In this document: positions 1 through 64,000 of the stretch, piece after piece | Layout: every line of letters starts with the position of its first letter | How positions within the stretch are numbered: position 1 is the stretch's first letter | NCBI GenBank assembly: GCA_913056455.1 | Contig: CAJXMJ010000002.1 | Span: 973,665-1,037,664 of the forward strand | Direction of reading: 5' to 3' | Source: an uncultured Fodinibius sp. | GTDB taxonomy: Bacteria; Bacteroidota; Rhodothermia; Balneolales; Balneolaceae | DNA: 64,000 bases | Notes under the pieces: generated by a model | What the model was told of the DNA's origin: nothing | The model's input: the letters and a program-made list of their open reading frames with translations, nothing else | The model's database searches: none | Made by a program: the position numbers and the translations under genes

Positions 1-828
1 TCCGGCTGTAACATAATAACCGTATGGGTTACTGTCGGCTCCCAACTCTGGGTTTCTCCATGCGTTAATAAACTCACCGTCGAGTAATAGCTTCCCTTGC
101 GTGGTACTGGCATAGGTGGTCAAGAGGGTTTGATGTCCCACATATCCGGTTGAGAGATTTCCACTTCCCGGTGTATCTTTAGTTTCATTAGCCAAACTTA
201 CACCCAGTTTTGTTTGGCTGGCTCCATCACCAAAATAGCTTTCAACACGGCCTATGTACAGAAATTTGTTGTCATCGTTACTGTTGCCGTTATAACCATT
301 GCCATTAAAAACACCGCCGGTAAAACGGAATGTTTTTCCAGAAGTATAGGTATCTATCTGCAGCCCTAACTGTCGTTTGAGACCCAGCCGATTGACAACG
401 GTAGAACGTCCTGCAAACAAGACCGATCCTGCTCCTGTCAAGTATTCATGAGAAAAGGGAGACTTAAAAAGTCCTGCTTTTACTATAACTTTTGAAGATG
501 GTCGATAATAAGCATTAGCATCTAACACCGATGGACTTTTAAGCATAGTGGCCTGCAGTTTATAGCCGAACTTACCATTGAATGTCCCGCCCATCTTAAA
601 TCTTCCTTTTGATGCGTGGAAACCATTGCCGGCATTTCTTTCCAGTTGAAAGTCGGCTTGTCCCTGAAGCAAAATTCCAAAAGAAAAGTAGTCGTTTTTT
701 AAATGCTCTTGAAGGTTTTCGACTTGCTGTTCAAAATTTACTGATTCCTGTGCAAAAGTGTTCGTACTCATAGACAGAAAAATAACTGCGGTGAGTATAG
801 AAGTAATTAGATTGATACTATATTTCAT
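1..828 (-). CDS. Outer-membrane porin, phosphate-selective porin (OprO/OprP-like) family, 3' end cut by window
   Basis: The reading frame is open from the ATG at 828 to base 1, 276 codons, so the C-terminus lies outside the window. Residues 1-26 form a signal peptide (basic start, hydrophobic core, cleavage after TNTFAQ). The mature part has a short helical/coiled stretch followed by alternating aromatic and polar strands (FKMGGTFNGKFGYKLQ, VIVKAGLFKSPFSHEYL, FRFTGGVFNGNGYNG) typical of Porin_O_P beta-barrels, which form passive channels in the outer membrane. A sigma-28-type promoter sits just upstream at 872-898, which is unusual for a porin and links it to motility genes. Other outer-membrane barrel families are possible. 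Substrate cannot be judged. Confidence 0.72.
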   Translation of the reverse strand, partial: MKYSINLITSILTAVIFLSMSTNTFAQESVNFEQQVENLQEHLKNDYFSFGILLQGQADFQLERNAGNGFHASKGRFKMGGTFNGKFGYKLQATMLKSPSVLDANAYYRPSSKVIVKAGLFKSPFSHEYLTGAGSVLFAGRSTVVNRLGLKRQLGLQIDTYTSGKTFRFTGGVFNGNGYNGNSNDDNKFLYIGRVESYFGDGASQTKLGVSLANETKDTPGSGNLSTGYVGHQTLLTTYASTTQGKLLLDGEFINAWRNPELGADSNPYGYYVTAG

Positions 829-871
829 ACTGAATCCCAATTAGGTTTATAGATTATACCGTTAGGATCAG

Positions 872-898
872 TTATCGTAGAACTGGAAATTTTCTTAA
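872..898 (-). promoter_or_regulatory. Sigma-28 (FliA) type promoter for the porin gene
   Basis: On the minus strand the -35 element TTAAG (898-894) is followed by exactly 14 bases and the -10 element TACGATAA (879-872). The same TTAAG-N14-NNCGATAA pattern precedes several chemotaxis and motor genes here. The predicted transcript start is about 38 bases before the porin ATG at 828. The first two -10 bases differ from the GCCGATAA consensus. Confidence 0.55.
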
Positions 899-987
899 GT
901 AAAAATGAGGGGGCTACAGGTGATTTGATATCAAATCTATAGGGAAGGCTGGGGCAATAAATATATTAACCGCTGAAAAGATAGTTG

Positions 988-2973
988 TCAGTGGGAGTTT
1001 TGTTTAAAACAGGAGGAAATAGTGCTTACCAATATATCATAACTGCCATAATTTTTCCTGACGATACCATTTGCGTGAGAAAGAAGCGTACTGCGTTCTG
1101 CATCGCTTAGTTTCTTTCCGGTATATACTATTTTGGGAATTGAAGAAAATCGCTCATTATTATTTACTTGCTTTAAAAAATCTAAGCTATCTGTGTCACG
1201 GATAATATAATCGCTAACAATACAATCAATATGGTGATCTTCAAGAGCCTGGTGCGCTTTTTCTATGGTATTTACCGCTATACAGTTGGCAAAAGTGTAG
1301 GTTAGATATTCTTTGACAGCTAAATTATGAACTTCACTGTCATCAATTACAAGGATTGTTTTATTTCTATGATTCAGTTGTTTGTTATTGTTAAAACCGA
1401 ATTGGCCAGTGCCCGTTTCTGCTGTTGATATACTCTCTGATAGTTTATCGTATGCTGGCAGATAAAGGGTAAACACAGATCCTTTTCCAACCTCACTTTT
1501 AACTTGGAGCGCACCCCCTATTTTTTTAGTTAATTTCTGAGAAATATCTAATCCAAGTCCTGTACCTTCTTTTGAGTTTTTTGTGCGTTTATAGCGACCA
1601 AAAATGGTATCTAATTGGTCTTTGGGGATTCCAATTCCGGTGTCCTCAACTCTAAATGCTACAGCATTGTCACTATCAATTTGCATGGTGGCAAGTTCTT
1701 GATTTGTAGCCGAGGAAATCTCAAGAGTTACATTACCTTCATTCGTGAATTTGAAGGCGTTTGAAAGTAAATTCTTTAAAATACGTTTAACATATGTTTG
1801 ATTGGTCGAGATATAAGATTGCTGCAGAGAAGAGGTTTCGTAATTAAAATCAATCCCATTCCGTTGTGCAATAGGTTTAAATACTAAGTAGAGTTTTTGT
1901 GCAAACGAGTCCAGGTCTAACGAGTCAGATAAGATATCTTTTGATGTTTCATCGTTATTACTCGGATCAAAGAATTCATTTATATAGTTAAGAAGATGTT
2001 TCCCCGAAAAGTGAATGGCTTGCTGAAATTTACCAAACCCTTTTTGAAAGTCCCCGGGCTGTTTATCAAAAAGCAATTTGTTGGATAGAATAATGGACTG
2101 CAAACTGGTGCGCATATCATGCGCTGCGTTTACGAGTAGCTCTTCTTTTTGTTGGTGCTTGGAAAGGTATTGCGCTGCAATTTTTCGCTGTCTTTGAAGT
2201 TTGCGAACCTTATACCATGAGCTGCTTATATCTTTATTTATTGCCAAAATATATGATTTGCCATCATATGATATTTTATTTAAATGGATTTCAGCAGGAA
2301 AAACGACCCCCACCCCTCGAACGATATTGGTGCAGAGAGAAATTGATTTTTGTTGTTCTTCTAAAAGGGGTTGAACTAATTTCTTAAATGATTTTGTGGT
2401 GTATTCGGAAAAAATATCTGAGGGAGTAATCTCCTCAAGATCTATATTTCTGTTTTTAAAATTATTTGCCGCTGTCTTGTTAATGTAATGACATCTAAGC
2501 GTCTCTGCATCAAAGACGAAAATGCTTTCAGAGCTAAGATTTAGTATATCGGAAAAGAGTTCTGAAGAGTTGGTTATTAATTCTTTTTGAGGTGCCGATT
2601 TACCTGTCGATAATTCACGTTTCAATATGGTGGGGAGGCGGTATAAGTCTTTAGGTGACATACAATCCGTGGCTCCCCTATTGGTCAGATCATGAAATAC
2701 ATTTTTGGTAAGATTCTCAGTAAAAAAAATTACAGGACTGTTGGGAAAGTCTTTTGCAACGACAGGTAGCAGGCTAAAGGAAGACGAAGATTCTTCAGAG
2801 AGAATGACGGCATCCCAGTAGTTATTATCAATTGCCCTCTGACTAACATCTTCTGGATGCTCCATTATCAAATAATCAACATTGATACCTTCCGTTTCAA
2901 TGCATTCAATTATCTGAGAACAGTAATCTTCAGAAACATTAATAAGTAATAGGTGTAGCTTCACTTTTGTCAA
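988..2973 (-). CDS. Hybrid sensor histidine kinase with N- and C-terminal receiver-like domains
   Basis: 661-residue soluble protein with no membrane segment. Order: degenerate receiver fold (about 1-120) whose phospho-acceptor position reads VILSEE instead of a normal Asp motif; PAS-like sensor (about 140-255); DHp domain with phospho-acceptor His285 in AAHDMRTSL; HATPase_c with N box NLLSNAFKF (401-409), G1 DTGIGIP (444-450) and G2 GTGLGL (470-475); and a complete C-terminal receiver with Asp544/Asp545, Asp588, Thr618 and Lys640. It should autophosphorylate and pass phosphate to its own receiver. It has no DNA-binding output, so a downstream phosphotransfer or protein partner is implied. 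The orphan DHp protein transcribed divergently from 3226 is an obvious candidate. No sigma-28 site was seen upstream. Confidence 0.85.
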   Translation of the reverse strand: MTKVKLHLLLINVSEDYCSQIIECIETEGINVDYLIMEHPEDVSQRAIDNNYWDAVILSEESSSSFSLLPVVAKDFPNSPVIFFTENLTKNVFHDLTNRGATDCMSPKDLYRLPTILKRELSTGKSAPQKELITNSSELFSDILNLSSESIFVFDAETLRCHYINKTAANNFKNRNIDLEEITPSDIFSEYTTKSFKKLVQPLLEEQQKSISLCTNIVRGVGVVFPAEIHLNKISYDGKSYILAINKDISSSWYKVRKLQRQRKIAAQYLSKHQQKEELLVNAAHDMRTSLQSIILSNKLLFDKQPGDFQKGFGKFQQAIHFSGKHLLNYINEFFDPSNNDETSKDILSDSLDLDSFAQKLYLVFKPIAQRNGIDFNYETSSLQQSYISTNQTYVKRILKNLLSNAFKFTNEGNVTLEISSATNQELATMQIDSDNAVAFRVEDTGIGIPKDQLDTIFGRYKRTKNSKEGTGLGLDISQKLTKKIGGALQVKSEVGKGSVFTLYLPAYDKLSESISTAETGTGQFGFNNNKQLNHRNKTILVIDDSEVHNLAVKEYLTYTFANCIAVNTIEKAHQALEDHHIDCIVSDYIIRDTDSLDFLKQVNNNERFSSIPKIVYTGKKLSDAERSTLLSHANGIVRKNYGSYDILVSTISSCFKQNSH

Positions 2974-3225
2974 TAGTCCTATTATAAGCCGTGTAGAGCC
3001 AAATTATCCACCGGTTGGCAGAGGAGGAAATGTGTTATTCCTTAATGATATTTCATATAACCAAATATCAATAAAAATCCTCGCAACATCATATTCAAGA
3101 GGCAATTAAATTTTTTTAATATTAATTTTTTTTAATAAATTCTTTTCGGAAATGACTCCCAAAAAAAGAGGGTATTTCCGGGGTACAGAATTACATTTAG
3201 GACTATTAGAATTACATGTTGGCTT

Positions 3226-3651
3226 ATGAACAAGGATGATACTAATGACGAAAGTAGTGACGAACCGTCTGAATCAAAATCCGGGAAGATGCTTCGAAGC
3301 TATTTTACCGGAGAGTTTCAATCTGTTTACATAAACAAGAATAATATTCGGTACGAACAGGTTAAGACGACTTTAGAACTTCAAGAAGAAATTGTTTGCG
3401 ATAAAATGCACAAGGCCATGTCGCCCATAAGCGCGATATCAGGGTACTTGGAGTTGATGAAGATTATGCTTGAAAATGACAAAGACAAAGAATCTATTGA
3501 ACGTTATAGAAGTAAGGTTGAAGAGGGCATAGGAGAACTCGGAGAAATTGTTGAGGAACTATATGATGCTTTTGATGAAGGCATACAAAAGAATAGGTCT
3601 AAATTCTCTACAGAAATAAGTTTCGATAACACTACTACCCAGGCAAATTAG
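3226..3651 (+). CDS. Orphan DHp (HisKA-like) domain protein without a kinase catalytic domain
   Basis: 141 residues. A disordered acidic N-terminus (about 1-20) is followed by a helical hairpin resembling a histidine-kinase dimerisation domain. His62 in HKAMSPISAISGYLEL sits five residues before the conserved Pro, as in a canonical H-box, and a second helix covers about 83-120. The frame stops where an ATPase domain would begin, so it cannot autophosphorylate. It may receive phosphate from the divergent hybrid kinase, pass it on in the manner of Spo0B, or dimerise with a kinase. It lies head-to-tail against the 148-residue gene, with only 6 bases between the two stop codons. The assignment rests on the H-box pattern alone. 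Confidence 0.6.
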   Translation: MNKDDTNDESSDEPSESKSGKMLRSYFTGEFQSVYINKNNIRYEQVKTTLELQEEIVCDKMHKAMSPISAISGYLELMKIMLENDKDKESIERYRSKVEEGIGELGEIVEELYDAFDEGIQKNRSKFSTEISFDNTTTQAN

Positions 3652-3657
3652 TATGTG

Positions 3658-4104
3658 CTACCAAAGCGTGTCGTACTGTTGGCCCTTGGGATTTTGAAAG
3701 ATGTTGACTTGCAAATCATAGAGGTGCTGTCGCAAGATGTGAATTTTTTGAGCATCAAAATTAGATATCAAGGTATTCGGATTGAAGTCTCTTGCAAGTA
3801 ATATCTTGGATTGTAATAAAGTTAAATTTTTATGTTCAGCAATAAAAAACTGTTGAAATAGATCACTAAAATCTTTCTCCGGTAACAACTGGAGAAAGTC
3901 TGATTCGCTTTCATCATTTCCTCCCGCAGTTATGGGATGCGACTCTTCATGATCAGCATGGCCTTCCTCTCTTTCTTCATCAATATCAGGAAAATCCTTA
4001 ACAGGTTTTGATTGTAAATCAGCAACGTATTCCTGAGTTGGATGTACCCCTTCCAGAGCCGGTATATTAGAGGAAAAACTTGTCTTTGATGATCGAGGAA
4101 GCAT
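3658..4104 (-). CDS. Unknown 148-residue acidic protein with a sigma-28-type promoter
   Basis: I do not recognise this family. The first ~75 residues are polar, acidic and probably disordered (many Glu, Asp, Ser, His). The second half is predicted helical (FSDLFQQFFIAEHKNLTLLQ, then DAQKIHILRQHLYDLQVNIF). No signal peptide, membrane segment or cysteine is present. The coding status is supported by a well-formed sigma-28-type promoter 52-78 bases upstream (4156-4182), divergent from the cheY promoter. It is therefore probably expressed with late flagellar and chemotaxis genes. The layout of a disordered leader plus C-terminal helices would suit an adaptor or regulator, but that is speculation. 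Confidence 0.6.
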   Translation of the reverse strand: MLPRSSKTSFSSNIPALEGVHPTQEYVADLQSKPVKDFPDIDEEREEGHADHEESHPITAGGNDESESDFLQLLPEKDFSDLFQQFFIAEHKNLTLLQSKILLARDFNPNTLISNFDAQKIHILRQHLYDLQVNIFQNPKGQQYDTLW

Positions 4105-4155
4105 GATCGACTCTACTTAGGAAGTCTTGATTTTTGTTAAGGTTTATTTTTAGGG

Positions 4156-4182
4156 TTATCGGTGATATTAGGCTTTTCTTTA
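4156..4182 (-). promoter_or_regulatory. Sigma-28 type promoter for the 148-residue gene
   Basis: On the minus strand TAAAG (4182-4178), 14 bases, then ACCGATAA (4163-4156). The -35 matches the enterobacterial sigma-28 consensus exactly and the -10 differs only in its first base. It lies back to back with the cheY promoter about 95 bases away. Confidence 0.6.
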
Positions 4183-4276
4183 AGAATTTTAGAGCAGGGC
4201 GCCAGCGAAATAAAAAATATCATCAACGGAGTATGAATCATTGTACAGTTATTTATTTCGTTTTTGGTAAAAAAAT

Positions 4277-4303
4277 TTAAGTGATGCCGCCTACCGACGA
4301 TAA
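4277..4303 (+). promoter_or_regulatory. Sigma-28 type promoter for the cheY-cheX-cheA block
   Basis: TTAAG (4277-4281), 14 bases, GACGATAA (4296-4303). It lies about 100 bases before the cheY start codon. The leader holds no obvious hairpin. A GGAG lies about 10 bases before the ATG. Confidence 0.65.
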
Positions 4304-4404
4304 CGGAATATGAATAGCTAAAACTATTTGTTCCCGGTTGATGATAAGGTCCGCCGAGGTCAAATCTGTAGTAATATTTTTACCTAAAAGTACTGGAGTT
4401 AATA

Positions 4405-4854
4405 ATGAGTAAAATAAAAGCACTCGTAGTAGACGATTCAAAAATTATGAGAAGTGCTGTAAAGCGTGCTCTCAATAATCTTATGTTAGCTGATTTTGAA
4501 TACGTGGAAGCCAAGGATGGTGAAGATGCACTTGAAAAATTTAATAAAGAAATTGAAATCATGTTCGTTGACTGGAACATGCCTAATATGACAGGAGTTG
4601 AGTTTGCCCAGGCCATCCGGGAGCAGGGTAACGACCACATTCCCATTATCATGGTGACAGCCGAAAAGTCTATGGGTAAGGTTGACAAGGCTTTAAATGA
4701 AGGCGGAGCCAATGAGTATGTAACAAAACCATTTACGGCAGATAAAATGCATAAAGCCATCAGCGATTACTTTGACGAAGAGGGAAATATTGCCGGTGGC
4801 GGTGATGATGAGGAAGAAGACAAAAGTTTTTTCAAAGGCATACTAAACTCTTAA
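4405..4854 (+). CDS. cheY: Chemotaxis response regulator CheY
   Basis: 149-residue single receiver domain with all key residues: acidic pocket Asp10/Asp11, phospho-acceptor Asp56 in FVDWNMP, Thr85 and Lys108 in TKPF. After the ~125-residue receiver it carries a short acidic, Gly-rich tail (GGGDDEEEDKSFFKGIL) not found in classical CheY, possibly a docking element. It is the first gene of the chemotaxis block, followed within 20 bases by cheX, its likely phosphatase, and then cheA, its kinase. CheY-P would bind the flagellar switch, but the FliM of this locus lacks the usual CheY-binding peptide, so the docking site may differ. Confidence 0.92.
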   Translation: MSKIKALVVDDSKIMRSAVKRALNNLMLADFEYVEAKDGEDALEKFNKEIEIMFVDWNMPNMTGVEFAQAIREQGNDHIPIIMVTAEKSMGKVDKALNEGGANEYVTKPFTADKMHKAISDYFDEEGNIAGGGDDEEEDKSFFKGILNS

Positions 4855-4873
4855 AAAAGCAGGTAGCAAATAG

Positions 4874-5371
4874 ATGAAATTAGCAGAGATTGAAGAATTA
4901 GAGCAGATCCCGGAAGAATTGGTGGAAAAGGTTGAGGAGTCTGTTTTGAATACATTTGGTTCAATAATTGGCGAAGAGCTGGAGTACATAGAGTACGAAA
5001 ACGGAGATAAGCCTTTGAATGGGATAATTGGAAATATTGCGGTTTTCAATACGGATCATACGCTTTCATTGATGTTGGCCATTCCCAAAGATACGGCCTT
5101 ATACTTTTCAAAAGTATTTATCGGGATGGAATTACCCTTTGAAAGTGATGATATGGGAGACCTGGTTGGAGAAATTTCAAACATTTTAGCCGGTGATGTT
5201 GCTGCAAATGTAGAAAAGGTTGGATTTCGAGGACAGTCATCATTGCCTACGGCAACACGAGGCAGTGATTTAACCCTCTTTATGCCGAACAAGCCTCCAA
5301 CTAAAAAAATGAAGTTTATTAGCGAGAATACAGAATTTTTGCTGACGATGGTATTAAGTGAATCTAACTAA
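4874..5371 (+). CDS. cheX: CheY-P phosphatase CheX
   Basis: 165 residues with the CheC/CheX fold. The diagnostic helix reads LVGEISNILAGDVA, giving the E-x-x-N catalytic pair, and is followed by a beta-rich tail (GSDLTLFMPNKP). CheX dimers use this Glu/Asn pair to dephosphorylate CheY-P, which would fill the role of CheZ, absent here. There is one such motif, as in CheX rather than CheC. The gene lies 19 bases after cheY and 11 before cheA, clearly in the same operon. Confidence 0.82.
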   Translation: MKLAEIEELEQIPEELVEKVEESVLNTFGSIIGEELEYIEYENGDKPLNGIIGNIAVFNTDHTLSLMLAIPKDTALYFSKVFIGMELPFESDDMGDLVGEISNILAGDVAANVEKVGFRGQSSLPTATRGSDLTLFMPNKPPTKKMKFISENTEFLLTMVLSESN

Positions 5372-5382
5372 ACAGTATTGGG

Positions 5383-7866
5383 ATGAGTAGCATAAATCAA
5401 CAGCGGATAGAAGATCTAGGAAATATAATGCGTGCGCTTGCCGATGTATGGCCGGCCGATCGCGATAATGTTGCCGTTGCCGGAGCCCAGTTTGAGGAAT
5501 TTATTTCCACCTTTGATGAAGATCCCGGGCAGTTGCAGCGACTTATAGATATGGCTTGGAAAGGATTAAAGTATCTTTTCCAGGAGGATGATTATTTTAT
5601 AAGTGTCAAGACAGCTACCATGCAGGCTGTTAATACGATTCGCGAGTATTTGGTAAATGAAGGTAATATCGAAGTCGAGGTTTTTGAGAAGGCTTATGAT
5701 GATCTTGTTGATGCATTAGAGGGGGAAAAGGAATCTGCTGATGAACTGATAGAGCTTGAGGAGGAATCTGCAAAATCTGTTGAGCCAGATACGCCGAGTG
5801 AAACGAAAGTTGATGAACCTAAAACTCTGAACGATTTAGCCTCTTATATAATGGGGCTGGAAGAAGACGATGCTTCAGGTGAATATATAGAAAGCTTGAA
5901 TGCTATTACGGTAGCAGTAATGTCTAATGCTCGACCGGATATTGCAGAAGTTTTGGAAGGGGCTAAACTACATCTTGATAAGGTTCGTACGGATGGTCGG
6001 GAGAAACATGAAGGTTGGTTGCAAGAGATTGCATCTATTACTGAGAAAGCTATTGAGATTGAAGAGGCTCAAGAGTGGGATGAAAGTCAGCAAATAGAGA
6101 CTGAGGAAGATTCGGCTTCAGATATCACGGATAAAGAAAATATTTCTGAGGAGTTGCCTTCGCTATCTGAGGAGTTTTATATCCCCGATGATATTGATAC
6201 CGCTATGGTGGGGGAATTTATTACGGAGTGTACGGAGCTTTTGGAGATGGCCGAAGGAGCGCTCCTGGATTTGGAGGAGAATCCGAATGACAGTGAGCTT
6301 GTTAATAAGGTATTTCGCGCGTTTCATACTATTAAGGGTACCTCTGCTTTTATGGGGCTGGACCCCATATCAGAATTTACGCACCATCTTGAAACAGTGC
6401 TTAGTATGGTGCGGGATGGGGAAATCAATTTCGATGTGGCATGTGCCGACATCTCCCTGGAAGCTATCGACGTTATTACCAAGATGCTTGACGTTGTTGA
6501 AGGTGCGGAAGCGGGAGATCAATTGCCTAAACCCCTGAATTTTGAACGATTGACCAAGGTTCTGCACCGTGTGGAGGATGAAAAATTGGCTCCCAAGAAG
6601 GCCCTCGAAGAAGCGGGAGGGATTCAATATGAGAATTCGCCCACTACTGAAGAGTTGTTGGCAGACAGTGGGGGACAAAAAACAAATGGAACGTCTAAAG
6701 AGGGTTCTGATGACAGCCAAACAGAATCATCGGTACGTGTAAATGTCAGTAGGCTCGATCAGCTTATTGATATGGTGGGTGAGTTGGTTATTGCTCATTC
6801 GGTAGTAGCACAAGATGAAAGCATTCCCGATCATTCTGAGCTGCAGAAGAAGATCAATCATACCAGTAAGATTCTTCGGGAACTACAGGATACAAGTTTA
6901 GCACTGCGGATGGTACCCCTGAAGGCCACCTTCCATAAAATGAATCGCCTGGTCCGGGATCTGTCGCGAAAGGCCGACAAGTCAGTAAAGCTTTCGACCT
7001 TTGGTGAGGACACTGAAATTGATCGCAACATGGTGGACATTATTAACGAACCGCTTGTACATATGGTTCGTAATGCTATTGACCATGGTATTGAAACACC
7101 AGAAGAGCGAGCGAAATCCGGAAAGCCGGAGGAAGCGCAAGTATGGCTGCGAGCTTCGCAGGAAGGAGGCAAGGTTGTAATAGAGATTGAAGATGACGGT
7201 AGGGGAATTAATAAAGATAAAGTTTTAGAAAAGGCTATTTCCAAGGGTCTTGTTGAGCCCAACCAAAAAATGACGGACAAAGAGATCTATAATCTCATTT
7301 TCTTGCCAGGATTTTCTTCTACTGATGAGGTGACCGACTTATCGGGACGGGGTGTTGGAATGGATGTAGTTCGTAAATCGATTGAGGACCTCAAAGGAAA
7401 GGTTGATATAGAATCGGAAGAGGGTAAAGGAACCAAAATTATTATAGAGTTACCATTTACTCTTGCTATTACCGATGGAATGCTCGTCCGTGTTGGATCA
7501 CAGCGATTTATAGTGCCAATCCTGAACATTGATCAAGCGTTCAGGGCACAGCGTAACGATTTATTTACAGTAATGGGTAAGTCGGAAAAAGTTTCTATAC
7601 GCGGTGAAACGGTACCAGTTATTCGATTGCATGATCATTTCAATATCAGTGATGGAATAGAAGATCTAACGGATGGGACCTTGTTGGCGATACGAAATGC
7701 CAATAAAAAGTATGCTTTATTGGTAGACGAAGTGATAGGGCAGCAACAACTTGTGGGTAAGTCTATCAATATGGCTGCACAGATGGACCATATTTCAGGA
7801 GGTGCTATTTTGGGTGATGGTACGGTCGGGCTCATACTGGATACCGCTGCATTGATACAGAATTAG
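5383..7866 (+). CDS. cheA: Chemotaxis histidine kinase CheA with a long N-terminal extension
   Basis: 827 residues, longer than the usual ~650-700. The first ~265 residues are two helical, acidic segments (about 1-130 and 148-225) joined by Glu/Ser-rich linkers, with no H-box. The true HPt (P1) domain follows, with phospho-acceptor His315 in AFHTIKGTSAFMG. P3 dimerisation starts near 449 (VRVNVSRLDQLIDMVGELV). P4 ATPase has the N box MVRNAIDHGIE near 560, DDGRGIN near 603 and GRGVGMDVV near 655. The P5 CheW-like domain runs from about 692 to the end. CheA links receptors and CheW to CheY/CheB phosphorylation. No recognisable P2 lies between P1 and P3; the linker there is ~70 residues and Ser/Glu-rich. 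The extension may substitute for P2. Confidence 0.93.
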   Translation: MSSINQQRIEDLGNIMRALADVWPADRDNVAVAGAQFEEFISTFDEDPGQLQRLIDMAWKGLKYLFQEDDYFISVKTATMQAVNTIREYLVNEGNIEVEVFEKAYDDLVDALEGEKESADELIELEEESAKSVEPDTPSETKVDEPKTLNDLASYIMGLEEDDASGEYIESLNAITVAVMSNARPDIAEVLEGAKLHLDKVRTDGREKHEGWLQEIASITEKAIEIEEAQEWDESQQIETEEDSASDITDKENISEELPSLSEEFYIPDDIDTAMVGEFITECTELLEMAEGALLDLEENPNDSELVNKVFRAFHTIKGTSAFMGLDPISEFTHHLETVLSMVRDGEINFDVACADISLEAIDVITKMLDVVEGAEAGDQLPKPLNFERLTKVLHRVEDEKLAPKKALEEAGGIQYENSPTTEELLADSGGQKTNGTSKEGSDDSQTESSVRVNVSRLDQLIDMVGELVIAHSVVAQDESIPDHSELQKKINHTSKILRELQDTSLALRMVPLKATFHKMNRLVRDLSRKADKSVKLSTFGEDTEIDRNMVDIINEPLVHMVRNAIDHGIETPEERAKSGKPEEAQVWLRASQEGGKVVIEIEDDGRGINKDKVLEKAISKGLVEPNQKMTDKEIYNLIFLPGFSSTDEVTDLSGRGVGMDVVRKSIEDLKGKVDIESEEGKGTKIIIELPFTLAITDGMLVRVGSQRFIVPILNIDQAFRAQRNDLFTVMGKSEKVSIRGETVPVIRLHDHFNISDGIEDLTDGTLLAIRNANKKYALLVDEVIGQQQLVGKSINMAAQMDHISGGAILGDGTVGLILDTAALIQN

Positions 7867-7975
7867 AGTCTACAGTATAGTATCATCGGTTCCCGGTCGA
7901 TCTGAAGATTGAAATGAATTAGTAACAAGGTGCCTAAGATAGGATTCGAGCATCTGCTCTTAAAAGTGTTGAAGA

Positions 7976-8761
7976 ATGAATTTAAAACCGGCAGAATTCA
8001 AAAAAATACAAACCAAGATTTATGACTATTGCGGTATAAATCTGCATGAAGGAAAACAGGCTCTCGTCCGGTCGAGAGTTATGAAACGCATTCGAAAGTT
8101 GGGGCTACAAAACTTTGCCCATTATCTGGATTATCTTGAACGTGATTCTTCGGGCGAAGAGTTTCTGGCGTTGGTTGATGTATTAACAACAAACAAAACC
8201 AGCTTTTTTCGGGAAAACCAGCATTTCAAGTTTATACGTGATAATGTATTGCCCCAGATAAACGGCAGGCAGGTAAAGTGGTGGTCAGCCGGTTGTTCAA
8301 CAGGAGAAGAGGCGGTAAGCTGCTCAATTATTATCCGCGAAAATATTAATCCCAAGTCAGTCAAACTTTTGGGTACTGATATCTCTCGTGATGTGATAAA
8401 GACAGCTAAAAGAGGAGTATATCCGGCAAAGTCTGTGGACGGAGTATCACCAAAATTGATCAGCAAATATTTTCGAAAGGCAAGCGAGGATCAGTATCAG
8501 ATTGCAGAAAATATTCGAAAGATGATTACATACGGTCGATTGAATCTTAAGAAGAAATGGCCGTTAAATGGTCCTTTTCAAGTAATCATGTGCCGTAACG
8601 TAATGATCTATTTTAATCGAGAAACACAGCAAGAGTTAGTTGCTCGGTTTCGGGAAATTTTAGAGCCCGGAGGATATCTCTTTTTAGGGCACTCCGAGAG
8701 TATAGCAAGTGCAGACAGAAGCTTTGAAAATATAAGTCCGGCCGTATATCGGAAGAAATAA
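7976..8761 (+). CDS. cheR: Chemotaxis protein methyltransferase CheR
   Basis: 261 residues, normal for the family. It has the N-terminal helical CheR domain (about 1-70), then the SAM-dependent methyltransferase core: AGCSTGEEAVS is the SAM-binding loop, LLGTDIS the acidic strand end, and FQVIMCRNVMIYF plus GGYLFLGHSES are CheR signatures. It methylates glutamates on the MCP signalling domains. The three MCPs downstream end in aromatic-x-x-aromatic tails that fit CheR docking peptides. A 109-base gap separates it from cheA. cheD follows 9 bases after the stop. Confidence 0.93.
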   Translation: MNLKPAEFKKIQTKIYDYCGINLHEGKQALVRSRVMKRIRKLGLQNFAHYLDYLERDSSGEEFLALVDVLTTNKTSFFRENQHFKFIRDNVLPQINGRQVKWWSAGCSTGEEAVSCSIIIRENINPKSVKLLGTDISRDVIKTAKRGVYPAKSVDGVSPKLISKYFRKASEDQYQIAENIRKMITYGRLNLKKKWPLNGPFQVIMCRNVMIYFNRETQQELVARFREILEPGGYLFLGHSESIASADRSFENISPAVYRKK

Positions 8762-8770
8762 TCCATTGGC

Positions 8771-9253
8771 ATGAAAACAGTAGTAGGTGTAAGTGATTTA
8801 AGAGTCTCCGGGAATACCGATGAGACTATTATTACATATGCGCTGGGTAGTTGTTTGGGAATTGCTGCATACGATCCCACTATTAATGTCGGCGGTTTGT
8901 TACATGTAATGCTCCCATTATCTAAAGCCGATCCCGAAAAGGCGAAGCTGAAACCTGAAATGTATGTTGATACCGGTTTTCAGCTTTTGTTAGATGGACT
9001 CTACGATTTGGGAGCCAAGAAGCGAAATATCAAAATTACCGTGGCAGGTGGGGCAAGTATGAGATCGAAAGACAGGGATGATTACTTTAAAATTGGGAAA
9101 CGAAATATTACTGTCCTTCGAAAGCTGCTCTGGAAAAATAGATTTATGATATCCAGCGGGGATGTAGGCGGGAATATTTCCCGTACGATGGCTTTGCGGA
9201 TTGCTGACGGATATATAACTATTAACAAAAAGCCCATTGGTGTAAATAAATAA
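8771..9253 (+). CDS. cheD: Chemoreceptor glutamine deamidase CheD
   Basis: 160 residues covering the whole CheD family. Catalytic Cys28 sits in ALGSCLGIAAYDP, His45 in GGLLHVMLP and Thr68 in YVDTGF, followed by the conserved KITVAGGASM. It deamidates receptor glutamines and in many bacteria also binds CheC. No CheC is encoded here, only two CheX-like proteins, so the usual CheC-CheD partnership may be replaced. It is tightly coupled to cheR (9-base spacing). The next gene starts 138 bases later. Confidence 0.93.
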   Translation: MKTVVGVSDLRVSGNTDETIITYALGSCLGIAAYDPTINVGGLLHVMLPLSKADPEKAKLKPEMYVDTGFQLLLDGLYDLGAKKRNIKITVAGGASMRSKDRDDYFKIGKRNITVLRKLLWKNRFMISSGDVGGNISRTMALRIADGYITINKKPIGVNK

Positions 9254-9391
9254 GATGGAATATTAAATTCTTCTAATTTTTGAGCTTTGGTGTCAATTTG
9301 ATTGAACTCTGCAGCATTTGGTTCGATAACATAGAGAGCTGTTGTTTGTGGATAATGATCAAAAACACTCATTCCAACAATCATTTTGGCG

Positions 9392-9778
9392 ATGAATATA
9401 TTAGTTGTAGAAAATAATAGAACAAGAGGTACAGGAATTGTTCATGTAATTCGCAAAATAAATTTAAAGCTGGAAAACTTATATCAGGCTCATGATGTCA
9501 GCAATGGATTGGAAATTTTGAAAACCCGTTTGGTAGATTTGATGCTGGTTGATATCGATATGTCAGTAATAGATGGTTTGGAAGTGCTGGGTAAAATGCG
9601 TTCTTGTACTGACGGTACTGAAGTACCAACAATAGTAGTATCTTCGCGAAGAGATATGAAATTATTCAATGCTGTTACAAGCAGTGGGCTTGGGTATCTT
9701 CACAGACCATTTAGCTGGAGAATGTTGCGACAAAAGATATTAAAGTTTAAAAATGGCGATGTCACGTATGTCATATAA
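9392..9778 (+). CDS. Degenerate receiver-domain protein (pseudo-receiver)
   Basis: 128 residues from ATG 9392; a TTG two codons upstream (9386) also fits but the ATG is more likely. It is a single receiver fold with an altered active site: the acidic pocket reads VVENN (Glu7/Asn8 instead of Asp/Asp), the phospho-acceptor Asp54 is kept (LMLVDIDM), the switch Ser84 is kept, and the normally invariant Lys is Arg105 in LHRPF. Phosphorylation is therefore doubtful. The 3' end overlaps the next cheX-like gene by 26 bases, suggesting translational coupling and a joint function. Confidence 0.75.
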   Translation: MNILVVENNRTRGTGIVHVIRKINLKLENLYQAHDVSNGLEILKTRLVDLMLVDIDMSVIDGLEVLGKMRSCTDGTEVPTIVVSSRRDMKLFNAVTSSGLGYLHRPFSWRMLRQKILKFKNGDVTYVI

Positions 9779-10238
9779 AAAAGAAATATATGAAGCTGCT
9801 GCGAAAACATTTGAGATAACATGTTTTCTGTTTCCTCTGGAGGAAGAGGAGGTGAACAATGAATCTCAAGAGCAGTTATCGCTTTCACATATGCAGTCAG
9901 TGGTCGAGTTTAGCGGTGCAATTGATGGAATGGTGGTTATCACTCCGTCAAAAGCATTACTAAGTGCAATGGCAGGAAATATGTTGGGAATTGATGAACC
10001 CAATGACGATGAAAAGGAAGAAGCGTTATGTGAAGTGGCAAATATTATAAGTGGCAATATAGCTCCTATTTTCAGCCAAAAGGGAGATATATGTTATATA
10101 AGCCCTCCACAGCTTTTTGACAGTAGAAAAAAGTTAACAAAAAAGATTAAGGATTCGTTGAAAGAAACCGTTCGGATATTTCTGGACGAAGGGGCCGCCG
10201 ATATCGAAGTTCACTATCAAGATCAGGAGAAATTATGA
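9753..10238 (+). CDS. Second CheX-like phosphatase
   Basis: 161 residues. CheC/CheX-type core: the helix ALCEVANIISGNIAPIF carries the E-x-x-N pair and the C-terminal strand region resembles the first CheX. A region near 28-45 is variable and acidic. Possible starts are ATG 9753, 9759 or 9768; all overlap the pseudo-receiver gene. The stop overlaps the cheB start (ATGA at 10235-10238). It may dephosphorylate another of the receivers here (11321, 19561) or act with the pseudo-receiver. Its sequence is clearly diverged from the first CheX, so this is not a recent duplication. Confidence 0.72.
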   Translation: MAMSRMSYKKEIYEAAAKTFEITCFLFPLEEEEVNNESQEQLSLSHMQSVVEFSGAIDGMVVITPSKALLSAMAGNMLGIDEPNDDEKEEALCEVANIISGNIAPIFSQKGDICYISPPQLFDSRKKLTKKIKDSLKETVRIFLDEGAADIEVHYQDQEKL

Positions 10239-11287
10239 TAAAAGTATTAGTAATTGACGACTCGGCATTAGTTCGGAAACTGCTTACCAAAGAGCTGGAT
10301 AAGGAGTCAGATATCATGGTCGTAGGTACAGCAATGAATCCCTATGTGGCGCGGAAAAAGATTGCCGAGCTCAAGCCTGATGTCTTAACACTTGATCTTG
10401 AGATGCCACGGATGGATGGCCTTTCTTTTTTGTCAAAGCTTATGAAGCATCATCCCATGCCGGTAGTGGTCGTAAGTTCATTAACTCCTGCCAATAGTGA
10501 AAATGCGCTAACAGCACTCCGGTTGGGAGCTGTTGATGTAATTTGTAAGCCCGGATCGGCTTATTCTACGAAAGAGATTTCAAGAAAAATTATCAAATCG
10601 GTGCGTACTGCTTCGGTGGCAAGTGTGAAAAAATCAACTACGCAGCTGACCCAGAAAAAACAGGTTGGAAATGCAAATAGTTTACCCAAGGCTCGATTAA
10701 AGACAACGACAAAAAAGTTGATTGCCATAGGATCCTCAACAGGAGGAACAAAAGCTCTTGAAGAGATCTTGCCGGCCTTACCGCCCCGTTTGCCGGGTAC
10801 GGTGATTGTGCAACATATGCCTCCTGTTTTTACGAAGAGTTTTGCCGAACGATTAAATGAGGTTTGCAGAGTAAATGTTAAAGAAGCTGAAGACGGCGAT
10901 TGGATTCAGCCCGGACAAGTGCTCATTGCCCCTGGAAATTATCATATGCTTGTGCAAAAGAAGGGGGCCAAATATTATACAAAGATTAAACAGGGTCCTC
11001 CCGTGCATCATCATCGTCCCAGTGTGGATGTAATGTTTAATTCGGTAGCTGAGGCTGCGGGTATCAACGCAACGGGTGTTATTTTAACGGGTATGGGGTC
11101 CGACGGAGCGAAAGGTCTAAAAAAGATGCGAGATCAGGGAGCACATACAATCGGCCAAAACGAAAAAACCTGTGTAGTGTATGGAATGCCCAAGGTAGCC
11201 CAGGAAGTGGGTGCTGTTGCCGAAGTCTTACCGCTATCAGAAATTGCTGAGGCTATTGTCACCCGAACCAAGGAAAAGGTTGTGTAA
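10235..11287 (+). CDS. cheB: Chemotaxis response regulator methylesterase CheB
   Basis: 350 residues with the two-domain CheB layout. The receiver has Asp8/Asp9, phospho-acceptor Asp54 (LTLDLEMPRMDGL) and Lys105 (CKPG). A ~50-residue basic linker follows. The methylesterase domain has the catalytic triad Ser168 (GSSTGG), His194 (VQHMPP) and Asp290 (GMGSDGAKG). It removes methyl groups from MCPs and deamidates receptor glutamines, opposing CheR. Its ATG overlaps the preceding TGA, so it is translationally coupled to the cheX-like gene. Confidence 0.95.
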   Translation: MIKVLVIDDSALVRKLLTKELDKESDIMVVGTAMNPYVARKKIAELKPDVLTLDLEMPRMDGLSFLSKLMKHHPMPVVVVSSLTPANSENALTALRLGAVDVICKPGSAYSTKEISRKIIKSVRTASVASVKKSTTQLTQKKQVGNANSLPKARLKTTTKKLIAIGSSTGGTKALEEILPALPPRLPGTVIVQHMPPVFTKSFAERLNEVCRVNVKEAEDGDWIQPGQVLIAPGNYHMLVQKKGAKYYTKIKQGPPVHHHRPSVDVMFNSVAEAAGINATGVILTGMGSDGAKGLKKMRDQGAHTIGQNEKTCVVYGMPKVAQEVGAVAEVLPLSEIAEAIVTRTKEKVV

Positions 11288-11320
11288 TGCAGGTACTATT
11301 TTTACTCAAATATTGTAGCT

Positions 11321-11689
11321 ATGGATATTAAGATTTTGGTGGTGGATGATAGTCCAATAATGCGAAAAGTAATTGAGCGGACTTTTAATATCTGTGGTTA
11401 TGAAAGCACATCGATATTTGAGGCCAGCAATGGTAAGGAGGGGCTTGAAATTTTAGAGCAGCATGCCATTGATCTGCTTATCGTGGATATTAATATGCCT
11501 ATTATGGATGGCGTGCAGATGCTAAAAGAGGTTAAGAAAGAAGATCAAACCAAAGAAATTCCTGTCCTGATTATTTCAGCGGAGAGTAATGAAGAGAGAA
11601 TAGAAAAGTTGAGCCGTTTTGGGGCAACTTTCATCCACAAACCATTTACGCCGGAAAAACTGATGGCAAAAATGGAGCAGCTTATCTGA
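11321..11689 (+). CDS. CheY-like single-domain response regulator
   Basis: 122 residues, minimal receiver. All functional residues are intact: Asp9/Asp10, Asp56 in LIVDINMP, Ser86 and Lys107 in HKPF. No output domain. It follows cheB by 33 bases and precedes the sigma-28-type promoter of cheW, so it ends the first chemotaxis transcription unit. It is a probable second CheY or a phosphate sink. Which of the two intact CheY proteins acts on the motor cannot be decided from sequence. Confidence 0.87.
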   Translation: MDIKILVVDDSPIMRKVIERTFNICGYESTSIFEASNGKEGLEILEQHAIDLLIVDINMPIMDGVQMLKEVKKEDQTKEIPVLIISAESNEERIEKLSRFGATFIHKPFTPEKLMAKMEQLI

Positions 11690-11717
11690 GGTTAAAGAAA
11701 TTCCTTTCAAAAATTAT

Positions 11718-11744
11718 TTAAGAAGTTTGACAGCGAGACGATAA
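11718..11744 (+). promoter_or_regulatory. Sigma-28 type promoter for cheW and the first MCPs
   Basis: TTAAG (11718-11722), 14 bases, GACGATAA (11737-11744), identical in both boxes to the cheY and motA sites. The cheW ATG is about 90 bases downstream, with no clear Shine-Dalgarno. Confidence 0.65.
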
Positions 11745-11836
11745 GAGTACTGTAATTTAGGAGTGGAACAACTACTTGTCTGATTGAATGAAGTTCAATT
11801 GGATCGTCACAAATTTCTTAATAGAACATTTTTGTT

Positions 11837-12349
11837 ATGAGTGAAACAATAGCTAAAGAAAAAGAAGTGGATAGCCAATCTAATGTGGATATCGACGGCG
11901 GCAAGTTCTTGACTTTCTTTCTTGGAGAAGAGGAGTATGCCATCGAGATTCTGAAAGTACAAGAAATTATCGGGCTGATGACCATAACACCGGTTCCCAA
12001 GATGCCTGATTATATAAGAGGGGTGCTAAATTTACGCGGTAAAATTGTGCCCGTGATGAACTTGCGTACCCGTTTTGGTCTCGAAGAAATCGAGGATACC
12101 GATGAGACCTGTATCATTGTCATTCAAAATAAAGAATACCTGATGGGGGTTTTGGTCGACAAAGTTTCGGAAGTAGTTGATATAGCAACGTCAGAAATTG
12201 AGGATGTTCCTTCGGTAGGTACAGGCGAACAAAGTGAATATTTAGCCGGTATCGGGAAAGCAGAGGATTCGGTAAAAATGCTGTTGGAAGTAGATAAAGT
12301 GCTTTTTGATGTGCCTCAGAAGGTGTTGGATAGTTCGGACGAGGAATAA
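11837..12349 (+). CDS. cheW: Chemotaxis coupling protein CheW
   Basis: 170 residues. A ~20-residue polar leader precedes the CheW beta-barrel (FLTFFLGEEEYAIEILKVQE, then PVPKMPDYIRGVLNLRGKIVPV, the family signature). It bridges MCP tips and the P5 domain of CheA. It is followed after 47 bases by an MCP gene and has its own sigma-28-type promoter. Confidence 0.95.
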   Translation: MSETIAKEKEVDSQSNVDIDGGKFLTFFLGEEEYAIEILKVQEIIGLMTITPVPKMPDYIRGVLNLRGKIVPVMNLRTRFGLEEIEDTDETCIIVIQNKEYLMGVLVDKVSEVVDIATSEIEDVPSVGTGEQSEYLAGIGKAEDSVKMLLEVDKVLFDVPQKVLDSSDEE

Positions 12350-12396
12350 GAAAGCAACACAGGTTTAGAAAAAAATAAAATAAGCAGGGTGAGAGT

Positions 12397-14421
12397 ATGA
12401 GTTTTTTGGAGAAACTAATAGGTGGTTCGGGTTCAGCCGCTGGAAGTAATAATTGGACCATTGGGAAAAGGATTAAGGTGCTTGCGTACGGAGGAGCAGC
12501 TGTTGTTTTAATGGTTGGTGCATTAGCGACCTATTCTTTGTTAAATATTGAGGAGTATGCCGGAATGATTGATGAGGTTTATGTTCCGGAATGGGGTACT
12601 GGTACCGCTATGGAAAGGGCCGTCCGTACCGCCGATGGACATTTTAGGCTTTATATGAAAACATATAGTGATGAAGACTATGAGGCAGCAACCGAACGAT
12701 TCGGGAAAATAAACCAGGAATTAGGGGAGTTCCAGGATTATGTTGAAAGATTTGATTTGCCGGAGTTGGAAAGTGTTCTTCCGGACTTAGAAAGCGGTAT
12801 CCCTGATTATCAGAAAAGTTTGGAGCAATATAAGATAGTTGCAGAGGATTTACAGGCCAGTCGTATGGAAGTTGAGTCGATTACTAACGACGTAGTTTCA
12901 GCCTTTGATGTATATCTTAATAATCCCCGAGCCCAGAATGTGCAGCAGGTACGAAAACTCAAAGTGGATTTAATGGATAATGAGAGGCGCATTTGGAAGG
13001 TCGTGCTGCGAAATGATGAACAGCGTTGGAATCGTATCGAGAATAATTATGAGCAAATAAGTTCAAATTTAGAGACTGCCCGCGAAGAAGTAGAGGTGGG
13101 TACACAAAGAAGAACACAGTTGGACGAAGTGAATGATTTGCTAAATCAAAGTATTGCTTTGGTTCGAGAGATGCGAAGCAGTAATCAAACTATGTTGCAG
13201 CAAGAACAGGAAGCGCTGAATGTTTTTGATAATCTAATCGAAGATGTAATAGTGGCAACAGAAGCAGCTGAACAAGGTACTCGAGATCAGGTTCAATTAA
13301 CGGCTTCTACTGCAAACTCATACTTTTGGGTTATTCTGATCTTTGGAGGTATATCTGTCATTGGATGTGTCTTATTAGGATTTTATATGGAACGATCTAT
13401 CACTTCAGTTCTTAAGCAAATGATTGTACGACTTAGTGGAGGTGCAAGTCAGGTTGATGCTTCGGCTGATCAGTTGTCACAATCCAGCCAGGAGTTAGCA
13501 GAAAGTGCGAGTGAGCAGGCGGCGAGTCTGGAGGAGACAACCTCATCTCTTGAAGAGATTTCCTCTCAGTTAAAGCAGACGGATAAAAATACGGCGGAAG
13601 CCGACGCGGCAATGGATGAAGCCAAGAGAGTTGTTGGAAAAGGAGTTACTGCCATGGAGCGAATGAAAGAGATGATGAGTAATATTAAAGAGTCGGCTGA
13701 TGAGACCTCGAAGATTATCAAGACAATTGATGATATTGCTTTTCAGACCAATCTGTTGGCGTTGAATGCCGCGGTTGAGGCGGCTCGTGCCGGAGAAGCC
13801 GGCAAAGGCTTTGCCGTGGTGGCCGAAGAGGTACGGAATTTGGCGCAACGCAGTGCTGAAGCGGCTCAAAATACCTCTGAGCTCATAGAAAGTTCCCAGG
13901 AGCGTACTAAGCGAGGGGCAGAGGTTGCAAGGGAGGTTTCTGAACATTTGGAAGAAATTAAGGAAAGCGCCGGAAATGTAGATGCTTTGGTTCAGGAAAT
14001 TTCAGCTGCTTCCCAGGAGCAGTCAAGCGGGGTTCAGCAGATCAACTCTGCGATGTCTGAGATGGATGAAGCCGTACAAGGGAACGCGTCCGCTTCTGAA
14101 GAGTCAGCCAGTTCGGCGGAAGAACTTTCTTCCCAGGCAAAAGAACTCAACCATGTTGTGGCTGAGCTTACTGAATTAGTGGGGGGCATCGATGGAACCC
14201 ACGGTGAGCACCAAAGGAATGGTTGGAAAGCAGAGTCGAATGGTCATTCAAATGGAATGAGGTCGAATGGCAATAAAGGTTCGCAGAAGATAAATAAGAA
14301 AAATAGAAATGAGCATTCTCATAACTCGGACTTTCATAATGGATCACAATCCCCCAGCAAAGATGATGGGCGTGAGCTGATCCCATTTGACGAAGATGAA
14401 GACGACTTTAGCGGATTTTAA
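12397..14421 (+). CDS. Methyl-accepting chemotaxis protein (helical-bundle sensor type)
   Basis: 674 residues. TM1 is about 27-47, a ~260-residue helical periplasmic sensor (four-helix-bundle type) follows, and TM2 is about 308-331. No full HAMP domain is visible; TM2 leads almost directly into the methylation helices ([18 protein letters not shown]). The hairpin tip is near 445-475 ([20 protein letters not shown]). The C-terminus carries a ~65-residue Asn/Ser/Gly/His-rich flexible linker and ends [10 protein letters not shown]. The last residues match the aromatic-x-x-aromatic CheR-docking consensus. The last 200 coding bases are nearly duplicated at the end of the next MCP. Confidence 0.93.
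14222..14421 (+). repeat. Direct repeat, copy 1: MCP C-terminal linker and tail
   Basis: Aligns without gaps to 16075-16274 (constant offset 1853). I count about 13 mismatches in 200 bases by eye, including an uninterrupted identical block of about 50 bases near the start. It encodes the flexible linker and terminal docking peptide of two neighbouring MCPs whose sensor domains are unrelated. Confidence 0.85.
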
Positions 14422-14529
14422 GTGCAGGATGGATGGTGTTGAACTGCGATAGTACAATTAAAAATGTAAATGCAACATCTGTACAAATATGTAAACCCTT
14501 AAAGGGAAGGTGGCGAACGGCTGAGATGA

Positions 14530-16274
14530 ATGCCGGAAGTCAACAAAAACAAACCAGATAAAATCATGAGTATTAAACAGAATATTCAATCAGTAAAGAA
14601 CTGGACTTTAAAGAAACGTCTAATTGTTATGACTATTTCGTTGATAGTTGTAACAGGTCTTCTTTTAACAGGAGTTACGATATTTACGGCCAACAGTAGT
14701 TTGGAGGAACTTGCTGATCATACATTAAACATGAAGCTCGATGGTGACATTAGTGCTTTAGAGGTTTATGCTGATAATCATTTTGGAGGAGTACAGTTAT
14801 CTGATGGAAAACTTGTAGATAGAAATCAGACTCCCATTGCTGGACGTTCTAATATTATTGATGAGTTTGCAACAAGCATGGAGTAGCAGCAACTATTTTT
14901 CAGCGTGATGGAAATGATTTTACTCGAATTGTAACAAGTATACGAAAGAAAAACGGGAAAAGTGCTGTAGGGACGCAGCTTGGAACAGCGAGTGATGCCT
15001 ATCAACCTGTCATGAATAAGTCATTATATATTGGCAATGCTGATATACTTGGAACCCCCTATATAACCGCATATGATCCTATTCTTAATGAGGAAAATGA
15101 TATAATCGGGATTTATTTTGTAGGAATTCCAATGACTGATGTGAATGCGATTATTTCTAAATCTCAGGCTCAGATTTGGCGAAATGCAGGAATATTTCTT
15201 CTGCTCGTAGTATTAGGGGGCTCTTTTATAGCTTGGGCTTTTAGTAATTCTATTAACAAAACCCTGACAAGTATTATAGTACGCCTTACCGGTGGCGCAA
15301 CCCAGGTGGATGCTTCTGCCGGTCAGCTTTCACAATCGAGCCAGGAGCTGGCGGAGAGTGCCAGCGAGCAGGCGGCAAGTCTTGAGGAGACGACCTCATC
15401 CCTTGAAGAGATTTCCTCTCAGCTGAAACAGACCGATCAAAATTCGGCTGAAGCCGAGACGGCTATGAGTGAGGCGAAGCCGATGGTAGAGCAGGGCGTT
15501 GAGGCAATGGATCGTATGAAGGATGCCATGGAAGATATTAAAGAGTCATCCAATCAGACCTCAAAGATTATTGATACGATCGATGATATTGCTTTCCAGA
15601 CCAATTTGTTGGCGTTAAATGCTGCGGTTGAAGCGGCGCGTGCCGGAGAAGCCGGCAAGGGATTTGCTGTGGTTGCCGAAGAAGTACGAAATTTAGCACA
15701 ACGCAGTGCCGAAGCGGCTCAGAACACGTCAGAGCTTATTGAAAGTTCTCAGGAAAGCTCGAAGCGTGGAGCCCGGGTAGCCGAGGAGGTTTCTAATAAC
15801 CTGGAGAAGATCGAAGAAAGTGTAAATAACGTAAGTACGCTGGTTGTTGAAATTTCTGCTGCTTCCCAAGAGCAGTCAAGCGGGGTTCAGGAAATTAATT
15901 CTGCGATGTCTGAGATGGATGAGGCCGTGCAGGGGAATGCGTCGGCCTCAGAGGAGTCGGCCAGCTCTGCAGAAGAGCTTTCTTCACAGGCAAAAGAACT
16001 TAATCACATTGTGGCTGAGCTTACCGAATTAGTGGGAGGCATCGATGGAGCCCGCGGGAAGTCCCAAACGGATAGTTGGAAAGCAGAGTCGAATGGTCAT
16101 TCAAATGGAATGAGGTCGAATGGCAATAATGGTTCGCAGAAGATAAATAAGCAAAATAGAAATGAGCATTCTGATAACTCGGAATATCATAATGGGTCAC
16201 AACACCCCAGCAAGGATGATGGGCGTGAGCTGATCCCATTTGATGAAGATGAGGACGACTTCAGTGGATTTTAA
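14530..16274 (+). pseudogene. Methyl-accepting chemotaxis protein with Cache sensor, interrupted by a single-base frameshift
   Basis: The 5' part (14530-14886) encodes TM1 (KRLIVMTISLIVVTGLLLTG) and the start of a single-Cache domain, then hits TAG at 14884. Reading on in the next frame directly gives [39 protein letters not shown] and [10 protein letters not shown], the rest of a Cache_3-Cache_2 sensor, then TM2 (about 15180-15240) and a complete MCP signalling domain ending DFSGF. Adding one G in the run at 14880-14881 restores one 581-codon protein. This is either a genuine inactivating deletion, phase variation or a sequencing error. From ATG 15012 a truncated receptor without TM1 could still be made. 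The frame after the shift shows no decay. Confidence 0.85.
16075..16274 (+). repeat. Direct repeat, copy 2: MCP C-terminal linker and tail
   Basis: Partner of 14222-14421, with no gaps and about 13 differences. Several of the changes are synonymous or conservative and the terminal DFSGF coding is preserved. Confidence 0.85.
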
Positions 16275-16327
16275 GCAGTAAAAATCACTGAGGAAAAACG
16301 AATATTCCTTATAACCTAATAGTCCTC

Positions 16328-16362
16328 AAAGTGTTACCCTTGATAGGGGTAGCACTTTTTTA
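16328..16362 (+). terminator. Rho-independent terminator after the first two MCPs
   Basis: Arms AAAGTGTTACCC (16328-16339) and GGGTAGCACTTT (16347-16358) pair over 12 bases with one G-T pair around a 7-base loop, followed by a T run. It closes the cheW-MCP-MCP transcription unit. Confidence 0.85.
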
Positions 16363-16400
16363 TTTGCAGATCAAAAGTTTAAAAGATTTCTGAATTTTAT

Positions 16401-16427
16401 TTAAGAAAGAGATTTGCCCGCCGATAA
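16401..16427 (+). promoter_or_regulatory. Sigma-28 type promoter for the third MCP operon
   Basis: TTAAG (16401-16405), 14 bases, GCCGATAA (16420-16427). The -10 box is a perfect sigma-28 consensus, the best in the window. It lies between the preceding terminator and the MCP start, with a leader of about 100 bases. Confidence 0.75.
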
Positions 16428-16535
16428 AATATTGACAAGCAAGTAATAAGACTGGTTAAGGCTAATTCAAACGTGGAGTCAAAATATTACGGTTAATGTG
16501 CCGAGAAAATCCACATCACAGTTTAAATGCTATTT

Positions 16536-18545
16536 ATGAGTTTTTTTCGAAAGATACTACGAAAGTTAGCGTCAAGATACGGAAATGAACAACGTACGAT
16601 CGGTAAGCGTATTTTATTTATAGTGCTGGGAGGGTCTATGATGACCCTGATAGTAGGGGCCGTAGCAATTTACTCCCTGAATACTATCGATAGTAATACC
16701 AATGAGTTGGTAGATGTAAATATTCCAGAGTGGAATATTGCCAATTCCATTGAAAATAATATGTGGGAATCAGGTTATAACCTGTCCCGGTACAATTATA
16801 CTCATCAAGATACGCTTTATAAAAAGGCCGTAGCTAAATTAGATAGCGTAGATACAAGGATTGAAGAAGGAAAACGTATCGCTGAAGCGTATGATGTTCC
16901 TAATTTTGAAAGAACAATTATTCAAATTGATGAGTCTTTTACTGCTTATAAAGCTTCAGTAGATTCTTCATATAAGGCCGTTCAGGAACTTGATCAGTAT
17001 CGTGGGAATATGGCTTCGGCCACGGGTGAGTTTGTTGATATTATGAATGAGTATACAGCTGTTACCAATCAGAGTATACAGTCCCTTACTGATGCTGCGG
17101 AGATTCAGGCCGTTCAGGAAGAACTTGCTTCAGCTGATGATATCACGAAAAACTTCTTACACAGTGTGAGCAAGTTGTGGCAGTCTGAAGCTTTGCGCAA
17201 TACGGAAGATCTCATGGAGTTGGAAGATGAGTTTAACGAAATGCGTTCTCAGATGGGAGAATTATATGAAGGCACCACCGATCCGGAAAGAGATATGCAA
17301 CTAAGTATTGCCCTGGCCATTCTCAACGACAATGTGGGTGCCGTAAAAGCTATGATTGCTGCGCGTAACACAGTAGATAAACAGGAGCAGATACGTATTG
17401 AAGCCTATGAAAATATCGTAGGCAACGCTGCCAGTCTTGCCAGTTCTTCTCAGCAATGGGCTACCCAGCAGGGGCAACTGACAAATGCAACAGTAGCTAA
17501 CACAATTTGGATATTGATTGTATCGGTGGCTATAGCAGTGGTTGGTGCAATTTTATTCGGTCTGTTTATGAATGAGTCCATTTTACAAGTACTTAGTAAT
17601 ATTATTGATCGTTTGTCGGCCGGGGCCCGACAGGTTAATGATTCTGCGACGCAGATGAGTGGCACCAGTCAGGAACTTGCTGAGAGTTCAAGCCAGCAGG
17701 CTGCCGGACTGCAGCAAACCACCGCCTCTCTTGAAGAGATGTCAGCCCAGTCCAAGCAGACGGCACAGAATGCCAAGGAGGCCGAAGTCGCCATGAAAGA
17801 AGCGAAGCCCAAGGTTTCGCAAGGAGTTGAAGCTATGGAGCGCATGAATGAGGCCATGGATGAGATTAAGGAAGCTTCCATGGAAACGTCGAAGATTATT
17901 AAAACCATTGATGATATCGCTTTTCAGACCAATTTGTTAGCGTTGAATGCCGCAGTTGAGGCGGCCCGTGCCGGAGAAGCCGGAAAGGGATTTGCCGTGG
18001 TGGCCGAAGAAGTGCGGAACCTTGCACAACGAAGCGCAGAGGCGGCAAAAAATACTTCAGAATTGATCGAGAGTTCTCAGGAAAGTTCACAGCGGGGTGC
18101 TAATGTTGCTGAGGAAGTGTCCGAGAATTTACAAGAAATCCAGGATAGCGTGGAGAGTGTCAACACCCTTGTTGTTGAAATTTCAGCAGCCTCATCCGAG
18201 CAGCAAAACGGTATCGAGGAAATGAATTCCGTGATGAGAGAACTGGATGAGAATGTCCAAAGCAATGCCTCCAGCTCAGAGGAGTCGGCAAGTTCGGCTG
18301 AAGAGTTGTCCTCTCAAGCTAAAGAGTTGACAAACATTGTTGACTCGTTGATTGATCTGGCAGGGGTGGAGGAAGAGGCTGGTCAAACAACAGTAAATAC
18401 CAATGACGGACAGGGTGCAGCTGAAAATGAACATGATGATCAGTTTGAATCTGGCAGAAGTCCGAAAAATGGTCATGCCCAAAACCAAAGTGCCGGAAAT
18501 GGTCATCATGCTCAATTTGAAAGCAACAATTTTAATGGGTTTTAA
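16536..18545 (+). CDS. Methyl-accepting chemotaxis protein (helical-bundle sensor type)
   Basis: 669 residues from ATG 16536 (MSFFRKI, parallel to the MSFLEKL start of the first MCP). ATG 16527 three codons upstream is also possible. TM1 is about 24-47, a helical periplasmic domain of ~270 residues follows, TM2 is near 320-343 ([20 protein letters not shown]), and there is no clear HAMP. The cytoplasmic hairpin tip is the same as in its neighbours. The tail is a His/Asn/Gly-rich linker ending ESNNFNGF, a different linker from the other two MCPs but the same aromatic-x-x-aromatic ending. It heads a unit with the TonB_C, tail-anchored and receiver genes. Confidence 0.93.
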
Positions 18546-18628
18546 TGTACTTCAATTCCATACGTATATAGCGTACGTACAAACGAAATAAGGTAAGATT
18601 TAACCAGTAACAAAAACATAACGTAGTC

Positions 18629-19042
18629 ATGAACAGTACAAAATATCTAAAAAAAGTAATTTCACTTGTATCCGTTTTAGCATTTACCATTATTGCTTTT
18701 GGGCTTAATCCAACAGCAACAATGGCACAAGATGCTGAAAAAGTTCATACAGTAGTAGACGAGATGCCGGAAATCATCGGGGGATTGCCCGCTCTGTATA
18801 AAGAAATTGATTATCCGAGAGAGGCTGTAAAGAAAAATATATCCGGACGTGTTTATTTACAGGTTATCGTGAATACAGACGGTAAAGCTGAAAATCCCAA
18901 GGTTATAAGGGATATTGGCGCTGGATGTGGTGAGGCAGCTGCTGAAGGAATTACAAAGGTGGATTTTAAGCCGGGCAAGCAAGACGGGAAAAAAGTAAAG
19001 GTTAAATATTCACTGCCGGTAACTTTTAGAATAGATAAATAA
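18629..19042 (+). CDS. Small periplasmic protein with TonB C-terminal domain
   Basis: 137 residues. It has a signal peptide with a likely cleavage after ATMA (about residue 33). The rest is a single TonB_C fold: YPREAVKKNISGRVYLQVIV, then GKAENPKVIRDIG and VDFKPGKQDGKKVKVKYSLP. Real TonB proteins have an N-terminal membrane anchor and Pro-rich spacer; both are missing here, so it cannot couple ExbB/D energy on its own. It sits 83 bases after an MCP in the same direction with no terminator between. A role in a periplasmic or outer-membrane complex linked to chemotaxis is possible but unproven. Confidence 0.75.
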   Translation: MNSTKYLKKVISLVSVLAFTIIAFGLNPTATMAQDAEKVHTVVDEMPEIIGGLPALYKEIDYPREAVKKNISGRVYLQVIVNTDGKAENPKVIRDIGAGCGEAAAEGITKVDFKPGKQDGKKVKVKYSLPVTFRIDK

Positions 19043-19115
19043 TAATAACGACAATTGGTTGGGCTGGATAGAAATATTTAGACAGTTTATCACCAATATA
19101 AGAAGGGTGGTACAA

Positions 19116-19520
19116 ATGGATGAGATACCTACGGATTTAGAGATTCTTGAAGATATCTATTTTCGATATCACGATGATTTTCGCAAGTACGCCAAAAAGG
19201 AACCCGACCGCATTGCACGCATAAGGGTGCCTATAGATGTAGAAGTGGTAGCCGAGGCTTGTGGGGTGGAAAAGGATATGATTTTTGGTCGTATATTCTA
19301 TCACTTTAACAAAAAGTACAGCTATACCGACACTGATGGTGAGGTGACCACCTTTTTTATAACGGAAAAATTTGAGGGATTAAGCGTGAATTTTCCTTTG
19401 GTGGCTTCGGTTCTTGCAGATAAATATGCCGAAAAAAAGCAACGCGAAAGCTTCTTATTCATTGCTGGGACGGCCGTCGTTCTTTCAATTGTATCGCTGC
19501 TGGTTTCTTTTTTTGTATAG
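19116..19520 (+). CDS. Unknown tail-anchored membrane protein
   Basis: 134 residues from ATG 19116. I chose this start because AAGGGTGG lies 7 bases upstream; the frame could also open at TTG 19059. The soluble part (about 1-108) has mixed helix and strand (VEVVAEACGVEKDMIFGRIFYHFNKK looks like a small winged-helix or similar fold), and the C-terminus is one membrane segment (SFLFIAGTAVVLSIVSLLVS), so the bulk faces the cytoplasm. I do not recognise the family. It is located between the TonB_C gene and a receiver gene in the third MCP operon. Confidence 0.65.
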   Translation: MDEIPTDLEILEDIYFRYHDDFRKYAKKEPDRIARIRVPIDVEVVAEACGVEKDMIFGRIFYHFNKKYSYTDTDGEVTTFFITEKFEGLSVNFPLVASVLADKYAEKKQRESFLFIAGTAVVLSIVSLLVSFFV

Positions 19521-19560
19521 TACAAGGTTCTAAAAAATAATTATCTAAGGTTGGAGTAAT

Positions 19561-19959
19561 ATGAAAATTAATGTATTGATTGTCGAAGATGACGCTGCGA
19601 TGCGGGTCGTGCTCAAAAATACGGTACAATCGGTTGAGATGGATATCGAAATCGGAACGATATATGAGGCTAACAATGGGAAGGAAGGAATTAAAGCACT
19701 AAAAGATAATGATCAGATAGATCTGATGCTGGTGGATATTTATATGCCGGTTATGGATGGGCTTGATATGCTTGACTATGTCCATGACCATCCGGATTTC
19801 CAGCATATTCCGGCTATAGTTGTTTCTACTGAAAATGATGAGGAACGTATTGATGCTATTCTTCGCCAGGGCTTGGGCTTCGTCCCTAAACCATTGACGC
19901 ACGTACTGTTAAAAGATCAAATTGTAAGTATGATTGGCGAAAATGTAGGTGAGAAGTAA
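19561..19959 (+). CDS. CheY-like single-domain response regulator
   Basis: 132 residues. Receiver with Glu9/Asp10/Asp11, phospho-acceptor Asp59 in LMLVDIYMPVMDG, Ser89/Thr90 and Lys110 in VPKPL. No output domain. The GGTTGGAGTAAT upstream gives a moderate ribosome site. It is the last gene of the third MCP operon, followed by a strong terminator at 20016-20041. It resembles the 11321 regulator more than cheY and may serve the tail-anchored protein before it. Confidence 0.85.
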   Translation: MKINVLIVEDDAAMRVVLKNTVQSVEMDIEIGTIYEANNGKEGIKALKDNDQIDLMLVDIYMPVMDGLDMLDYVHDHPDFQHIPAIVVSTENDEERIDAILRQGLGFVPKPLTHVLLKDQIVSMIGENVGEK

Positions 19960-20015
19960 TTAGGCTCAGTGTCTCGGTAAGGAGACATTAGGTTTATTCA
20001 AATTAGTGATTAGAG

Positions 20016-20041
20016 CACCCTGTTCTGCAGGGTGTTTTTTT
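20016..20041 (+). terminator. Rho-independent terminator ending the chemotaxis block
   Basis: Perfect 7-base-pair stem CACCCTG (20016-20022) with CAGGGTG (20028-20034) around a 5-base loop, followed by seven Ts. Confidence 0.9.
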
Positions 20042-20078
20042 ATGGATAACGTTTTATTGCTTGTTGTATGTCTCTTTA

Positions 20079-20149
20079 TCAATGGTGGTTTGCTCACATC
20101 GTTGACCATTGAGTATACCTCCGATGTATACCCATTACTATAAGTATAC
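20079..20149. repeat. Inverted repeat and three GTATAC sites in the convergent intergenic region
   Basis: The 19960-20266 interval separates the last chemotaxis gene from the end of the PAS kinase. Beyond the terminator it holds an 8-base perfect inverted repeat, TCAATGGT (20079-20086) and ACCATTGA (20105-20112), and three copies of the palindrome GTATAC at 20113, 20126 and 20144. No gene is visible. The repeats could be a protein site or simply AT-rich chance. Confidence 0.35.
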
Positions 20150-20266
20150 TATAAAGAATATCTTTAGACAGGAGAATCGAAGATATACTGATAGCAGAAA
20201 TTGGAATGCGCAAATATTATATAGCGTATTCCCAATGATTCAGAGACTATGTAGCAGTCTTTGGAA

Positions 20267-21268
20267 TTATAAAAGTGAAGGTGATTGATAATCCTCAGAT
20301 GGCGGCAGACAAAAAAGAAATGACGTTTCTCTGAATGGATTATTGTCAGTAAGAAAGATTGATCCATAGTAACGTTTGGCATAGAGCAAAGCCATCGTTA
20401 AGCCAATCCCTAACTTCCTTGCTTTCGTGGTAACAAAAGGATAGAAGAGTTGTTTGGAAATCGATTCCGGAATAGGATTCCCGGTATGAGAAATCTTGAT
20501 GGAATTCGGGGAAGGTTGAGAAATCGTTATTGGCTGTTCATCAGCCGGAGCATATTCCACCGCATTCTCAATTAAAAAAGAAAGGATGCGGCGCATATCT
20601 CCCGAATTACATTGCAAAGGAATAGAATGTTCTGCTTCCTCGATGATGATGTTTTTTTGTATTTCAGCGGGATATTCAGAAATGATATCACTGATTATTT
20701 TTGCTGGATCTGCTGAAAAGTTATTTAAATCTATTCGATCAAGGGAAATCTTTTCTAAATCATCTAAATCAGCAAGTAACTCAAAGAGTTCATCAACACC
20801 GTCAGTAATTTTGTTAAGATATTTTTGGGACTCTTCAATATCACTGTTGTCTTCAATCAATTCGGCATATCCCTGAATACCTGTAAGCGGGGAACGTACT
20901 CGATGCAGTAAGAATCCAATCATATTCTTAAGAGATTGCATCACTTCAAAGTCCGGAACTCCTTCGCGACGTTCGAGCCGTACCTTTAAGTGTTGACTCC
21001 CGTCCCAAAGAAGTGTTTCCTGCTTAAGGGTGAACCACTCTTCATCAAAATATACAGGGGTAATGTTTGGACCTGCATTTGGTACGATGTGTGCTACTTC
21101 TCTGAGCTCTTTACCAATCGGGTTTTGATTGGCATGTCCTGCAATGGCTGCATCATTAGCTTCACAAATTTTTTTGCTTCCCATCTTTATTATAAAGGTG
21201 GGGTCAGCACTGTTAAATGGTATCATCCCTACTGAATTCCCGATGGCATTATTTATTTGAAACATCAT
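20267..21268 (-). CDS. PAS-type sensor histidine kinase with weak ATP-binding motifs
   Basis: 333 residues from ATG 21268; an in-frame TTG at 21292 is less likely. There are no membrane segments. Order: PAS-like sensor (about 1-100), DHp with His122 in HRVRSPLTGIQGYAEL, then HATPase_c with N box FLIENAVEYAP, but the G1 box reads ISHTGNPIP instead of D-x-G-x-G, and G2 is LGIGLTMA. The missing G1 Asp makes ATP binding uncertain. It has its own sigma-28-type promoter and lies divergent to the sigma-54-dependent flgB operon. It could be the partner (FleS/FlrB-like) of the NtrC-type regulator at 54834, which has no kinase next to it. Confidence 0.8.
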   Translation of the reverse strand: MMFQINNAIGNSVGMIPFNSADPTFIIKMGSKKICEANDAAIAGHANQNPIGKELREVAHIVPNAGPNITPVYFDEEWFTLKQETLLWDGSQHLKVRLERREGVPDFEVMQSLKNMIGFLLHRVRSPLTGIQGYAELIEDNSDIEESQKYLNKITDGVDELFELLADLDDLEKISLDRIDLNNFSADPAKIISDIISEYPAEIQKNIIIEEAEHSIPLQCNSGDMRRILSFLIENAVEYAPADEQPITISQPSPNSIKISHTGNPIPESISKQLFYPFVTTKARKLGIGLTMALLYAKRYYGSIFLTDNNPFRETSFLFCLPPSEDYQSPSLL

Positions 21269-21340
21269 AGTTAAATGTATTGAGACTAACAAAGGAGTGA
21301 CTCTACAAAAGTAGAGCTGTTGATCCTTCTATTGACCAAG

Positions 21341-21367
21341 TTATCAGCAGAGTTTTTACTTACTTAA
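21341..21367 (-). promoter_or_regulatory. Sigma-28 type promoter for the PAS kinase
   Basis: On the minus strand TTAAG (21367-21363), 14 bases, GCTGATAA (21348-21341). One mismatch to the GCCGATAA consensus. The leader to the ATG is about 70 bases. Confidence 0.6.
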
Positions 21368-21500
21368 ATATCGAATGATTTGGAATTCATTTAGCGTGTC
21401 AGGAAAAAATTACCTTCGGGACGGTTATTTATGCAGTTGTGCTGCTTAAGAAAGAAATCTTATATGTATTAAACCCGCCGGTGCTATGAATTTCTGTATC

Positions 21501-21516
21501 TGGCATAACAATTGCC
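21501..21516 (+). promoter_or_regulatory. Sigma-54 promoter for the flgB operon
   Basis: TGGCATAACAATTGCC: GG at 21502-21503 and GC at 21514-21515 are separated by exactly 10 bases, the spacing required for the -24/-12 elements, and the flanks match TGGCAC-N5-TTGC well. It is followed about 105 bases later by flgB. The NtrC-type activator at 54834 has the GAFTGA loop needed to drive such a promoter. Confidence 0.72.
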
Positions 21517-21622
21517 TGTAGTATTAACGCACGTTGATACTTAAGTAAAAACATTTTGTTCCGAGATTAGGAAAAATTGGTAAGAAAACGTCAGCCAATC
21601 GGCGCAAAATGTGCAAACATAA

Positions 21623-21976
21623 ATGAAATTTGTTGCTATGCAGATAATAGACAGTGGCCATAGTCAGCTTATGGCAAAAGCGATGGATAGCTATTCATTG
21701 CGTCAGGAGATCTCCTCATCCAATATTGCAAATATTGATACTCCGGGATATAACCGCCACAGTGTAGAATTTGAAAGTGCATTACAAGAAGCGCGGGAAA
21801 CCGGAAAAGCTATGCATGAGGTTAATCCAAGTATTAGGGAAACCGGAGATGAAGTAGTTCTTGAAAATGAGCTCTTGGAGATGGCAGATACACAGATGAG
21901 AGTGCAACTTGTTACCCGCGCGCTGCGCCATCATTATGATACTCTCCAAACCGGTATTACAAGTACAACTCGATAA
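21623..21976 (+). CDS. flgB: Flagellar basal-body rod protein FlgB
   Basis: 117 residues, slightly short for FlgB. The N-terminus has the rod-protein signature SNIANIDTPGYNRHSVEF. The C-terminus (LVTRALRHHYDTLQTGI) is the conserved coiled segment. ATG 21638 (MQIIDSG) is an alternative start that fits typical FlgB N-termini. It is a proximal rod component, exported by the flagellar type III system. First gene of a 12-gene operon under a sigma-54 site. Confidence 0.92.
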   Translation: MKFVAMQIIDSGHSQLMAKAMDSYSLRQEISSSNIANIDTPGYNRHSVEFESALQEARETGKAMHEVNPSIRETGDEVVLENELLEMADTQMRVQLVTRALRHHYDTLQTGITSTTR

Positions 21977-21994
21977 TTTTTAAATCATTACGTC

Positions 21995-22492
21995 ATGATT
22001 CCTGATAGACTTTCTTCCGCTTTTCAAACTGCAGCAAAGGGATTGGCGGTACAGCGAGAACGTATTAATGTAGCTTCACGAAATATTGCGAATGTTAATA
22101 CAAGTTCTGTTGAGGGCAGTAAGCAAGGGTATCGTCCCCAATCCGTACAGTCGGCAGCACCACAGCCCACGAGCTTTCAGCGGGTATTAACACAAAGCAT
22201 GGGAGGATTGAGTAAAACGCGTGAACAGCATTTATCTCCAAGAATGCCGGTTAATAACAATTTCGACCGTCAATCGCTTGGTCCCAACTACACTATTGCT
22301 GAAAAGGATAGTTTTCGCTACGAATATGAGCCAAATCATCCCGATGCTAATGAGGAAGGCATGGTGCGGTATCCGGATATCGATATGGTTGAGGAGATGA
22401 CCAATATTGTAAGTGCTAACCGAATGTATGAGGCTAATCTCAGTAGTATTGAAGCGGAAAAGGAAATTATGAAGCGTTCACTGCAGATATAA
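21995..22492 (+). CDS. flgC: Flagellar basal-body rod protein FlgC
   Basis: 165 residues. Rod signature near the N-terminus (INVASRNIANVNTSS) and the FlgC-type C-terminus (VRYPDIDMVEEMTNIVSANRMYEANLS). The middle ~80 residues are variable and a little longer than in E. coli. It starts 18 bases after flgB and forms the proximal rod with FlgB and FliE. Confidence 0.94.
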   Translation: MIPDRLSSAFQTAAKGLAVQRERINVASRNIANVNTSSVEGSKQGYRPQSVQSAAPQPTSFQRVLTQSMGGLSKTREQHLSPRMPVNNNFDRQSLGPNYTIAEKDSFRYEYEPNHPDANEEGMVRYPDIDMVEEMTNIVSANRMYEANLSSIEAEKEIMKRSLQI

Positions 22493-22555
22493 ACCCTGAT
22501 GACATTTAGAAATTCTATTAATGCCAAATTTTACAGATAAACAGATCTACCCATT

Positions 22556-22873
22556 ATGATTGAAGGAATAGAAGCAAGCGGCCTCTTGCAGCAGGTGAAT
22601 GATATTGAGCAAACGTCGCCCCAGCGTGAAATTGTAACTGAAAAAGAAAATCAGCAATCCTTTTCGGATGTATTATCAGATGCTATTAACGGTGTTGATC
22701 AGACAATGAAAACGTCTGATTTAAAAGTACAGGAGTTTGTGGCCGGCAAAACCGACAATGTACATGATGTTATGATATCGATGCAACGAGCAAAACTCAG
22801 CTTTGATTTGATGGTAGAAGTCCGAAACAAAGTTGTGGAGACCTACCAAGAAGTTAGCCGTATGCAAATATAG
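22556..22873 (+). CDS. fliE: Flagellar hook-basal body protein FliE
   Basis: 105 residues. FliE pattern: FSDVLSDAINGVDQTMKTSD, then GKTDNVHDVMISMQRAKLSFDLMVEVRNKVVETYQEVSRMQI, the strongly conserved C-terminal half. It links the MS ring to the rod and activates export. It ends 9 bases before fliF. Confidence 0.95.
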   Translation: MIEGIEASGLLQQVNDIEQTSPQREIVTEKENQQSFSDVLSDAINGVDQTMKTSDLKVQEFVAGKTDNVHDVMISMQRAKLSFDLMVEVRNKVVETYQEVSRMQI

Positions 22874-22882
22874 GATAGATAA

Positions 22883-24517
22883 ATGAGTTCATTTGTAGAA
22901 AAGTTTAAAGAATTTCTTGAACCGCTGTCCGCAGCACAGCGTACGCTGTTTTTCGGCTTAATTGTGGCGATCCTCATTTTTGCCGGAACGGTTTTTTATT
23001 GGGCATTAAGTCCCAGCTATACGCTGTTATTTGGATCCCTTGAACAAGATGCAGCCCAGCAGATTGTTACAGAGCTGGATGAGCGCGGGGTGAATTATGA
23101 ATTGGATAATGGCGGAAAGTCGATTTACGTGCCCGGCGAACGCGTGGACCAACTTCGACTTGAACTGGCCCCGTTGGGAGCGCCGCAATCTGACATGAAA
23201 GGATATGAGCTTTTCGACAATAATTCGCTTGGAATGACTGACTATATGCAGCAGCTCAATAACAAGCGAGCACTGGAGGGTGAGCTTTCCCGATCAGTGA
23301 ATAGCCTGCAACAGGTGAAGTCGTCACGAATACATCTGGTATTACCGGAACGATCACCTTTTCAAGAGACTACAGTCAAAGCTTCGGCCTCTGTGCTGCT
23401 AACTCTTAAACGAGGAGAACGTCTTGATAAAACCAGGGTAGAGGGCATTACTTCGCTGATAGCGGGTAGTGTTGAAGGGTTAGAGGCCAAGGATGTGACA
23501 GTCGTAGACCATGCGGGTAATCGGTTGACAGATGATAAGCAGGGTAATAGTGGCTTTGCCTCTGAAGAGTCTTGGATGAAGTCGGAACAGAAGGCTGAAA
23601 ACTATTTAACACATCGCGGACAAACTATGCTGGATCGAGTTCTGGGCCCGGGGAATAGTATTGTTCGTGTTTCAGTCGATCAAAATTTTGACAGTTTGGT
23701 TCGTGAATCTAATAAGATTGATCCTGAAAGCAGGACCCTGATTTCGGAGCAGCGCGATGAGCAGGTGCAAACCCAGGAAGGATCGGAATTGGTGCCTATG
23801 GATGAGTTTACTCCTGTTAATGATCGCGGAGAAACTTCAGTTATATCATCAAGTGAAAATGAGAGCAGTTCGCGAACTCGAAATTATGAAGTTAGTGAAA
23901 CCAAAGAGGTATACAAGAAAGCACAAGGCGAAATCACCAATATTTCAGCTTCGGTACTGATAAATCACAAGCAGATTGAGTCGGTAAATGAAGGAGGGGA
24001 AACCGTGTATGAAACGGAGCCCTATAGTGATGAAGAGTTACAGGAATTTCGGGAAGTGATTACCTCGGCATTGGGGATCCAAGCCAAACGGGGTGATAAA
24101 ATCACCATTCGGCAAGTTGAATTCTGGGAGCCGGGACAGCAAGCACCAAGAGGACAATTTGTTGATGGTGCTTGGCCTTGGTCACGGGTTCTGCGATGGG
24201 CTGTGATCTTTGTAACACTTGGATTAATTGCTTGGCTGTTATTTGGTATCCGTCGCCAGATGAGCGGACAGCAGGGATTGGCACTGCAGTCGCCATTTGG
24301 TGGAGATGGCCAAGAAGTATTTACGGATGGAAAGATGGATCCTGAACTACAGGATATGAATAAAGAAGAGCTTATGGGTGAAGAAGAAAACGAAGAAATG
24401 CGGGCCTTGGAAGGTAAGAAGTATGATATGGAAGAGATTGTAAATATGGTTGATATGAAACCTGAAAAGGCAGCAAAAATTGTACGCGCAATGTTAATTT
24501 CAACAGACGAAGAATAG
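22883..24517 (+). CDS. fliF: Flagellar M-ring protein FliF
   Basis: 544 residues, normal size. TM1 is about 23-42, then periplasmic ring-building YscJ-like domains (GVNYELDNGGKSIYVPGERV; VKSSRIHLVLPERSPF), a Ser/Glu-rich middle loop about 280-345, TM2 near 437-456, and a C-terminal FliG-binding helix (IVNMVDMKPEKAAKIVRAML). It builds the MS ring in the inner membrane that houses the export gate and carries the C-ring. fliG follows after 6 bases. Confidence 0.96.
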   Translation: MSSFVEKFKEFLEPLSAAQRTLFFGLIVAILIFAGTVFYWALSPSYTLLFGSLEQDAAQQIVTELDERGVNYELDNGGKSIYVPGERVDQLRLELAPLGAPQSDMKGYELFDNNSLGMTDYMQQLNNKRALEGELSRSVNSLQQVKSSRIHLVLPERSPFQETTVKASASVLLTLKRGERLDKTRVEGITSLIAGSVEGLEAKDVTVVDHAGNRLTDDKQGNSGFASEESWMKSEQKAENYLTHRGQTMLDRVLGPGNSIVRVSVDQNFDSLVRESNKIDPESRTLISEQRDEQVQTQEGSELVPMDEFTPVNDRGETSVISSSENESSSRTRNYEVSETKEVYKKAQGEITNISASVLINHKQIESVNEGGETVYETEPYSDEELQEFREVITSALGIQAKRGDKITIRQVEFWEPGQQAPRGQFVDGAWPWSRVLRWAVIFVTLGLIAWLLFGIRRQMSGQQGLALQSPFGGDGQEVFTDGKMDPELQDMNKEELMGEEENEEMRALEGKKYDMEEIVNMVDMKPEKAAKIVRAMLISTDEE

Positions 24518-24523
24518 AGCGGA

Positions 24524-25561
24524 ATGGCACAGCAGAATAAGAAACGAGTCATCAGTAAGGTAGATCAGCTAACCGGGGCTGAGAAGGCAGCAATTTTCAT
24601 TACCAATTTGGGTACGAAGAATGCCACACCGCTATTTAGATATATGAAAGAACAAGAAATTGAGGCTGTTACCCTTGCTATCGCAGGAATGGATAATATA
24701 AAGCCCAATGTCGTAGACTCGGTAATGAGTGAATATTACCGGATGATGTCGAACGATGAGTTGCTACTGGAGGGGGGACAGGACTATGCAAATCAGTTGT
24801 TGGAAGAGCTGGGTGATGATATAGATTCAGAGAAGGTGCGCCAAAAGCTGAAGGCAAATTCTGAAAATACGGCCTTTGCCGATTTTCAGGAAAGCAAAAT
24901 AACCCAGATTACTAATTTCTTGAAAAATGAACATCCACAGGTGATTGCCCTCATTTTTTCTCAATTGGATGAAAAGCGTACGGCCGAAATATTAGGGCAT
25001 CTTGACGGTGATTTACAGGCAGAAGTAATTTATCGTCTTACCACTATGGAAAAAATTTCTACTGATGTAATAGAAGAGATAGAAGAGGTTATTAAAGAAC
25101 AGATGGGAGGTATGTACACCGTGGGTGATCGCATTAAAAGTGGGACAGATGCTGTGGCACAGATCCTTAATGAAGCTGAGATTTCAGTTGAACGCCATAT
25201 TTTAGGCAAAATTCAAGAGCGCGATGCACAGCTTGCTGATGACATCAAGCAACAAATGTTCCTCTTCGAAGATATTCTATACTTCAACGATCGAACGGTA
25301 CAAACGATCATTAACGAGATGGAAAAAACCGATCTTGTTATGGGTCTGAAAGGTGTGGACGAGGATGTAAAAAAGAAATTCTTGGAAAATATGTCGGATC
25401 GTGCCGGGGCCATGCTGCAGGAAGACATGGACGCTCTTGGACCTGTACCGCTTAAAGATGTGAAAGAGGCTCAGTCACGAATCATTCGAAAAATTAAGCA
25501 GCTCGAAGAAGAAGGACAGATTACTACCCGCAAGATGGGCGAAGAAGAAATTGTTGAATAG
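24524..25561 (+). CDS. fliG: Flagellar motor switch protein FliG
   Basis: 345 residues. N-terminal FliF-binding domain (LTGAEKAAIFITNLGTKNAT), middle domain with the EHPQV motif (NEHPQVIALIFSQL) and C-terminal torque domain (MFLFEDILYFNDRTVQTII). The last domain carries the charged residues that face MotA. It lies between fliF and fliH with gaps of 6 bases each, the standard order. Confidence 0.96.
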   Translation: MAQQNKKRVISKVDQLTGAEKAAIFITNLGTKNATPLFRYMKEQEIEAVTLAIAGMDNIKPNVVDSVMSEYYRMMSNDELLLEGGQDYANQLLEELGDDIDSEKVRQKLKANSENTAFADFQESKITQITNFLKNEHPQVIALIFSQLDEKRTAEILGHLDGDLQAEVIYRLTTMEKISTDVIEEIEEVIKEQMGGMYTVGDRIKSGTDAVAQILNEAEISVERHILGKIQERDAQLADDIKQQMFLFEDILYFNDRTVQTIINEMEKTDLVMGLKGVDEDVKKKFLENMSDRAGAMLQEDMDALGPVPLKDVKEAQSRIIRKIKQLEEEGQITTRKMGEEEIVE

Positions 25562-25567
25562 CGTACC

Positions 25568-26269
25568 ATGGAAGATCAGAAGATTTTACATACCGAAGAG
25601 ATTAATTGGTACGAGGAGGATGATCATCCGCTCGACTATGAAATGGCGTTTGACGGCAAGGGGTACAAAAAGTCTAAAAAGAGCAAGAGTCCAGAACCCC
25701 CTTCAGAGAAGAAGGTGGATGTCAAACAGCTTATTGAGAAGCGCGATGCCAAGTGGAAAAAGCGATTGGCAAAAGCCCGAAAAGAAGCATTCGAAAAAGG
25801 TCGTGAGCAGGGATATCAGGAGGGCTTTGAAGAAGCTGAACAACAAGTTGAGGATAAGATTGATCGTTTGGAACACCTGGTTGGAAAGGCACACCGGGAG
25901 TGGAAAGAGCAGCACGAATTGTTAAATCCGGGCTTGCTGGATCTGGTGTTTGATATGGTTGAAAAGATCGTGGGTCTCCCCGTAGAAAATTCGGCTATAC
26001 GTGAACAGCTCGAAGAGGAGTTGTCAGGCCTGCTGCATGAGACAGAAGGTAATATCAAGCCTCAGCTTTGGGTGAGTGAGGAGGACTACCGATATGTAGA
26101 AGAGTTGGTTGAAAAATATGCGCCCGAACTTTCGCTTTCTATCCGGATAAATGAGGACTGCAACCCCGGAGAATTTGAGTTTGAGACCCAGAAGGAAACG
26201 GTAGTCTATCGATTTAGGGAAAAACTTGCCGATCTGAAAGAAAATATGACCCTGCCTTCATGGAAATGA
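25568..26269 (+). CDS. fliH: Flagellar export ATPase regulator FliH
   Basis: 233 residues. It has a charged Lys/Glu-rich N-terminal half with a repetitive FEKGREQGYQEGFEEA stretch (the GxxxG-like repeat of FliH) and a C-terminal globular domain related to the V-ATPase stalk (WVSEEDYRYVEELVEKYAPE). It anchors and restrains FliI. The 3' end overlaps the fliI start by 10 bases. Confidence 0.9.
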   Translation: MEDQKILHTEEINWYEEDDHPLDYEMAFDGKGYKKSKKSKSPEPPSEKKVDVKQLIEKRDAKWKKRLAKARKEAFEKGREQGYQEGFEEAEQQVEDKIDRLEHLVGKAHREWKEQHELLNPGLLDLVFDMVEKIVGLPVENSAIREQLEEELSGLLHETEGNIKPQLWVSEEDYRYVEELVEKYAPELSLSIRINEDCNPGEFEFETQKETVVYRFREKLADLKENMTLPSWK

Positions 26270-27594
26270 CAGAAACTACAGATCTCCAAACGCATATCGA
26301 GCAGATACGACGTCATCTTGATGGCTTTACAAATGGCAGCAAGAGGTATGGAAAGGTTGCATCCATTGTAGGTACTATTATTAAATGTACGGGATTGCAG
26401 GCAAGTGTCGGTGAAGTCTATGGCATCGAGAATATTATGGACAATGTAATACCCGCCGAAGTGGTTGGGCTCGAAGATCAGTATGCATTGCTGATGCCGT
26501 ATGAAAGTATCAAAGGGATGCAGTCAGGGTGTAAGGTTGAGTATATGGGACAGTCGCTGACAATTTCTGTCGGCCCTGAGATGTTGGGACGCGTTGTCGA
26601 TGCTAATGGAGATCCCATTGACCAAAAAGGCCCGATTTTAAGTGGACACCAAGAACCGGTACATAACGATCCTCCATCCCCGGTTGAGCGTGAGCCCATC
26701 GACGATATCATGAGTACCGGAATTCGAGCGATTGATGCCTTGAATACGATTGGAAAGGGTCAGCGTGTTGGATTATTTGCCGGATCGGGAGTTGGAAAAA
26801 GTGTTTTACTGGGGATGATTGCCCGCCATTCTGATGCCGATATTAATGTTATTGCGCTTATTGGTGAGCGTGGACGCGAAGTACAGGAATTTATTGATGA
26901 TATACTTGATGAGGAGCTGCTGGAACGGTCGATTATTGTGGCAGAAACATCGGATAAGTCAGCGATGAGTAGAATTAAAGCGGCGTATACGGCAACTTCT
27001 ATAGCAGAATATTTCCGTGACAGAGGAAAAAATGTCCTTTTAATGATGGATTCGGTGACGCGTGTGGCTATGGCCCAACGGGAAGTAGGGTTGGCTACCG
27101 GTGAACCTCCAACGACCAAAGGTTACACGCCAAGTGTCTTTTCTATGCTCCCTAAATTTCTTGAACGAGTAGGCAAAACATCGAGTGGAAGCATCACAGG
27201 AATATATACGGTGTTGGTTGACAGTGATGATATGAATGAGCCCATTGCTGATGCTGTACGATCCATTTTGGACGGTCATATTGTGCTCTCAAGGCGATTG
27301 GCCCATAAAAATCATTATCCTGCTATTGATGTTCCCGAAAGTATTTCGAGGGTTATGCCCAATATTGTGACCCAGGAACAAAGGGAATTGGCCGGAAAGG
27401 TTCGGGATATGATAACCACCTATCGCGAAGCTGAAAACCTAATCAATATCGGGGCTTATGTGGAAGGTTCTAATCCCCAGATTGATAAGGCAGTGGAAAA
27501 ACGTGAGGATTTGGAATCATTTTTGATACAAGATATTAACGAAGCGGACTTCGACAGTAATCTGTGGGATTCGCTTAAAAAAATAATTGAATAG
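26260..27594 (+). CDS. fliI: Flagellum-specific ATPase FliI
   Basis: 444 residues, full length. Walker A FAGSGVGKSVLLG, the family motif LIGERGREVQEF, Walker B LLMMDSVTRVAMAQREVG, then TGEPPTTKGYTPSVFSMLPK. It powers or primes export of flagellar subunits at the base of the gate. It is translationally coupled to fliH. Confidence 0.97.
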   Translation: MEMTETTDLQTHIEQIRRHLDGFTNGSKRYGKVASIVGTIIKCTGLQASVGEVYGIENIMDNVIPAEVVGLEDQYALLMPYESIKGMQSGCKVEYMGQSLTISVGPEMLGRVVDANGDPIDQKGPILSGHQEPVHNDPPSPVEREPIDDIMSTGIRAIDALNTIGKGQRVGLFAGSGVGKSVLLGMIARHSDADINVIALIGERGREVQEFIDDILDEELLERSIIVAETSDKSAMSRIKAAYTATSIAEYFRDRGKNVLLMMDSVTRVAMAQREVGLATGEPPTTKGYTPSVFSMLPKFLERVGKTSSGSITGIYTVLVDSDDMNEPIADAVRSILDGHIVLSRRLAHKNHYPAIDVPESISRVMPNIVTQEQRELAGKVRDMITTYREAENLINIGAYVEGSNPQIDKAVEKREDLESFLIQDINEADFDSNLWDSLKKIIE

Positions 27595-27610
27595 AAAGGA
27601 CTAAAGCACT

Positions 27611-28039
27611 ATGAAGTTTGAGTTTTCGTTGGAGTCAGTTTTAAAAGTGCGAGAGCATGAGGAAAAAGTTCAGAAGCAGAAGCTTGCAGAAAAGTTGAAT
27701 AAGAAGAAGCATTTAAATGCGCTTAAAGAAAAATTGAAGCGAAAGCTTGAAAGTCACATGAATGAAAATGGGAATAGCACCTATGAAAATTTGCACGATT
27801 TACAGCGCAAGCAGCAGTACATCAATGACTTGCATAATAAGGTAAAGAAAGTAAATAGCAGCCTTGAATCGGTAAAAAAAGCCGTTGATCAACAGCGAGA
27901 TAAGTTAGCTGATGTTCATAAAAAGCGACATATCATGGAAAAAGTTAAAGAGGGAGAACGGGAAATATTTTTGGAGGAGATGTCGAAGCAACAGCGAAAA
28001 GTAATGGACGAGGTTGCAACGCAAACGTTTAGTAGATAA
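27611..28039 (+). CDS. fliJ: Flagellar export protein FliJ
   Basis: 142 residues, almost entirely charged coiled coil (FSLESVLKVREHEEKVQKQK at the start is typical of FliJ). It is the central stalk of the FliI hexamer and a chaperone escort. Assignment is supported by its position right after fliI. AAAGGACTAAAGC gives a ribosome site upstream. Confidence 0.88.
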   Translation: MKFEFSLESVLKVREHEEKVQKQKLAEKLNKKKHLNALKEKLKRKLESHMNENGNSTYENLHDLQRKQQYINDLHNKVKKVNSSLESVKKAVDQQRDKLADVHKKRHIMEKVKEGEREIFLEEMSKQQRKVMDEVATQTFSR

Positions 28040-28044
28040 TAATT

Positions 28045-28626
28045 ATGTCAATTAAAAAAGTTCTTAAAATTCTGGGATACATTTTTGTGCCATTGCTCCC
28101 GATGGTTATAGCTATCTACTTTTTATTCCCATACGTCAACGAGGAGAAACATAAGGAGGTGGCGGAAAAGTATAGCGATGATTTTGTCATTGGCGATTCA
28201 ACAGATGTAACGATGTCGACTTTTCGTCCTACAGCCGCAAGAGGTGATACTATTGAGGATCTTGGAGAAGATTATGCAACGATGGAAGAAAAGGTGAGCC
28301 GATTCCAAAAGGATATTCAAGAATTGAAAATGAAAGTAGATTCATTGACGATAGTTAATGATTCACTTACTCAACAGCTTGTCCAAAGAGATTCTTCAGC
28401 GAATGAAGTTTTAACAGCTGATACAGAGATATCTGAAGAAGAGTTTTCAGAGAATATTAAAAGTTTGCTCGACCTGGATATCGAGAGTTTGTCTCCGATA
28501 TTGAACAAAATGAGTGATGAACAGTTAGTGAAAATTTTTAAAGCGGGATCTGGATTGCAGCGAAAAAAACTTTTGCAATCTCTTGAGTCTGATCGTGCAG
28601 CAAAATTGATGTCTGAGGTGCTATAA
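28045..28626 (+). CDS. MotE/YlxF-like membrane protein of the flagellar operon
   Basis: 193 residues. One N-terminal membrane segment (about 7-30), a coiled coil (about 82-115) and a C-terminal MgtE-N-like helical repeat (LDIESLSPILNKMSDEQLVKIFKAGSG, then LESDRAAKLMSEVL). This matches the layout of MotE/YlxF, found between fliJ and fliK in many non-enteric bacteria, where it acts as a periplasmic chaperone or a stator-associated factor. Its stop and the fliK ATG share one base. The name is from architecture and position. Confidence 0.72.
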   Translation: MSIKKVLKILGYIFVPLLPMVIAIYFLFPYVNEEKHKEVAEKYSDDFVIGDSTDVTMSTFRPTAARGDTIEDLGEDYATMEEKVSRFQKDIQELKMKVDSLTIVNDSLTQQLVQRDSSANEVLTADTEISEEEFSENIKSLLDLDIESLSPILNKMSDEQLVKIFKAGSGLQRKKLLQSLESDRAAKLMSEVL

Positions 28627-30620
28627 TGTTAAGTAAGTTATTATCAAATATTAGTGGCGGAAATGTTACTTCCGGAGAAGAGGTATTGGGAGGTAATAAT
28701 GAGGGAGGAGAGAATTCTTCTAAAGCGGTTTTTAAATCACTGTTACTCTCTTTGCAAGATGAGAGTTCATCAGGCAAAGTAAGACAACAGCTGTTGGGCT
28801 TGTCTGATACTTCCTCAGAACAGGGAGAACTTGTTGAAGAAGAGGCTATCCAGAAAAATGTTCTTGGAGGATCCTTCACAGCCATGGGAGAAGTAGATGC
28901 TGAAAATCTACAACAGGTTGACCATACTATTCTCAAAGAACTGCAGAAGGAGTTCCAGAATATAAAAAATCAGCTTACGGGTGATACGAGTGAGACTCCG
29001 TCTGAAGATGAAACAAAGGTTCAGGATCAAAAGGGAAAATCTGAATCGAGTGATAGGCAGTTGGTTGAGGAGTCAAAAGTTGATACAAAAGAGAATACGA
29101 ATGATAGCAATGGATCTAAGGATTCAATGTCTAAGGAGTTGGATAGTAGTATAGTAGAGGGCTCCGGAAAGCAGGTAGAAGAAAACGGGGAGCTGAAGAA
29201 GACTTCGAATCAGAAAATTTCTGCCAAACAAGAGTCCGATTCAAAAGGTAATATTGATAAGCCTGTTTTGGAGAATTTAAAAGGGATAAAAAATGAGAAA
29301 GCAGAATCTGTTAACAAAGAAGTTCTAACAGGTATTGATGGTTCAGATGAGAATGTGGAGGGGAATGAGGGCAATTCCCAAAATAATAAAGAGAGAACAG
29401 AATCAGCTGTAAGTAACAAAAAGACTGAGCTTGCCTCGGAGAAGAAAGAAGTGTTTTCAAAACCCAATGGGTCATTCGATAAAATGGAAGAGGGACAGCA
29501 AAATTCTGGGCCTAACCTGGGGGATGTGCAAGTAACAGGAAAGGAGAAAGCAGAATCAGCAGAGCAATCTTCACAAAAGAAAGGCAATGACCTCCCAAAA
29601 GGGACTATAGATAGTCTGGATAAATCGTTTGAGAAAGCTCAAGGTTTTGCTGGTCGTGCGATGCAACCGGAAGCTGTGAAACAGACTAATGAAGGGCAGA
29701 AGGTAAAAGACCAAAGTGCGAAGCCTGGGAAAATTCAGGCAGGCGTACAGCTTGAGGGTGGGCAAACGGCAAAGACGGAATTAACAGAGCAGCAGAAGAA
29801 AGTAATCGATCCGTTCTTCCAGAAAAATAATGCCTCGACAATTTCTACTAAGGGGTTGGAAATGAAGAGTGTACAGCAGGAAAAAGGAAAGAACGAAGCA
29901 GAAAATAGCAAGCAAGGATTAGGAAAGGAATCATCAGAAGGAAGGAATAAGCTGCTAAGCCGTTTGGGAATTTCGAGCGTTAATGCTCAAAAGCAAGCCA
30001 AGCCTCTTGATGTGCAGAACTTTTCGGGTATTTCGGTTGGCGAAGCAAATCCAAGTTTAGAAGAGCAGAAAATAAACTGGGAAGAACAGCTTTCGAAAAC
30101 AATGGACTCGTCCTCCGACAAGGAATCAAAAGCCAGTTCGGTGCGACTGGGACAGATGCCCATAACAAATGCATCATTGCGAAAAAGGATACTGCCCGGC
30201 TTAACGCAACGTATTCAACAGGCGGCCTCTTCTTCTAAAGGAGATAGTAGTAATTGGCAGAAGCATAACTTTACGCTGGATGATGGAAAAAATATTCAGC
30301 TTTCGGTTCGAGAGTCGAAAGGCGTGCTACAGGTCAAAATGGGTTCGATGAACCTTGACTTGAGCAAGCTTTTGCAGCAGAACTTACAGCAGATTCGTGA
30401 GCATTTGAGGCAGGAGTTTGGTTCTGAAGTGGACCTGCAATTTGAAAGTCAGCAGCAGGGAGAAGAGTCACAGTTTTCAGAAGATACAGAGTCATCTGAT
30501 CGTAAACGGAACTACAGAAATAATTTTGGAACAAAAGGTGTAACAGTAGAAACAGCAGAAGAAATACGTACAAAAACAGTCCGCAATTTTGGATACAACC
30601 AAATGGAATGGACCGCATAA
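28626..30620 (+). CDS. fliK: Flagellar hook-length control protein FliK
   Basis: 664 residues. The first ~520 residues are low-complexity (Lys, Glu, Ser, Gln, Asn), as expected for the extended ruler. The C-terminal ~130 form the Flg_hook domain (FTLDDGKNIQLSVRESKG, then VKMGSMNLDLSKLLQQNLQQIREHLRQ). FliK measures the hook and switches export specificity through FlhB. The ruler is long compared with the ~405-residue Salmonella protein, which would predict a longer hook if it scales. Confidence 0.88.
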   Translation: MLSKLLSNISGGNVTSGEEVLGGNNEGGENSSKAVFKSLLLSLQDESSSGKVRQQLLGLSDTSSEQGELVEEEAIQKNVLGGSFTAMGEVDAENLQQVDHTILKELQKEFQNIKNQLTGDTSETPSEDETKVQDQKGKSESSDRQLVEESKVDTKENTNDSNGSKDSMSKELDSSIVEGSGKQVEENGELKKTSNQKISAKQESDSKGNIDKPVLENLKGIKNEKAESVNKEVLTGIDGSDENVEGNEGNSQNNKERTESAVSNKKTELASEKKEVFSKPNGSFDKMEEGQQNSGPNLGDVQVTGKEKAESAEQSSQKKGNDLPKGTIDSLDKSFEKAQGFAGRAMQPEAVKQTNEGQKVKDQSAKPGKIQAGVQLEGGQTAKTELTEQQKKVIDPFFQKNNASTISTKGLEMKSVQQEKGKNEAENSKQGLGKESSEGRNKLLSRLGISSVNAQKQAKPLDVQNFSGISVGEANPSLEEQKINWEEQLSKTMDSSSDKESKASSVRLGQMPITNASLRKRILPGLTQRIQQAASSSKGDSSNWQKHNFTLDDGKNIQLSVRESKGVLQVKMGSMNLDLSKLLQQNLQQIREHLRQEFGSEVDLQFESQQQGEESQFSEDTESSDRKRNYRNNFGTKGVTVETAEEIRTKTVRNFGYNQMEWTA

Positions 30621-30641
30621 ATTAATGAATATCATAGTGTT

Positions 30642-31325
30642 ATGGATATAGGACAGGTTAATGCACAGTCACAATTAGCATCGCAAAATGATAAGTCCCT
30701 AACGGGGAGTAATAAGCTGGGACAAGATCAGTTTTTGCAGCTTCTGGTAGCACAGATGCAGAATCAGGATCCAATTAATCCCATGGATGGCAAAGAGTTT
30801 GCCTCGCAGTTGGCCCAGTTTAATTCAGTTGAGCAGCTTATAGGGGTTAATAATGGATTGTCAGAGTTGAGTCAAAGTCAGCAGTTAATGCGTGCAGAGT
30901 TGACGAACTCGATGGCATCGTCACTGACGGGCAAGGAGGTGCGGGCATTGAGTAGCAAAGTGAATTTGCAAGCCGGCCAAGATGCCAATATCAACTATGA
31001 TTTGAATAATTCTGCAAGTGAAGTGGAGATTGTTATTCGTGATTCTTCAGGAAATGAAGTACGTCGCGAAACAATTGATGGTGCTACAGAAGGAGACAAT
31101 AGCTGGAGTTGGGACGGTAAAAGTAATGACGGCGTAGATGTACCTGACGGACAGTACAATGTGGAGATTAACGCCACTAACGGTGATGACAGTGTCAAAG
31201 CACGAATGTTTATAGAAGGAACCGCCAATAAGGTACGGTTTACCGGCAATGGGGTTAGGGTTTCAATTGACGGCGTAGAAGTGCCAATCGGTGATATAGA
31301 AACAGTAGCAGCAAGTAAACAATAA
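30642..31325 (+). CDS. flgD: Flagellar hook-capping protein FlgD
   Basis: 227 residues. The N-terminal FlgD signature is LGQDQFLQLLVAQMQNQDP with GKEFASQLAQFNSVEQL. A C-terminal FnIII/tudor-like part follows (IVIRDSSGNEVRRETIDG; WSWDGKSNDGVDVPDGQY). It is a scaffold for hook assembly. Located between fliK and flgE as usual. Confidence 0.95.
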   Translation: MDIGQVNAQSQLASQNDKSLTGSNKLGQDQFLQLLVAQMQNQDPINPMDGKEFASQLAQFNSVEQLIGVNNGLSELSQSQQLMRAELTNSMASSLTGKEVRALSSKVNLQAGQDANINYDLNNSASEVEIVIRDSSGNEVRRETIDGATEGDNSWSWDGKSNDGVDVPDGQYNVEINATNGDDSVKARMFIEGTANKVRFTGNGVRVSIDGVEVPIGDIETVAASKQ

Positions 31326-31412
31326 TCAGGAATACAAACGAATCAGTTTAACAACAATCAGACAGTGAATATTAGTAGTAGAAAGCTGTAATTATAAAAT
31401 AAGGAATAAGTT

Positions 31413-33032
31413 ATGTCTTTAATTAAATCGCTAAATTCAGGTGTAAGTGGATTAAAGAGTTTCCAAACTAAGATGGATGCTATTGGAAACAATATTTCGA
31501 ATGTGGATACTACCGGATTTAAATCTTCGAGAGTTACCTTTTCGGAATTAATGAATGAAAATATTGGTGGTTCGGGAGGCGGAGAGTCGGCTCCTTCACT
31601 GAGTAATCAGGTAGGGCTGGGAGTTCGCGTAGCTTCTGTAGATCGTGATTTTAGTCAGGGTACCATCGAGAACACGGGGAAAACGACTGATCTTGCTATC
31701 GAAGGAGATGGATATTTTGTGGTGAATAACGGGTCGCAGGACCTCATGACACGAGCAGGAAATTTCACCTTTAATAAAGATGGTAACCTGGTAGATCAAA
31801 CGGGTAACTACGTGCAGGGATATAATGCCAACGACTCTGGAAATATTCTTGGCGGGGGAGCAACCGACAATATCAGAGTAGATTTTGAAAATGTGTTAGA
31901 ACCTCAAAGAACCAGCGAGGTAAACGTAGGCGGTAATTTGAATTCGAATACAAGTACTGCACAGATCGTTCAGGCTCAGAGTTCATTCACTGATGGGAGT
32001 GGCAACATCGCATCATCAACAACCGAGCTCAATAACTTGAGTCAAACTACTACCAACTTCGATGGCAGTGAAACGATCACCGTTAACTATGTAGATGGTG
32101 ATGGAAATACGCAAACAGCTGATTACAACTTGACGGGTGCCAATGATACTCTCGGAGATGTCGTTACCGGCTTAAATGGAAATATCAGTGAAGGAGAATT
32201 AACACTGGTCGATGGTATGTTGAAGTTAAAGTCTAATTCGCTGGGTGACAGTGAACTTGATGTAGATTCAATTACCATAAGCGGCGGAACCGGTGATATG
32301 AATACTCCGGGATTCCAGATAACCCAAGAAGGTCAAACGGGTGCTAAAACAATGAGTACTACCGTATATGACGACCTCGGCCAAGAGCACTCACTGTTGG
32401 TTGATTTTACGCAAACTGGTCCCAATGAATGGGATTATGAAGCCACCTTTGCTGATGGAGAAGAAATTACGGGTGGAGCAGCAACTGGTACCGTAACCTT
32501 TGACGAGCTGGGACAGATTGATTCCGGGGATACATTTAATATTGAATTTAATCCGGGTAATGGTGCAAGTACCTCCAGCTTTGAGGTAAACCTTGGAGGT
32601 GCTGAAGGGACCGATTTTACGCAATATGCAGGTGCTAATACCGCGAAGGTATTAAGTCAGGATGGCTATACCCAGGGAGCCCTTGTAGATGTGCGCATCG
32701 ACGGTGACGGACGCGTGCAAGGAGTGTACGATAATGGTCAAAACCAGAATTTGGCCCAACTGGCTCTCGGTAATGTCCAGAATGAAGATGGATTGGAGAT
32801 GGTTGGCGGAGGCCTATTTAGGGCTACATCCGCAGCCGGCGAAGTGTTTGTAGATACTGCTGATAACGTAGCAAACAGCAGTATTCAGTCGGGATCTCTG
32901 GAGGGCTCAAACGTTGATTTGGCCCAGGAGTTTACAGAGATGATTACTTCGCAGCGAGCCTATCAGTCAAGTGCACGTGTTATCAGTACTTCTGATGAGA
33001 TGCTGACTGAGGCGGTGAATCTCAAGCGGTAA
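31413..33032 (+). CDS. flgE: Flagellar hook protein FlgE
   Basis: 539 residues. N-terminus GVSGLKSFQTKMDAIGNNIS with NVDTTGFKSSRVTF, and C-terminus LAQEFTEMITSQRAYQSSAR, the canonical hook termini. The central variable domains (about 175-400) are larger than in Salmonella (403 residues). AAGGAATAAG is a good ribosome site. Last gene of the flgB operon, followed by a terminator. Confidence 0.96.
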   Translation: MSLIKSLNSGVSGLKSFQTKMDAIGNNISNVDTTGFKSSRVTFSELMNENIGGSGGGESAPSLSNQVGLGVRVASVDRDFSQGTIENTGKTTDLAIEGDGYFVVNNGSQDLMTRAGNFTFNKDGNLVDQTGNYVQGYNANDSGNILGGGATDNIRVDFENVLEPQRTSEVNVGGNLNSNTSTAQIVQAQSSFTDGSGNIASSTTELNNLSQTTTNFDGSETITVNYVDGDGNTQTADYNLTGANDTLGDVVTGLNGNISEGELTLVDGMLKLKSNSLGDSELDVDSITISGGTGDMNTPGFQITQEGQTGAKTMSTTVYDDLGQEHSLLVDFTQTGPNEWDYEATFADGEEITGGAATGTVTFDELGQIDSGDTFNIEFNPGNGASTSSFEVNLGGAEGTDFTQYAGANTAKVLSQDGYTQGALVDVRIDGDGRVQGVYDNGQNQNLAQLALGNVQNEDGLEMVGGGLFRATSAAGEVFVDTADNVANSSIQSGSLEGSNVDLAQEFTEMITSQRAYQSSARVISTSDEMLTEAVNLKR

Positions 33033-33073
33033 TAATGTAAGAAGCTAATTTTATAATTGACAGGTAGCTAACG

Positions 33074-33113
33074 CCCCGGGTTTGTATTGGGAGATACAGA
33101 CACGGGGTTTTTT
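33074..33113 (+). terminator. Rho-independent terminator after flgE
   Basis: CCCCG (33074-33078) pairs with CGGGG (33103-33107), extended by TTTGTAT pairing with ATACAGA inside, with a small internal bulge, then six Ts. Confidence 0.85.
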
Positions 33114-33227
33114 ATATTCGGTCATATTTGGTGTAATAAAATCATTAAATAGCATATCTATACGCAAGAATTTGCATGAACCTTAAGTGCCAATTCCGGG
33201 TATCGTCCTCCTTTTCTAATTTTCTTA

Positions 33228-33254
33228 TTAAGAAAAGAGTTAATTAGACGATAA
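33228..33254 (+). promoter_or_regulatory. Sigma-28 type promoter overlapping the motA start region
   Basis: TTAAG (33228-33232), 14 bases, GACGATAA (33247-33254). The motA ATG is at 33263, so transcription would begin within a few bases of the start codon. No Shine-Dalgarno is present, which fits a leaderless message. Confidence 0.65.
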
Positions 33255-33262
33255 CCTTACCT

Positions 33263-34147
33263 ATGTTAGATAGATCAACCATCATAGGATTCGTATCAGG
33301 GTTCACGTTAATTTTGCTGGCAATTGTTCTACAGGGAAACCTGATGATATTTGTGAGTATTTCATCAGTCCTGATAGTTGTCGGCGGTGTTTTAGCTGCC
33401 ACACTGGTAAACTATAGCTACGAAAATATTAAGTATAGTTTTAAGGTGATTAGCAAAATGATGGGGGCTAAGTCGGTTGATTTACGGACCGACATGGAAT
33501 TGATGCGTATGTTTGCCAAGAAGGTAAGAACCGACGGTATTCTTACGCTTGACGATGAAATAGGCAGTATCGAAAATGATTTCTTGAAAAATGCGCTTCA
33601 GCTGGCCGTTGATGGGTACAGCAAAGACAGTTTGGGAAATATCCTTGATGATGAAATTCAAAGTCAAGAGCGGCAATTATCAATATCGGTGAAGGTATTG
33701 GATTCAATGTCGGAATATGCGCCTGCATTTGGCATGATTGGAACATTAATTGGCATGATCCTGATGCTTCAAAATATTGATGATCCTAAGTCACTGGGAG
33801 CCGGCCTTGCGGTTGCTCTCATTACCACCCTTTACGGGACGATATTTGCGAACATGGTGTTAGGGCCGCTGGCCGGAAAACTGGAGTATTTGAGCAAGTT
33901 AGATTTGAATCGAAAAGAGATGTTTCGTGTGGGTGTTCTTTCGATGGTTGAAGAAGAGAACCCGCGTATTATGGAAAATAAGATGCTCATATATCTTGAA
34001 CCTAAAAAACGAGCAGAATACAAGAAATATCACGAAAAACTATCATATGGCACAGACCGTGTAGATCGACTTTACCAAAAATGGCCTAAATATCAGACTG
34101 AAGAATGGGAGAAATTGAACGAGAATCTGGAACTGGAAACTGGCTAA
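33263..34147 (+). CDS. motA: Flagellar motor stator protein MotA
   Basis: 294 residues. Four membrane segments (about 5-24, 29-48, 150-170, 180-205). Stator signature: EYAPAFGMIGTLIGMILML and LAVALITTLYGTIFANMV. The cytoplasmic loop between TM2 and TM3 carries the charged residues that meet FliG. The C-terminal tail of ~85 residues is longer than in E. coli MotA. Its 3' end overlaps motB by 43 bases, an unusually long overlap. Confidence 0.94.
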   Translation: MLDRSTIIGFVSGFTLILLAIVLQGNLMIFVSISSVLIVVGGVLAATLVNYSYENIKYSFKVISKMMGAKSVDLRTDMELMRMFAKKVRTDGILTLDDEIGSIENDFLKNALQLAVDGYSKDSLGNILDDEIQSQERQLSISVKVLDSMSEYAPAFGMIGTLIGMILMLQNIDDPKSLGAGLAVALITTLYGTIFANMVLGPLAGKLEYLSKLDLNRKEMFRVGVLSMVEEENPRIMENKMLIYLEPKKRAEYKKYHEKLSYGTDRVDRLYQKWPKYQTEEWEKLNENLELETG

Positions 34148-34845
34148 CAACATACAGCGACATGGTTACGCTGTTGTTAGTCTTTTTTGTACTGCTGTAT
34201 GTTATGACTCCCGGTATTGATGAGTCTACATTCAACGATATCATGTCTTACTTTCAATCTTCCACCAGCGTTGTATTTGATAAAGAGGCAGCCAGCAAAA
34301 AGCAGGATGATGGACAAATGAGAGAAGAATGGCAGGAAGTACAAAAGTTCTTGGAAGAGCAGGGATATTCAGAGGAAGCAAATATTGAACAAACAGATGA
34401 AGGAGTAAAGATAACGCTCAATGATTCATTGACCTTCAATAGTGGTTCTGCAAAGCTCTTAGCGCGTTCAGAAACGGTATTGAAGCGGATTGCAGAAGCT
34501 ATTGGTCCCGATGTTCGGGAAGTTAAGACTCACGGTCATACAGACAATGTCCCTATATCAGAGAATTCAATTTATCGTACCAATTGGCACCTGGGTGCGG
34601 CGCGAGCCGTATCAGTAGTATTATTTGTAAGTGATGCGGCAGATCTTTCTTCAGACAAGTTTGAGGCAAGCAGCTATGGCGAATATCGACCGGTAGATAC
34701 GAATGAAACCCCCGAGGGACGTCGACGAAACAGGCGGGTAGAGATATATATCAATTATGAGCAGAAGGGACAGCCAATAAAAGTTGATATGACCAAATTG
34801 AATGTCGATTCGCTTCGCAAGGTTGTGATGAAACAAATGAATTAA
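34105..34845 (+). CDS. motB: Flagellar motor stator protein MotB (OmpA-like)
   Basis: 246 residues. A single TM follows a very short N-terminus, with the ion-binding Asp19 in WLTTYSDMVTLLLVFFVLL. The C-terminal OmpA-like domain binds peptidoglycan (LTFNSGSAKLLARSETVLKR; HGHTDNVPI; NWHLGAARAVSV; GRRRNRRVEI). The TM segment looks closer to sodium-type PomB (LLLxFFVLL) than to proton-type MotB, but ion choice cannot be settled by eye. The start is placed inside motA; ATG 34105 is the first start that keeps TM1 complete. Confidence 0.92.
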   Translation: MGEIERESGTGNWLTTYSDMVTLLLVFFVLLYVMTPGIDESTFNDIMSYFQSSTSVVFDKEAASKKQDDGQMREEWQEVQKFLEEQGYSEEANIEQTDEGVKITLNDSLTFNSGSAKLLARSETVLKRIAEAIGPDVREVKTHGHTDNVPISENSIYRTNWHLGAARAVSVVLFVSDAADLSSDKFEASSYGEYRPVDTNETPEGRRRNRRVEIYINYEQKGQPIKVDMTKLNVDSLRKVVMKQMN

Positions 34846-34858
34846 GAGGTAATTTTCT

Positions 34859-35341
34859 ATGGCAAATAAGAAAACTTCAATAAAAGATAAGAAGATATCC
34901 AAGCAGTCAATTTTTCGACGATTTGGAAAATATTTCCTGATTTTGTTTCTGGTTTTGGGTCAAGTATTTGTCGCTTATTCCATTGTGAATAAAAATTATG
35001 ATGCTATTTATGACTATACGCAAAGTTTAGTGCCGGTAGAGCACGGTAAAGCAGAGCTCAATGAGATCATCATAAATCCTGCAAATACCAATGGCCAGCG
35101 CTATTTGTTGGTGCAATTATCCCTTGAACTGGACAGTATAGAGGATCAGGCGGTGATTGAAGAGCACCGATCCAAGATTCGGAATAACATCATAAAGTAC
35201 CTGTCTGCCAAAACAGTAACTGAGCTGCAGGGTATTAAGGACAAGGAAGATCTGCGTGTAGAGCTTATACAAATAATTAATGATGCAATAGATTCCCGTT
35301 CGGTACGCAATTTGTACTACTCTAAATATGTAATGCAATGA
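34859..35341 (+). CDS. fliL: Flagellar basal body-associated protein FliL
   Basis: 160 residues. One N-terminal membrane segment (about 26-46) and a periplasmic stomatin-like domain (INPANTNGQRYLLVQLSLEL; IKDKEDLRVELIQIINDAI; VRNLYYSKYVMQ). FliL surrounds the stator and supports its activation. AAGAGGTAA upstream is a usable ribosome site. It lies between motB and fliM. Confidence 0.88.
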   Translation: MANKKTSIKDKKISKQSIFRRFGKYFLILFLVLGQVFVAYSIVNKNYDAIYDYTQSLVPVEHGKAELNEIIINPANTNGQRYLLVQLSLELDSIEDQAVIEEHRSKIRNNIIKYLSAKTVTELQGIKDKEDLRVELIQIINDAIDSRSVRNLYYSKYVMQ

Positions 35342-35371
35342 TGGAATTAATATCCGAACGAAACAAAATTT

Positions 35372-36307
35372 ATGGAATCGCCAGAGTCTGGGCAGCAGCT
35401 TGCAGATGTTAAATATGTAGAGACCTACGACTTTAAACAGCCAAAGCTGTTTAGTAAGGAGATTATGCGAAATCTCCGTTCGCTGCACGATATTTTTGCT
35501 CGAAGTGTCAGCCGTATTTTTAGCAGTGCTTTGCGTGCAAAAGTGGATGTGAGTTTGGAGAAAATCGAACAGATTTCCTCAAGCAAATTCATCAATAAGA
35601 TTAAAAGCCCGAGTGTAATTTATTTGTTGTCTGTTGATGATTCTTCGGGCAATATTATTATGGTGATGCCTCCGGGATTCTGTATTCACCTTGTGGAGCG
35701 ACAGAGCGGTGGATATGGAGGAGACCTTTCGGAACGTCGTACGCTTACCATAATTGAAGAGAAAATTATTTCTCGTATCGTACGGAATATCAATGATGAA
35801 ATTATGAAGGCTTGGGAACCCTATATGGAGTTCAAAATTAAGTCTTCAACGTACGAGAGCAAGCCCGAGAATATTCATTTGGCTTCGGTTGATCCCACCA
35901 TTGTTGTAGGAATTTCGGTGACTTTTGGTGACCGTAAGGTCAATTTTCACCTTTCTTACCCCTATAGCCTTTTAAAAGAGGCGATGAATAATTCGGTGCT
36001 CAAGAAGGGAAAAAAGACCGAAACGGTAGAGCTTTCCGAAGAGCAGCTGGAATCATATAAATATACCCTTTCGAATGCCGGCGTTAGTATTAAGCCACTT
36101 CTGGGGGAAACCACCCTCTCTGTGCAGAATATTCTCGACCTTAAAGAAGGAGATGTAATACCGCTTGAACAGCGTACCGATCAACCGTTGAAGGTGAAGG
36201 TAAATAATGTTCACAAGATGTCGGCCTATCCGGGAGTTTTACGCGGACGCCGAGCTGTCAAAATTTATGACATGATAGAAGAGATTAACGAACAGGAAGT
36301 TATATAA
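35372..36307 (+). CDS. fliM: Flagellar motor switch protein FliM lacking the N-terminal CheY-binding peptide
   Basis: 311 residues. The middle domain has the GGYG motif (113-116) and CheC-like fold (RTLTIIEEKIISRIVRNI), and the C-terminus is a SpoA domain (LGETTLSVQNILDLKEGDVI). FliM proteins normally start with a LSQxEIDxLL peptide that captures CheY-P. Here the first 30 residues (MESPESGQQLADVKYVETYD...) contain nothing similar, and the same frame has a stop (TAA 35348) upstream, so a longer N-terminus is excluded. CheY-P must reach the switch another way. Confidence 0.93.
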   Translation: MESPESGQQLADVKYVETYDFKQPKLFSKEIMRNLRSLHDIFARSVSRIFSSALRAKVDVSLEKIEQISSSKFINKIKSPSVIYLLSVDDSSGNIIMVMPPGFCIHLVERQSGGYGGDLSERRTLTIIEEKIISRIVRNINDEIMKAWEPYMEFKIKSSTYESKPENIHLASVDPTIVVGISVTFGDRKVNFHLSYPYSLLKEAMNNSVLKKGKKTETVELSEEQLESYKYTLSNAGVSIKPLLGETTLSVQNILDLKEGDVIPLEQRTDQPLKVKVNNVHKMSAYPGVLRGRRAVKIYDMIEEINEQEVI

Positions 36308-36316
36308 AGTTTAATT

Positions 36317-37312
36317 ATGGATATCCTAAAAGAAACCTTAGAGCAATATGTACCAACAATAGAGGAGTTTTTGACCTCTATTTTGCTTGAAGAAACTAAT
36401 ATAGAAGTAGATGCTTTTCAGGAAGTAAAAAATGACATTGCCTTAGAGCATCTCAATAATACCGATGTATATCTGTATGCCCGGGAGCAGAATATTAGCT
36501 CTGATGTAATTATCGTACTTGACCAAGAATGGTTTGGGCTGCTATCAAGTATTATGCTGGGAATTGAAGAGAAAGAGAAAAATGAGCAAACCATCGGATT
36601 GCTTGAAGACTTTGCCGATGACCTTGCCGCTGCTATTAAGGAAGAAGCTGCATCAAACGGGTTGGAGTTTGATTTTAGTGATGTAAAGGTGTTGTCGAAA
36701 GTAGAGATGCAGGAAGAGCTGTGTCATGAAAAGTATATTTGGACGAAGCTTGATATCGAAGGCATTGCTGATGAGGTGGTTCGGGCCGAATTTCTGCTGG
36801 GCGATCCGGAAACAGAGATAGAAAAAGAAGAGGAAGAACCTGTTGAAGATGATCAGGATGAATCTGAAGAGGAAGCAATCAGTGAACTGAGCTCGCTTGA
36901 AGAAAGTGATGATGAGGAATTTTCTACCATCAATACAAGAGCCGAGCCCAAAGAGCGGAAGAAAGAGAAGGTGATATCGGCGCGTCATATCGAATTTGCA
37001 GAATTTGCCGAAGAGAATGGAAACGGCAATGGAGAAGTTCACAGCATGGATCTGTTAAAGGATGTGGATCTTGACGTGTCTGTTGAGCTGGGTCGTATTG
37101 AACTGCCGTTGGGCAAGGTACTGGAACTGGCCAAAGGTTCTGTGATCGAGCTCGAAAAGCTGGCCGGTGAACCGGTTGATATTCTGGTAAATGGCAACCG
37201 CATTGCACTGGGCGAAGTGGTGGTGATTGATGAACACTTTGGAGTTCGTATATCGAGCTTGGTAACTACAAAGAAACGTTTAGCAAAGATTAAGAATGGA
37301 CCTGAGGGATAA
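36317..37312 (+). CDS. fliN: Large FliN/FliY-like flagellar switch protein
   Basis: 331 residues versus ~137 for enteric FliN. The N-terminal ~165 residues are a separate domain with CheC/CheX-like layout (LLEDFADDLAAAIKEEA resembles the catalytic helix but has Asp where CheX has Asn). An acidic Glu/Asp/Ser linker (about 170-240) leads to the C-terminal SpoA domain (VELGRIELPLGKVLELAKGS; VDILVNGNRIALGEVVVI), which is classical FliN. The layout recalls FliY of Bacillus and spirochaetes, whose N-domain binds or dephosphorylates CheY-P. It would compensate for the missing FliM peptide. Confidence 0.85.
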   Translation: MDILKETLEQYVPTIEEFLTSILLEETNIEVDAFQEVKNDIALEHLNNTDVYLYAREQNISSDVIIVLDQEWFGLLSSIMLGIEEKEKNEQTIGLLEDFADDLAAAIKEEAASNGLEFDFSDVKVLSKVEMQEELCHEKYIWTKLDIEGIADEVVRAEFLLGDPETEIEKEEEEPVEDDQDESEEEAISELSSLEESDDEEFSTINTRAEPKERKKEKVISARHIEFAEFAEENGNGNGEVHSMDLLKDVDLDVSVELGRIELPLGKVLELAKGSVIELEKLAGEPVDILVNGNRIALGEVVVIDEHFGVRISSLVTTKKRLAKIKNGPEG

Positions 37313-37856
37313 GCTTTCTTCGCTGGATGTTGCACCCGGCAAAATTCTAAAAATTGTTCTTGGATTGGCGGTCATACTTTTGCTGATGTGGTTGTTTACC
37401 TTATCGCATGTCGATTACAACCAGGGTCCGGGAGCTGAAGAATATATTGCCTCGCAAGCCCAGACTGATTCAGCCGAGGTTATTTCAACCAAAGGGCAAG
37501 AGGAGCAGGCCAAAGAGATTCAATCTTATGAGCAGTCATCAGGGGTATTTACCAATGGTCTCATCACCTTTTTAGTGCTGCTTGTTGTGTTAATCATGGT
37601 TTGGTTCTGGGTTGATCGCAAACAGTCGGGACATACAAAGAACAGGGGCCGCGAACTGGATAGCCAAGTGCTTGGTGAAGGGGCTAAACTCAAAATTATC
37701 CAGATAAATGAAGAGATATGGGTAGTAGGGGTTACATCAAATACAGTGAATTTGCTGCACCGTTACCCGCAGGAGGAATGGAAGGAAGAAACGCATGAGC
37801 AGGCTTCAGAAAATAAGGACTTGTTTGGGAAGCTTTTTAAGAGTCAGATGTCGTAA
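37296..37856 (+). CDS. fliO: Flagellar biosynthesis protein FliO
   Basis: 186 residues. Two membrane segments (about 17-36 and 85-107) and a cytoplasmic C-terminus (LKIIQINEEIWVVGVTSNTVNLL), which is the conserved FliO patch. The extra N-terminal segment is not in enteric FliO. It overlaps fliN by 17 bases. FliO helps assemble the FliP ring. Confidence 0.8.
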   Translation: MDLRDKLSSLDVAPGKILKIVLGLAVILLLMWLFTLSHVDYNQGPGAEEYIASQAQTDSAEVISTKGQEEQAKEIQSYEQSSGVFTNGLITFLVLLVVLIMVWFWVDRKQSGHTKNRGRELDSQVLGEGAKLKIIQINEEIWVVGVTSNTVNLLHRYPQEEWKEETHEQASENKDLFGKLFKSQMS

Positions 37857-37857
37857 T

Positions 37858-38652
37858 ATGAATATTTTTGGTACTATTTCGTGGAAAAAAATTGGGATTA
37901 TCACCGGTCTGTTGGTGTTAATTCTACCGGCCAGCGGATGGGCAAGTTCGCTCTCGTATGCAGGCTTTAATATGACAGCATTTTTGCAGGCAACACCTCC
38001 TATCGATTTAGGGATGGAGGGCGAAGATCTTTCAGTCGCCATCCAGGCATTAATTCTGGTCACCATTCTGTCGTTTGGGTCTGCATTTATTACGATGATG
38101 ACCAGTTTTACCCGTATTGTTGTGGTGTTTTTCTTTCTACGGATGGGACTGGGTACCCAGCAGTCGCCGCCTAATAAGGTTTTAATAGGGTTGGCACTGT
38201 TTCTTACCATTTTTATCATGATGCCCACTTTTGAGCAAGTCAATGAACAAGCAGTGCAGCCTTATCTAAATGAGGAAATAACTCAGATGGAAGCGTTGGG
38301 AGAGGCCTCAACACCCCTCAAGGAGTTTATGGTTAAGCAGACGCGCGAAAAGGAACTGCTCTTTTTTATGGACATGGTGGATATGGAATCAGTAAGCAGC
38401 ACAGAAGAAATCCCCTTTTATATTGTGGTTCCTTCTTTTGTGATGAGTGAGCTACGAGTGGCTTTCCAGATCGGCTTTATGATATACCTGCCGTTCGTAG
38501 TAATTGATTTGGTTGTAGCTGCGGTGCTGCTCTCTATGGGTATCATGTTCTTGCCCCCGGTGTTGGTGTCACTGCCGTTTAAAATACTGGTGTTTGTACT
38601 TACAGACGGATGGTATCTGCTTGTACAATCCCTGGTACAAAGTTTTAATTAA
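37858..38652 (+). CDS. fliP: Flagellar export gate protein FliP
   Basis: 264 residues from ATG 37858, one base after the fliO stop. I prefer this to an in-frame ATG at 37795 because it places the signal peptide (GIITGLLVLILPASGWASS) at the N-terminus. FliP signatures: FITMMTSFTRIVVVFFFLRMGLG, then FYIVVPSFVMSELRVAFQIGFMIYLPFVVIDLVVA. It forms the core of the export gate with FliQ and FliR. Confidence 0.95.
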   Translation: MNIFGTISWKKIGIITGLLVLILPASGWASSLSYAGFNMTAFLQATPPIDLGMEGEDLSVAIQALILVTILSFGSAFITMMTSFTRIVVVFFFLRMGLGTQQSPPNKVLIGLALFLTIFIMMPTFEQVNEQAVQPYLNEEITQMEALGEASTPLKEFMVKQTREKELLFFMDMVDMESVSSTEEIPFYIVVPSFVMSELRVAFQIGFMIYLPFVVIDLVVAAVLLSMGIMFLPPVLVSLPFKILVFVLTDGWYLLVQSLVQSFN

Positions 38653-38668
38653 TAAGGAATAAAAGATT

Positions 38669-38938
38669 ATGAATACAGAAACGGCATTATTTTGGTTACA
38701 AGAGATGTTAACAGCGGTAGTGGCTTTGTCTGCACCGCCGTTGATAGCAGCAGTAGTAGTTGGTTTAGCCGTTGCTATTTTTCAGGCGGCAACTTCTATC
38801 CAGGAGCTTACCCTTAGTTATGTGCCTAAGATGGCGATAGTTGCTATTATTCTATTCCTTTCATTTGGTTTTATGTTGCAATATGCCATCGGATTTACAG
38901 AACGTATTTTTGAGATAATCCCTGAGTTGGTTAATTAG
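38669..38938 (+). CDS. fliQ: Flagellar export gate protein FliQ
   Basis: 89 residues, two membrane helices (about 15-38 and 52-77). Family pattern: PPLIAAVVVGLAVAIFQAATSIQE, then LSYVPKMAIVAIILFLSFGFML. AATAAGGAATAAAAG supplies the ribosome site. It lies between fliP and fliR. Confidence 0.96.
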   Translation: MNTETALFWLQEMLTAVVALSAPPLIAAVVVGLAVAIFQAATSIQELTLSYVPKMAIVAIILFLSFGFMLQYAIGFTERIFEIIPELVN

Positions 38939-38971
38939 AATGCCATCCGGTAAGAAGATAACGGTGGTATT

Positions 38972-39748
38972 ATGACGCTGCTGTCGTCCAACTTTGTATT
39001 AGCACTGTTCCTGATATTTGTCCGCATAAGCAGCCTCATCATGACGGCGCCTTATTTTAATTCTGCTGCTTTTCCACGCAGGGTTAAGCTTTTTTTTGCA
39101 CTGATACTTACCTTTATTATTTCTTTTGTTATCCCGGAAGAAAGTGTGTTGGGACCATTACAGCCAACGCTTCCCTTTGTTGTTACGGCAATTGTTTTGG
39201 AGTTGCTGGTGGGGGTTGCCCTGGGATTAGTGGGACAGCTGATCTTTGCGGGTATCGAGATGGCGGGACGGCTTATTAGTCTTAAGATCACCTTAAGCTT
39301 TGCCCAGATTGTAGATGCAATGTCTCAGCAGAAGACTGATATTGTGGGCAATCTATTTACAATGCTTGCCGTCTTGGTTTTCTTGTCGATGGATGGAGAC
39401 AAGATCTTTATTAATGGGTTGGTAAAAAGCTTTGAGGTTATTCCTCTTAACCAGGCAGAGCTAAAGCAGGCAGGTCCGTTTATGCTTGAGGTAGCAAACT
39501 ATCTCTTTGTAATAGCTGTTCAGATTGCAGCTCCATTCTTGGTCGTGCTTTTTATTTTAGACCTCTCCCTGGCTATTTTTGCACGTATTATGCCTCAGGC
39601 GAATATTCTCTTTATTGCTATTCCTATTAAGTTATTGCTGGGCTTTACGCTGCTTTCTTGGATGTTTCCTTATATGCCGGATGCCTTTGGGAAGATGTTC
39701 GATAGGCTGTTCCAGTACCTGGTGAAACTGTTGGGTACCATGGCCTGA
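38972..39748 (+). CDS. fliR: Flagellar export gate protein FliR
   Basis: 258 residues, about six hydrophobic segments. Patterns: FVRISSLIMTAPYFNSAAFPRRVKLFFAL, GLVGQLIFAGIEMAGRLISLKI, and MPQANILFIAIPIKLLLGFTLL. It completes the FliPQR gate. Last gene of the motA operon. Confidence 0.95.
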   Translation: MTLLSSNFVLALFLIFVRISSLIMTAPYFNSAAFPRRVKLFFALILTFIISFVIPEESVLGPLQPTLPFVVTAIVLELLVGVALGLVGQLIFAGIEMAGRLISLKITLSFAQIVDAMSQQKTDIVGNLFTMLAVLVFLSMDGDKIFINGLVKSFEVIPLNQAELKQAGPFMLEVANYLFVIAVQIAAPFLVVLFILDLSLAIFARIMPQANILFIAIPIKLLLGFTLLSWMFPYMPDAFGKMFDRLFQYLVKLLGTMA

Positions 39749-40063
39749 TAGTTCGTATGAATACCTCTACACCTATCTCTATTTATCATAATAAGTACAT
39801 TTGGTTAATCCGAATATTGAGGTGAGTATCAGTATCGCATTCTTTCGAAGAATGCGAAGGAAGGTGAGGCTTTTAAGGAAACCGTTTATCCTTAGGTGGG
39901 CTATATAGGGAGTGCAGTATAATAGTGTACCACCAGCCGATGGAGATAAGGGCTATAAGCTGAGGGCGTTGTCTGTAAGGTGGATAAAAAGATAAAGATG
40001 TACAATAGCCCCAACCCAAAAGGGGAATATACCTCGGTGAATATGCTCGCTAAAGTAAAAGGC
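39749..40063. other. Convergent intergenic region between fliR and fliA with a perfect hairpin
   Basis: 315 bases with no gene. A perfect hairpin, CGCATTCTT (39836-39844) with AAGAATGCG (39848-39856) and a 3-base loop, lies between the two convergent operons. It has no T run on either side, so it may be a weak or bidirectional terminator, an RNA-stability element or a protein site. Nothing else convincing is visible. Confidence 0.5.
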
Positions 40064-40831
40064 TTATTCTACCGTTACTTTTTCTTTTATTAAATCTCCT
40101 TTGAGCTGAACAAGAATCTGGCCGATCAGCTGGGATATTCGAGCTTCGGATAGTTCAAGTAGTAGGGCCACTTCCTGCATGGTCATATCCTCGTAGTAGT
40201 AGAGTGTGAGGATGAGACGATCGCGTTCCCCGAGCTGGCCAATTTTTTCTTTGAGGATTTGAGCCCGTTCTTTATTAACCAGATCCTGGTCGGGCATTTC
40301 TACATCGGTGTTTTCATGTACCTCGTAAAATGAATTCGAGTCGTCGTTGTTAAAGCTGCTGTCGAGCGACAGGGCGTTACGCGTTTGTACGTTAGATAAC
40401 AATTGACGATAATCTTCGATGTCCATGTCTAGTTCGCGAGCTACTTCCCCGTCGCTGGGCTGACGACCAAGCTGTTGTGATAGCTCTTTAATTACTTTCT
40501 TGACGGTGCCGTAATCTTTGCGTTTTTGGCGTGGTAACTGATCAATTTTGCGAAGATAGTCGATGATATTACCGCGGATGCGATAGTAGACAAAAGTATT
40601 AAACTTAATGTTTCTGCTGCAGTCATATGAATCCATCGCTTGAATGAGTCCGCTTATGCCGGCACTTTCAATATCTTCTTGTTGTGTTAGCGGTTGGTCA
40701 GGTATGTTGATTTTGCCAATGATACTGCGGATAAGTGGCATAGACTTACTAATAATGGCATTTCGCAAACCATCAGATGGGTTTTCGCAGTGTAGCTCGG
40801 CAAGTTCCTGTAGTGATTTGTTGCTCATCAT
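40064..40831 (-). CDS. fliA: Flagellar sigma factor FliA (sigma-28)
   Basis: 255 residues. Region 2: MPLIRSIIGKI, ESAGISGLIQAMDSYDCSRNI, FNTFVYYRIRGNIIDYLRKIDQLPR, which is the FliA group. Region 3: RQPSDGEVARELDMD. Region 4 helix-turn-helix: MTMQEVALLLELSEARISQL. It directs transcription of late flagellar and chemotaxis genes. Eight sites in this window fit its consensus. Two adjacent ATGs (40831, 40828) overlap the stop of the preceding 78-residue gene. Confidence 0.93.
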   Translation of the reverse strand: MMSNKSLQELAELHCENPSDGLRNAIISKSMPLIRSIIGKINIPDQPLTQQEDIESAGISGLIQAMDSYDCSRNIKFNTFVYYRIRGNIIDYLRKIDQLPRQKRKDYGTVKKVIKELSQQLGRQPSDGEVARELDMDIEDYRQLLSNVQTRNALSLDSSFNNDDSNSFYEVHENTDVEMPDQDLVNKERAQILKEKIGQLGERDRLILTLYYYEDMTMQEVALLLELSEARISQLIGQILVQLKGDLIKEKVTVE

Positions 40832-41064
40832 GATTCTCCACTCTTATTCTGTGATTTATTGCCTTCAGTTGCGGCTGATCCCTTAGACATCGCGTTGGTG
40901 TTTTCCTGTACAATATTCAGTAAGAACATCGAGATGTACACCAGCGAGAATAAAATCAGGAATACCAGTAGACCACGATACAGGGCGATGTTAATGCTTT
41001 CGCCTGATACCATGAGCAATAGGAACTGGATAAGAGAGATAACCGCTATAATTCGTAATAACAT
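40828..41064 (-). CDS. Small two-TM membrane protein between flhF and fliA
   Basis: 78 residues, two membrane helices (about 3-21 and 28-53), then a polar tail (VQENTNAMSKGSAATEGNKSQ). I do not recognise the family. It occupies the place where flhG (the MinD-like partner of FlhF) usually lies. The stop overlaps the fliA start, so it is translationally coupled. It could be a small regulator or assembly factor; function unknown. Confidence 0.65.
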   Translation of the reverse strand: MLLRIIAVISLIQFLLLMVSGESINIALYRGLLVFLILFSLVYISMFLLNIVQENTNAMSKGSAATEGNKSQNKSGES

Positions 41065-41125
41065 GGTGCTTGTGTTTTGTTAGTCCTGCAATTTGTTGTT
41101 TTAGTCTTTTATACAATGCGTTCTA

Positions 41126-42601
41126 TTAGGCTCGTAATAATTTGCGAGCAAATTTCTCTGGTTTAAATGGCAATGGGTCACTCAAAATTGATGGACCGCT
41201 ACTGATATATCGGATCTTGTAGTCGGTATTGGCCAAAAGCTGTACGGTTTTACCCCATTTCAGCGACTGGTCAATGTGTGTAAGTGCGATATGATCGGCT
41301 TCTATATCTTTTGCCAGGGGATCGTTAAAAGCCGTGCCGCTGATGGAGGTGTTCACCAAGTAATGGGTTTCAATATTTGTTTGCCCATGTAATTCCTTAA
41401 TAGAGTTGATGTCATCAACGAGTGATTGTTCATCCATTTCAAGCGGGGGCGTATCGATTAATACGTGATCATAATCCTGCCACTTTTGGATGGTGCCTCT
41501 TGCCTTTTCGATGCTTTGAATACGATAAAAATCAATTCCGTGATCGCTGCAAAATGGTGCAAGAATACTGTATCGGTTTTTGGCACTTCCATTAATCGGG
41601 GCAAAAGATGCAATAGCTATCTCTTTATTTGATCCAAAGAATGACTGCGCTGCCAGTTTCATGATCAAGTGAGTTTTGCCCGAACCCGACCGGCCGGCAA
41701 ATAATATAGTTTTGTTGGGGCGTTGAGCTTTCGATTGCTGCAGTAGCTCATCAATGCGTTGCAACAATTTGGAATAGAACAGTTCGGGTTGTTGGATCGG
41801 TTGAATACCTTGTTCAATGACACTTTCGAACCAATCGCGAATTAATTTTTGAGATACTCCTTTGTGCAGTAGTTTATGAAATAGGGGATGTTCAGAATAG
41901 GCAGTATCCGGGGTAGAAAGCGCCAAGTGTATAAGCGATTCCAACCTGTCTAATCGTTTGTAGAGATCGTCAGGATTTTTTTCTTCTGTTTTATCTTTCC
42001 TATTGGCAACTGGAGTTACTCCGTTAGGCAGCTCTTCAACAAATTTGTCGTATAACGGTTCCGATTCATATTCTGATGGGGGTTCCATATTATTTAAAGT
42101 TACCGTATCAAATTCTTGGTTGGGACTCTTTTTGTCAGTAGAAGATTTCTGTTGCCTGATATCTTTTCTGCTATAGACGTTGTTTAGAGATTGTTCAGTT
42201 GTTGATCCCTTTTTGTCTGTTGTGCTGGATGGTTCGGCATCAGCGGAAGTATCTGATTTATCAAAGGTTTCTCCGGTATTTTCCTCAGCCTGTTGTGCAG
42301 CATATTTGCGGATAGATTCCAGCTTCTTTTCCAATTTCTTATTGGGGGAATGCTTGCTGTCCCGTTTTGTATTAGCAGATCGCTCAAACACTACGCCGCG
42401 AGTTGTTTTCCTGTCCATCGGGCGGTTTTTGTTTGCGGATTCATGTTGCTCCCTTTTGCGCTTGTCGGAAGGATTATTTTCATCATTTTCTTCCTCTTCG
42501 GGCATCATATCCATTAACTTTGAATAGTCATCCCCATAGATTTGCAACGCGCTTTTTTTAGCAGCTTTGAAGGTGTTGTTTATAAATTTGCTAAGTATCA
42601 T
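41126..42601 (-). CDS. flhF: FlhF-like flagellar SRP-type GTPase with degenerate G motifs
   Basis: 491 residues. N-terminal ~200 residues are charged and low-complexity (the B domain of FlhF); the helical N domain is about 211-290; the G domain follows. Walker A GRSGSGKT (303-310) is intact, but G3 reads DTPP (383-386) instead of DTAG and G4 reads THID (441-444) instead of TKLD. The C-terminal GQ-type motif is also changed. GTP turnover and dimerisation through these loops are thus doubtful. It overlaps the flhA stop by 4 bases (ATGA). Placement after flhA strongly supports flhF. Confidence 0.82.
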   Translation of the reverse strand: MILSKFINNTFKAAKKSALQIYGDDYSKLMDMMPEEEENDENNPSDKRKREQHESANKNRPMDRKTTRGVVFERSANTKRDSKHSPNKKLEKKLESIRKYAAQQAEENTGETFDKSDTSADAEPSSTTDKKGSTTEQSLNNVYSRKDIRQQKSSTDKKSPNQEFDTVTLNNMEPPSEYESEPLYDKFVEELPNGVTPVANRKDKTEEKNPDDLYKRLDRLESLIHLALSTPDTAYSEHPLFHKLLHKGVSQKLIRDWFESVIEQGIQPIQQPELFYSKLLQRIDELLQQSKAQRPNKTILFAGRSGSGKTHLIMKLAAQSFFGSNKEIAIASFAPINGSAKNRYSILAPFCSDHGIDFYRIQSIEKARGTIQKWQDYDHVLIDTPPLEMDEQSLVDDINSIKELHGQTNIETHYLVNTSISGTAFNDPLAKDIEADHIALTHIDQSLKWGKTVQLLANTDYKIRYISSGPSILSDPLPFKPEKFARKLLRA

Positions 42602-44700
42602 ACTGTTGCAGCTTCATTTAATTCCGCTTGTTCGATATGCAGTCGGTCAAATGTTTGGAACTGCACATTTTGGCTGATGTCGTTATACGACAGTACATTT
42701 ATATCAGGCAAAATTGGTGCCAAAAACTCGAAAAGAGTGTGTCGCAATACCGGTGAGGTCAGTAGAATCGGGTCATAGCCTTTGTGAATCATATCTTCAA
42801 AAGTGCTGGAGGCATTCTTATAGAGTTGCTCTACAAGATGGGGTTCAAGCCCAAGAGTATTGGCATTAAGTCCGCCCTGCTGTGCTTGCTGGATGAGTCG
42901 TGACTCCAGGTTAGAAGCCATCATTACAACTACAATCTCATTGTCTTCTCCAACAAAACGTTTGGTTATAATTTCTGAAAGTGATGCCCGACAATATTCT
43001 GTTAGAATATCGGTGTTCTGCGTTTGCTGGCAGTGATCAGCAAGTGTTTCCAGGATTGTAACTAAGTTATTAATAGGAATACGCTCACGCAGCAATCGCT
43101 TGAGTACTTTCTGTATTTCACCAATGCGCATACCTTCGGGTACGAGCTCTTCAACGAGTGCAGGAGACTGTTCTTCAATATTATCAACCAGCCGTTTAAC
43201 CATTTGACGGTCGATAAGCTTGTGAGCATTTTTCTTAAGCACTTCCATCAGGTGAGTCGTAATAACGGCCCCGGCCTCAATTACTGAAAGACCAAATTTT
43301 TCCGCTTCCGACTTATTTTTTCCGCTTACCCATATAGCGTCCATTCCAAAAGTGGGGTCTTTAGTTTCAATTCCCTGGATATTTGCATCAAAATCGGAAG
43401 GAACAAGGGCCAGATGATAATCTGGTAACAGTTCTCCGTCACCTTGTTCAATGCCGCGCATTTTAATGATGTAACGGTTAGCGTCGAGCTGAACGTTGTC
43501 GCGGATGCGAACTGAAGGTATGATAATCCCCAGCTCCGAAGCCAATTGCTTACGCAGTGACGTAATACGGTCGAGAAGATCACCACCCTGCTGTTCTTCA
43601 ACCATAGAGATAAGACTATAGCCAATTTCAAGCTCAAGGGTATCAAGCAGCAGGTAATCTTCTACACTATCGGTTTCGCCTTCAGGCAGTTCTTGCTCTT
43701 GTTGGGCTTCGGCTGTCTTTTCTTGTTCTTCATCCTCATGTCGTTTATAAGCAAGAACAATGAAGAGTCCGCCCATAAACGCAAAGGGGATAAAAGGCAT
43801 ACCCGGCATAATACCGAGGAAAAGTACAAAGCAGGCGCCCAGCATTAGCGTTTTGGGATCGCCCAAAAGTTGAGTGATCAGTTCCTCACTTAAATTTCCT
43901 TCCGAAGCGGCGCGCGAAACAATGAGGCCGGCTGCGGTAGAAATGAGCAGGGCGGGAATCTGTGAGACCAACCCATCCCCGATCGTCAATAGCGTATAAA
44001 GCTTGGCAGCTTCTGCTATTTCCATCCCGTTTTGAACGGTTCCAATGACAAGGCCGCCAATAATATTGATACAAGTAATGAGCAGTCCGGCAATAACATC
44101 ACCACGCACAAACTTACTAGCACCATCCATGGCACCATAGAAATCAGCTTCGCGGGCAATTTCCTCACGTCGTTTTTTGGCCTCCTGATCGGTGATAAGT
44201 CCTGCACTTAGGTCGGCATCAATAGACATCTGTTTCCCCGGCATCGCATCCAAGGTAAAACGTGCTCCCACCTCAGCAATTCGGGTGGCACCTTTTGTAA
44301 TAACCACAAAGTTGATAATGATTAGTACAGCAAAGATGATAATCCCTATCACATAGTTGCCTTGGACAATAAAGCCCCCGAATGATTCAATGATAGACCC
44401 TGCATATCCTTCACTGAGTATAAGTCGGGTCGAAGCAATGTTCAGAGAGAGTCGAAAGAGCGTTAAAATAAGCAGCATACCCGGGAATACAGCAAACTCA
44501 AGCGGCTTGAGTGTGTAAAAGGCCACCAGCATTACAATGATGGACAGTGACACGTTGAGTGCCAGGAAGAAGTCCATCAGCATCGGGGGAAAGGGGATAA
44601 TCATTATCAGCAAAATGATAATGATGCTCGATGAAATTAGAACGTCGGTTTGTAGAAACCGGCTCTTGAGTTTGCTCGTTGAAATATTTGTGAAAGCCAT
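42598..44700 (-). CDS. flhA: Flagellar export gate protein FlhA
   Basis: 700 residues. The N-terminal half has about eight membrane segments with the FHIPEP-family signature (RIAEVGARFTLDAMPGKQMS; SIDADLSAGLITDQEAKKRR). The C-terminal ~350 residues form the cytoplasmic ring (SVRIRDNVQLDANRYIIKMRG; LPEG-like stretches; MVKRLVDNIEEQSPALVEE). It forms the nonameric docking platform for export chaperones. Confidence 0.97.
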   Translation of the reverse strand: MAFTNISTSKLKSRFLQTDVLISSSIIIILLIMIIPFPPMLMDFFLALNVSLSIIVMLVAFYTLKPLEFAVFPGMLLILTLFRLSLNIASTRLILSEGYAGSIIESFGGFIVQGNYVIGIIIFAVLIIINFVVITKGATRIAEVGARFTLDAMPGKQMSIDADLSAGLITDQEAKKRREEIAREADFYGAMDGASKFVRGDVIAGLLITCINIIGGLVIGTVQNGMEIAEAAKLYTLLTIGDGLVSQIPALLISTAAGLIVSRAASEGNLSEELITQLLGDPKTLMLGACFVLFLGIMPGMPFIPFAFMGGLFIVLAYKRHEDEEQEKTAEAQQEQELPEGETDSVEDYLLLDTLELEIGYSLISMVEEQQGGDLLDRITSLRKQLASELGIIIPSVRIRDNVQLDANRYIIKMRGIEQGDGELLPDYHLALVPSDFDANIQGIETKDPTFGMDAIWVSGKNKSEAEKFGLSVIEAGAVITTHLMEVLKKNAHKLIDRQMVKRLVDNIEEQSPALVEELVPEGMRIGEIQKVLKRLLRERIPINNLVTILETLADHCQQTQNTDILTEYCRASLSEIITKRFVGEDNEIVVVMMASNLESRLIQQAQQGGLNANTLGLEPHLVEQLYKNASSTFEDMIHKGYDPILLTSPVLRHTLFEFLAPILPDINVLSYNDISQNVQFQTFDRLHIEQAELNEAATV

Positions 44701-44708
44701 GCTTACCG

Positions 44709-45782
44709 TTAAATATTGTGTTTGTTTTTAAGCTTATAGACGTAGGCCAGTATTTCGGCGACAGCCCGATAGAGATCTTCGGGAATGTGTTGGTCTACCT
44801 CGGCCGAAGCAAAAAGGGCTTGTGCAACTGGTTTGTTTTCTACTATGGGGATATCAAATTCTTTGGCATATTCTTTAATTTTTTGGGCTCGCAGCCGCTG
44901 TCCCTTGGCCATCACCAAAGGGGCATTATTTTTTTCGGGATCATATTGCAGAGCGATGGCATAGTGGGTAGGGTTAGTGACAACCACATCCGAGTCCATC
45001 ACTGCATGATCCAGTCGCTTTTGCATAAAGGATCGCCCCATCTGTTTTCGCTTGTTTTTCATTTCAGGGTTTCCTTCGGATTCTTTATGCTCGTCCTTCA
45101 CTTCTTTCTTGCTCATCTTAAGATCTTCTTTATGCTGATACTGCTGGTAAATCGCATCAATAATGGCGAGGATGGTAAGGGCTACAAACGTTCTGGTTAA
45201 AAAAAGAAGTACATAGCTTCCTGCCTCGCTAATATTGTATTCCAACGGCATCACAGAAAAGGAAACGAAGTGTTCCATGTTGGGAAAGACCGTGAAATAA
45301 ACGATGAATCCCATAATTAGTAACTTGAAAAGCCCTTTGACCAACTCCATGAGCCCTTTTTTCGAAAAAATGTTTTGAATGCCGGTAATGGGATTTAGCT
45401 TTTCGGGTTTTGGCTTAATTGCTTTAAGTGAAAAAGCGCCCTTGGTTTGAATAAGATTTACTACCAACGCAGTAGCAATAAGGGCAATCAGAATGGGCGT
45501 CATTGCTTCAATCCCATGTTGAAAAGCAATTCCCACGAAAATCATCGCGTTATTTTGGTTCTCAAGCGCCAGCTGGGCATTTAGAAAGAAGGTTTCGAAG
45601 AGTGCTTCAAAGCGGCCATACATAAAATCGCCCATGCCCACGAACGTCATTACTGAAACCACCATTATCATAACCGAGGAAATTTCGGTGCTGATAGCGA
45701 CTTGCCCTTCTTCCCGTGCTTTCTCAAGCCGCTTCTGCGTGGGGTCTTCAGTTTTTTCTTGATCTGATTGTTTATCGGACAT
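44709..45782 (-). CDS. flhB: Flagellar export switch protein FlhB
   Basis: 357 residues. N-terminal polar leader (EKTEDPTQKRLEKAREEGQV, diagnostic), four membrane segments (about 35-53, 90-110, 150-167, 190-212) and the cytoplasmic domain with the autocleavage site NPTH (270-273). Cleavage after Asn270 allows the switch from hook to filament substrates. First gene of the flhB-flhA-flhF-fliA operon, 8 bases before flhA. Confidence 0.97.
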   Translation of the reverse strand: MSDKQSDQEKTEDPTQKRLEKAREEGQVAISTEISSVMIMVVSVMTFVGMGDFMYGRFEALFETFFLNAQLALENQNNAMIFVGIAFQHGIEAMTPILIALIATALVVNLIQTKGAFSLKAIKPKPEKLNPITGIQNIFSKKGLMELVKGLFKLLIMGFIVYFTVFPNMEHFVSFSVMPLEYNISEAGSYVLLFLTRTFVALTILAIIDAIYQQYQHKEDLKMSKKEVKDEHKESEGNPEMKNKRKQMGRSFMQKRLDHAVMDSDVVVTNPTHYAIALQYDPEKNNAPLVMAKGQRLRAQKIKEYAKEFDIPIVENKPVAQALFASAEVDQHIPEDLYRAVAEILAYVYKLKNKHNI

Positions 45783-46152
45783 AACGTATTGTTATATCAA
45801 ATACGGTACCATTATTTAGAACAATTGATTTAAGTCTCATGAGGATGGGATTTACTGGAGTGAGGGAGAAATAATCCACTCGGACGGAAAACATTTCCAT
45901 TTCAGCGGTGTTTTTAACCGTTGCCGCTATCTCGGCACAAATTGCTTTTAGTTAAGCTCATTAGGCTAAATAAAAGAGAGGCTAATCCATCATTATATAT
46001 AAAGAGGAGCAATTCCTGTTGTAGCTGCCCGGCAAAAAAGAAGTACTATAAGCCGGTCAAAAATATTGGTGGCATAGAATTTGAAAGTCTTACACCTCAG
46101 CCGGGACGACCGGACTTTTAAACAACGAAATAATGAAGCATTCAAAGACATC
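45783..46152. other. Divergent intergenic region between flhB and flgF
   Basis: 370 bases separating two divergent flagellar operons, so promoters for both must lie here. I could find neither a sigma-28 match nor a correctly spaced sigma-54 site. The nearest look-alike, at 45932-45947, has an 8-base instead of 10-base spacing. Short frames in this region look non-coding. Confidence 0.5.
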
Positions 46153-46890
46153 ATGATTGATCGATTACAGGCTCAAATGCAGGCGATGCAGATGCTGACT
46201 AAGATGCAGGATGTTACAGCTAATAACCTTGCAAATATTAATACACCGGGTTTTAAGGGAAGTAACGTTTTCCAAAAAATGGTGCAACAACGTATTGACG
46301 GGCAGATGGTAACGAAAGCCGTGCCTCAGCAACAGGTTGATATGCAGCAGGGCGTGCTTGAACCTACCGGAAATCCCCTGGATTTTGGGATAAAGGGGAA
46401 AGGCTTTTTTGTGGTAGAAAATTCAGAGGGTGCTCAGCTGACACGGGACGGTCGTATGCATTTCAACAGCAATGGATTTCTCGTAGATGAAAATGGATCG
46501 CGCGTAATGGGCGACTCCGGACCTATTCATATGCCTGAGTATCTAAAAGCGACGGGGCGGGGAGGAGATGAGGCTAACTTGGAGGTTGCCGATGATGGAA
46601 CTATTCGACTTGATGGAGAGGTGTTTGATCAACTTCGCATTGTTCAGGTCGAAGATACTTCCCAGTTGCAACGTAGAGGAAGTAACTATTTAAGTGCGCC
46701 TGAAGGGGCAATGATTGACGATCCTTCGAGCAAGATTATGCAGGGCTATTATGAATCTTCGAATGTAGATCCGCTTAATGAAATGGTGGATATGATGAAG
46801 ACCACAAAGATGTTTGAGTCGCAGCAACGGGCTATGACAACAACCGATCAAATGATGGGTAGAGCTACACAGCAATTAGGAAAATTTTAA
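46153..46890 (+). CDS. flgF: Flagellar distal-rod protein FlgF
   Basis: 245 residues from ATG 46153 (MIDRLQAQMQAMQ). The frame continues upstream to a TTG at 46081 but those residues are unlike any rod protein. N-terminus KMQDVTANNLANINTPGFKG, middle LDFGIKGKGFFVVE, C-terminus SSNVDPLNEMVDMMKTTKMFESQQ: the FlgF/FlgG family. FlgF is preferred over FlgG because the true FlgG follows 20 bases later. Confidence 0.88.
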   Translation: MIDRLQAQMQAMQMLTKMQDVTANNLANINTPGFKGSNVFQKMVQQRIDGQMVTKAVPQQQVDMQQGVLEPTGNPLDFGIKGKGFFVVENSEGAQLTRDGRMHFNSNGFLVDENGSRVMGDSGPIHMPEYLKATGRGGDEANLEVADDGTIRLDGEVFDQLRIVQVEDTSQLQRRGSNYLSAPEGAMIDDPSSKIMQGYYESSNVDPLNEMVDMMKTTKMFESQQRAMTTTDQMMGRATQQLGKF

Positions 46891-46910
46891 TTCAATAAAC
46901 GAATAACACT

Positions 46911-47708
46911 ATGCCTTTTAGAGCTTTAACAACTGCCTCGCTCGGAATGAGCGCTCAGCAAAAATCGGTAGATAATATTGCTAATAACCTGTCAAACGTA
47001 AGTACCACTGGGTTTAAAAAGAGCAATATTGCTTTCCAGGATCTTTTTTATGAGGATATTGCTGTTTCAAAAGCCGGGGCTTCGGCCAATCGAATTTCCA
47101 ATGACAGTCCGCGATTGCAGCTTGGGCATGGTTCGCAGGCAGTGTCAACAATCAGGAATTTTACGCAGGGGTCCATCTCTGAAACCGGAAATCCTTTGGA
47201 TATGGCGATTAGCGGTGATGGGTTTTTCCGCGTTGAGAAGCCTGATGGTTCAATTGGCTATACGCGTGACGGAAACTTTACCCGTGACTCTTCGGGAATG
47301 TTAGTTAACAGTTCCGGTTTGCCTATGGTAGAACAAATTGAAGTACCTATGGAGGCTAAGGCGGTGGATATCTCACAAGATGGGACTGTTACGGCCCTAA
47401 TGGGAGGAGACAATCGTGAAATTGAATTGGGGCAAATTGAGTTGGCTCGATTTTCGAATCCTGCAGGACTCAAGGCTGAGGGCGGTAATCTGTTCAGTGA
47501 AACACAGGCTTCAGGAATGCCCTTTGTAGATCATCCCGGATCAGAAGGATTTGGAAATGTTCGGCAGGGCTATCTTGAAGGATCCAATGTAGATGTAGTG
47601 ACCGAAATGGTTCAGCTTATCGAAGCCCAGCGGGCCTATGAGACAAATTCTAAGATGGTACAATCGGCCGAAGATATGATGTCGGTTACCAATTCTATTA
47701 AGCGATAA
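46911..47708 (+). CDS. flgG: Flagellar distal-rod protein FlgG
   Basis: 265 residues, standard length. TASLGMSAQQKSVDNIANNL, NVSTTGFKKS, GNPLDMAISGDGFFRVEKPDG, and the C-terminus EGSNVDVVTEMVQLIEAQRAYETNSK with the FlgG ending. It forms the distal rod through the P and L rings. flgA follows after 5 bases. Confidence 0.96.
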   Translation: MPFRALTTASLGMSAQQKSVDNIANNLSNVSTTGFKKSNIAFQDLFYEDIAVSKAGASANRISNDSPRLQLGHGSQAVSTIRNFTQGSISETGNPLDMAISGDGFFRVEKPDGSIGYTRDGNFTRDSSGMLVNSSGLPMVEQIEVPMEAKAVDISQDGTVTALMGGDNREIELGQIELARFSNPAGLKAEGGNLFSETQASGMPFVDHPGSEGFGNVRQGYLEGSNVDVVTEMVQLIEAQRAYETNSKMVQSAEDMMSVTNSIKR

Positions 47709-47713
47709 ATCCA

Positions 47714-48442
47714 ATGATTTTATTTGCTCGACTAACCGTTATTAGCCTGCTTGTCTTTATCGGCCTGGGCGTTATACCTGCCCGGGCAGATATTGGCATT
47801 GCCGGAGATGACGAGATGAAGTCATTTATCATAAAAAAGGCTCATAAACAGTTAGAGCAATATTTCACAACCGGAGAATATCGCTTCGACATCCAACCGC
47901 GATGGATGCCCAATCAATTGTTACAACAATCGCCGGCCCAAGTTCTCAGTGTTCAGCTTAGCGGACAAATACGACGTTATACGAATTTTGAAGTGTTATA
48001 CAGGCAACACGGGAACCGTAAGAGAGCAGAGATTCAGCTCAAGGTTATTGCAGAGCAGAAGTTGCCCGTGGTTACCGATCGTATCCGAAGGGGAGCAAAG
48101 CTGCAAGAAAAACATCTTGTCTATCAATGGGTTTCGGTAGCAGAAAATGGGGAATCATACATTGCCAGTTTTGAAAAATTAATTGGAAAGACGCTTCGCC
48201 GAACCCTTTTATCCGGCCAACCTGTACGCAAGTCGTATGTAAGCCGAGATTTAATTATTAAAGCCGGTGACGAAGTCCAGATTTTTATTAAACGAAAAGG
48301 AATACAAGTACAAGTATCCGGCGTGGCGCGTGAGGATGGAGCCAAGGGGGATCGAATCAAAATTTTTAGCAACGAAACAAATCACAAATATGTGGGCGAA
48401 GTTCTTCGTCCGGGAGTAATACAATGGAAAAGTACACTTTAG
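47714..48442 (+). CDS. flgA: Flagellar P-ring chaperone FlgA
   Basis: 242 residues with a cleavable signal peptide (LLVFIGLGVIPARA). C-terminal SAF domain (RIRRGAKLQEKHL, LIGKTLRRTLLSGQPVRKSYV, VIKAGDEV-type strand). It assists FlgI assembly in the periplasm. The 3' end overlaps flgH by 19 bases. Confidence 0.9.
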   Translation: MILFARLTVISLLVFIGLGVIPARADIGIAGDDEMKSFIIKKAHKQLEQYFTTGEYRFDIQPRWMPNQLLQQSPAQVLSVQLSGQIRRYTNFEVLYRQHGNRKRAEIQLKVIAEQKLPVVTDRIRRGAKLQEKHLVYQWVSVAENGESYIASFEKLIGKTLRRTLLSGQPVRKSYVSRDLIIKAGDEVQIFIKRKGIQVQVSGVAREDGAKGDRIKIFSNETNHKYVGEVLRPGVIQWKSTL

Positions 48443-49047
48443 TCGGGAAATATTTTATAGCCCTGTTATTAATTGTAGGAATTTCAAGTACAACCTATGG
48501 GCAACGGTCGTTATACAAAGATAACAAAGCGGTTCAGGTCGGTGATGTATTAACAATCATCTTGCAGGAAAATATATCCGGCAGTACCAGTTCGGATGCA
48601 CAGAATGCCTCAAATGCGGGGGCAGGGGCAGGCGGATCAATGTCCGGCAATTTTATGCCTTTCCAACCTACTTTTGGTGCTGATGCCGAAGTGAATTATG
48701 AGTCAGGTGAGCAGGTCTCTACTAATCAGGGACAGTTGCTGGAAGGGTATATGAGTGTAGAGGTTACGGATATGACCTCCTCTGGGAATTTAATTGTATC
48801 AGGTACCAGAACGACTGAAATAAACGGTGAAAAACACCAGATAGATTTAAGTGGGACTGTACGTCCAAAGGATGTAAATGGACGAAACCAGGTGTTATCG
48901 TATCGACTGGCAAATGCTCAGATAAGCTATGAAAAAGAAGGTGGTTTAAAACGAATTACCAAAAAGGAAGGATTTATTAAACGAGCGGCCTTAACGGTAG
49001 CTGGAGTGGCGTTAAGTGCTGTGGCAGTGTTAAAGGCAATGGAATAG
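48424..49047 (+). CDS. flgH: Flagellar L-ring protein FlgH without a lipobox
   Basis: 207 residues. Family motifs: SLYKDNKAVQVGDVLTIIL, NGEKHQIDLSGTVRPKDVN, and VLSYRLANAQISYE. FlgH is normally a lipoprotein, but this sequence has no cysteine at all; the leader (FIALLLIVGISSTTYGQRS) looks like a normal signal-peptidase-I type. After the L-ring core a basic, hydrophobic C-terminal segment (IKRAALTVAGVALSAVAVL) is present that could anchor it instead. The L ring is thus held in the outer membrane in an unusual way. Confidence 0.92.
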   Translation: MEKYTLVGKYFIALLLIVGISSTTYGQRSLYKDNKAVQVGDVLTIILQENISGSTSSDAQNASNAGAGAGGSMSGNFMPFQPTFGADAEVNYESGEQVSTNQGQLLEGYMSVEVTDMTSSGNLIVSGTRTTEINGEKHQIDLSGTVRPKDVNGRNQVLSYRLANAQISYEKEGGLKRITKKEGFIKRAALTVAGVALSAVAVLKAME

Positions 49048-49077
49048 AAATACTGTTATATCATTATTTATAAACTC

Positions 49078-50205
49078 ATGAAACAACGAATACTCATATC
49101 AATAGTGGTGACTGTTCTTGTGGCAATGGTCACAGTTGAAAGTAGTGCCCAAACGCCATTGAGCCGATTACTAAAAGTAAAAGGGGCTAATACTACCAAG
49201 GTGGTGGGATATGGATTGGTGGTAGGATTAGATCGATCCGGAGATCGAACGATAAGCAGGCGCGGTGCCCAGTTTACGGTTCGCTCCATTGCAAATATGC
49301 TTAACAATTTTGGAATAAATGTTGATTCGGAGCGGCTTCGAACCCGAAATGTTGCTGCTGTAATTGTAACGGCTGATATCGGACCGTATCATGCATCCGG
49401 CAGCGAAATTAATGTCACGATATCGTCGATGGGGGATGCGAGTTCTCTTGAAGGGGGTGTGCTGTTGGAAACGCCACTCTTAAATCCTGAAACAAAAGAA
49501 ATATATGCCCTGGCCCAAGGGCCGTTGATAGTGGGCGGTATCAATGAAGAAGTAGGTAGTTCTCGTTTTTCTCGTAATAGTTCCTTAACCGGAACCATTC
49601 CCGGAGGAGGTATCGTAGAATATGATAATAATTTTCAGCTGAATGCCGATCAACCGCTGCAGTTGGTAATGTCTGAGCCGGGTTATACGAATGCGCGTCA
49701 GGTTGTCGAAGTAATTAATGAGAGTTTTGATGAGGAGTTAGCCTCGGTCTATAATCCCGGTGTTATCCAGGTAGCGTGGCCGGATGCTTTTCAGGAGCCC
49801 GGGATGCGTAATATGTTTATCAGTACCATCATGGACCAACAGGTTGAGCTTACAAAGCCTGCTCGTGTAGTTATTAATGAACGTACCGGTACCATTGTAG
49901 CGGGTGGTGGTGTTACGATCGATAATGCCATGGTTTCGCATGGCAGCGTACAGGTACGAACGCAAGTTACGCCTTTCATTAGCCAGCCGCCTCCGTTTAG
50001 CGGGGGTGACACAGAAGTAGTTCCTGTTCCGCAGGTAGGAATTAGTGAAGAGTCAGCACAAAATGTAGTGCTGGAACCTGATACGAATGTTCAGCAGCTG
50101 GCCAATGCCTTGGATTCGCTGGGACTAAGTCCGCGGGATATCATTTCCATTTTCCAGGCACTTAATCGTGCCGGTGCGCTACAGGGCGAACTTATTGTAA
50201 TGTAG
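49078..50205 (+). CDS. flgI: Flagellar P-ring protein FlgI
   Basis: 375 residues with a signal peptide (about 1-24, cleavage near ESSAQT). Family motifs: VVGYGLVVGLDRSGD, FTVRSIANMLNNFGIN, RNVAAVIVTADI, and near the C-terminus LANALDSLGLSPRDIISIFQ. It forms the P ring around the rod in the peptidoglycan layer. Confidence 0.96.
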   Translation: MKQRILISIVVTVLVAMVTVESSAQTPLSRLLKVKGANTTKVVGYGLVVGLDRSGDRTISRRGAQFTVRSIANMLNNFGINVDSERLRTRNVAAVIVTADIGPYHASGSEINVTISSMGDASSLEGGVLLETPLLNPETKEIYALAQGPLIVGGINEEVGSSRFSRNSSLTGTIPGGGIVEYDNNFQLNADQPLQLVMSEPGYTNARQVVEVINESFDEELASVYNPGVIQVAWPDAFQEPGMRNMFISTIMDQQVELTKPARVVINERTGTIVAGGGVTIDNAMVSHGSVQVRTQVTPFISQPPPFSGGDTEVVPVPQVGISEESAQNVVLEPDTNVQQLANALDSLGLSPRDIISIFQALNRAGALQGELIVM

Positions 50206-50249
50206 TATTAGATGAATTAGAAACAGCATAACTATTAAACAAGATTATA

Positions 50250-50534
50250 ATGGATATAAGCAGTTTAGCACAATCAATGCCAATGGGATTGGATAAACAA
50301 GATCTGGCCCAGGAGAAGAAGGAAGAAGTTGCCATGGAATTTGAAAAAATGTTCGCTCGGCAGTTGGTTAACGAGATGACTAAAGATTCCTTTAAAATGG
50401 GCGATAAAAATGGTGTTGCAGGACAGGCCAACAACATGTATCGACATCACATCACAGATACACTTGCTACAGAAATTGCAGAACAGAGGAAATTAGGAAT
50501 GGCTGATATGATCTCGGAATATCACAAAGTGTGA
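50250..50534 (+). CDS. flgJ: Rod-binding protein FlgJ (N-terminal domain only)
   Basis: 94 residues. Rod-binding domain: EFEKMFARQLVNEMTKDSF, then YRHHITDTLATEIAEQRKLGMADMI. The C-terminal muramidase domain of enteric FlgJ (~313 residues) is absent, as in many non-gamma bacteria, so peptidoglycan opening must come from another enzyme, not seen in the window. Confidence 0.86.
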   Translation: MDISSLAQSMPMGLDKQDLAQEKKEEVAMEFEKMFARQLVNEMTKDSFKMGDKNGVAGQANNMYRHHITDTLATEIAEQRKLGMADMISEYHKV

Positions 50535-50574
50535 TAGCCTGATATTAATAATAAAGGACTAAGGAAGGATAGGT

Positions 50575-51078
50575 ATGGAATCAGAAAAAGCGTTTAAGGA
50601 ATTTGAACAAATTATTGACCGGCTCGGCAGGTTGTCTGATGATCTGGTAGAAGTAATTGATAAACAGATTTCGGCCGTAGTGTCATCCAATGGGGAAGAT
50701 GTTGAGCAATATGTGGAGGAATACACTCATTTGCGGGGGGTGTTTAAGGAGCAAGAACACAAGTTTATAGATCACTTGCAGATGATGTTAAACAACGCAG
50801 GGGTCAAGAGTATCGAAATACGATTAGAGAACTTGAAGGAGGCCTACCCCGAAACAGCAGATACAATATCTGATTGGCAGGAAGAGCTTGAAAAGCAGAT
50901 GGAAATGCTGAAAGCGAAGCATCAGAAATTAAATAACCTGTTGGAATTTGCTGTTGAGAAAAATATGCAGCTTATGCACTCAATTTACAGTCTGCACAAC
51001 AAAAAGAATACACGATACAGTGCGGGAGGCAGTAAAGAGGAAATTTCTTCCGGAATTGCACTCAATAAAGAAGCTTAA
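50575..51078 (+). CDS. flgN: FlgN-like export chaperone for FlgK/FlgL
   Basis: 167 residues, helical throughout, no membrane segment. It shows FlgN-like heptads (LKEAYPETADTISDWQEELEKQ, then MLKAKHQKLNNLLEFAVEKNMQLMHSI, the typical C-terminal helix). Position directly before flgK fits. The similarity is of a weak, helical kind, so the name leans on context. AAGGAAGGATAGGT is a strong ribosome site. Confidence 0.75.
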   Translation: MESEKAFKEFEQIIDRLGRLSDDLVEVIDKQISAVVSSNGEDVEQYVEEYTHLRGVFKEQEHKFIDHLQMMLNNAGVKSIEIRLENLKEAYPETADTISDWQEELEKQMEMLKAKHQKLNNLLEFAVEKNMQLMHSIYSLHNKKNTRYSAGGSKEEISSGIALNKEA

Positions 51079-51080
51079 AA

Positions 51081-52451
51081 ATGAAAACATTATTTGAAAT
51101 AGCGAAGAGTGGTCTTCGTGGATCAGAGCGATCCATGTCGGTTACATCCAATAACATTGTTAACGCGGATACCCCGGGCTACAGTCGGCAGCGTGTTGAG
51201 AAGTCGCCCAATGGTATGCAGATGGATAATTATCATGTGGGATTAGGGGTAAACATTGATGACGTAAGCCGATTGCGTGATAAAATGAATGACCAGCTTT
51301 TGAATAAAAAGCAGCAGGACATGGGATATCTGCAAAAGAAAGCCGATATCTATGAAAAGCTTGAGTCATCCATGGTTTCGGATTATGGGGATAACCTGGA
51401 CAGTCAAGTTGGAGGGTTGTTTGATAACTTTTCGGATTTGGCCAGTAACCCACAGGATCTAAGCGTTCGTAATAACCTGATTAGTGAGACGCAGCAATTT
51501 ACGAGTAAACTGCGTGAAACCAGCCGAAATGTGGACCAAAATAGTGAGTTGGTCAAGAATTTTGCCGGCAAAACACTGGATTCTATTAATAGCATATTGA
51601 GTGATATTAATGAGCTCAACAGTTCTATAAAACAAGCCCAAGCCAAGGGTGATCCTGATTTTGCCAGTCTTGACAGACGTGTGGCTAAGATGAGTGAACT
51701 CTCGGAGTTGGTTGAATTTGAAAGTCAGGAGACGAGTACCGGTGCTGTTGAGATCCAGATTGATGGACACAGCGTGGTTGACGAAAATCGAGCATATAAT
51801 ATTACCTCGGAAGTAGATGATACCAATAAAAAATTCCGCCTCCGGCTCGAAAATGGACACATTATTGCCCCGGAGGGTGGACAAATTGGTGCAGAGATTG
51901 AGATGTATGAAGAGGGTATCCCGGATATGAAGGAGCGTCTCGATAAAATTGCTTCTACTATTGTAGCCGAAGTGAATAATATCCACAGCAATGGGTATGG
52001 CCTGGAAGACAGTATTCAGCGCAACTTTTTTGATCCTTCCGGAATTACGGCTGAAAGTATTTCGATCAATCAGGATTTAGTTGAAAATTCAAAATTGGTT
52101 GCTGCTTCCGATACGGATGGTGAAGCCGGAAACGGAGAAATCGCATCGCAGATTGCAGAATTGCGTAATGAGAAAGTCATTGGTAATACAACACAGAATC
52201 AGTCATTGACAGATTTTACGATTGGTACCATTAGCGAGCCGGGTATTCAGTTGGATGCGGCTAATAATCGTATTGATGCCCGCGATTCGGAGATTCAGAT
52301 GCTCAAAACACAGCAGGAGGAAGAGGCTGGCGTAAATATTGATGAAGAACTTAGTCAGATGATCAAATATCAGAATGCCTATCAAGGAGCAGCAAAGGTA
52401 ATGAGCAGTGCCCAACAAATGTATGACACCTTAATTAGTATAGTGAGGTAA
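51081..52451 (+). CDS. flgK: Hook-filament junction protein FlgK (HAP1)
   Basis: 456 residues, shorter than the enteric 547. N-terminus RGSERSMSVTSNNIVNADTPGYSRQRVE. C-terminus SQMIKYQNAYQGAAKVMSSAQQMYDTLISI. Central domain is reduced. Starts 2 bases after flgN. Confidence 0.93.
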   Translation: MKTLFEIAKSGLRGSERSMSVTSNNIVNADTPGYSRQRVEKSPNGMQMDNYHVGLGVNIDDVSRLRDKMNDQLLNKKQQDMGYLQKKADIYEKLESSMVSDYGDNLDSQVGGLFDNFSDLASNPQDLSVRNNLISETQQFTSKLRETSRNVDQNSELVKNFAGKTLDSINSILSDINELNSSIKQAQAKGDPDFASLDRRVAKMSELSELVEFESQETSTGAVEIQIDGHSVVDENRAYNITSEVDDTNKKFRLRLENGHIIAPEGGQIGAEIEMYEEGIPDMKERLDKIASTIVAEVNNIHSNGYGLEDSIQRNFFDPSGITAESISINQDLVENSKLVAASDTDGEAGNGEIASQIAELRNEKVIGNTTQNQSLTDFTIGTISEPGIQLDAANNRIDARDSEIQMLKTQQEEEAGVNIDEELSQMIKYQNAYQGAAKVMSSAQQMYDTLISIVR

Positions 52452-52456
52452 TTTTT

Positions 52457-53341
52457 ATGCGCGTAACACAGAAAATTATTTTTGACAATTTCATGAGGGA
52501 TGTGAATAAAAACCGTAGAGAGATGGCTGAAATTCAGTCCGATCTTTCAAGCGGCAAGAAAGTTCGCATGCCCTCCCAAAGTCCGGTAGATTTTCAAAGT
52601 AGCCGAATTTTGGAAGCCGACCTGAATAAAATAGAGCAGTTCCAGAATAATATTAGCAGCGGTTTGCGTCAGGGGAGGTTGGCCCAGGACACTATGAACG
52701 GGGTTCTCGACAGCCTGATTAATATTAAGAACTCAATGGTACAGGGATCTTCTGACTCTATTGGAGAAGATGAACGGGTGAATTTAGCTGATGAAGTCTC
52801 GGGGATTCGCAAGCAAATTGTCGACAGTTTAAATATTCAATACGGTGAGCGGTACCTGTTTGCTGGGACTAACAGCGGTGAGAAGCCTTTTGAGCTGGCC
52901 GGGGGAGTGGTAACGAATAACAGTAATAACAAGCCACCCCATGTAGTTGCGGCAGATGGCGTAGAAATTGATATCAGTATTACAGGCGAAGAGGTCGCAG
53001 ATAGTCCGGCCGGTGATATGTTCCAGTTTATTGGGGACGTGGAAGATGCTTTACGGAATAATGATAATCAGCAACTTAACAATTTGCTTACGGATGCTGA
53101 TCAGGTAATAAATCATGTTACGGACCTCACGTCCAAGCTGGGAGATAACATCAATCGCATGGATTTCATGTTTGAGCAGTACGAGTCTACTAAGATTACA
53201 CAAGAATCAGATATAAGTGAGTTGGTCGATACCAACTATGCCAAAGCATTTTCTGATATGCAGCGCAACCAGGTAGCTTATGAATCGGCGATGGCGGTAC
53301 ATGGTAAAATGTTCGAAAACACCTTGCTGAATTACATCTAA
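52457..53341 (+). CDS. flgL: Hook-filament junction protein FlgL (HAP3)
   Basis: 294 residues. N-terminus IIFDNFMRDVNKNRREMAEIQ, then DLSSGKKVRMPSQSPVDFQSS, the flagellin-family start, and C-terminus NYAKAFSDMQRNQVAYESAMAV. It connects FlgK with the filament. The enzyme gene after it begins 37 bases later on the same strand. Confidence 0.92.
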   Translation: MRVTQKIIFDNFMRDVNKNRREMAEIQSDLSSGKKVRMPSQSPVDFQSSRILEADLNKIEQFQNNISSGLRQGRLAQDTMNGVLDSLINIKNSMVQGSSDSIGEDERVNLADEVSGIRKQIVDSLNIQYGERYLFAGTNSGEKPFELAGGVVTNNSNNKPPHVVAADGVEIDISITGEEVADSPAGDMFQFIGDVEDALRNNDNQQLNNLLTDADQVINHVTDLTSKLGDNINRMDFMFEQYESTKITQESDISELVDTNYAKAFSDMQRNQVAYESAMAVHGKMFENTLLNYI

Positions 53342-53378
53342 CCACAAAGGACAGCTTTGTTAAATAAATGAGGATATT

Positions 53379-54734
53379 ATGGAAGCGGGACTTAAACCAA
53401 TATCAAATACAAATAAGGAGAACAAGAGTTTAGATTGGCTGACGGGCGTTCTATTTCTATCTGATCTAAAATTTTATGATGTAGAAAAGGTAAAACTTTG
53501 GGATACCTATTTCTCGGAACTGATTGTTGCAGGAATAGGGAGAAAGCCCGAAAGCTTCCCTGATAATGTACATTGGCATGCATATGAGGATGTCAGTCGA
53601 TCAGAAGTATGGAATGCCATCAACAAAAAGGCGAGTAATTCCTGGGTACTCTTTTTAGAAGATGATGAACAGCCTCGGTTTAGTAGTTTTCCCAATGTTC
53701 AGAGCTTGGAAAAAATGAAGTGGTCACCGGCTATTATAAATATTCAAAAGCAAAGTACTACGCATCATTTTTATCAGATGCGTTTGGTAAATGTATCGAT
53801 CAATGAGGATGATATTTTCAGAGGGTATCATTTAACTGATGCTACTGAGTTTGTGCGTTCCCAGGGAGTTGACTTAAGCAGCAAGCCGATTATTATTGAA
53901 CGGGAAAGCAGTGTTTATTCTCATATTGATATTGATAAGGAGTTGTCACTTAAAAAGCAGGCCCCCAAACTATATTTAGTACAGGGGAATCGATATTTGC
54001 AGGAAAAAAAATACGTTCGTGCAGCCGCCCAGTTCCGCCAATTGTTAAAAAAAGAAAGGTTGTTACCTTTTGATCGTTTGGCTGCCGTTAATGGGTTGGC
54101 CAGCTGCTTGGCTGAGCAGCATAAGTGGGAGAAAGCGCTGTCTTTAACAAAGCAATCGCTTGAGGCAGAATCATTGCAGCGGTTACCTTATTTAATACAA
54201 TTTCGTATTCATGAGTTGCGCAAGGAATGGCAAAAAGCGTTTGATGTATTAAGGCAATATTATGATAGACTATCATTATTTTCATCTGCCAGTTTTGACC
54301 GTAAGATTGATGAGGAGAAAAGTTTAATAAACCTTGCCAATATCGCGTTAAAAGCAGGACATCGTGCGAAAGCGACCGACTATTTTGATCGGCTGTTTTC
54401 ATTCAAGAGAGGCAATGCCGATGAGGCAATGTTAGAAAAAGCATTATTGCTTTCGATTGAATTGAATGATCTTGACCGATCGGTTTATTTGTTTGAGCGA
54501 ATGTATAACGATCATTTGCCGCCGAACAAGATGAATGGCGAGTCGAAGAAGCAGATAGATGAAGTTATGACGATGTTTATGAAGAAGGACTGGTACGACT
54601 ATGTCTCAAATATTTATAAAAAGTTACATGAGGCTTATCCGGAAGATCAGGAATATAAGCGAAAACTAATTGTGACGCTCACCAAGACAAATAGATTAGA
54701 CCAAGCTAAAAGGATGGTCGCAAATATTGTGTGA
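53379..54734 (+). CDS. TPR protein with N-terminal glycosyltransferase-like domain
   Basis: 451 residues. The first ~180 residues resemble a shortened GT2 (GT-A) domain: strands LTGVLFLSDL and ELIVAGIG, and an acidic SWVLFLEDDEQ in the place of the DxD motif. The remainder is a chain of TPR-type helical hairpins (LVQGNRYLQEKKYVRAAAQF, NGLASCLAEQHKWEKALSL). It sits between flgL and the cap genes, as do flagellin-modifying enzymes elsewhere. The truncated GT domain may be non-catalytic. It might bring glycosylation to flagellins or hook-associated proteins. Confidence 0.6.
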   Translation: MEAGLKPISNTNKENKSLDWLTGVLFLSDLKFYDVEKVKLWDTYFSELIVAGIGRKPESFPDNVHWHAYEDVSRSEVWNAINKKASNSWVLFLEDDEQPRFSSFPNVQSLEKMKWSPAIINIQKQSTTHHFYQMRLVNVSINEDDIFRGYHLTDATEFVRSQGVDLSSKPIIIERESSVYSHIDIDKELSLKKQAPKLYLVQGNRYLQEKKYVRAAAQFRQLLKKERLLPFDRLAAVNGLASCLAEQHKWEKALSLTKQSLEAESLQRLPYLIQFRIHELRKEWQKAFDVLRQYYDRLSLFSSASFDRKIDEEKSLINLANIALKAGHRAKATDYFDRLFSFKRGNADEAMLEKALLLSIELNDLDRSVYLFERMYNDHLPPNKMNGESKKQIDEVMTMFMKKDWYDYVSNIYKKLHEAYPEDQEYKRKLIVTLTKTNRLDQAKRMVANIV

Positions 54735-54833
54735 ATTCAACATTCAGGGAGGCAAGAGCTGTTTCCCGCAGGAGTGATATTATTCGGAGGGGAGGCTGCG
54801 AGTTTAGCTTCTAAAGCTTATTTAAAAAAGGAA

Positions 54834-56267
54834 CTATGCGTTCTCCTCATCGTTTTCCGAAGCTTTTCTAATTTTATTTCGGATGGTACGGTCCGTAATC
54901 CCTAAAATCTTAGCGGCCTCTTTTTGATTTCCCTGCGTATGTTCCAATGCTTTTTTGATGAGTTGAAGCTCCATATCTTCAATCGACATCAAGGGCATAT
55001 CAGAAAGTACTTCTTTACTGACTTCCAGATCTACTTTTGAAAAAAGATTTCGCTCAATGTGATCGAGTGTGATCGTATCATTTTTGCTCGACAGTATAAC
55101 GCCCCGATGGATTTTATTTTCGAGTTCACGCACGTTGCCCTTCCACTTTTTATTAACCAAGTGCTGCATCAACTCATCAGACACCTCCTTTGGTTCCAGT
55201 CCGTATTGCTCGGTATAGCGATCAACAAAAAAGTTAACCAATAATGGGATATCATCCCGGCGCTCACGGAGTGGAGGGATCGAAATAGGGAAGACATTTA
55301 GGCGATAATACAGATCTTCGCGGAACTGCCCGTCCGTAATAGCCTCTGCGATGTTGCGATTTGATGTGGCCAACACCCTCACATCACATTGAATTGATTT
55401 TTGGCTACCTACTCGATTAAATTCGTTCTCCTGGAGAACGCGCAACAGCTTAGCCTGAATATTAATGTCAATCTCGGTAATTTCATCCAGTAAAATAGTG
55501 CCGCCGTTTGCTTCTTCAAAAGCACCTTTTTTGTTGGAGATAGCGCCCGTAAAAGCTCCTTTTACGTGACCAAAGAGAGTGCTTTCGACCAGCTCTTTAG
55601 GTAAATTCGCGCAATTTATCTTGACATAAGGTTGATCAGAGCGATTGCTGTTTTCATGGATAAGATTTGCAAAAACCTCTTTTCCAGTTCCGCTTTCTCC
55701 CTGTATCATTACCGGTGCGGTACTTTCTGCTATCTGAGGAAGAATTTCCATCAGTTTTTTAATCTGCTCATCTTCTCCGATAAATCTTTTCTCGCGCGGT
55801 TGTATTATTTCTCCATCATTTTGTTGAGAAGAGGACTGCTGGTCTGTTTTATCGGTTGTTCCAGATAGTGCTTTAATCTTATGGTCTTTATGAAAGTCGA
55901 TCTTATCGGACTCGAAAAAGCGGTTGACTCGAAACGTAATTTCTTTGGCCTTAAAGGGCTTGGTGATATAGTCAAAAGCTCCTTTTTGGAGTGCCCGGAC
56001 AGCGTGCGTAATATTGCCAAAGCTGGTCATCATTATAACACCGGTTTCAGAATAGTGTTCTTTGATATGAGCTAACACTTCATCACCGGTCATGTCATCC
56101 ATTTTGACATCTGTCAGAACCAAGTGTACATCGTTATCTTTCAAAAAGTCGATGGCGTCAAGTGGTTGGTCAAAAGCTTCGACTTCGTAACCGTTCATGC
56201 TCAAATTTTCGACCAAAAATTCGAGCAGCATTTTGTCATCTTCAACTATTAAAACACGCTCTTTCAT
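54834..56267 (-). CDS. NtrC-type sigma-54 response regulator (FlrC/FleR-like)
   Basis: 477 residues. Receiver with Asp53 (LVLTDVKMDD), Thr81 and Lys103; AAA+ domain with Walker A GESGTGKE (190-197), the sigma-54 contact loop GAFTGA (237-242) and GGTILLDEIT as Walker B; a C-terminal Fis-type helix-turn-helix (NQKEAAKILGITDRTIRNKI). It should activate sigma-54 promoters, and the only clear such promoter in the window precedes the flgB operon. No kinase is adjacent. The PAS kinase at 20267 is a candidate partner. Confidence 0.93.
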   Translation of the reverse strand: MKERVLIVEDDKMLLEFLVENLSMNGYEVEAFDQPLDAIDFLKDNDVHLVLTDVKMDDMTGDEVLAHIKEHYSETGVIMMTSFGNITHAVRALQKGAFDYITKPFKAKEITFRVNRFFESDKIDFHKDHKIKALSGTTDKTDQQSSSQQNDGEIIQPREKRFIGEDEQIKKLMEILPQIAESTAPVMIQGESGTGKEVFANLIHENSNRSDQPYVKINCANLPKELVESTLFGHVKGAFTGAISNKKGAFEEANGGTILLDEITEIDINIQAKLLRVLQENEFNRVGSQKSIQCDVRVLATSNRNIAEAITDGQFREDLYYRLNVFPISIPPLRERRDDIPLLVNFFVDRYTEQYGLEPKEVSDELMQHLVNKKWKGNVRELENKIHRGVILSSKNDTITLDHIERNLFSKVDLEVSKEVLSDMPLMSIEDMELQLIKKALEHTQGNQKEAAKILGITDRTIRNKIRKASENDEENA

Positions 56268-56498
56268 ATCAATGATATTGAGAATGGTTATTTACAAAAG
56301 AAATGGGAGTAAATACGCCGAGGTTTCTAATATTTGTACCCCGTAAATTGACTAAATATAAAAAGCTTTTCTGATGAAAACTTCAATGAAAAGTTGGGTT
56401 GAGGAAAGAGTTGGTCTCGATGCTTGAAAGTTATTAGGACTCAAGAGGTTATGTTAAAGGAATAACCCCAAATAACATTTTGTTAACTATATTTAATC

Positions 56499-56849
56499 TT
56501 ATTTAAGGATCTTTGAGGCAATATCTCCCCAGACTTCCGGATCATTTATTTTCCGACCCATCTCTGTTTCTTGAGCAGCTTCAGCGGAATGCTCCGAAGC
56601 ATTAAGAAACTCAGAAACCTGAGCTTTCATTTCCTTAAACTGTTGTGATGAAGATTCGTTTAGTTTTTCCAATTCGAGTTTGGCAAAAAGTTGATCGTTA
56701 TTTCGAAACTGATAATCGCCAAGCGAAACTTTGTCTTTAGGAGTATTTCCAGAAGATTTTGATGTCTTCTCTGAAGCATTTCCTTCTGAAGTTTCGTTAG
56801 TCTTATTTATGTTATTATCGTTTATGCTATTTAATTTACTAATATCCAT
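56499..56849 (-). CDS. flgM: FlgM-like anti-sigma factor (tentative)
   Basis: 116 residues. The N-terminal ~40 are polar and disordered (MDISKLNSINDNNINKTN), followed by DKVSLGDYQF and two helices ending VWGDIASKILK. FlgM of other bacteria has the same plan: a disordered N-terminus, then DxVxLS and sigma-binding helices with an ending like IADALI. It is last in the fliS-fliD-fliT-like unit, which has its own sigma-28-type promoter, so FliA would drive its own inhibitor. Homology is weak, so the name is a hypothesis. Confidence 0.5.
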   Translation of the reverse strand: MDISKLNSINDNNINKTNETSEGNASEKTSKSSGNTPKDKVSLGDYQFRNNDQLFAKLELEKLNESSSQQFKEMKAQVSEFLNASEHSAEAAQETEMGRKINDPEVWGDIASKILK

Positions 56850-56888
56850 AGTCCTATAATTGAGTTCCTGATAATTTATGAAACTTTG

Positions 56889-57230
56889 CTATCGTTTTAA
56901 AAGCTGATAGCTTTTTTCGGCCTTATTCCTTTTTATTGCATCGTTTAGCCGCTCTTTTGACTCCTCTAAAATGTAACTCAGTGCTTCTTGTATTTGTTGT
57001 TGTTGTTGCTTGAATCTATTAAAAAGTTTTTCCAGTGATTCTTTCTCTTTCTTCGTGAATGTTGTTGTATCAACTTCCGAAGTTATTTTTATAAACTCAT
57101 TTGTATGGTTGCCCCGTTCCTCAAACCGTTCTTTCAATAAATCAATATCAGCTTCGTCTTTGTGGAGCTGATTAAGAATCTTTCTATTAACTTTTATCAA
57201 CTTTTTTAGTTGATTGGCAACGTTATTCAT
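56889..57230 (-). CDS. fliT: FliT-like flagellar chaperone (tentative)
   Basis: 113 residues, all helical and charged, with heptads (LKKLIKVNRKILNQLHKDEA; FNRFKQQQQQIQEALSYILE). Placed directly after fliD (4-base gap), the normal place for fliT, which chaperones the cap protein. The sequence carries no motif specific enough to be certain. Confidence 0.6.
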   Translation of the reverse strand: MNNVANQLKKLIKVNRKILNQLHKDEADIDLLKERFEERGNHTNEFIKITSEVDTTTFTKKEKESLEKLFNRFKQQQQQIQEALSYILEESKERLNDAIKRNKAEKSYQLLKR

Positions 57231-57234
57231 TCTG

Positions 57235-58632
57235 TTAGAATCCTAATGTTGACTGCTGATTCGCAATTTGATTAAACTGTTGTTGAGCTTGTTGTTGCAT
57301 CTGGTTGATTTCAGCAAAAATTTCCCGTTGGCGTTCCTCATAGCTTTCCAGGTATTTTTCTTCCGATTCAATACGGTTATCCAGAAAATCTATTTTTTGA
57401 TCCAAGCCGCTTTCCAAGGATGAAATGGTACCACCTGTTTCAGTAAACGTTTTCGCGCGTTCATACATCTTGGTAACAGGAGAATCATCATTGGAGAATA
57501 GATTTTTAACTTCGTTGGGTCGATCGGTTAAGGCTTGACTCAACTTATCCGCGTCATCCACCTTCATTTTTCCGTTATTTTCGAAGGTGATACCGATTTC
57601 AGATAGGTTGTCAAGTTCTCCGGCTCCTGCAGAACCCATATCCGTAAGCGCCATCTGACGCATATTTATAGTCAGATTGCGCACCGAGCGCATGTCTTGC
57701 AATGGTCCTTTGTTGCCGGTCTCGCCATTGATAAAGGTTTGGTTGCGAATTTTGGTATTCATTTCATTGTACTTCGAAATAAAATCATCAATATTTTCGC
57801 GGGCCTTCTCCGTATCTTTTGAGACGGTAATTTGTTCTTGCTGAGTCGTTGAATTCAGTAATGTAAAGGTCATGCCTGATATAGCATCATCAACGGTATT
57901 TTTTCCACGGCTGAATGTAATACCATCTACTGTGAACTCAGCATCGAGCTTTGTCGTGTCTGCCTGTTGATGCGACATATTACTGGTAACATCAGCCAGT
58001 GCTCCGGTGGCATTGGCAAACTGGACGCGCTCATCATAGCCGGTCTGAGCACTTTTAATCGAAAGCTGTACATTGCCATTGTTATCCACTTCAAAAACAT
58101 CGCTGTCAGACTCTTCGCCCATTAAATCATTGACAGCCTTAGAAAACGATTCTAAAATTTCTTTGTTTGTCTTGTCCGTACCGTCGTCATTGGTACTTAG
58201 AATACTGATCGTTTCTGTTTTATCACCAATAGTAATATCCACAGAGCCATCTCCGCTGGCCGCCAGATCTGTTGCTGTCCCATCCATTACGTTCGACAGC
58301 ATAATATCTTTTGTGGCTTTTCGGTTTACCGAAATGTCATAAGTATTGGGATCTTTTAGCCCGGATATAGAGTCAACTCGTATGGCATCTTCATTACTTA
58401 TTGTAGCCTTTAAGGGATTAAAGCTGTTTGAGGTGGTACTGGTAAGTTCATCAACCTGGGAAGTAAAGTCGGAAATTACGGAACTTACTGTGCTAAGAGC
58501 AGACTGCTTGTCGCTGAGCTGACTTTTCTGGTCTTCGAGCCGAAACTTTTTTTGGCTCTCGATCAGCACCAGCTGGTCAACAAATTGTGAATAGGGATTG
58601 GTTTGTTGTAATAAGCTACCGATAGAATTCAT
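57235..58632 (-). CDS. fliD: Flagellar filament cap protein FliD (HAP2)
   Basis: 465 residues. N-terminal FliD_N coiled segment (VLIESQKKFRLEDQKSQLSD, FTSQVDELTSTTS), the D2/D3 beta region (about 90-290) and C-terminal coil (IESEEKYLESYEERQREIFA, FNQIANQQS). It caps the growing filament. Order fliS-fliD-fliT-like as in enterics. Confidence 0.93.
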   Translation of the reverse strand: MNSIGSLLQQTNPYSQFVDQLVLIESQKKFRLEDQKSQLSDKQSALSTVSSVISDFTSQVDELTSTTSNSFNPLKATISNEDAIRVDSISGLKDPNTYDISVNRKATKDIMLSNVMDGTATDLAASGDGSVDITIGDKTETISILSTNDDGTDKTNKEILESFSKAVNDLMGEESDSDVFEVDNNGNVQLSIKSAQTGYDERVQFANATGALADVTSNMSHQQADTTKLDAEFTVDGITFSRGKNTVDDAISGMTFTLLNSTTQQEQITVSKDTEKARENIDDFISKYNEMNTKIRNQTFINGETGNKGPLQDMRSVRNLTINMRQMALTDMGSAGAGELDNLSEIGITFENNGKMKVDDADKLSQALTDRPNEVKNLFSNDDSPVTKMYERAKTFTETGGTISSLESGLDQKIDFLDNRIESEEKYLESYEERQREIFAEINQMQQQAQQQFNQIANQQSTLGF

Positions 58633-58650
58633 AATATTATCTTTATCGGG

Positions 58651-58971
58651 TTAATCAGTTGCTGGTTCTTCTGTTTGCCCCTTTGAGGCTTGCTCCCAGG
58701 CATCACGCAGCGGTTCAAGAATGTCCCGAATTTCCTCGTAATTCTCATCACGGGCTAAATCCTGACAATATTGATAAAGTTGGAAAAGCTCCTCAGCAGG
58801 TTCATGATCGAAATTCAGACTTTCCGTCAACGTGTTTAGCACATCACGTACCCTGTCTTGATCTTTCCGGTAGGTTGCCTGCAGTAGCAAGTCGTATAGC
58901 TTTACGACCAGTTGTAATGGCGATGCGTTCATTATCGCTTGTTGCTGATAAACCTGTTGTGGATTCTGCAT
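58651..58971 (-). CDS. fliS: Flagellin export chaperone FliS
   Basis: 106 residues, helical bundle. YQQQAIMNASPLQLVVKLYDLLL is the FliS signature, then a second conserved helix (LNFDHEPAEELFQLYQYCQD). It binds flagellin before export. First gene of the operon, with a sigma-28-type promoter 44-70 bases upstream. No flagellin gene is seen in the window. Confidence 0.95.
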   Translation of the reverse strand: MQNPQQVYQQQAIMNASPLQLVVKLYDLLLQATYRKDQDRVRDVLNTLTESLNFDHEPAEELFQLYQYCQDLARDENYEEIRDILEPLRDAWEQASKGQTEEPATD

Positions 58972-59014
58972 GGTACTTAAATTTCAGTATTAGTTTGGTC
59001 TTGGGTACCAGTCA

Positions 59015-59041
59015 TTATCGACTATTTTGAAAATTACTTAA
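59015..59041 (-). promoter_or_regulatory. Sigma-28 type promoter for the fliS-fliD operon
   Basis: On the minus strand TTAAG (59041-59037), 14 bases, GTCGATAA (59022-59015). Leader to fliS is about 40 bases. The remainder of the 428-base gap up to 59400 shows no convincing gene; the short minus-strand frames there resemble no known protein. Confidence 0.65.
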
Positions 59042-59399
59042 GGCTGTCAAGATTAGAACCCTCTAATCTCATTACCCATGGTCGATATTATATATGCAAA
59101 CAATATGCCATGGCGGTATTTTCGGCGATCTGTACTGGATTACTCTTAATATGTGACGGCCACGGCCATCTCCAGATCTTGAATAAAAAGAAATGTTTTA
59201 GGTGTAGAAGCACGAGTAGCGTTTCTGTTGTTATATCCAGGGTTGGGCTGTTGTTGATACTCCAATGTGACGAATAATTCTCTGGTTTTAGCGAAATATT
59301 CCCCTTCAAAGAAAAAAATTCCGTTAACAGGAAGCGAATACCAGATTGAGGTCGCTTTAAGTACAAGAGAAGTAATTAGTTGGGCTTGGCATTTTATTT

Positions 59400-62300
59400 G
59401 TGAACACATCTGATGTAGTTCAATACCAAAGCCAACGAATTCTCTCGACTGTGCAGAAAAAGATCAAACAAGCCCAAAAATACTTGGAGTGGGAAAAACC
59501 CAATCAGGCCATTGCCGAACTGAAACCCACTTTAGAAAGCAAGCAGATACAACAAGAGTATAAGTGGGTGCCCCACCATATGATGGGCATCGCTTTATCG
59601 CTCAAAGGTGAGCATGAGGCTTCGGCAGGATATTTGGAAAAAGCGGTGAAGTACGGTTCAGAGCAGCCTGAAACCTACCATATGCTTTCGGTAAACTATT
59701 TTAACCTTGCACGGTTTGACGAGGCTGAGAAGTATGGCAAGGAAACAGTAGTTCGAAAGAATGACTTCTTAAAAGCGTGGTTGAATTTGGGTTCGGTGTA
59801 CCGGGCGCAGGCAAAGCTGGATGAGGCGTTGGAATGTTATCAAAAAGCGAATCAAATTGATCCTACTAATGCTGGCGTAGCTTTCCGGATAGGTGAAATT
59901 TACCGTGATCAGGGTGATTTGGAGCAGGCCATGAAATTGTTTGACATCACTTTGAAGATAGAAGAAAATCATATCCGTGCGATGCTTGAGAAGGCGGATA
60001 TCTATAAAAAGAAAGGAGATTTGGATGAGGCGATTCAGAATCTTGAACAGGCAGAGGCGATTCACGGAGATCAAACCCCCATTGAAGTAAGTAAGGCCGA
60101 AATTTATAAGTCCCGCGGAAAATATGATGATGCTATTGCCCTATATGAACGGTTGCTTGAGAAGCACCCTGATAGCGGAGCATTGCGCGTAAACTATGCG
60201 TTGTGTTTACAAGAGGTGAGCCGGTTTGACCAATGTGAAAAGAACTACCGGCGCGCTATTCAGGATATGGAGGATCCCGGGAGTGCTATTTCGAATTATC
60301 TGATGGGATTGCACTATAATCCTCGAAATAGCAAAGAGTATATATATAATGAGCACGTTAGACTTGGTAAGACCTTTACACCTCTAAACGGATCAGATCG
60401 TGCAGTACCAACCGATGTGAGCCTGAATAAAAGGCTGAAGATAGGTTTTGTATCTGCAGGATTTCGTCGTCACCCGGTAGGTTGGATGATTGCCGGTGCC
60501 TTAGAGCAACTGCCCGAAAAAGATTTTGAGCTATACTGTTATACAACAAACAATAAGTTCGATTTTGTAACCCGTCGGATTCATGAAAATATAGATACCT
60601 GGCGATCGGTTGTGGGATACAGTTCTGAAGTTATTGAAAATATTGTCCGGGAAGACGAACTGGATATATTGGTGGATTTGTCGGGGCATTCCGCTGATAA
60701 TTGTCTTGAAGTGATGGCGAATGAGCCAGCACCTGTCATTGTAAAATGGGTAGGTGGACTGTTTAATACTACCGGTCTCGAAGCCTTTGATTATTTAATT
60801 ACTGATGAGTATGAGAGTCCGTTGGGAGAGGAGCAGTTCTATACAGAAAAGCTGGTGCGAATGCCTGATGACTATATTTCATTTGCGCCTCCGGCCTATG
60901 CCTCGGATGTAAAGTCTCTTCCGGCAAAAGAGAAAGGGTACATAACATTCGGATGTTTTAATAATCCCACCAAAGTGAATGATGTAGTCCTGAAGAAATG
61001 GGCTGAAATCATGCGCCGGGTATCGAATAGCAGACTTTACCTGAAGAGCAAGCAGTATGATACCGACTCGTTCCGAGAGCAGATACTGAAAGTTATGGAG
61101 AAGGAAGATATAGCTGAAGATCGCATCGAATTTGAGGGACATACTTCCCACGATGATCACTTAGATGCATATAATAAAGTGGATATTGCCCTTGATCCGT
61201 GGCCGTATTCAGGAGGATTGACGACATGTGAAGCACTATTTATGGGGGTGCCGGTTATTACGATGCCGGGGCCTACCTTTGCCGGACGACATTCGACAAC
61301 GCACCTCATAAATGCCGGATTGGAACAGTGGATTACAGATAGTTGGGGAGCATATACTGAGAAAACAGTTACCCTGGCGAACAATTGGGATGAATTGCAG
61401 AAATGGCGATCGACCTTGCGTGAGCAGTTGCTTAATTCTCCTGTTTGTAATGGTAAGCGTTTTGGAGCTCATCTTTCTGTTGCTTTTCGGGAAATGTGGA
61501 AGCAGCGGGTGGAAGGGTATGAGAATGGTGTTGAGGAATGGCAGGATCATATCACGATAAATTCTCTCTCGGAGGAGGAAGTGCAGGTGTTGACCGACGG
61601 TCCGGAGACTACTCCACTTATTACTGTCAAAGGTACGACGGGTATTGAGGCCAATGACAGAACGAAGAATGAGGATATTCAAAATAAAACAATGGAAGAA
61701 TCAATGATTGACACCAAGGAGATCGTAAAAGAGGTAACACAAAATGGGAATGGACAGCCTAAGAAGAATGGTACGACTGGAGCACATGTCAATTCACCTG
61801 ATAATGACCAAGAAGATTATTTTATAGAAACAAAAGATGGAATCACTATTTGTACTCCTGCTGATTTGGATGTATTGACAACCCATGTGATGCTCGAGCA
61901 GGAAGAATGGTTTGAGCCTGAACTGGATTTTATTCGTGATTATCTAAAGCCCGGCACACAAGTAGTTGATGTGGGAGCTTCTTTTGGCGCGTATGCCTTG
62001 CCGATGGCCAAAAAGGTGGGAAGTGAAGGTAAAGTGGTTGCTTTTGAGCCGTCTGTAAGCTGTCGATCCTATCTCGAGAGAAGTAAGGTGGAAAACAGGG
62101 TGGGTCAGCTGGAAATAATTAGCCGAGGGTTATCAAATAAAGTCGGGAAAGCAACATTCGTTGAAGCTGAAACGCCGGAATTTAATACCACTTCAGAGGA
62201 AGGGGATACAGAAATATCTGTTACTACTCTAAATGCCTGGTGGAATTTTGCCGGACAGCCGGAACTGGATCTCATTAAAATTGATGTCAATGGTATGGAG

Positions 62301-64000
62301 GCAAAGGTTTTGGAAGGGGCTACAGAAGTTCTTGATCAAGTGTCGCCCGTTATTCTTGTGGCTATTGGAGAAAAAGAAGATAGTTTTTATACACTCCGAG
62401 ATACATTGCAGGAGCTTAATTACCGATTGTTTGAATACATTCCGGGACCGGGAGTATTAGCGGAGCATGATCCTGAGGGGGGAGTTGATCCCTATTTGAT
62501 GAATGTGATTGCTATTCCTGCAAGCAGGATAGAAGAGGTTAAGGAAAACGGCTGGATTTTTGATGAACATGCAGATGTGGAGCCTGTGGATGTACATGAA
62601 TGGAAGAGTGTGTTGAGAAAGATGCCCTGGGCTGATTCTCAGTTTGAAAAGTGGGAAAAGCAGATAAGTTCACAAGAACATAGTGAATACCTGCAGGCAT
62701 TGAGCTTGGCAGTGGCCGCTGAAAAGATGAAGGTTGTTAATGATAATCCCAAGGCCCGTACCCAGAAGGGAGCGCGATTGTTAGAGGCTGCTCAAAAACT
62801 AATCGCTTTATTTAATAATGGTAATGCTGGTATCGCTGCTGCAATGACATACGTACGCGTGATGAGTCAGCTGGGTAAGCGCCGCCAAGCAGTGGAGATG
62901 ATGAAGCAGCTGATGGAAACAGTAAATTCCGGCAACAATGTTTCAGTTGGGTTACCTTTTCTCCCCCCGCTTCAAGAGCAGGATGAGACCAAAATACAGA
63001 CCGATTTTTCCAAATGGCTGATGGTACGGATAGTAGAAGGATGGATTTCGTTGAAGAATCCTACGATCTACATGGCTGATGAGAAAGATCGGCAGATGTT
63101 GGAGGCGCTGGAAGGCAATCCGGAAAGGGCCAATACAATTTTACTAAAACCAAAGAAAGAAGAAGGGATTAGGAAAGTAAGAGAACAAGCGGGACAATCG
63201 ATCCCTAATGAAAATAGAAAAGAAGGAAGAGACTCAAACGCATTATGGTTTAAAACTGCTTTAAATCTAATCAAAGTTAATGGTCCCAAAAGCATTCGCA
63301 GTCACAATTTGCCTAATAGGTTAATTGTATCTCTAACTTCATATCCGGATCGTTTTGAGCAACTTCCTTTAACTCTTTTAAGTTTAATACAGCAAACGGT
63401 AAAACCTGATAAGATTCTTTTGTGGATTGCCCATGAAGATAAATCTGAGATAACTTCTGAAATTAGATTTCTTGAGAAATTAGGAGTGGAAATATCTTTT
63501 TGTGAGGATTTGAGATCATATAAAAAGATAATACCTACACTTAAAAAGTATCCCGATTCATATATAGTTACTGCTGATGACGACTTGTATTACAAAAATA
63601 ATTGGTTAGAGGAATTAGTTGATAGTTGGGATGGAAACAATAAAACTATTGTGGCACATCGTGCACATAGAATTAAGTTTAACAACAACGGGGATATTAA
63701 ACCATATCGTGAATGGGGATGGGAGTATAAAAAGGACCACGAGGCATCTGTTTATAATTTCGCTACTTGTGGTGCTGGGGCATTATTTCCACCAAATGTC
63801 TTTCACGAAGATGTCTCGGAGGTTGAGCAGTTTGAAGCGTTGGCGCCAACCGCAGATGATTTGTGGTTATATTGGATGAGCAGGTTAAATGGGGCAAGAA
63901 TAAAAGTAGCCAATCAGCCACAACCACTTGTTGAATGGCCATTATCTAAACAAAATAGTCTGTGGCAGAAAAATATATTGGAAGGCAAAAATGATGAGCA
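59400..64000 (+). CDS. Giant TPR / O-GlcNAc-transferase-like (GT41) / FkbM methyltransferase / glycosyltransferase fusion, 3' end cut by window
   Basis: I read the frame from GTG 59400 to the window end codon by codon: 1,533 codons and no stop. The start is tentative; the upstream in-frame stop is at 59373 and no ATG occurs before about 59580. Order: TPR repeats (about 1-330); GT41 domain (about 346-705) with base-candidate His430 in DLSGHSADN, Lys549 in LYLKSKQ, and the UDP-sugar loop PYSGGLTTCEALFMGVPV (about 603-620, Glu611); Asn/Lys-rich linker (about 725-808); FkbM-type methyltransferase (about 809-1030) with SAM loop VVDVGASFGAYA (855-866); a helical region (about 1040-1295); a GT-A-like domain (from about 1306, LIVSLTSYPDR) with an Asp triad 1393-1395 in TADDDLYY. 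It adjoins the filament-cap genes and is a likely glycosylation enzyme for flagellin or cap proteins. Confidence 0.85.
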   Translation, partial: MNTSDVVQYQSQRILSTVQKKIKQAQKYLEWEKPNQAIAELKPTLESKQIQQEYKWVPHHMMGIALSLKGEHEASAGYLEKAVKYGSEQPETYHMLSVNYFNLARFDEAEKYGKETVVRKNDFLKAWLNLGSVYRAQAKLDEALECYQKANQIDPTNAGVAFRIGEIYRDQGDLEQAMKLFDITLKIEENHIRAMLEKADIYKKKGDLDEAIQNLEQAEAIHGDQTPIEVSKAEIYKSRGKYDDAIALYERLLEKHPDSGALRVNYALCLQEVSRFDQCEKNYRRAIQDMEDPGSAISNYLMGLHYNPRNSKEYIYNEHVRLGKTFTPLNGSDRAVPTDVSLNKRLKIGFVSAGFRRHPVGWMIAGALEQLPEKDFELYCYTTNNKFDFVTRRIHENIDTWRSVVGYSSEVIENIVREDELDILVDLSGHSADNCLEVMANEPAPVIVKWVGGLFNTTGLEAFDYLITDEYESPLGEEQFYTEKLVRMPDDYISFAPPAYASDVKSLPAKEKGYITFGCFNNPTKVNDVVLKKWAEIMRRVSNSRLYLKSKQYDTDSFREQILKVMEKEDIAEDRIEFEGHTSHDDHLDAYNKVDIALDPWPYSGGLTTCEALFMGVPVITMPGPTFAGRHSTTHLINAGLEQWITDSWGAYTEKTVTLANNWDELQKWRSTLREQLLNSPVCNGKRFGAHLSVAFREMWKQRVEGYENGVEEWQDHITINSLSEEEVQVLTDGPETTPLITVKGTTGIEANDRTKNEDIQNKTMEESMIDTKEIVKEVTQNGNGQPKKNGTTGAHVNSPDNDQEDYFIETKDGITICTPADLDVLTTHVMLEQEEWFEPELDFIRDYLKPGTQVVDVGASFGAYALPMAKKVGSEGKVVAFEPSVSCRSYLERSKVENRVGQLEIISRGLSNKVGKATFVEAETPEFNTTSEEGDTEISVTTLNAWWNFAGQPELDLIKIDVNGMEAKVLEGATEVLDQVSPVILVAIGEKEDSFYTLRDTLQELNYRLFEYIPGPGVLAEHDPEGGVDPYLMNVIAIPASRIEEVKENGWIFDEHADVEPVDVHEWKSVLRKMPWADSQFEKWEKQISSQEHSEYLQALSLAVAAEKMKVVNDNPKARTQKGARLLEAAQKLIALFNNGNAGIAAAMTYVRVMSQLGKRRQAVEMMKQLMETVNSGNNVSVGLPFLPPLQEQDETKIQTDFSKWLMVRIVEGWISLKNPTIYMADEKDRQMLEALEGNPERANTILLKPKKEEGIRKVREQAGQSIPNENRKEGRDSNALWFKTALNLIKVNGPKSIRSHNLPNRLIVSLTSYPDRFEQLPLTLLSLIQQTVKPDKILLWIAHEDKSEITSEIRFLEKLGVEISFCEDLRSYKKIIPTLKKYPDSYIVTADDDLYYKNNWLEELVDSWDGNNKTIVAHRAHRIKFNNNGDIKPYREWGWEYKKDHEASVYNFATCGAGALFPPNVFHEDVSEVEQFEALAPTADDLWLYWMSRLNGARIKVANQPQPLVEWPLSKQNSLWQKNILEGKNDE

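Follow-up and report, generated by a model that had tools for sequence, protein, structure and literature searches.

We consider it likely that the gene running out of the far end of the window (the whole stretch of 64,000 nucleotides analysed here) encodes a multi-step flagellin O-glycosyltransferase, with an exchangeable end that diversifies the flagellar glycan. The domains of the protein, their conserved motifs, the linkage of the gene to flagella and the incongruence between its C-terminal module and its core were all computed. The chain carries, in this order, TPRs, a SPINDLY-like GT41 domain, an FkbM methyltransferase, a helical tail, a GT-A glycosyltransferase and a second SAM methyltransferase. 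The combination of GT41 and methyltransferase at flagellin loci is already known; what is new is the modular build with its exchanged end, in which a shared core carries one of eight types of module behind it.

Reading frame and domain architecture

Counted from a GTG at position 59400, the frame stays open to the window end and comprises 1,533 codons inside the window, in line with the original prediction of an uninterrupted frame of more than 1,530 codons. In the parent genome (3.28 Mb, 7 contigs) it occupies L003:3065-8332 without an internal stop and, from the same GTG, amounts to 1,755 codons (1,755 aa). Extension of the contig located the stop, a TAA at L003:8330-8332, 667 bases past the window, and uncovered the second SAM methyltransferase beyond the window end, where further domains had been suspected to follow. 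The true start is probably GTG 59451, which gives a protein of 1,738 aa. Its homologue is the earliest start codon available behind the upstream stop in 18 of 20 relatives, which makes it the most likely start and a start at 59400 unlikely; the other two, L048 and L053, have frames that open upstream of that homologue. We therefore place the window-end-truncated gene at positions 59451-64000 on the plus strand, with the in-frame GTG at 59400 as the alternative; residue numbers throughout are counted from GTG 59400. The full architecture recurs in two other genomes, G018 (78% identity) and G024 (52%), and all sections of the gene are under purifying selection when compared with G018 (pN/pS 0.10-0.41). 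For these reasons we consider an assembly join unlikely and rejected an assembly or frameshift artefact as the source of the frame.

The presence of TPR, GT41, FkbM and GT-A-like domains had been proposed from the window alone, and Pfam returned all of them, the GT-A domain as Glycos_transf_2. The TPR superhelix (59457-60269, plus strand; residues ~20-290) was matched by Pfam TPR families and by TPR proteins in a PDB search, and by analogy with FlmG it is likely to be the flagellin-binding part. It is followed by the SPINDLY-like GT41 glycosyltransferase domain (60432-61499, plus strand; residues 345-700), delimited by Pfam and alignment, with a Glyco_transf_41 score of 131.9 bits at a cut-off of 25.

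SPINDLY is a plant protein O-fucosyltransferase and is not known to contain an FkbM, GT-A or second methyltransferase domain. It was the best PDB sequence match of the TPR-GT41 part, with 260 bits over the catalytic part, and is thus the closest solved TPR-GT41 structure by sequence (PDB 7y4i, 8dtf). The residues H358, H430, K525 and K549 and the motif PYSGGLTT are invariant in 18 of 18 aligned Balneolales rows. We take the conserved GT41 histidine and lysine residues to have active-site roles, and SPY Lys665 (human OGT Lys842) to be the functional lysine. H430 aligned with SPY H571 and K525, within CFNNPTK, with SPY K665. Of the two catalytic residues originally proposed, His430 and Lys549, both proved invariant, but the SPINDLY 665 lysine has its counterpart in Lys525 rather than in Lys549, which aligned with SPINDLY position 689.

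The FkbM-family methyltransferase (61962-62429, plus strand; residues 855-1010) carries the motif VVDVGASFGAY and was recognised by both Pfam (Methyltransf_21/FkbM PF05050, 65.9 bits, cut-off 22.7, residues 857-1010) and NCBIfam (TIGR01444, 78.8 bits, cut-off 37.7). A fragment comprising FkbM and the tail was modelled at pLDDT 91.6, and the best Foldseek match of this model was the FkbM methyltransferase 2py6 (E 2.1e-7). In L050, L051 and L053 the core FkbM domain is weakly conserved (25-28% identity, with a large gap in L053), and therefore the methyl step may be dispensable. FkbM-type domains are O-methyltransferases of sugars and polyketides, which argues against the view that the methyltransferase domains of this protein modify flagellin side chains instead of sugar. 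We regard such protein methylation as improbable. It has a precedent in enterobacterial flagellin methylation islands with FliB, mentioned in the cited part of PMC4875605, whereas a glycosyltransferase-methyltransferase of C. difficile is proposed, in the cited part of PMC5207246, to methylate rhamnose.

The helical tail of the shared core (62598-63125, plus strand) ends in a LEGNPE motif at 63108-63125, hereafter the joint. Its helix pairing resembles that of TPRs, and Pfam returned no TPR family match to it. Behind the joint lies the exchangeable C-terminal module. Its first part, the GT-A domain (63288-64000 in the window, plus strand), continues past the window and is followed by the second SAM methyltransferase. 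The predicted motif of the last glycosyltransferase, TADDDLYY (63570-63593), held up: TADDD is invariant in 8 of 8 rows, and a GT-A fold is supported. Glycos_transf_2 scored 25.8 bits with the whole protein and 26.0 with the C-terminal part alone (cut-off 23.3), SAM methyltransferase families were returned at the C-terminus of the whole protein, and the C-terminal part alone also matched Methyltransf_11 (25.0 bits, cut-off 21.2). As our own module extends past the window, we folded the 87% identical copy from L056. The GT-A half of this copy was well modelled, and its nearest folds were GlcNAc or HexNAc transferases of the GT-A type, namely heparosan synthase 2 (8viw; Z 20.0, rmsd 3.1, 231 aligned residues), EXTL2 (1on8; Z 17.6) and KfiA (5z8b; Z 17.0), with which our domain shares the fold at 14-16% identity. 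The likeness to the GT64/GT45 alpha-HexNAc transferases is one of fold only, and a PDB sequence search with the GT-A part gave no match at E 0.1. The model of the terminal methyltransferase was poor (mostly pLDDT <60), and the alignment covers this domain with three full sequences.

Linkage of the gene to flagella

As originally noted, the gene adjoins the flagellar cap genes: its divergent neighbours, confirmed by Pfam, are fliS (58651-58971, minus strand; FliS) and the filament cap gene fliD (57235-58632, minus strand; FliD_N/FliD_C). Further away lies a gene for a flgL-type hook-associated protein (52457-53341, plus strand), which we name flgL on the assumption that its size and its place after flgK are diagnostic. 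This is the sole Flagellin_N match in the assembly, in which no fliC was found. On the other side, a Sulfotransfer_2 gene follows 23 bases after the glycosylation gene, and the contig ends ~500 bases beyond the sulfotransferase gene. The last 61 bases of the contig are 90% identical to the segment lying 32-91 bases upstream of the first L034 flagellin gene; the contig thus stops ~30 bases short of that position, and the break in the assembly probably lies at the flagellin genes. In this genome a chain with GT41 and methyltransferase domains adjoins fliS/fliD, and the flagellins themselves are deduced from relatives and from the contig end.

To place the gene in a wider context, we searched 92 Balneolaceae genomes. 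GT41 scored over the cut-off in 29 of them and FliD_N in 33, with both present in 28. GT41 without FliD occurred in G038 only, while G037, G043, G053, G082 and G088 had FliD without GT41 over the cut-off (G043 with a GT41 match under it). Neighbourhoods were inspected for our own locus and for 20 of the 29 GT41 genomes; G023, G026, G029, G038 and G072 were known from their match rows alone, and likewise G083, G084 and G087, whose neighbourhoods fall outside the 21 loci. In 19 of these 21 loci the gene is divergent from fliS at a distance of 0.3-1 kb; the gap widens to 2.2 kb in L045, where one larger ORF intervenes, and the locus is rearranged in L043. Apart from flgL, flagellin-like genes were present in the loci of 13 of the 20 relatives, often downstream of the glycosylation gene, and five of them (in L034, L035 and L044) were confirmed by Pfam.

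The nearest relatives of the gene in the scan of named genomes came from Fodinibius/Aliifodinibius, and GT41 relatives at 46-54% identity were mostly gamma- and betaproteobacterial (Pseudomonas, Halomonas and its relatives, Bordetella, Achromobacter, Microbulbifer and others). From 157 named loci holding two conserved peptide patterns we took the best 80, chosen by likeness to this gene; they are not a sample of all GT41 genes, and some of their genomes overlap with the family search. A flagellar gene, defined as a hit to flagellin, FliD or FliS seeds by phmmer or tblastn at E 1e-5 and including flgL-like genes, lay within ~2.3 kb of GT41 in 79 of these best 80 of 157 loci, across several phyla. 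The nearest one was 1.7-2.3 kb away in L061, L065 and L107, and the exception is L101, in which the GT41 ORF lies 180 bases from the contig start. When 12 loci were rechecked by tblastn with flagellin seeds, 11 gave a match.

Collectively, these data reveal a strong link to flagella. They also led us to abandon the initial view that the setting beside fliS/fliD is unusual: among the relatives analysed, GT41 next to flagellin, fliS or fliD is the rule, as the 19 of 21 loci divergent from fliS and the named loci illustrate, and GT41-methyltransferase proteins in enterobacterial flagellin islands were described in 2016 (PMC4875605, in the part cited). G038, which holds GT41 without FliD, is what one would expect of a general SPINDLY-like protein O-glycosyltransferase that is not flagellar and lies here by chance; with FliD in 28 of the 29 GT41 genomes and a flagellar neighbour in 79 of the best 80 of 157 named loci, we find such a role extremely unlikely. 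The substrate could also be FliD or FlgK/FlgL instead of filament flagellin, in keeping with the position of the gene divergent from fliS/fliD in Balneolaceae and with the lack of fliC in our own assembly. Against this, the gene just upstream in most of the proteobacterial loci among the best 80 of 157 is a flagellin, and in Balneolaceae a flagellin often lies downstream. We therefore consider these other substrates very unlikely and keep flagellin as the probable one.

A shared core with an exchanged C-terminal module

Of the 29 Balneolaceae genomes with GT41, 20 had the full TPR-GT41-FkbM-tail core. The nine without it comprise G083, G084 and G087 (694-700 aa) and G038 (662 aa), whose proteins have room for TPR-GT41 only; G022, G023, G026 and G029, with frames of 982-995 aa; and G072 (788 aa), which lies at a contig edge. 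In G022 (locus L052) GT41 is joined directly to another FkbM domain that resembles the second-FkbM module described below. Among the 21 loci, the order of core, tail and module is constant in the 18 that have a core and a readable end; of the remaining three, L046 and L049 are truncated by the ends of their contigs, and the third is L052.

Pairwise comparison revealed high identity across the core domains up to residue ~1245 and pair-dependent identity thereafter, with a drop at the LEGNPE joint in most pairs. L034 matches our protein to its end, with 86-90% identity across GT-A and methyltransferase. In L035, 81-84% identity in TPR/GT41 gives way to 3-17% behind the joint, where an unrelated end, a second FkbM domain, takes over. 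L036, with 43-62% in TPR/GT41 and 57-59% in GT-A/methyltransferase, has the same end type as our protein. The 18 core members, typed by Pfam (10) or blastp (the rest), fell into eight module types: GT-A plus methyltransferase (three members), second FkbM (four members, with L073 and L075 also of this type), Glyco_trans_1_2 GT-B (two), GT2 plus GT-B (three), GT56 (three; L041, L050 and L051), a module with weak kinase-like matches (one), GT2 plus an unassigned part (one; L045) and another FkbM (one). Some types are related to each other: the GT-B parts of the Glyco_trans_1_2 and GT2 plus GT-B modules are 30-37% identical, as are the GT2 parts of the GT2 plus GT-B and GT2 plus unassigned modules. 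A 48%-identical copy of our own module is found in Bordetella ansorpii (L120). A sulfotransferase shared with the locus of this bacterium was considered and discarded, the neighbour of its gene being a methyltransferase.

We compared the modules with a core tree built from the TPR-GT41 part (32 rows), which was viewed before the group was tested. Forcing the bearers of the GT-A plus methyltransferase module (module A; L003, L034 and L036) into one clade cost 494 log-likelihood units (p-AU 1.5e-4, AU test), and adding B. ansorpii L120 to the forced clade raised the cost to 689. Module and core are thus incongruent, and a single clade of module-A bearers is rejected. Over the 21 labelled rows, module types change 11 times on the core tree, compared with a mean of 13.2 after shuffling; 8 of 200 shuffles reached 11 or fewer changes, so that the types follow the tree weakly. 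The label of L052 (second-FkbM type, module B) was first assigned by eye and then supported by phmmer, which matched it to the L035 module at E 9.7e-80. No label was given to L046, L049 or nine proteobacterial rows, and L064, with a C-terminal part of 323 aa that had no match among the other modules, was omitted from the tree.

Composition and synonymous divergence also differ on the two sides of the joint. The GC content of our module is 0.36, compared with 0.44-0.46 in the TPR, GT41, FkbM and tail parts of the same gene, and module GC is below GT41-part GC in 18 of 18 rows. Synonymous difference from L034 falls from 0.55-0.79 before the joint to 0.33-0.43 behind it, which is what one would expect had the module been shared more recently than the core. 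On the strength of these comparisons, we conclude that genomes have exchanged the portion of the gene that follows the FkbM domain and the helical tail.

Activities fused in one genome can be encoded by separate genes in another. In L041, L050 and L051 the chain ends in GT56, whereas L052 has a separate TPR-GT56 gene directly downstream. The sulfotransferase, a separate gene here, follows GT-A and FkbM within a fusion protein of Chromohalobacter L109, a single chain of 1,754 aa that comprises GT41, a GT-A domain 53% identical to our own, FkbM and sulfotransferase. L039/L040 carry a 914 aa FkbM plus GT-B gene. The ORF of L104 (1,747 aa) was taken as the longest possible one, and its N-terminal length is unreliable. 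Such separate genes (the sulfotransferase here, TPR-GT56 in L052, FkbM plus GT-B in L039/L040) would suit a model in which the fusion merely supplies independent enzymes in equal amounts, with the GT-A and methyltransferase domains acting on a different glycan, or on sugars that are free or lipid-linked, rather than on TPR-bound flagellin. On balance we find this rather unlikely: the separate GT56 of L052 brings its own TPRs, as if the same grip were needed, and the order of core, tail and module is the same in all 18 of the 21 loci with a core and a readable end.

Nucleotide-sugar genes neighbour the module in the scanned loci with GT-B, GT2 or GT56 ends, namely L037, L038, L041, L042, L045, L050 and L052. 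DegT aminotransferase genes lie downstream of the modules Glyco_trans_1_2 (L037, L042), GT2 plus GT-B (L038), GT56 (L041, L050, L052) and GT2 (L045); NTP_transferase genes were present in L037, L042 and L045, and hexapeptide genes in L037, L042, L041 and L052. Within these seven loci, with L051 outside the scan, no sugar gene was clearly tied to one module.

Proposed mechanism and relation to known flagellin modification

We propose that the gene product is a cytoplasmic, multi-catalytic enzyme of the TPR-GT41 kind. Its TPRs would grip flagellin in the cytoplasm before export, by analogy with FlmG, and the GT41 domain would attach the first sugar to Ser/Thr, as FlmG and a Dickeya mutant suggest. 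The GT-A domain, with a fold nearest to alpha-GlcNAc transferases, would then extend this sugar, and FkbM, the terminal SAM methyltransferase and the separate sulfotransferase would cap the glycan. Sugar addition, extension and methylation by one chain, as originally envisaged, are plausible; from the domain content and its analogues we infer the order of action, the sugars, channelling, flagellin as the substrate and the methylation of sugar rather than protein. Recombination at the LEGNPE joint or close to it would swap the C-terminal cassette, and similar cores with different cassettes would give different flagellar glycans between lineages. More tentatively, we entertain a stricter version of this model, in which the single polypeptide might work as an assembly line: GT41, GT-A, FkbM and methyltransferase would act in turn on TPR-held flagellin, domain content would spell the glycan, and recombination at a fixed joint would swap the cassette between species and even phyla.

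Several known systems share parts of this design. In Caulobacter crescentus, the TPR domain of FlmG binds flagellins, and FlmG suffices for glycosylation (PMC7591256). According to the cited part of that paper, FlmG likewise combines a TPR N-terminus with a GT-B domain and is a cytoplasmic flagellin O-glycosyltransferase, but it has 596 aa and one glycosyltransferase domain and uses pseudaminic acid, compared with ~1,738 aa and four catalytic domains here. The Dickeya dadantii mutant A4277, affected in an O-linked N-acetylglucosamine transferase gene between fliA and fliC, is described in an excerpt of PMC6637903 as producing FliC of 28,890 Da compared with 32,170 Da in the wild type. A precedent in architecture is provided by the enterobacterial GT41 proteins of De Maayer and Cowan (2016), which occur in flagellin islands and, all but eight GT41-11 proteins, also have methyltransferase domains (PMC4875605). 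They share with our protein the GT41/SPINDLY (COG3914) plus methyltransferase combination, the flagellin locus and sugar-modifying neighbours; in contrast, the cited sections of that paper mention neither an added glycosyltransferase nor C-terminal module exchange.

A GT2 enzyme with a methyltransferase domain at the type B flagellin locus of C. difficile, proposed to extend and methylate the glycan, also unites glycosyltransferase and methyltransferase in one flagellin-locus protein (PMC5207246). Unlike ours, it is a Pfam 00535 enzyme from a Firmicute, and the cited part of the paper does not mention TPR or GT41. Aeromonas Fgi-1 is, in the cited part of PMC7874193, a small GT2 protein and not of this kind. 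Searches of a PMC collection from which most subscription papers are missing yielded no account of GT41-methyltransferase proteins that also have other glycosyltransferases and, behind a common core, an end that is exchanged.

Variation among flagellin glycan loci is well known in the form of gene islands. In the present case, a large share of the variation falls within a single protein, where a sharp joint separates it from the common core. This makes it possible to test whether the module content of one polypeptide predicts the glycan, and whether the end module is under diversifying exchange, with phage or grazer pressure and surface recognition as potential drivers. Modules common to Balneolota and Proteobacteria would, in addition, serve as parts for defined protein O-glycans.

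Relatives of the core and end module outside the main gene

Stand-alone relatives of the terminal SAM methyltransferase, which closes the exchangeable end module of the main gene, were found in two other genomes, at G003:C1:1574190-1574777 (54% identity) and at G006:C4:195235-195831 (51% identity; one in-frame TGA), and neither genome gave any FliD or GT41 matches. Two relatives' loci carry a second long gene of 914 aa (L039:4807-7551 and L040:4276-7020, both on the minus strand), located downstream of the main gene at a distance of two genes. It joins the FkbM-plus-tail core to a GT-B end and lacks TPR-GT41; the Pfam evidence comes from L039 only. In locus L044, the end module (1203-3029, minus strand) gave only weak, kinase-like Pfam matches, to Pkinase, RIO1, DUF4135 and Kdo, every one below the cut-off (E 0.0002-0.009).

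Small ORFs beside fliD and the contig end

Two small minus-strand ORFs (window 56499-56849 and 56889-57230) are flanked by a sigma-54 regulator and fliD. Neither had a Pfam match, and similar-sized ORFs occupy the same gap in most relatives' loci. No fliC was found in the organism's own assembly (G000), whose contig C2 breaks off at its end (L003:9046-9543) about 30 bases short of the expected first flagellin gene.

A TPR protein beside flgL

Window 53379-54734 (plus strand), which has flgL on one side and the sigma-54 type regulator on the other, encodes a 451 aa protein with C-terminal TPRs. Its N-terminal stretch WVLFLEDDEQPRF looks GT-A-like by eye. Pfam returned mainly TPR, and a PDB sequence search no match at E 0.01. 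Homologues occur at 12 of the 20 relatives' loci; some of the 20 stop short of the corresponding position. The protein is possibly a second one that modifies or regulates the flagellum.
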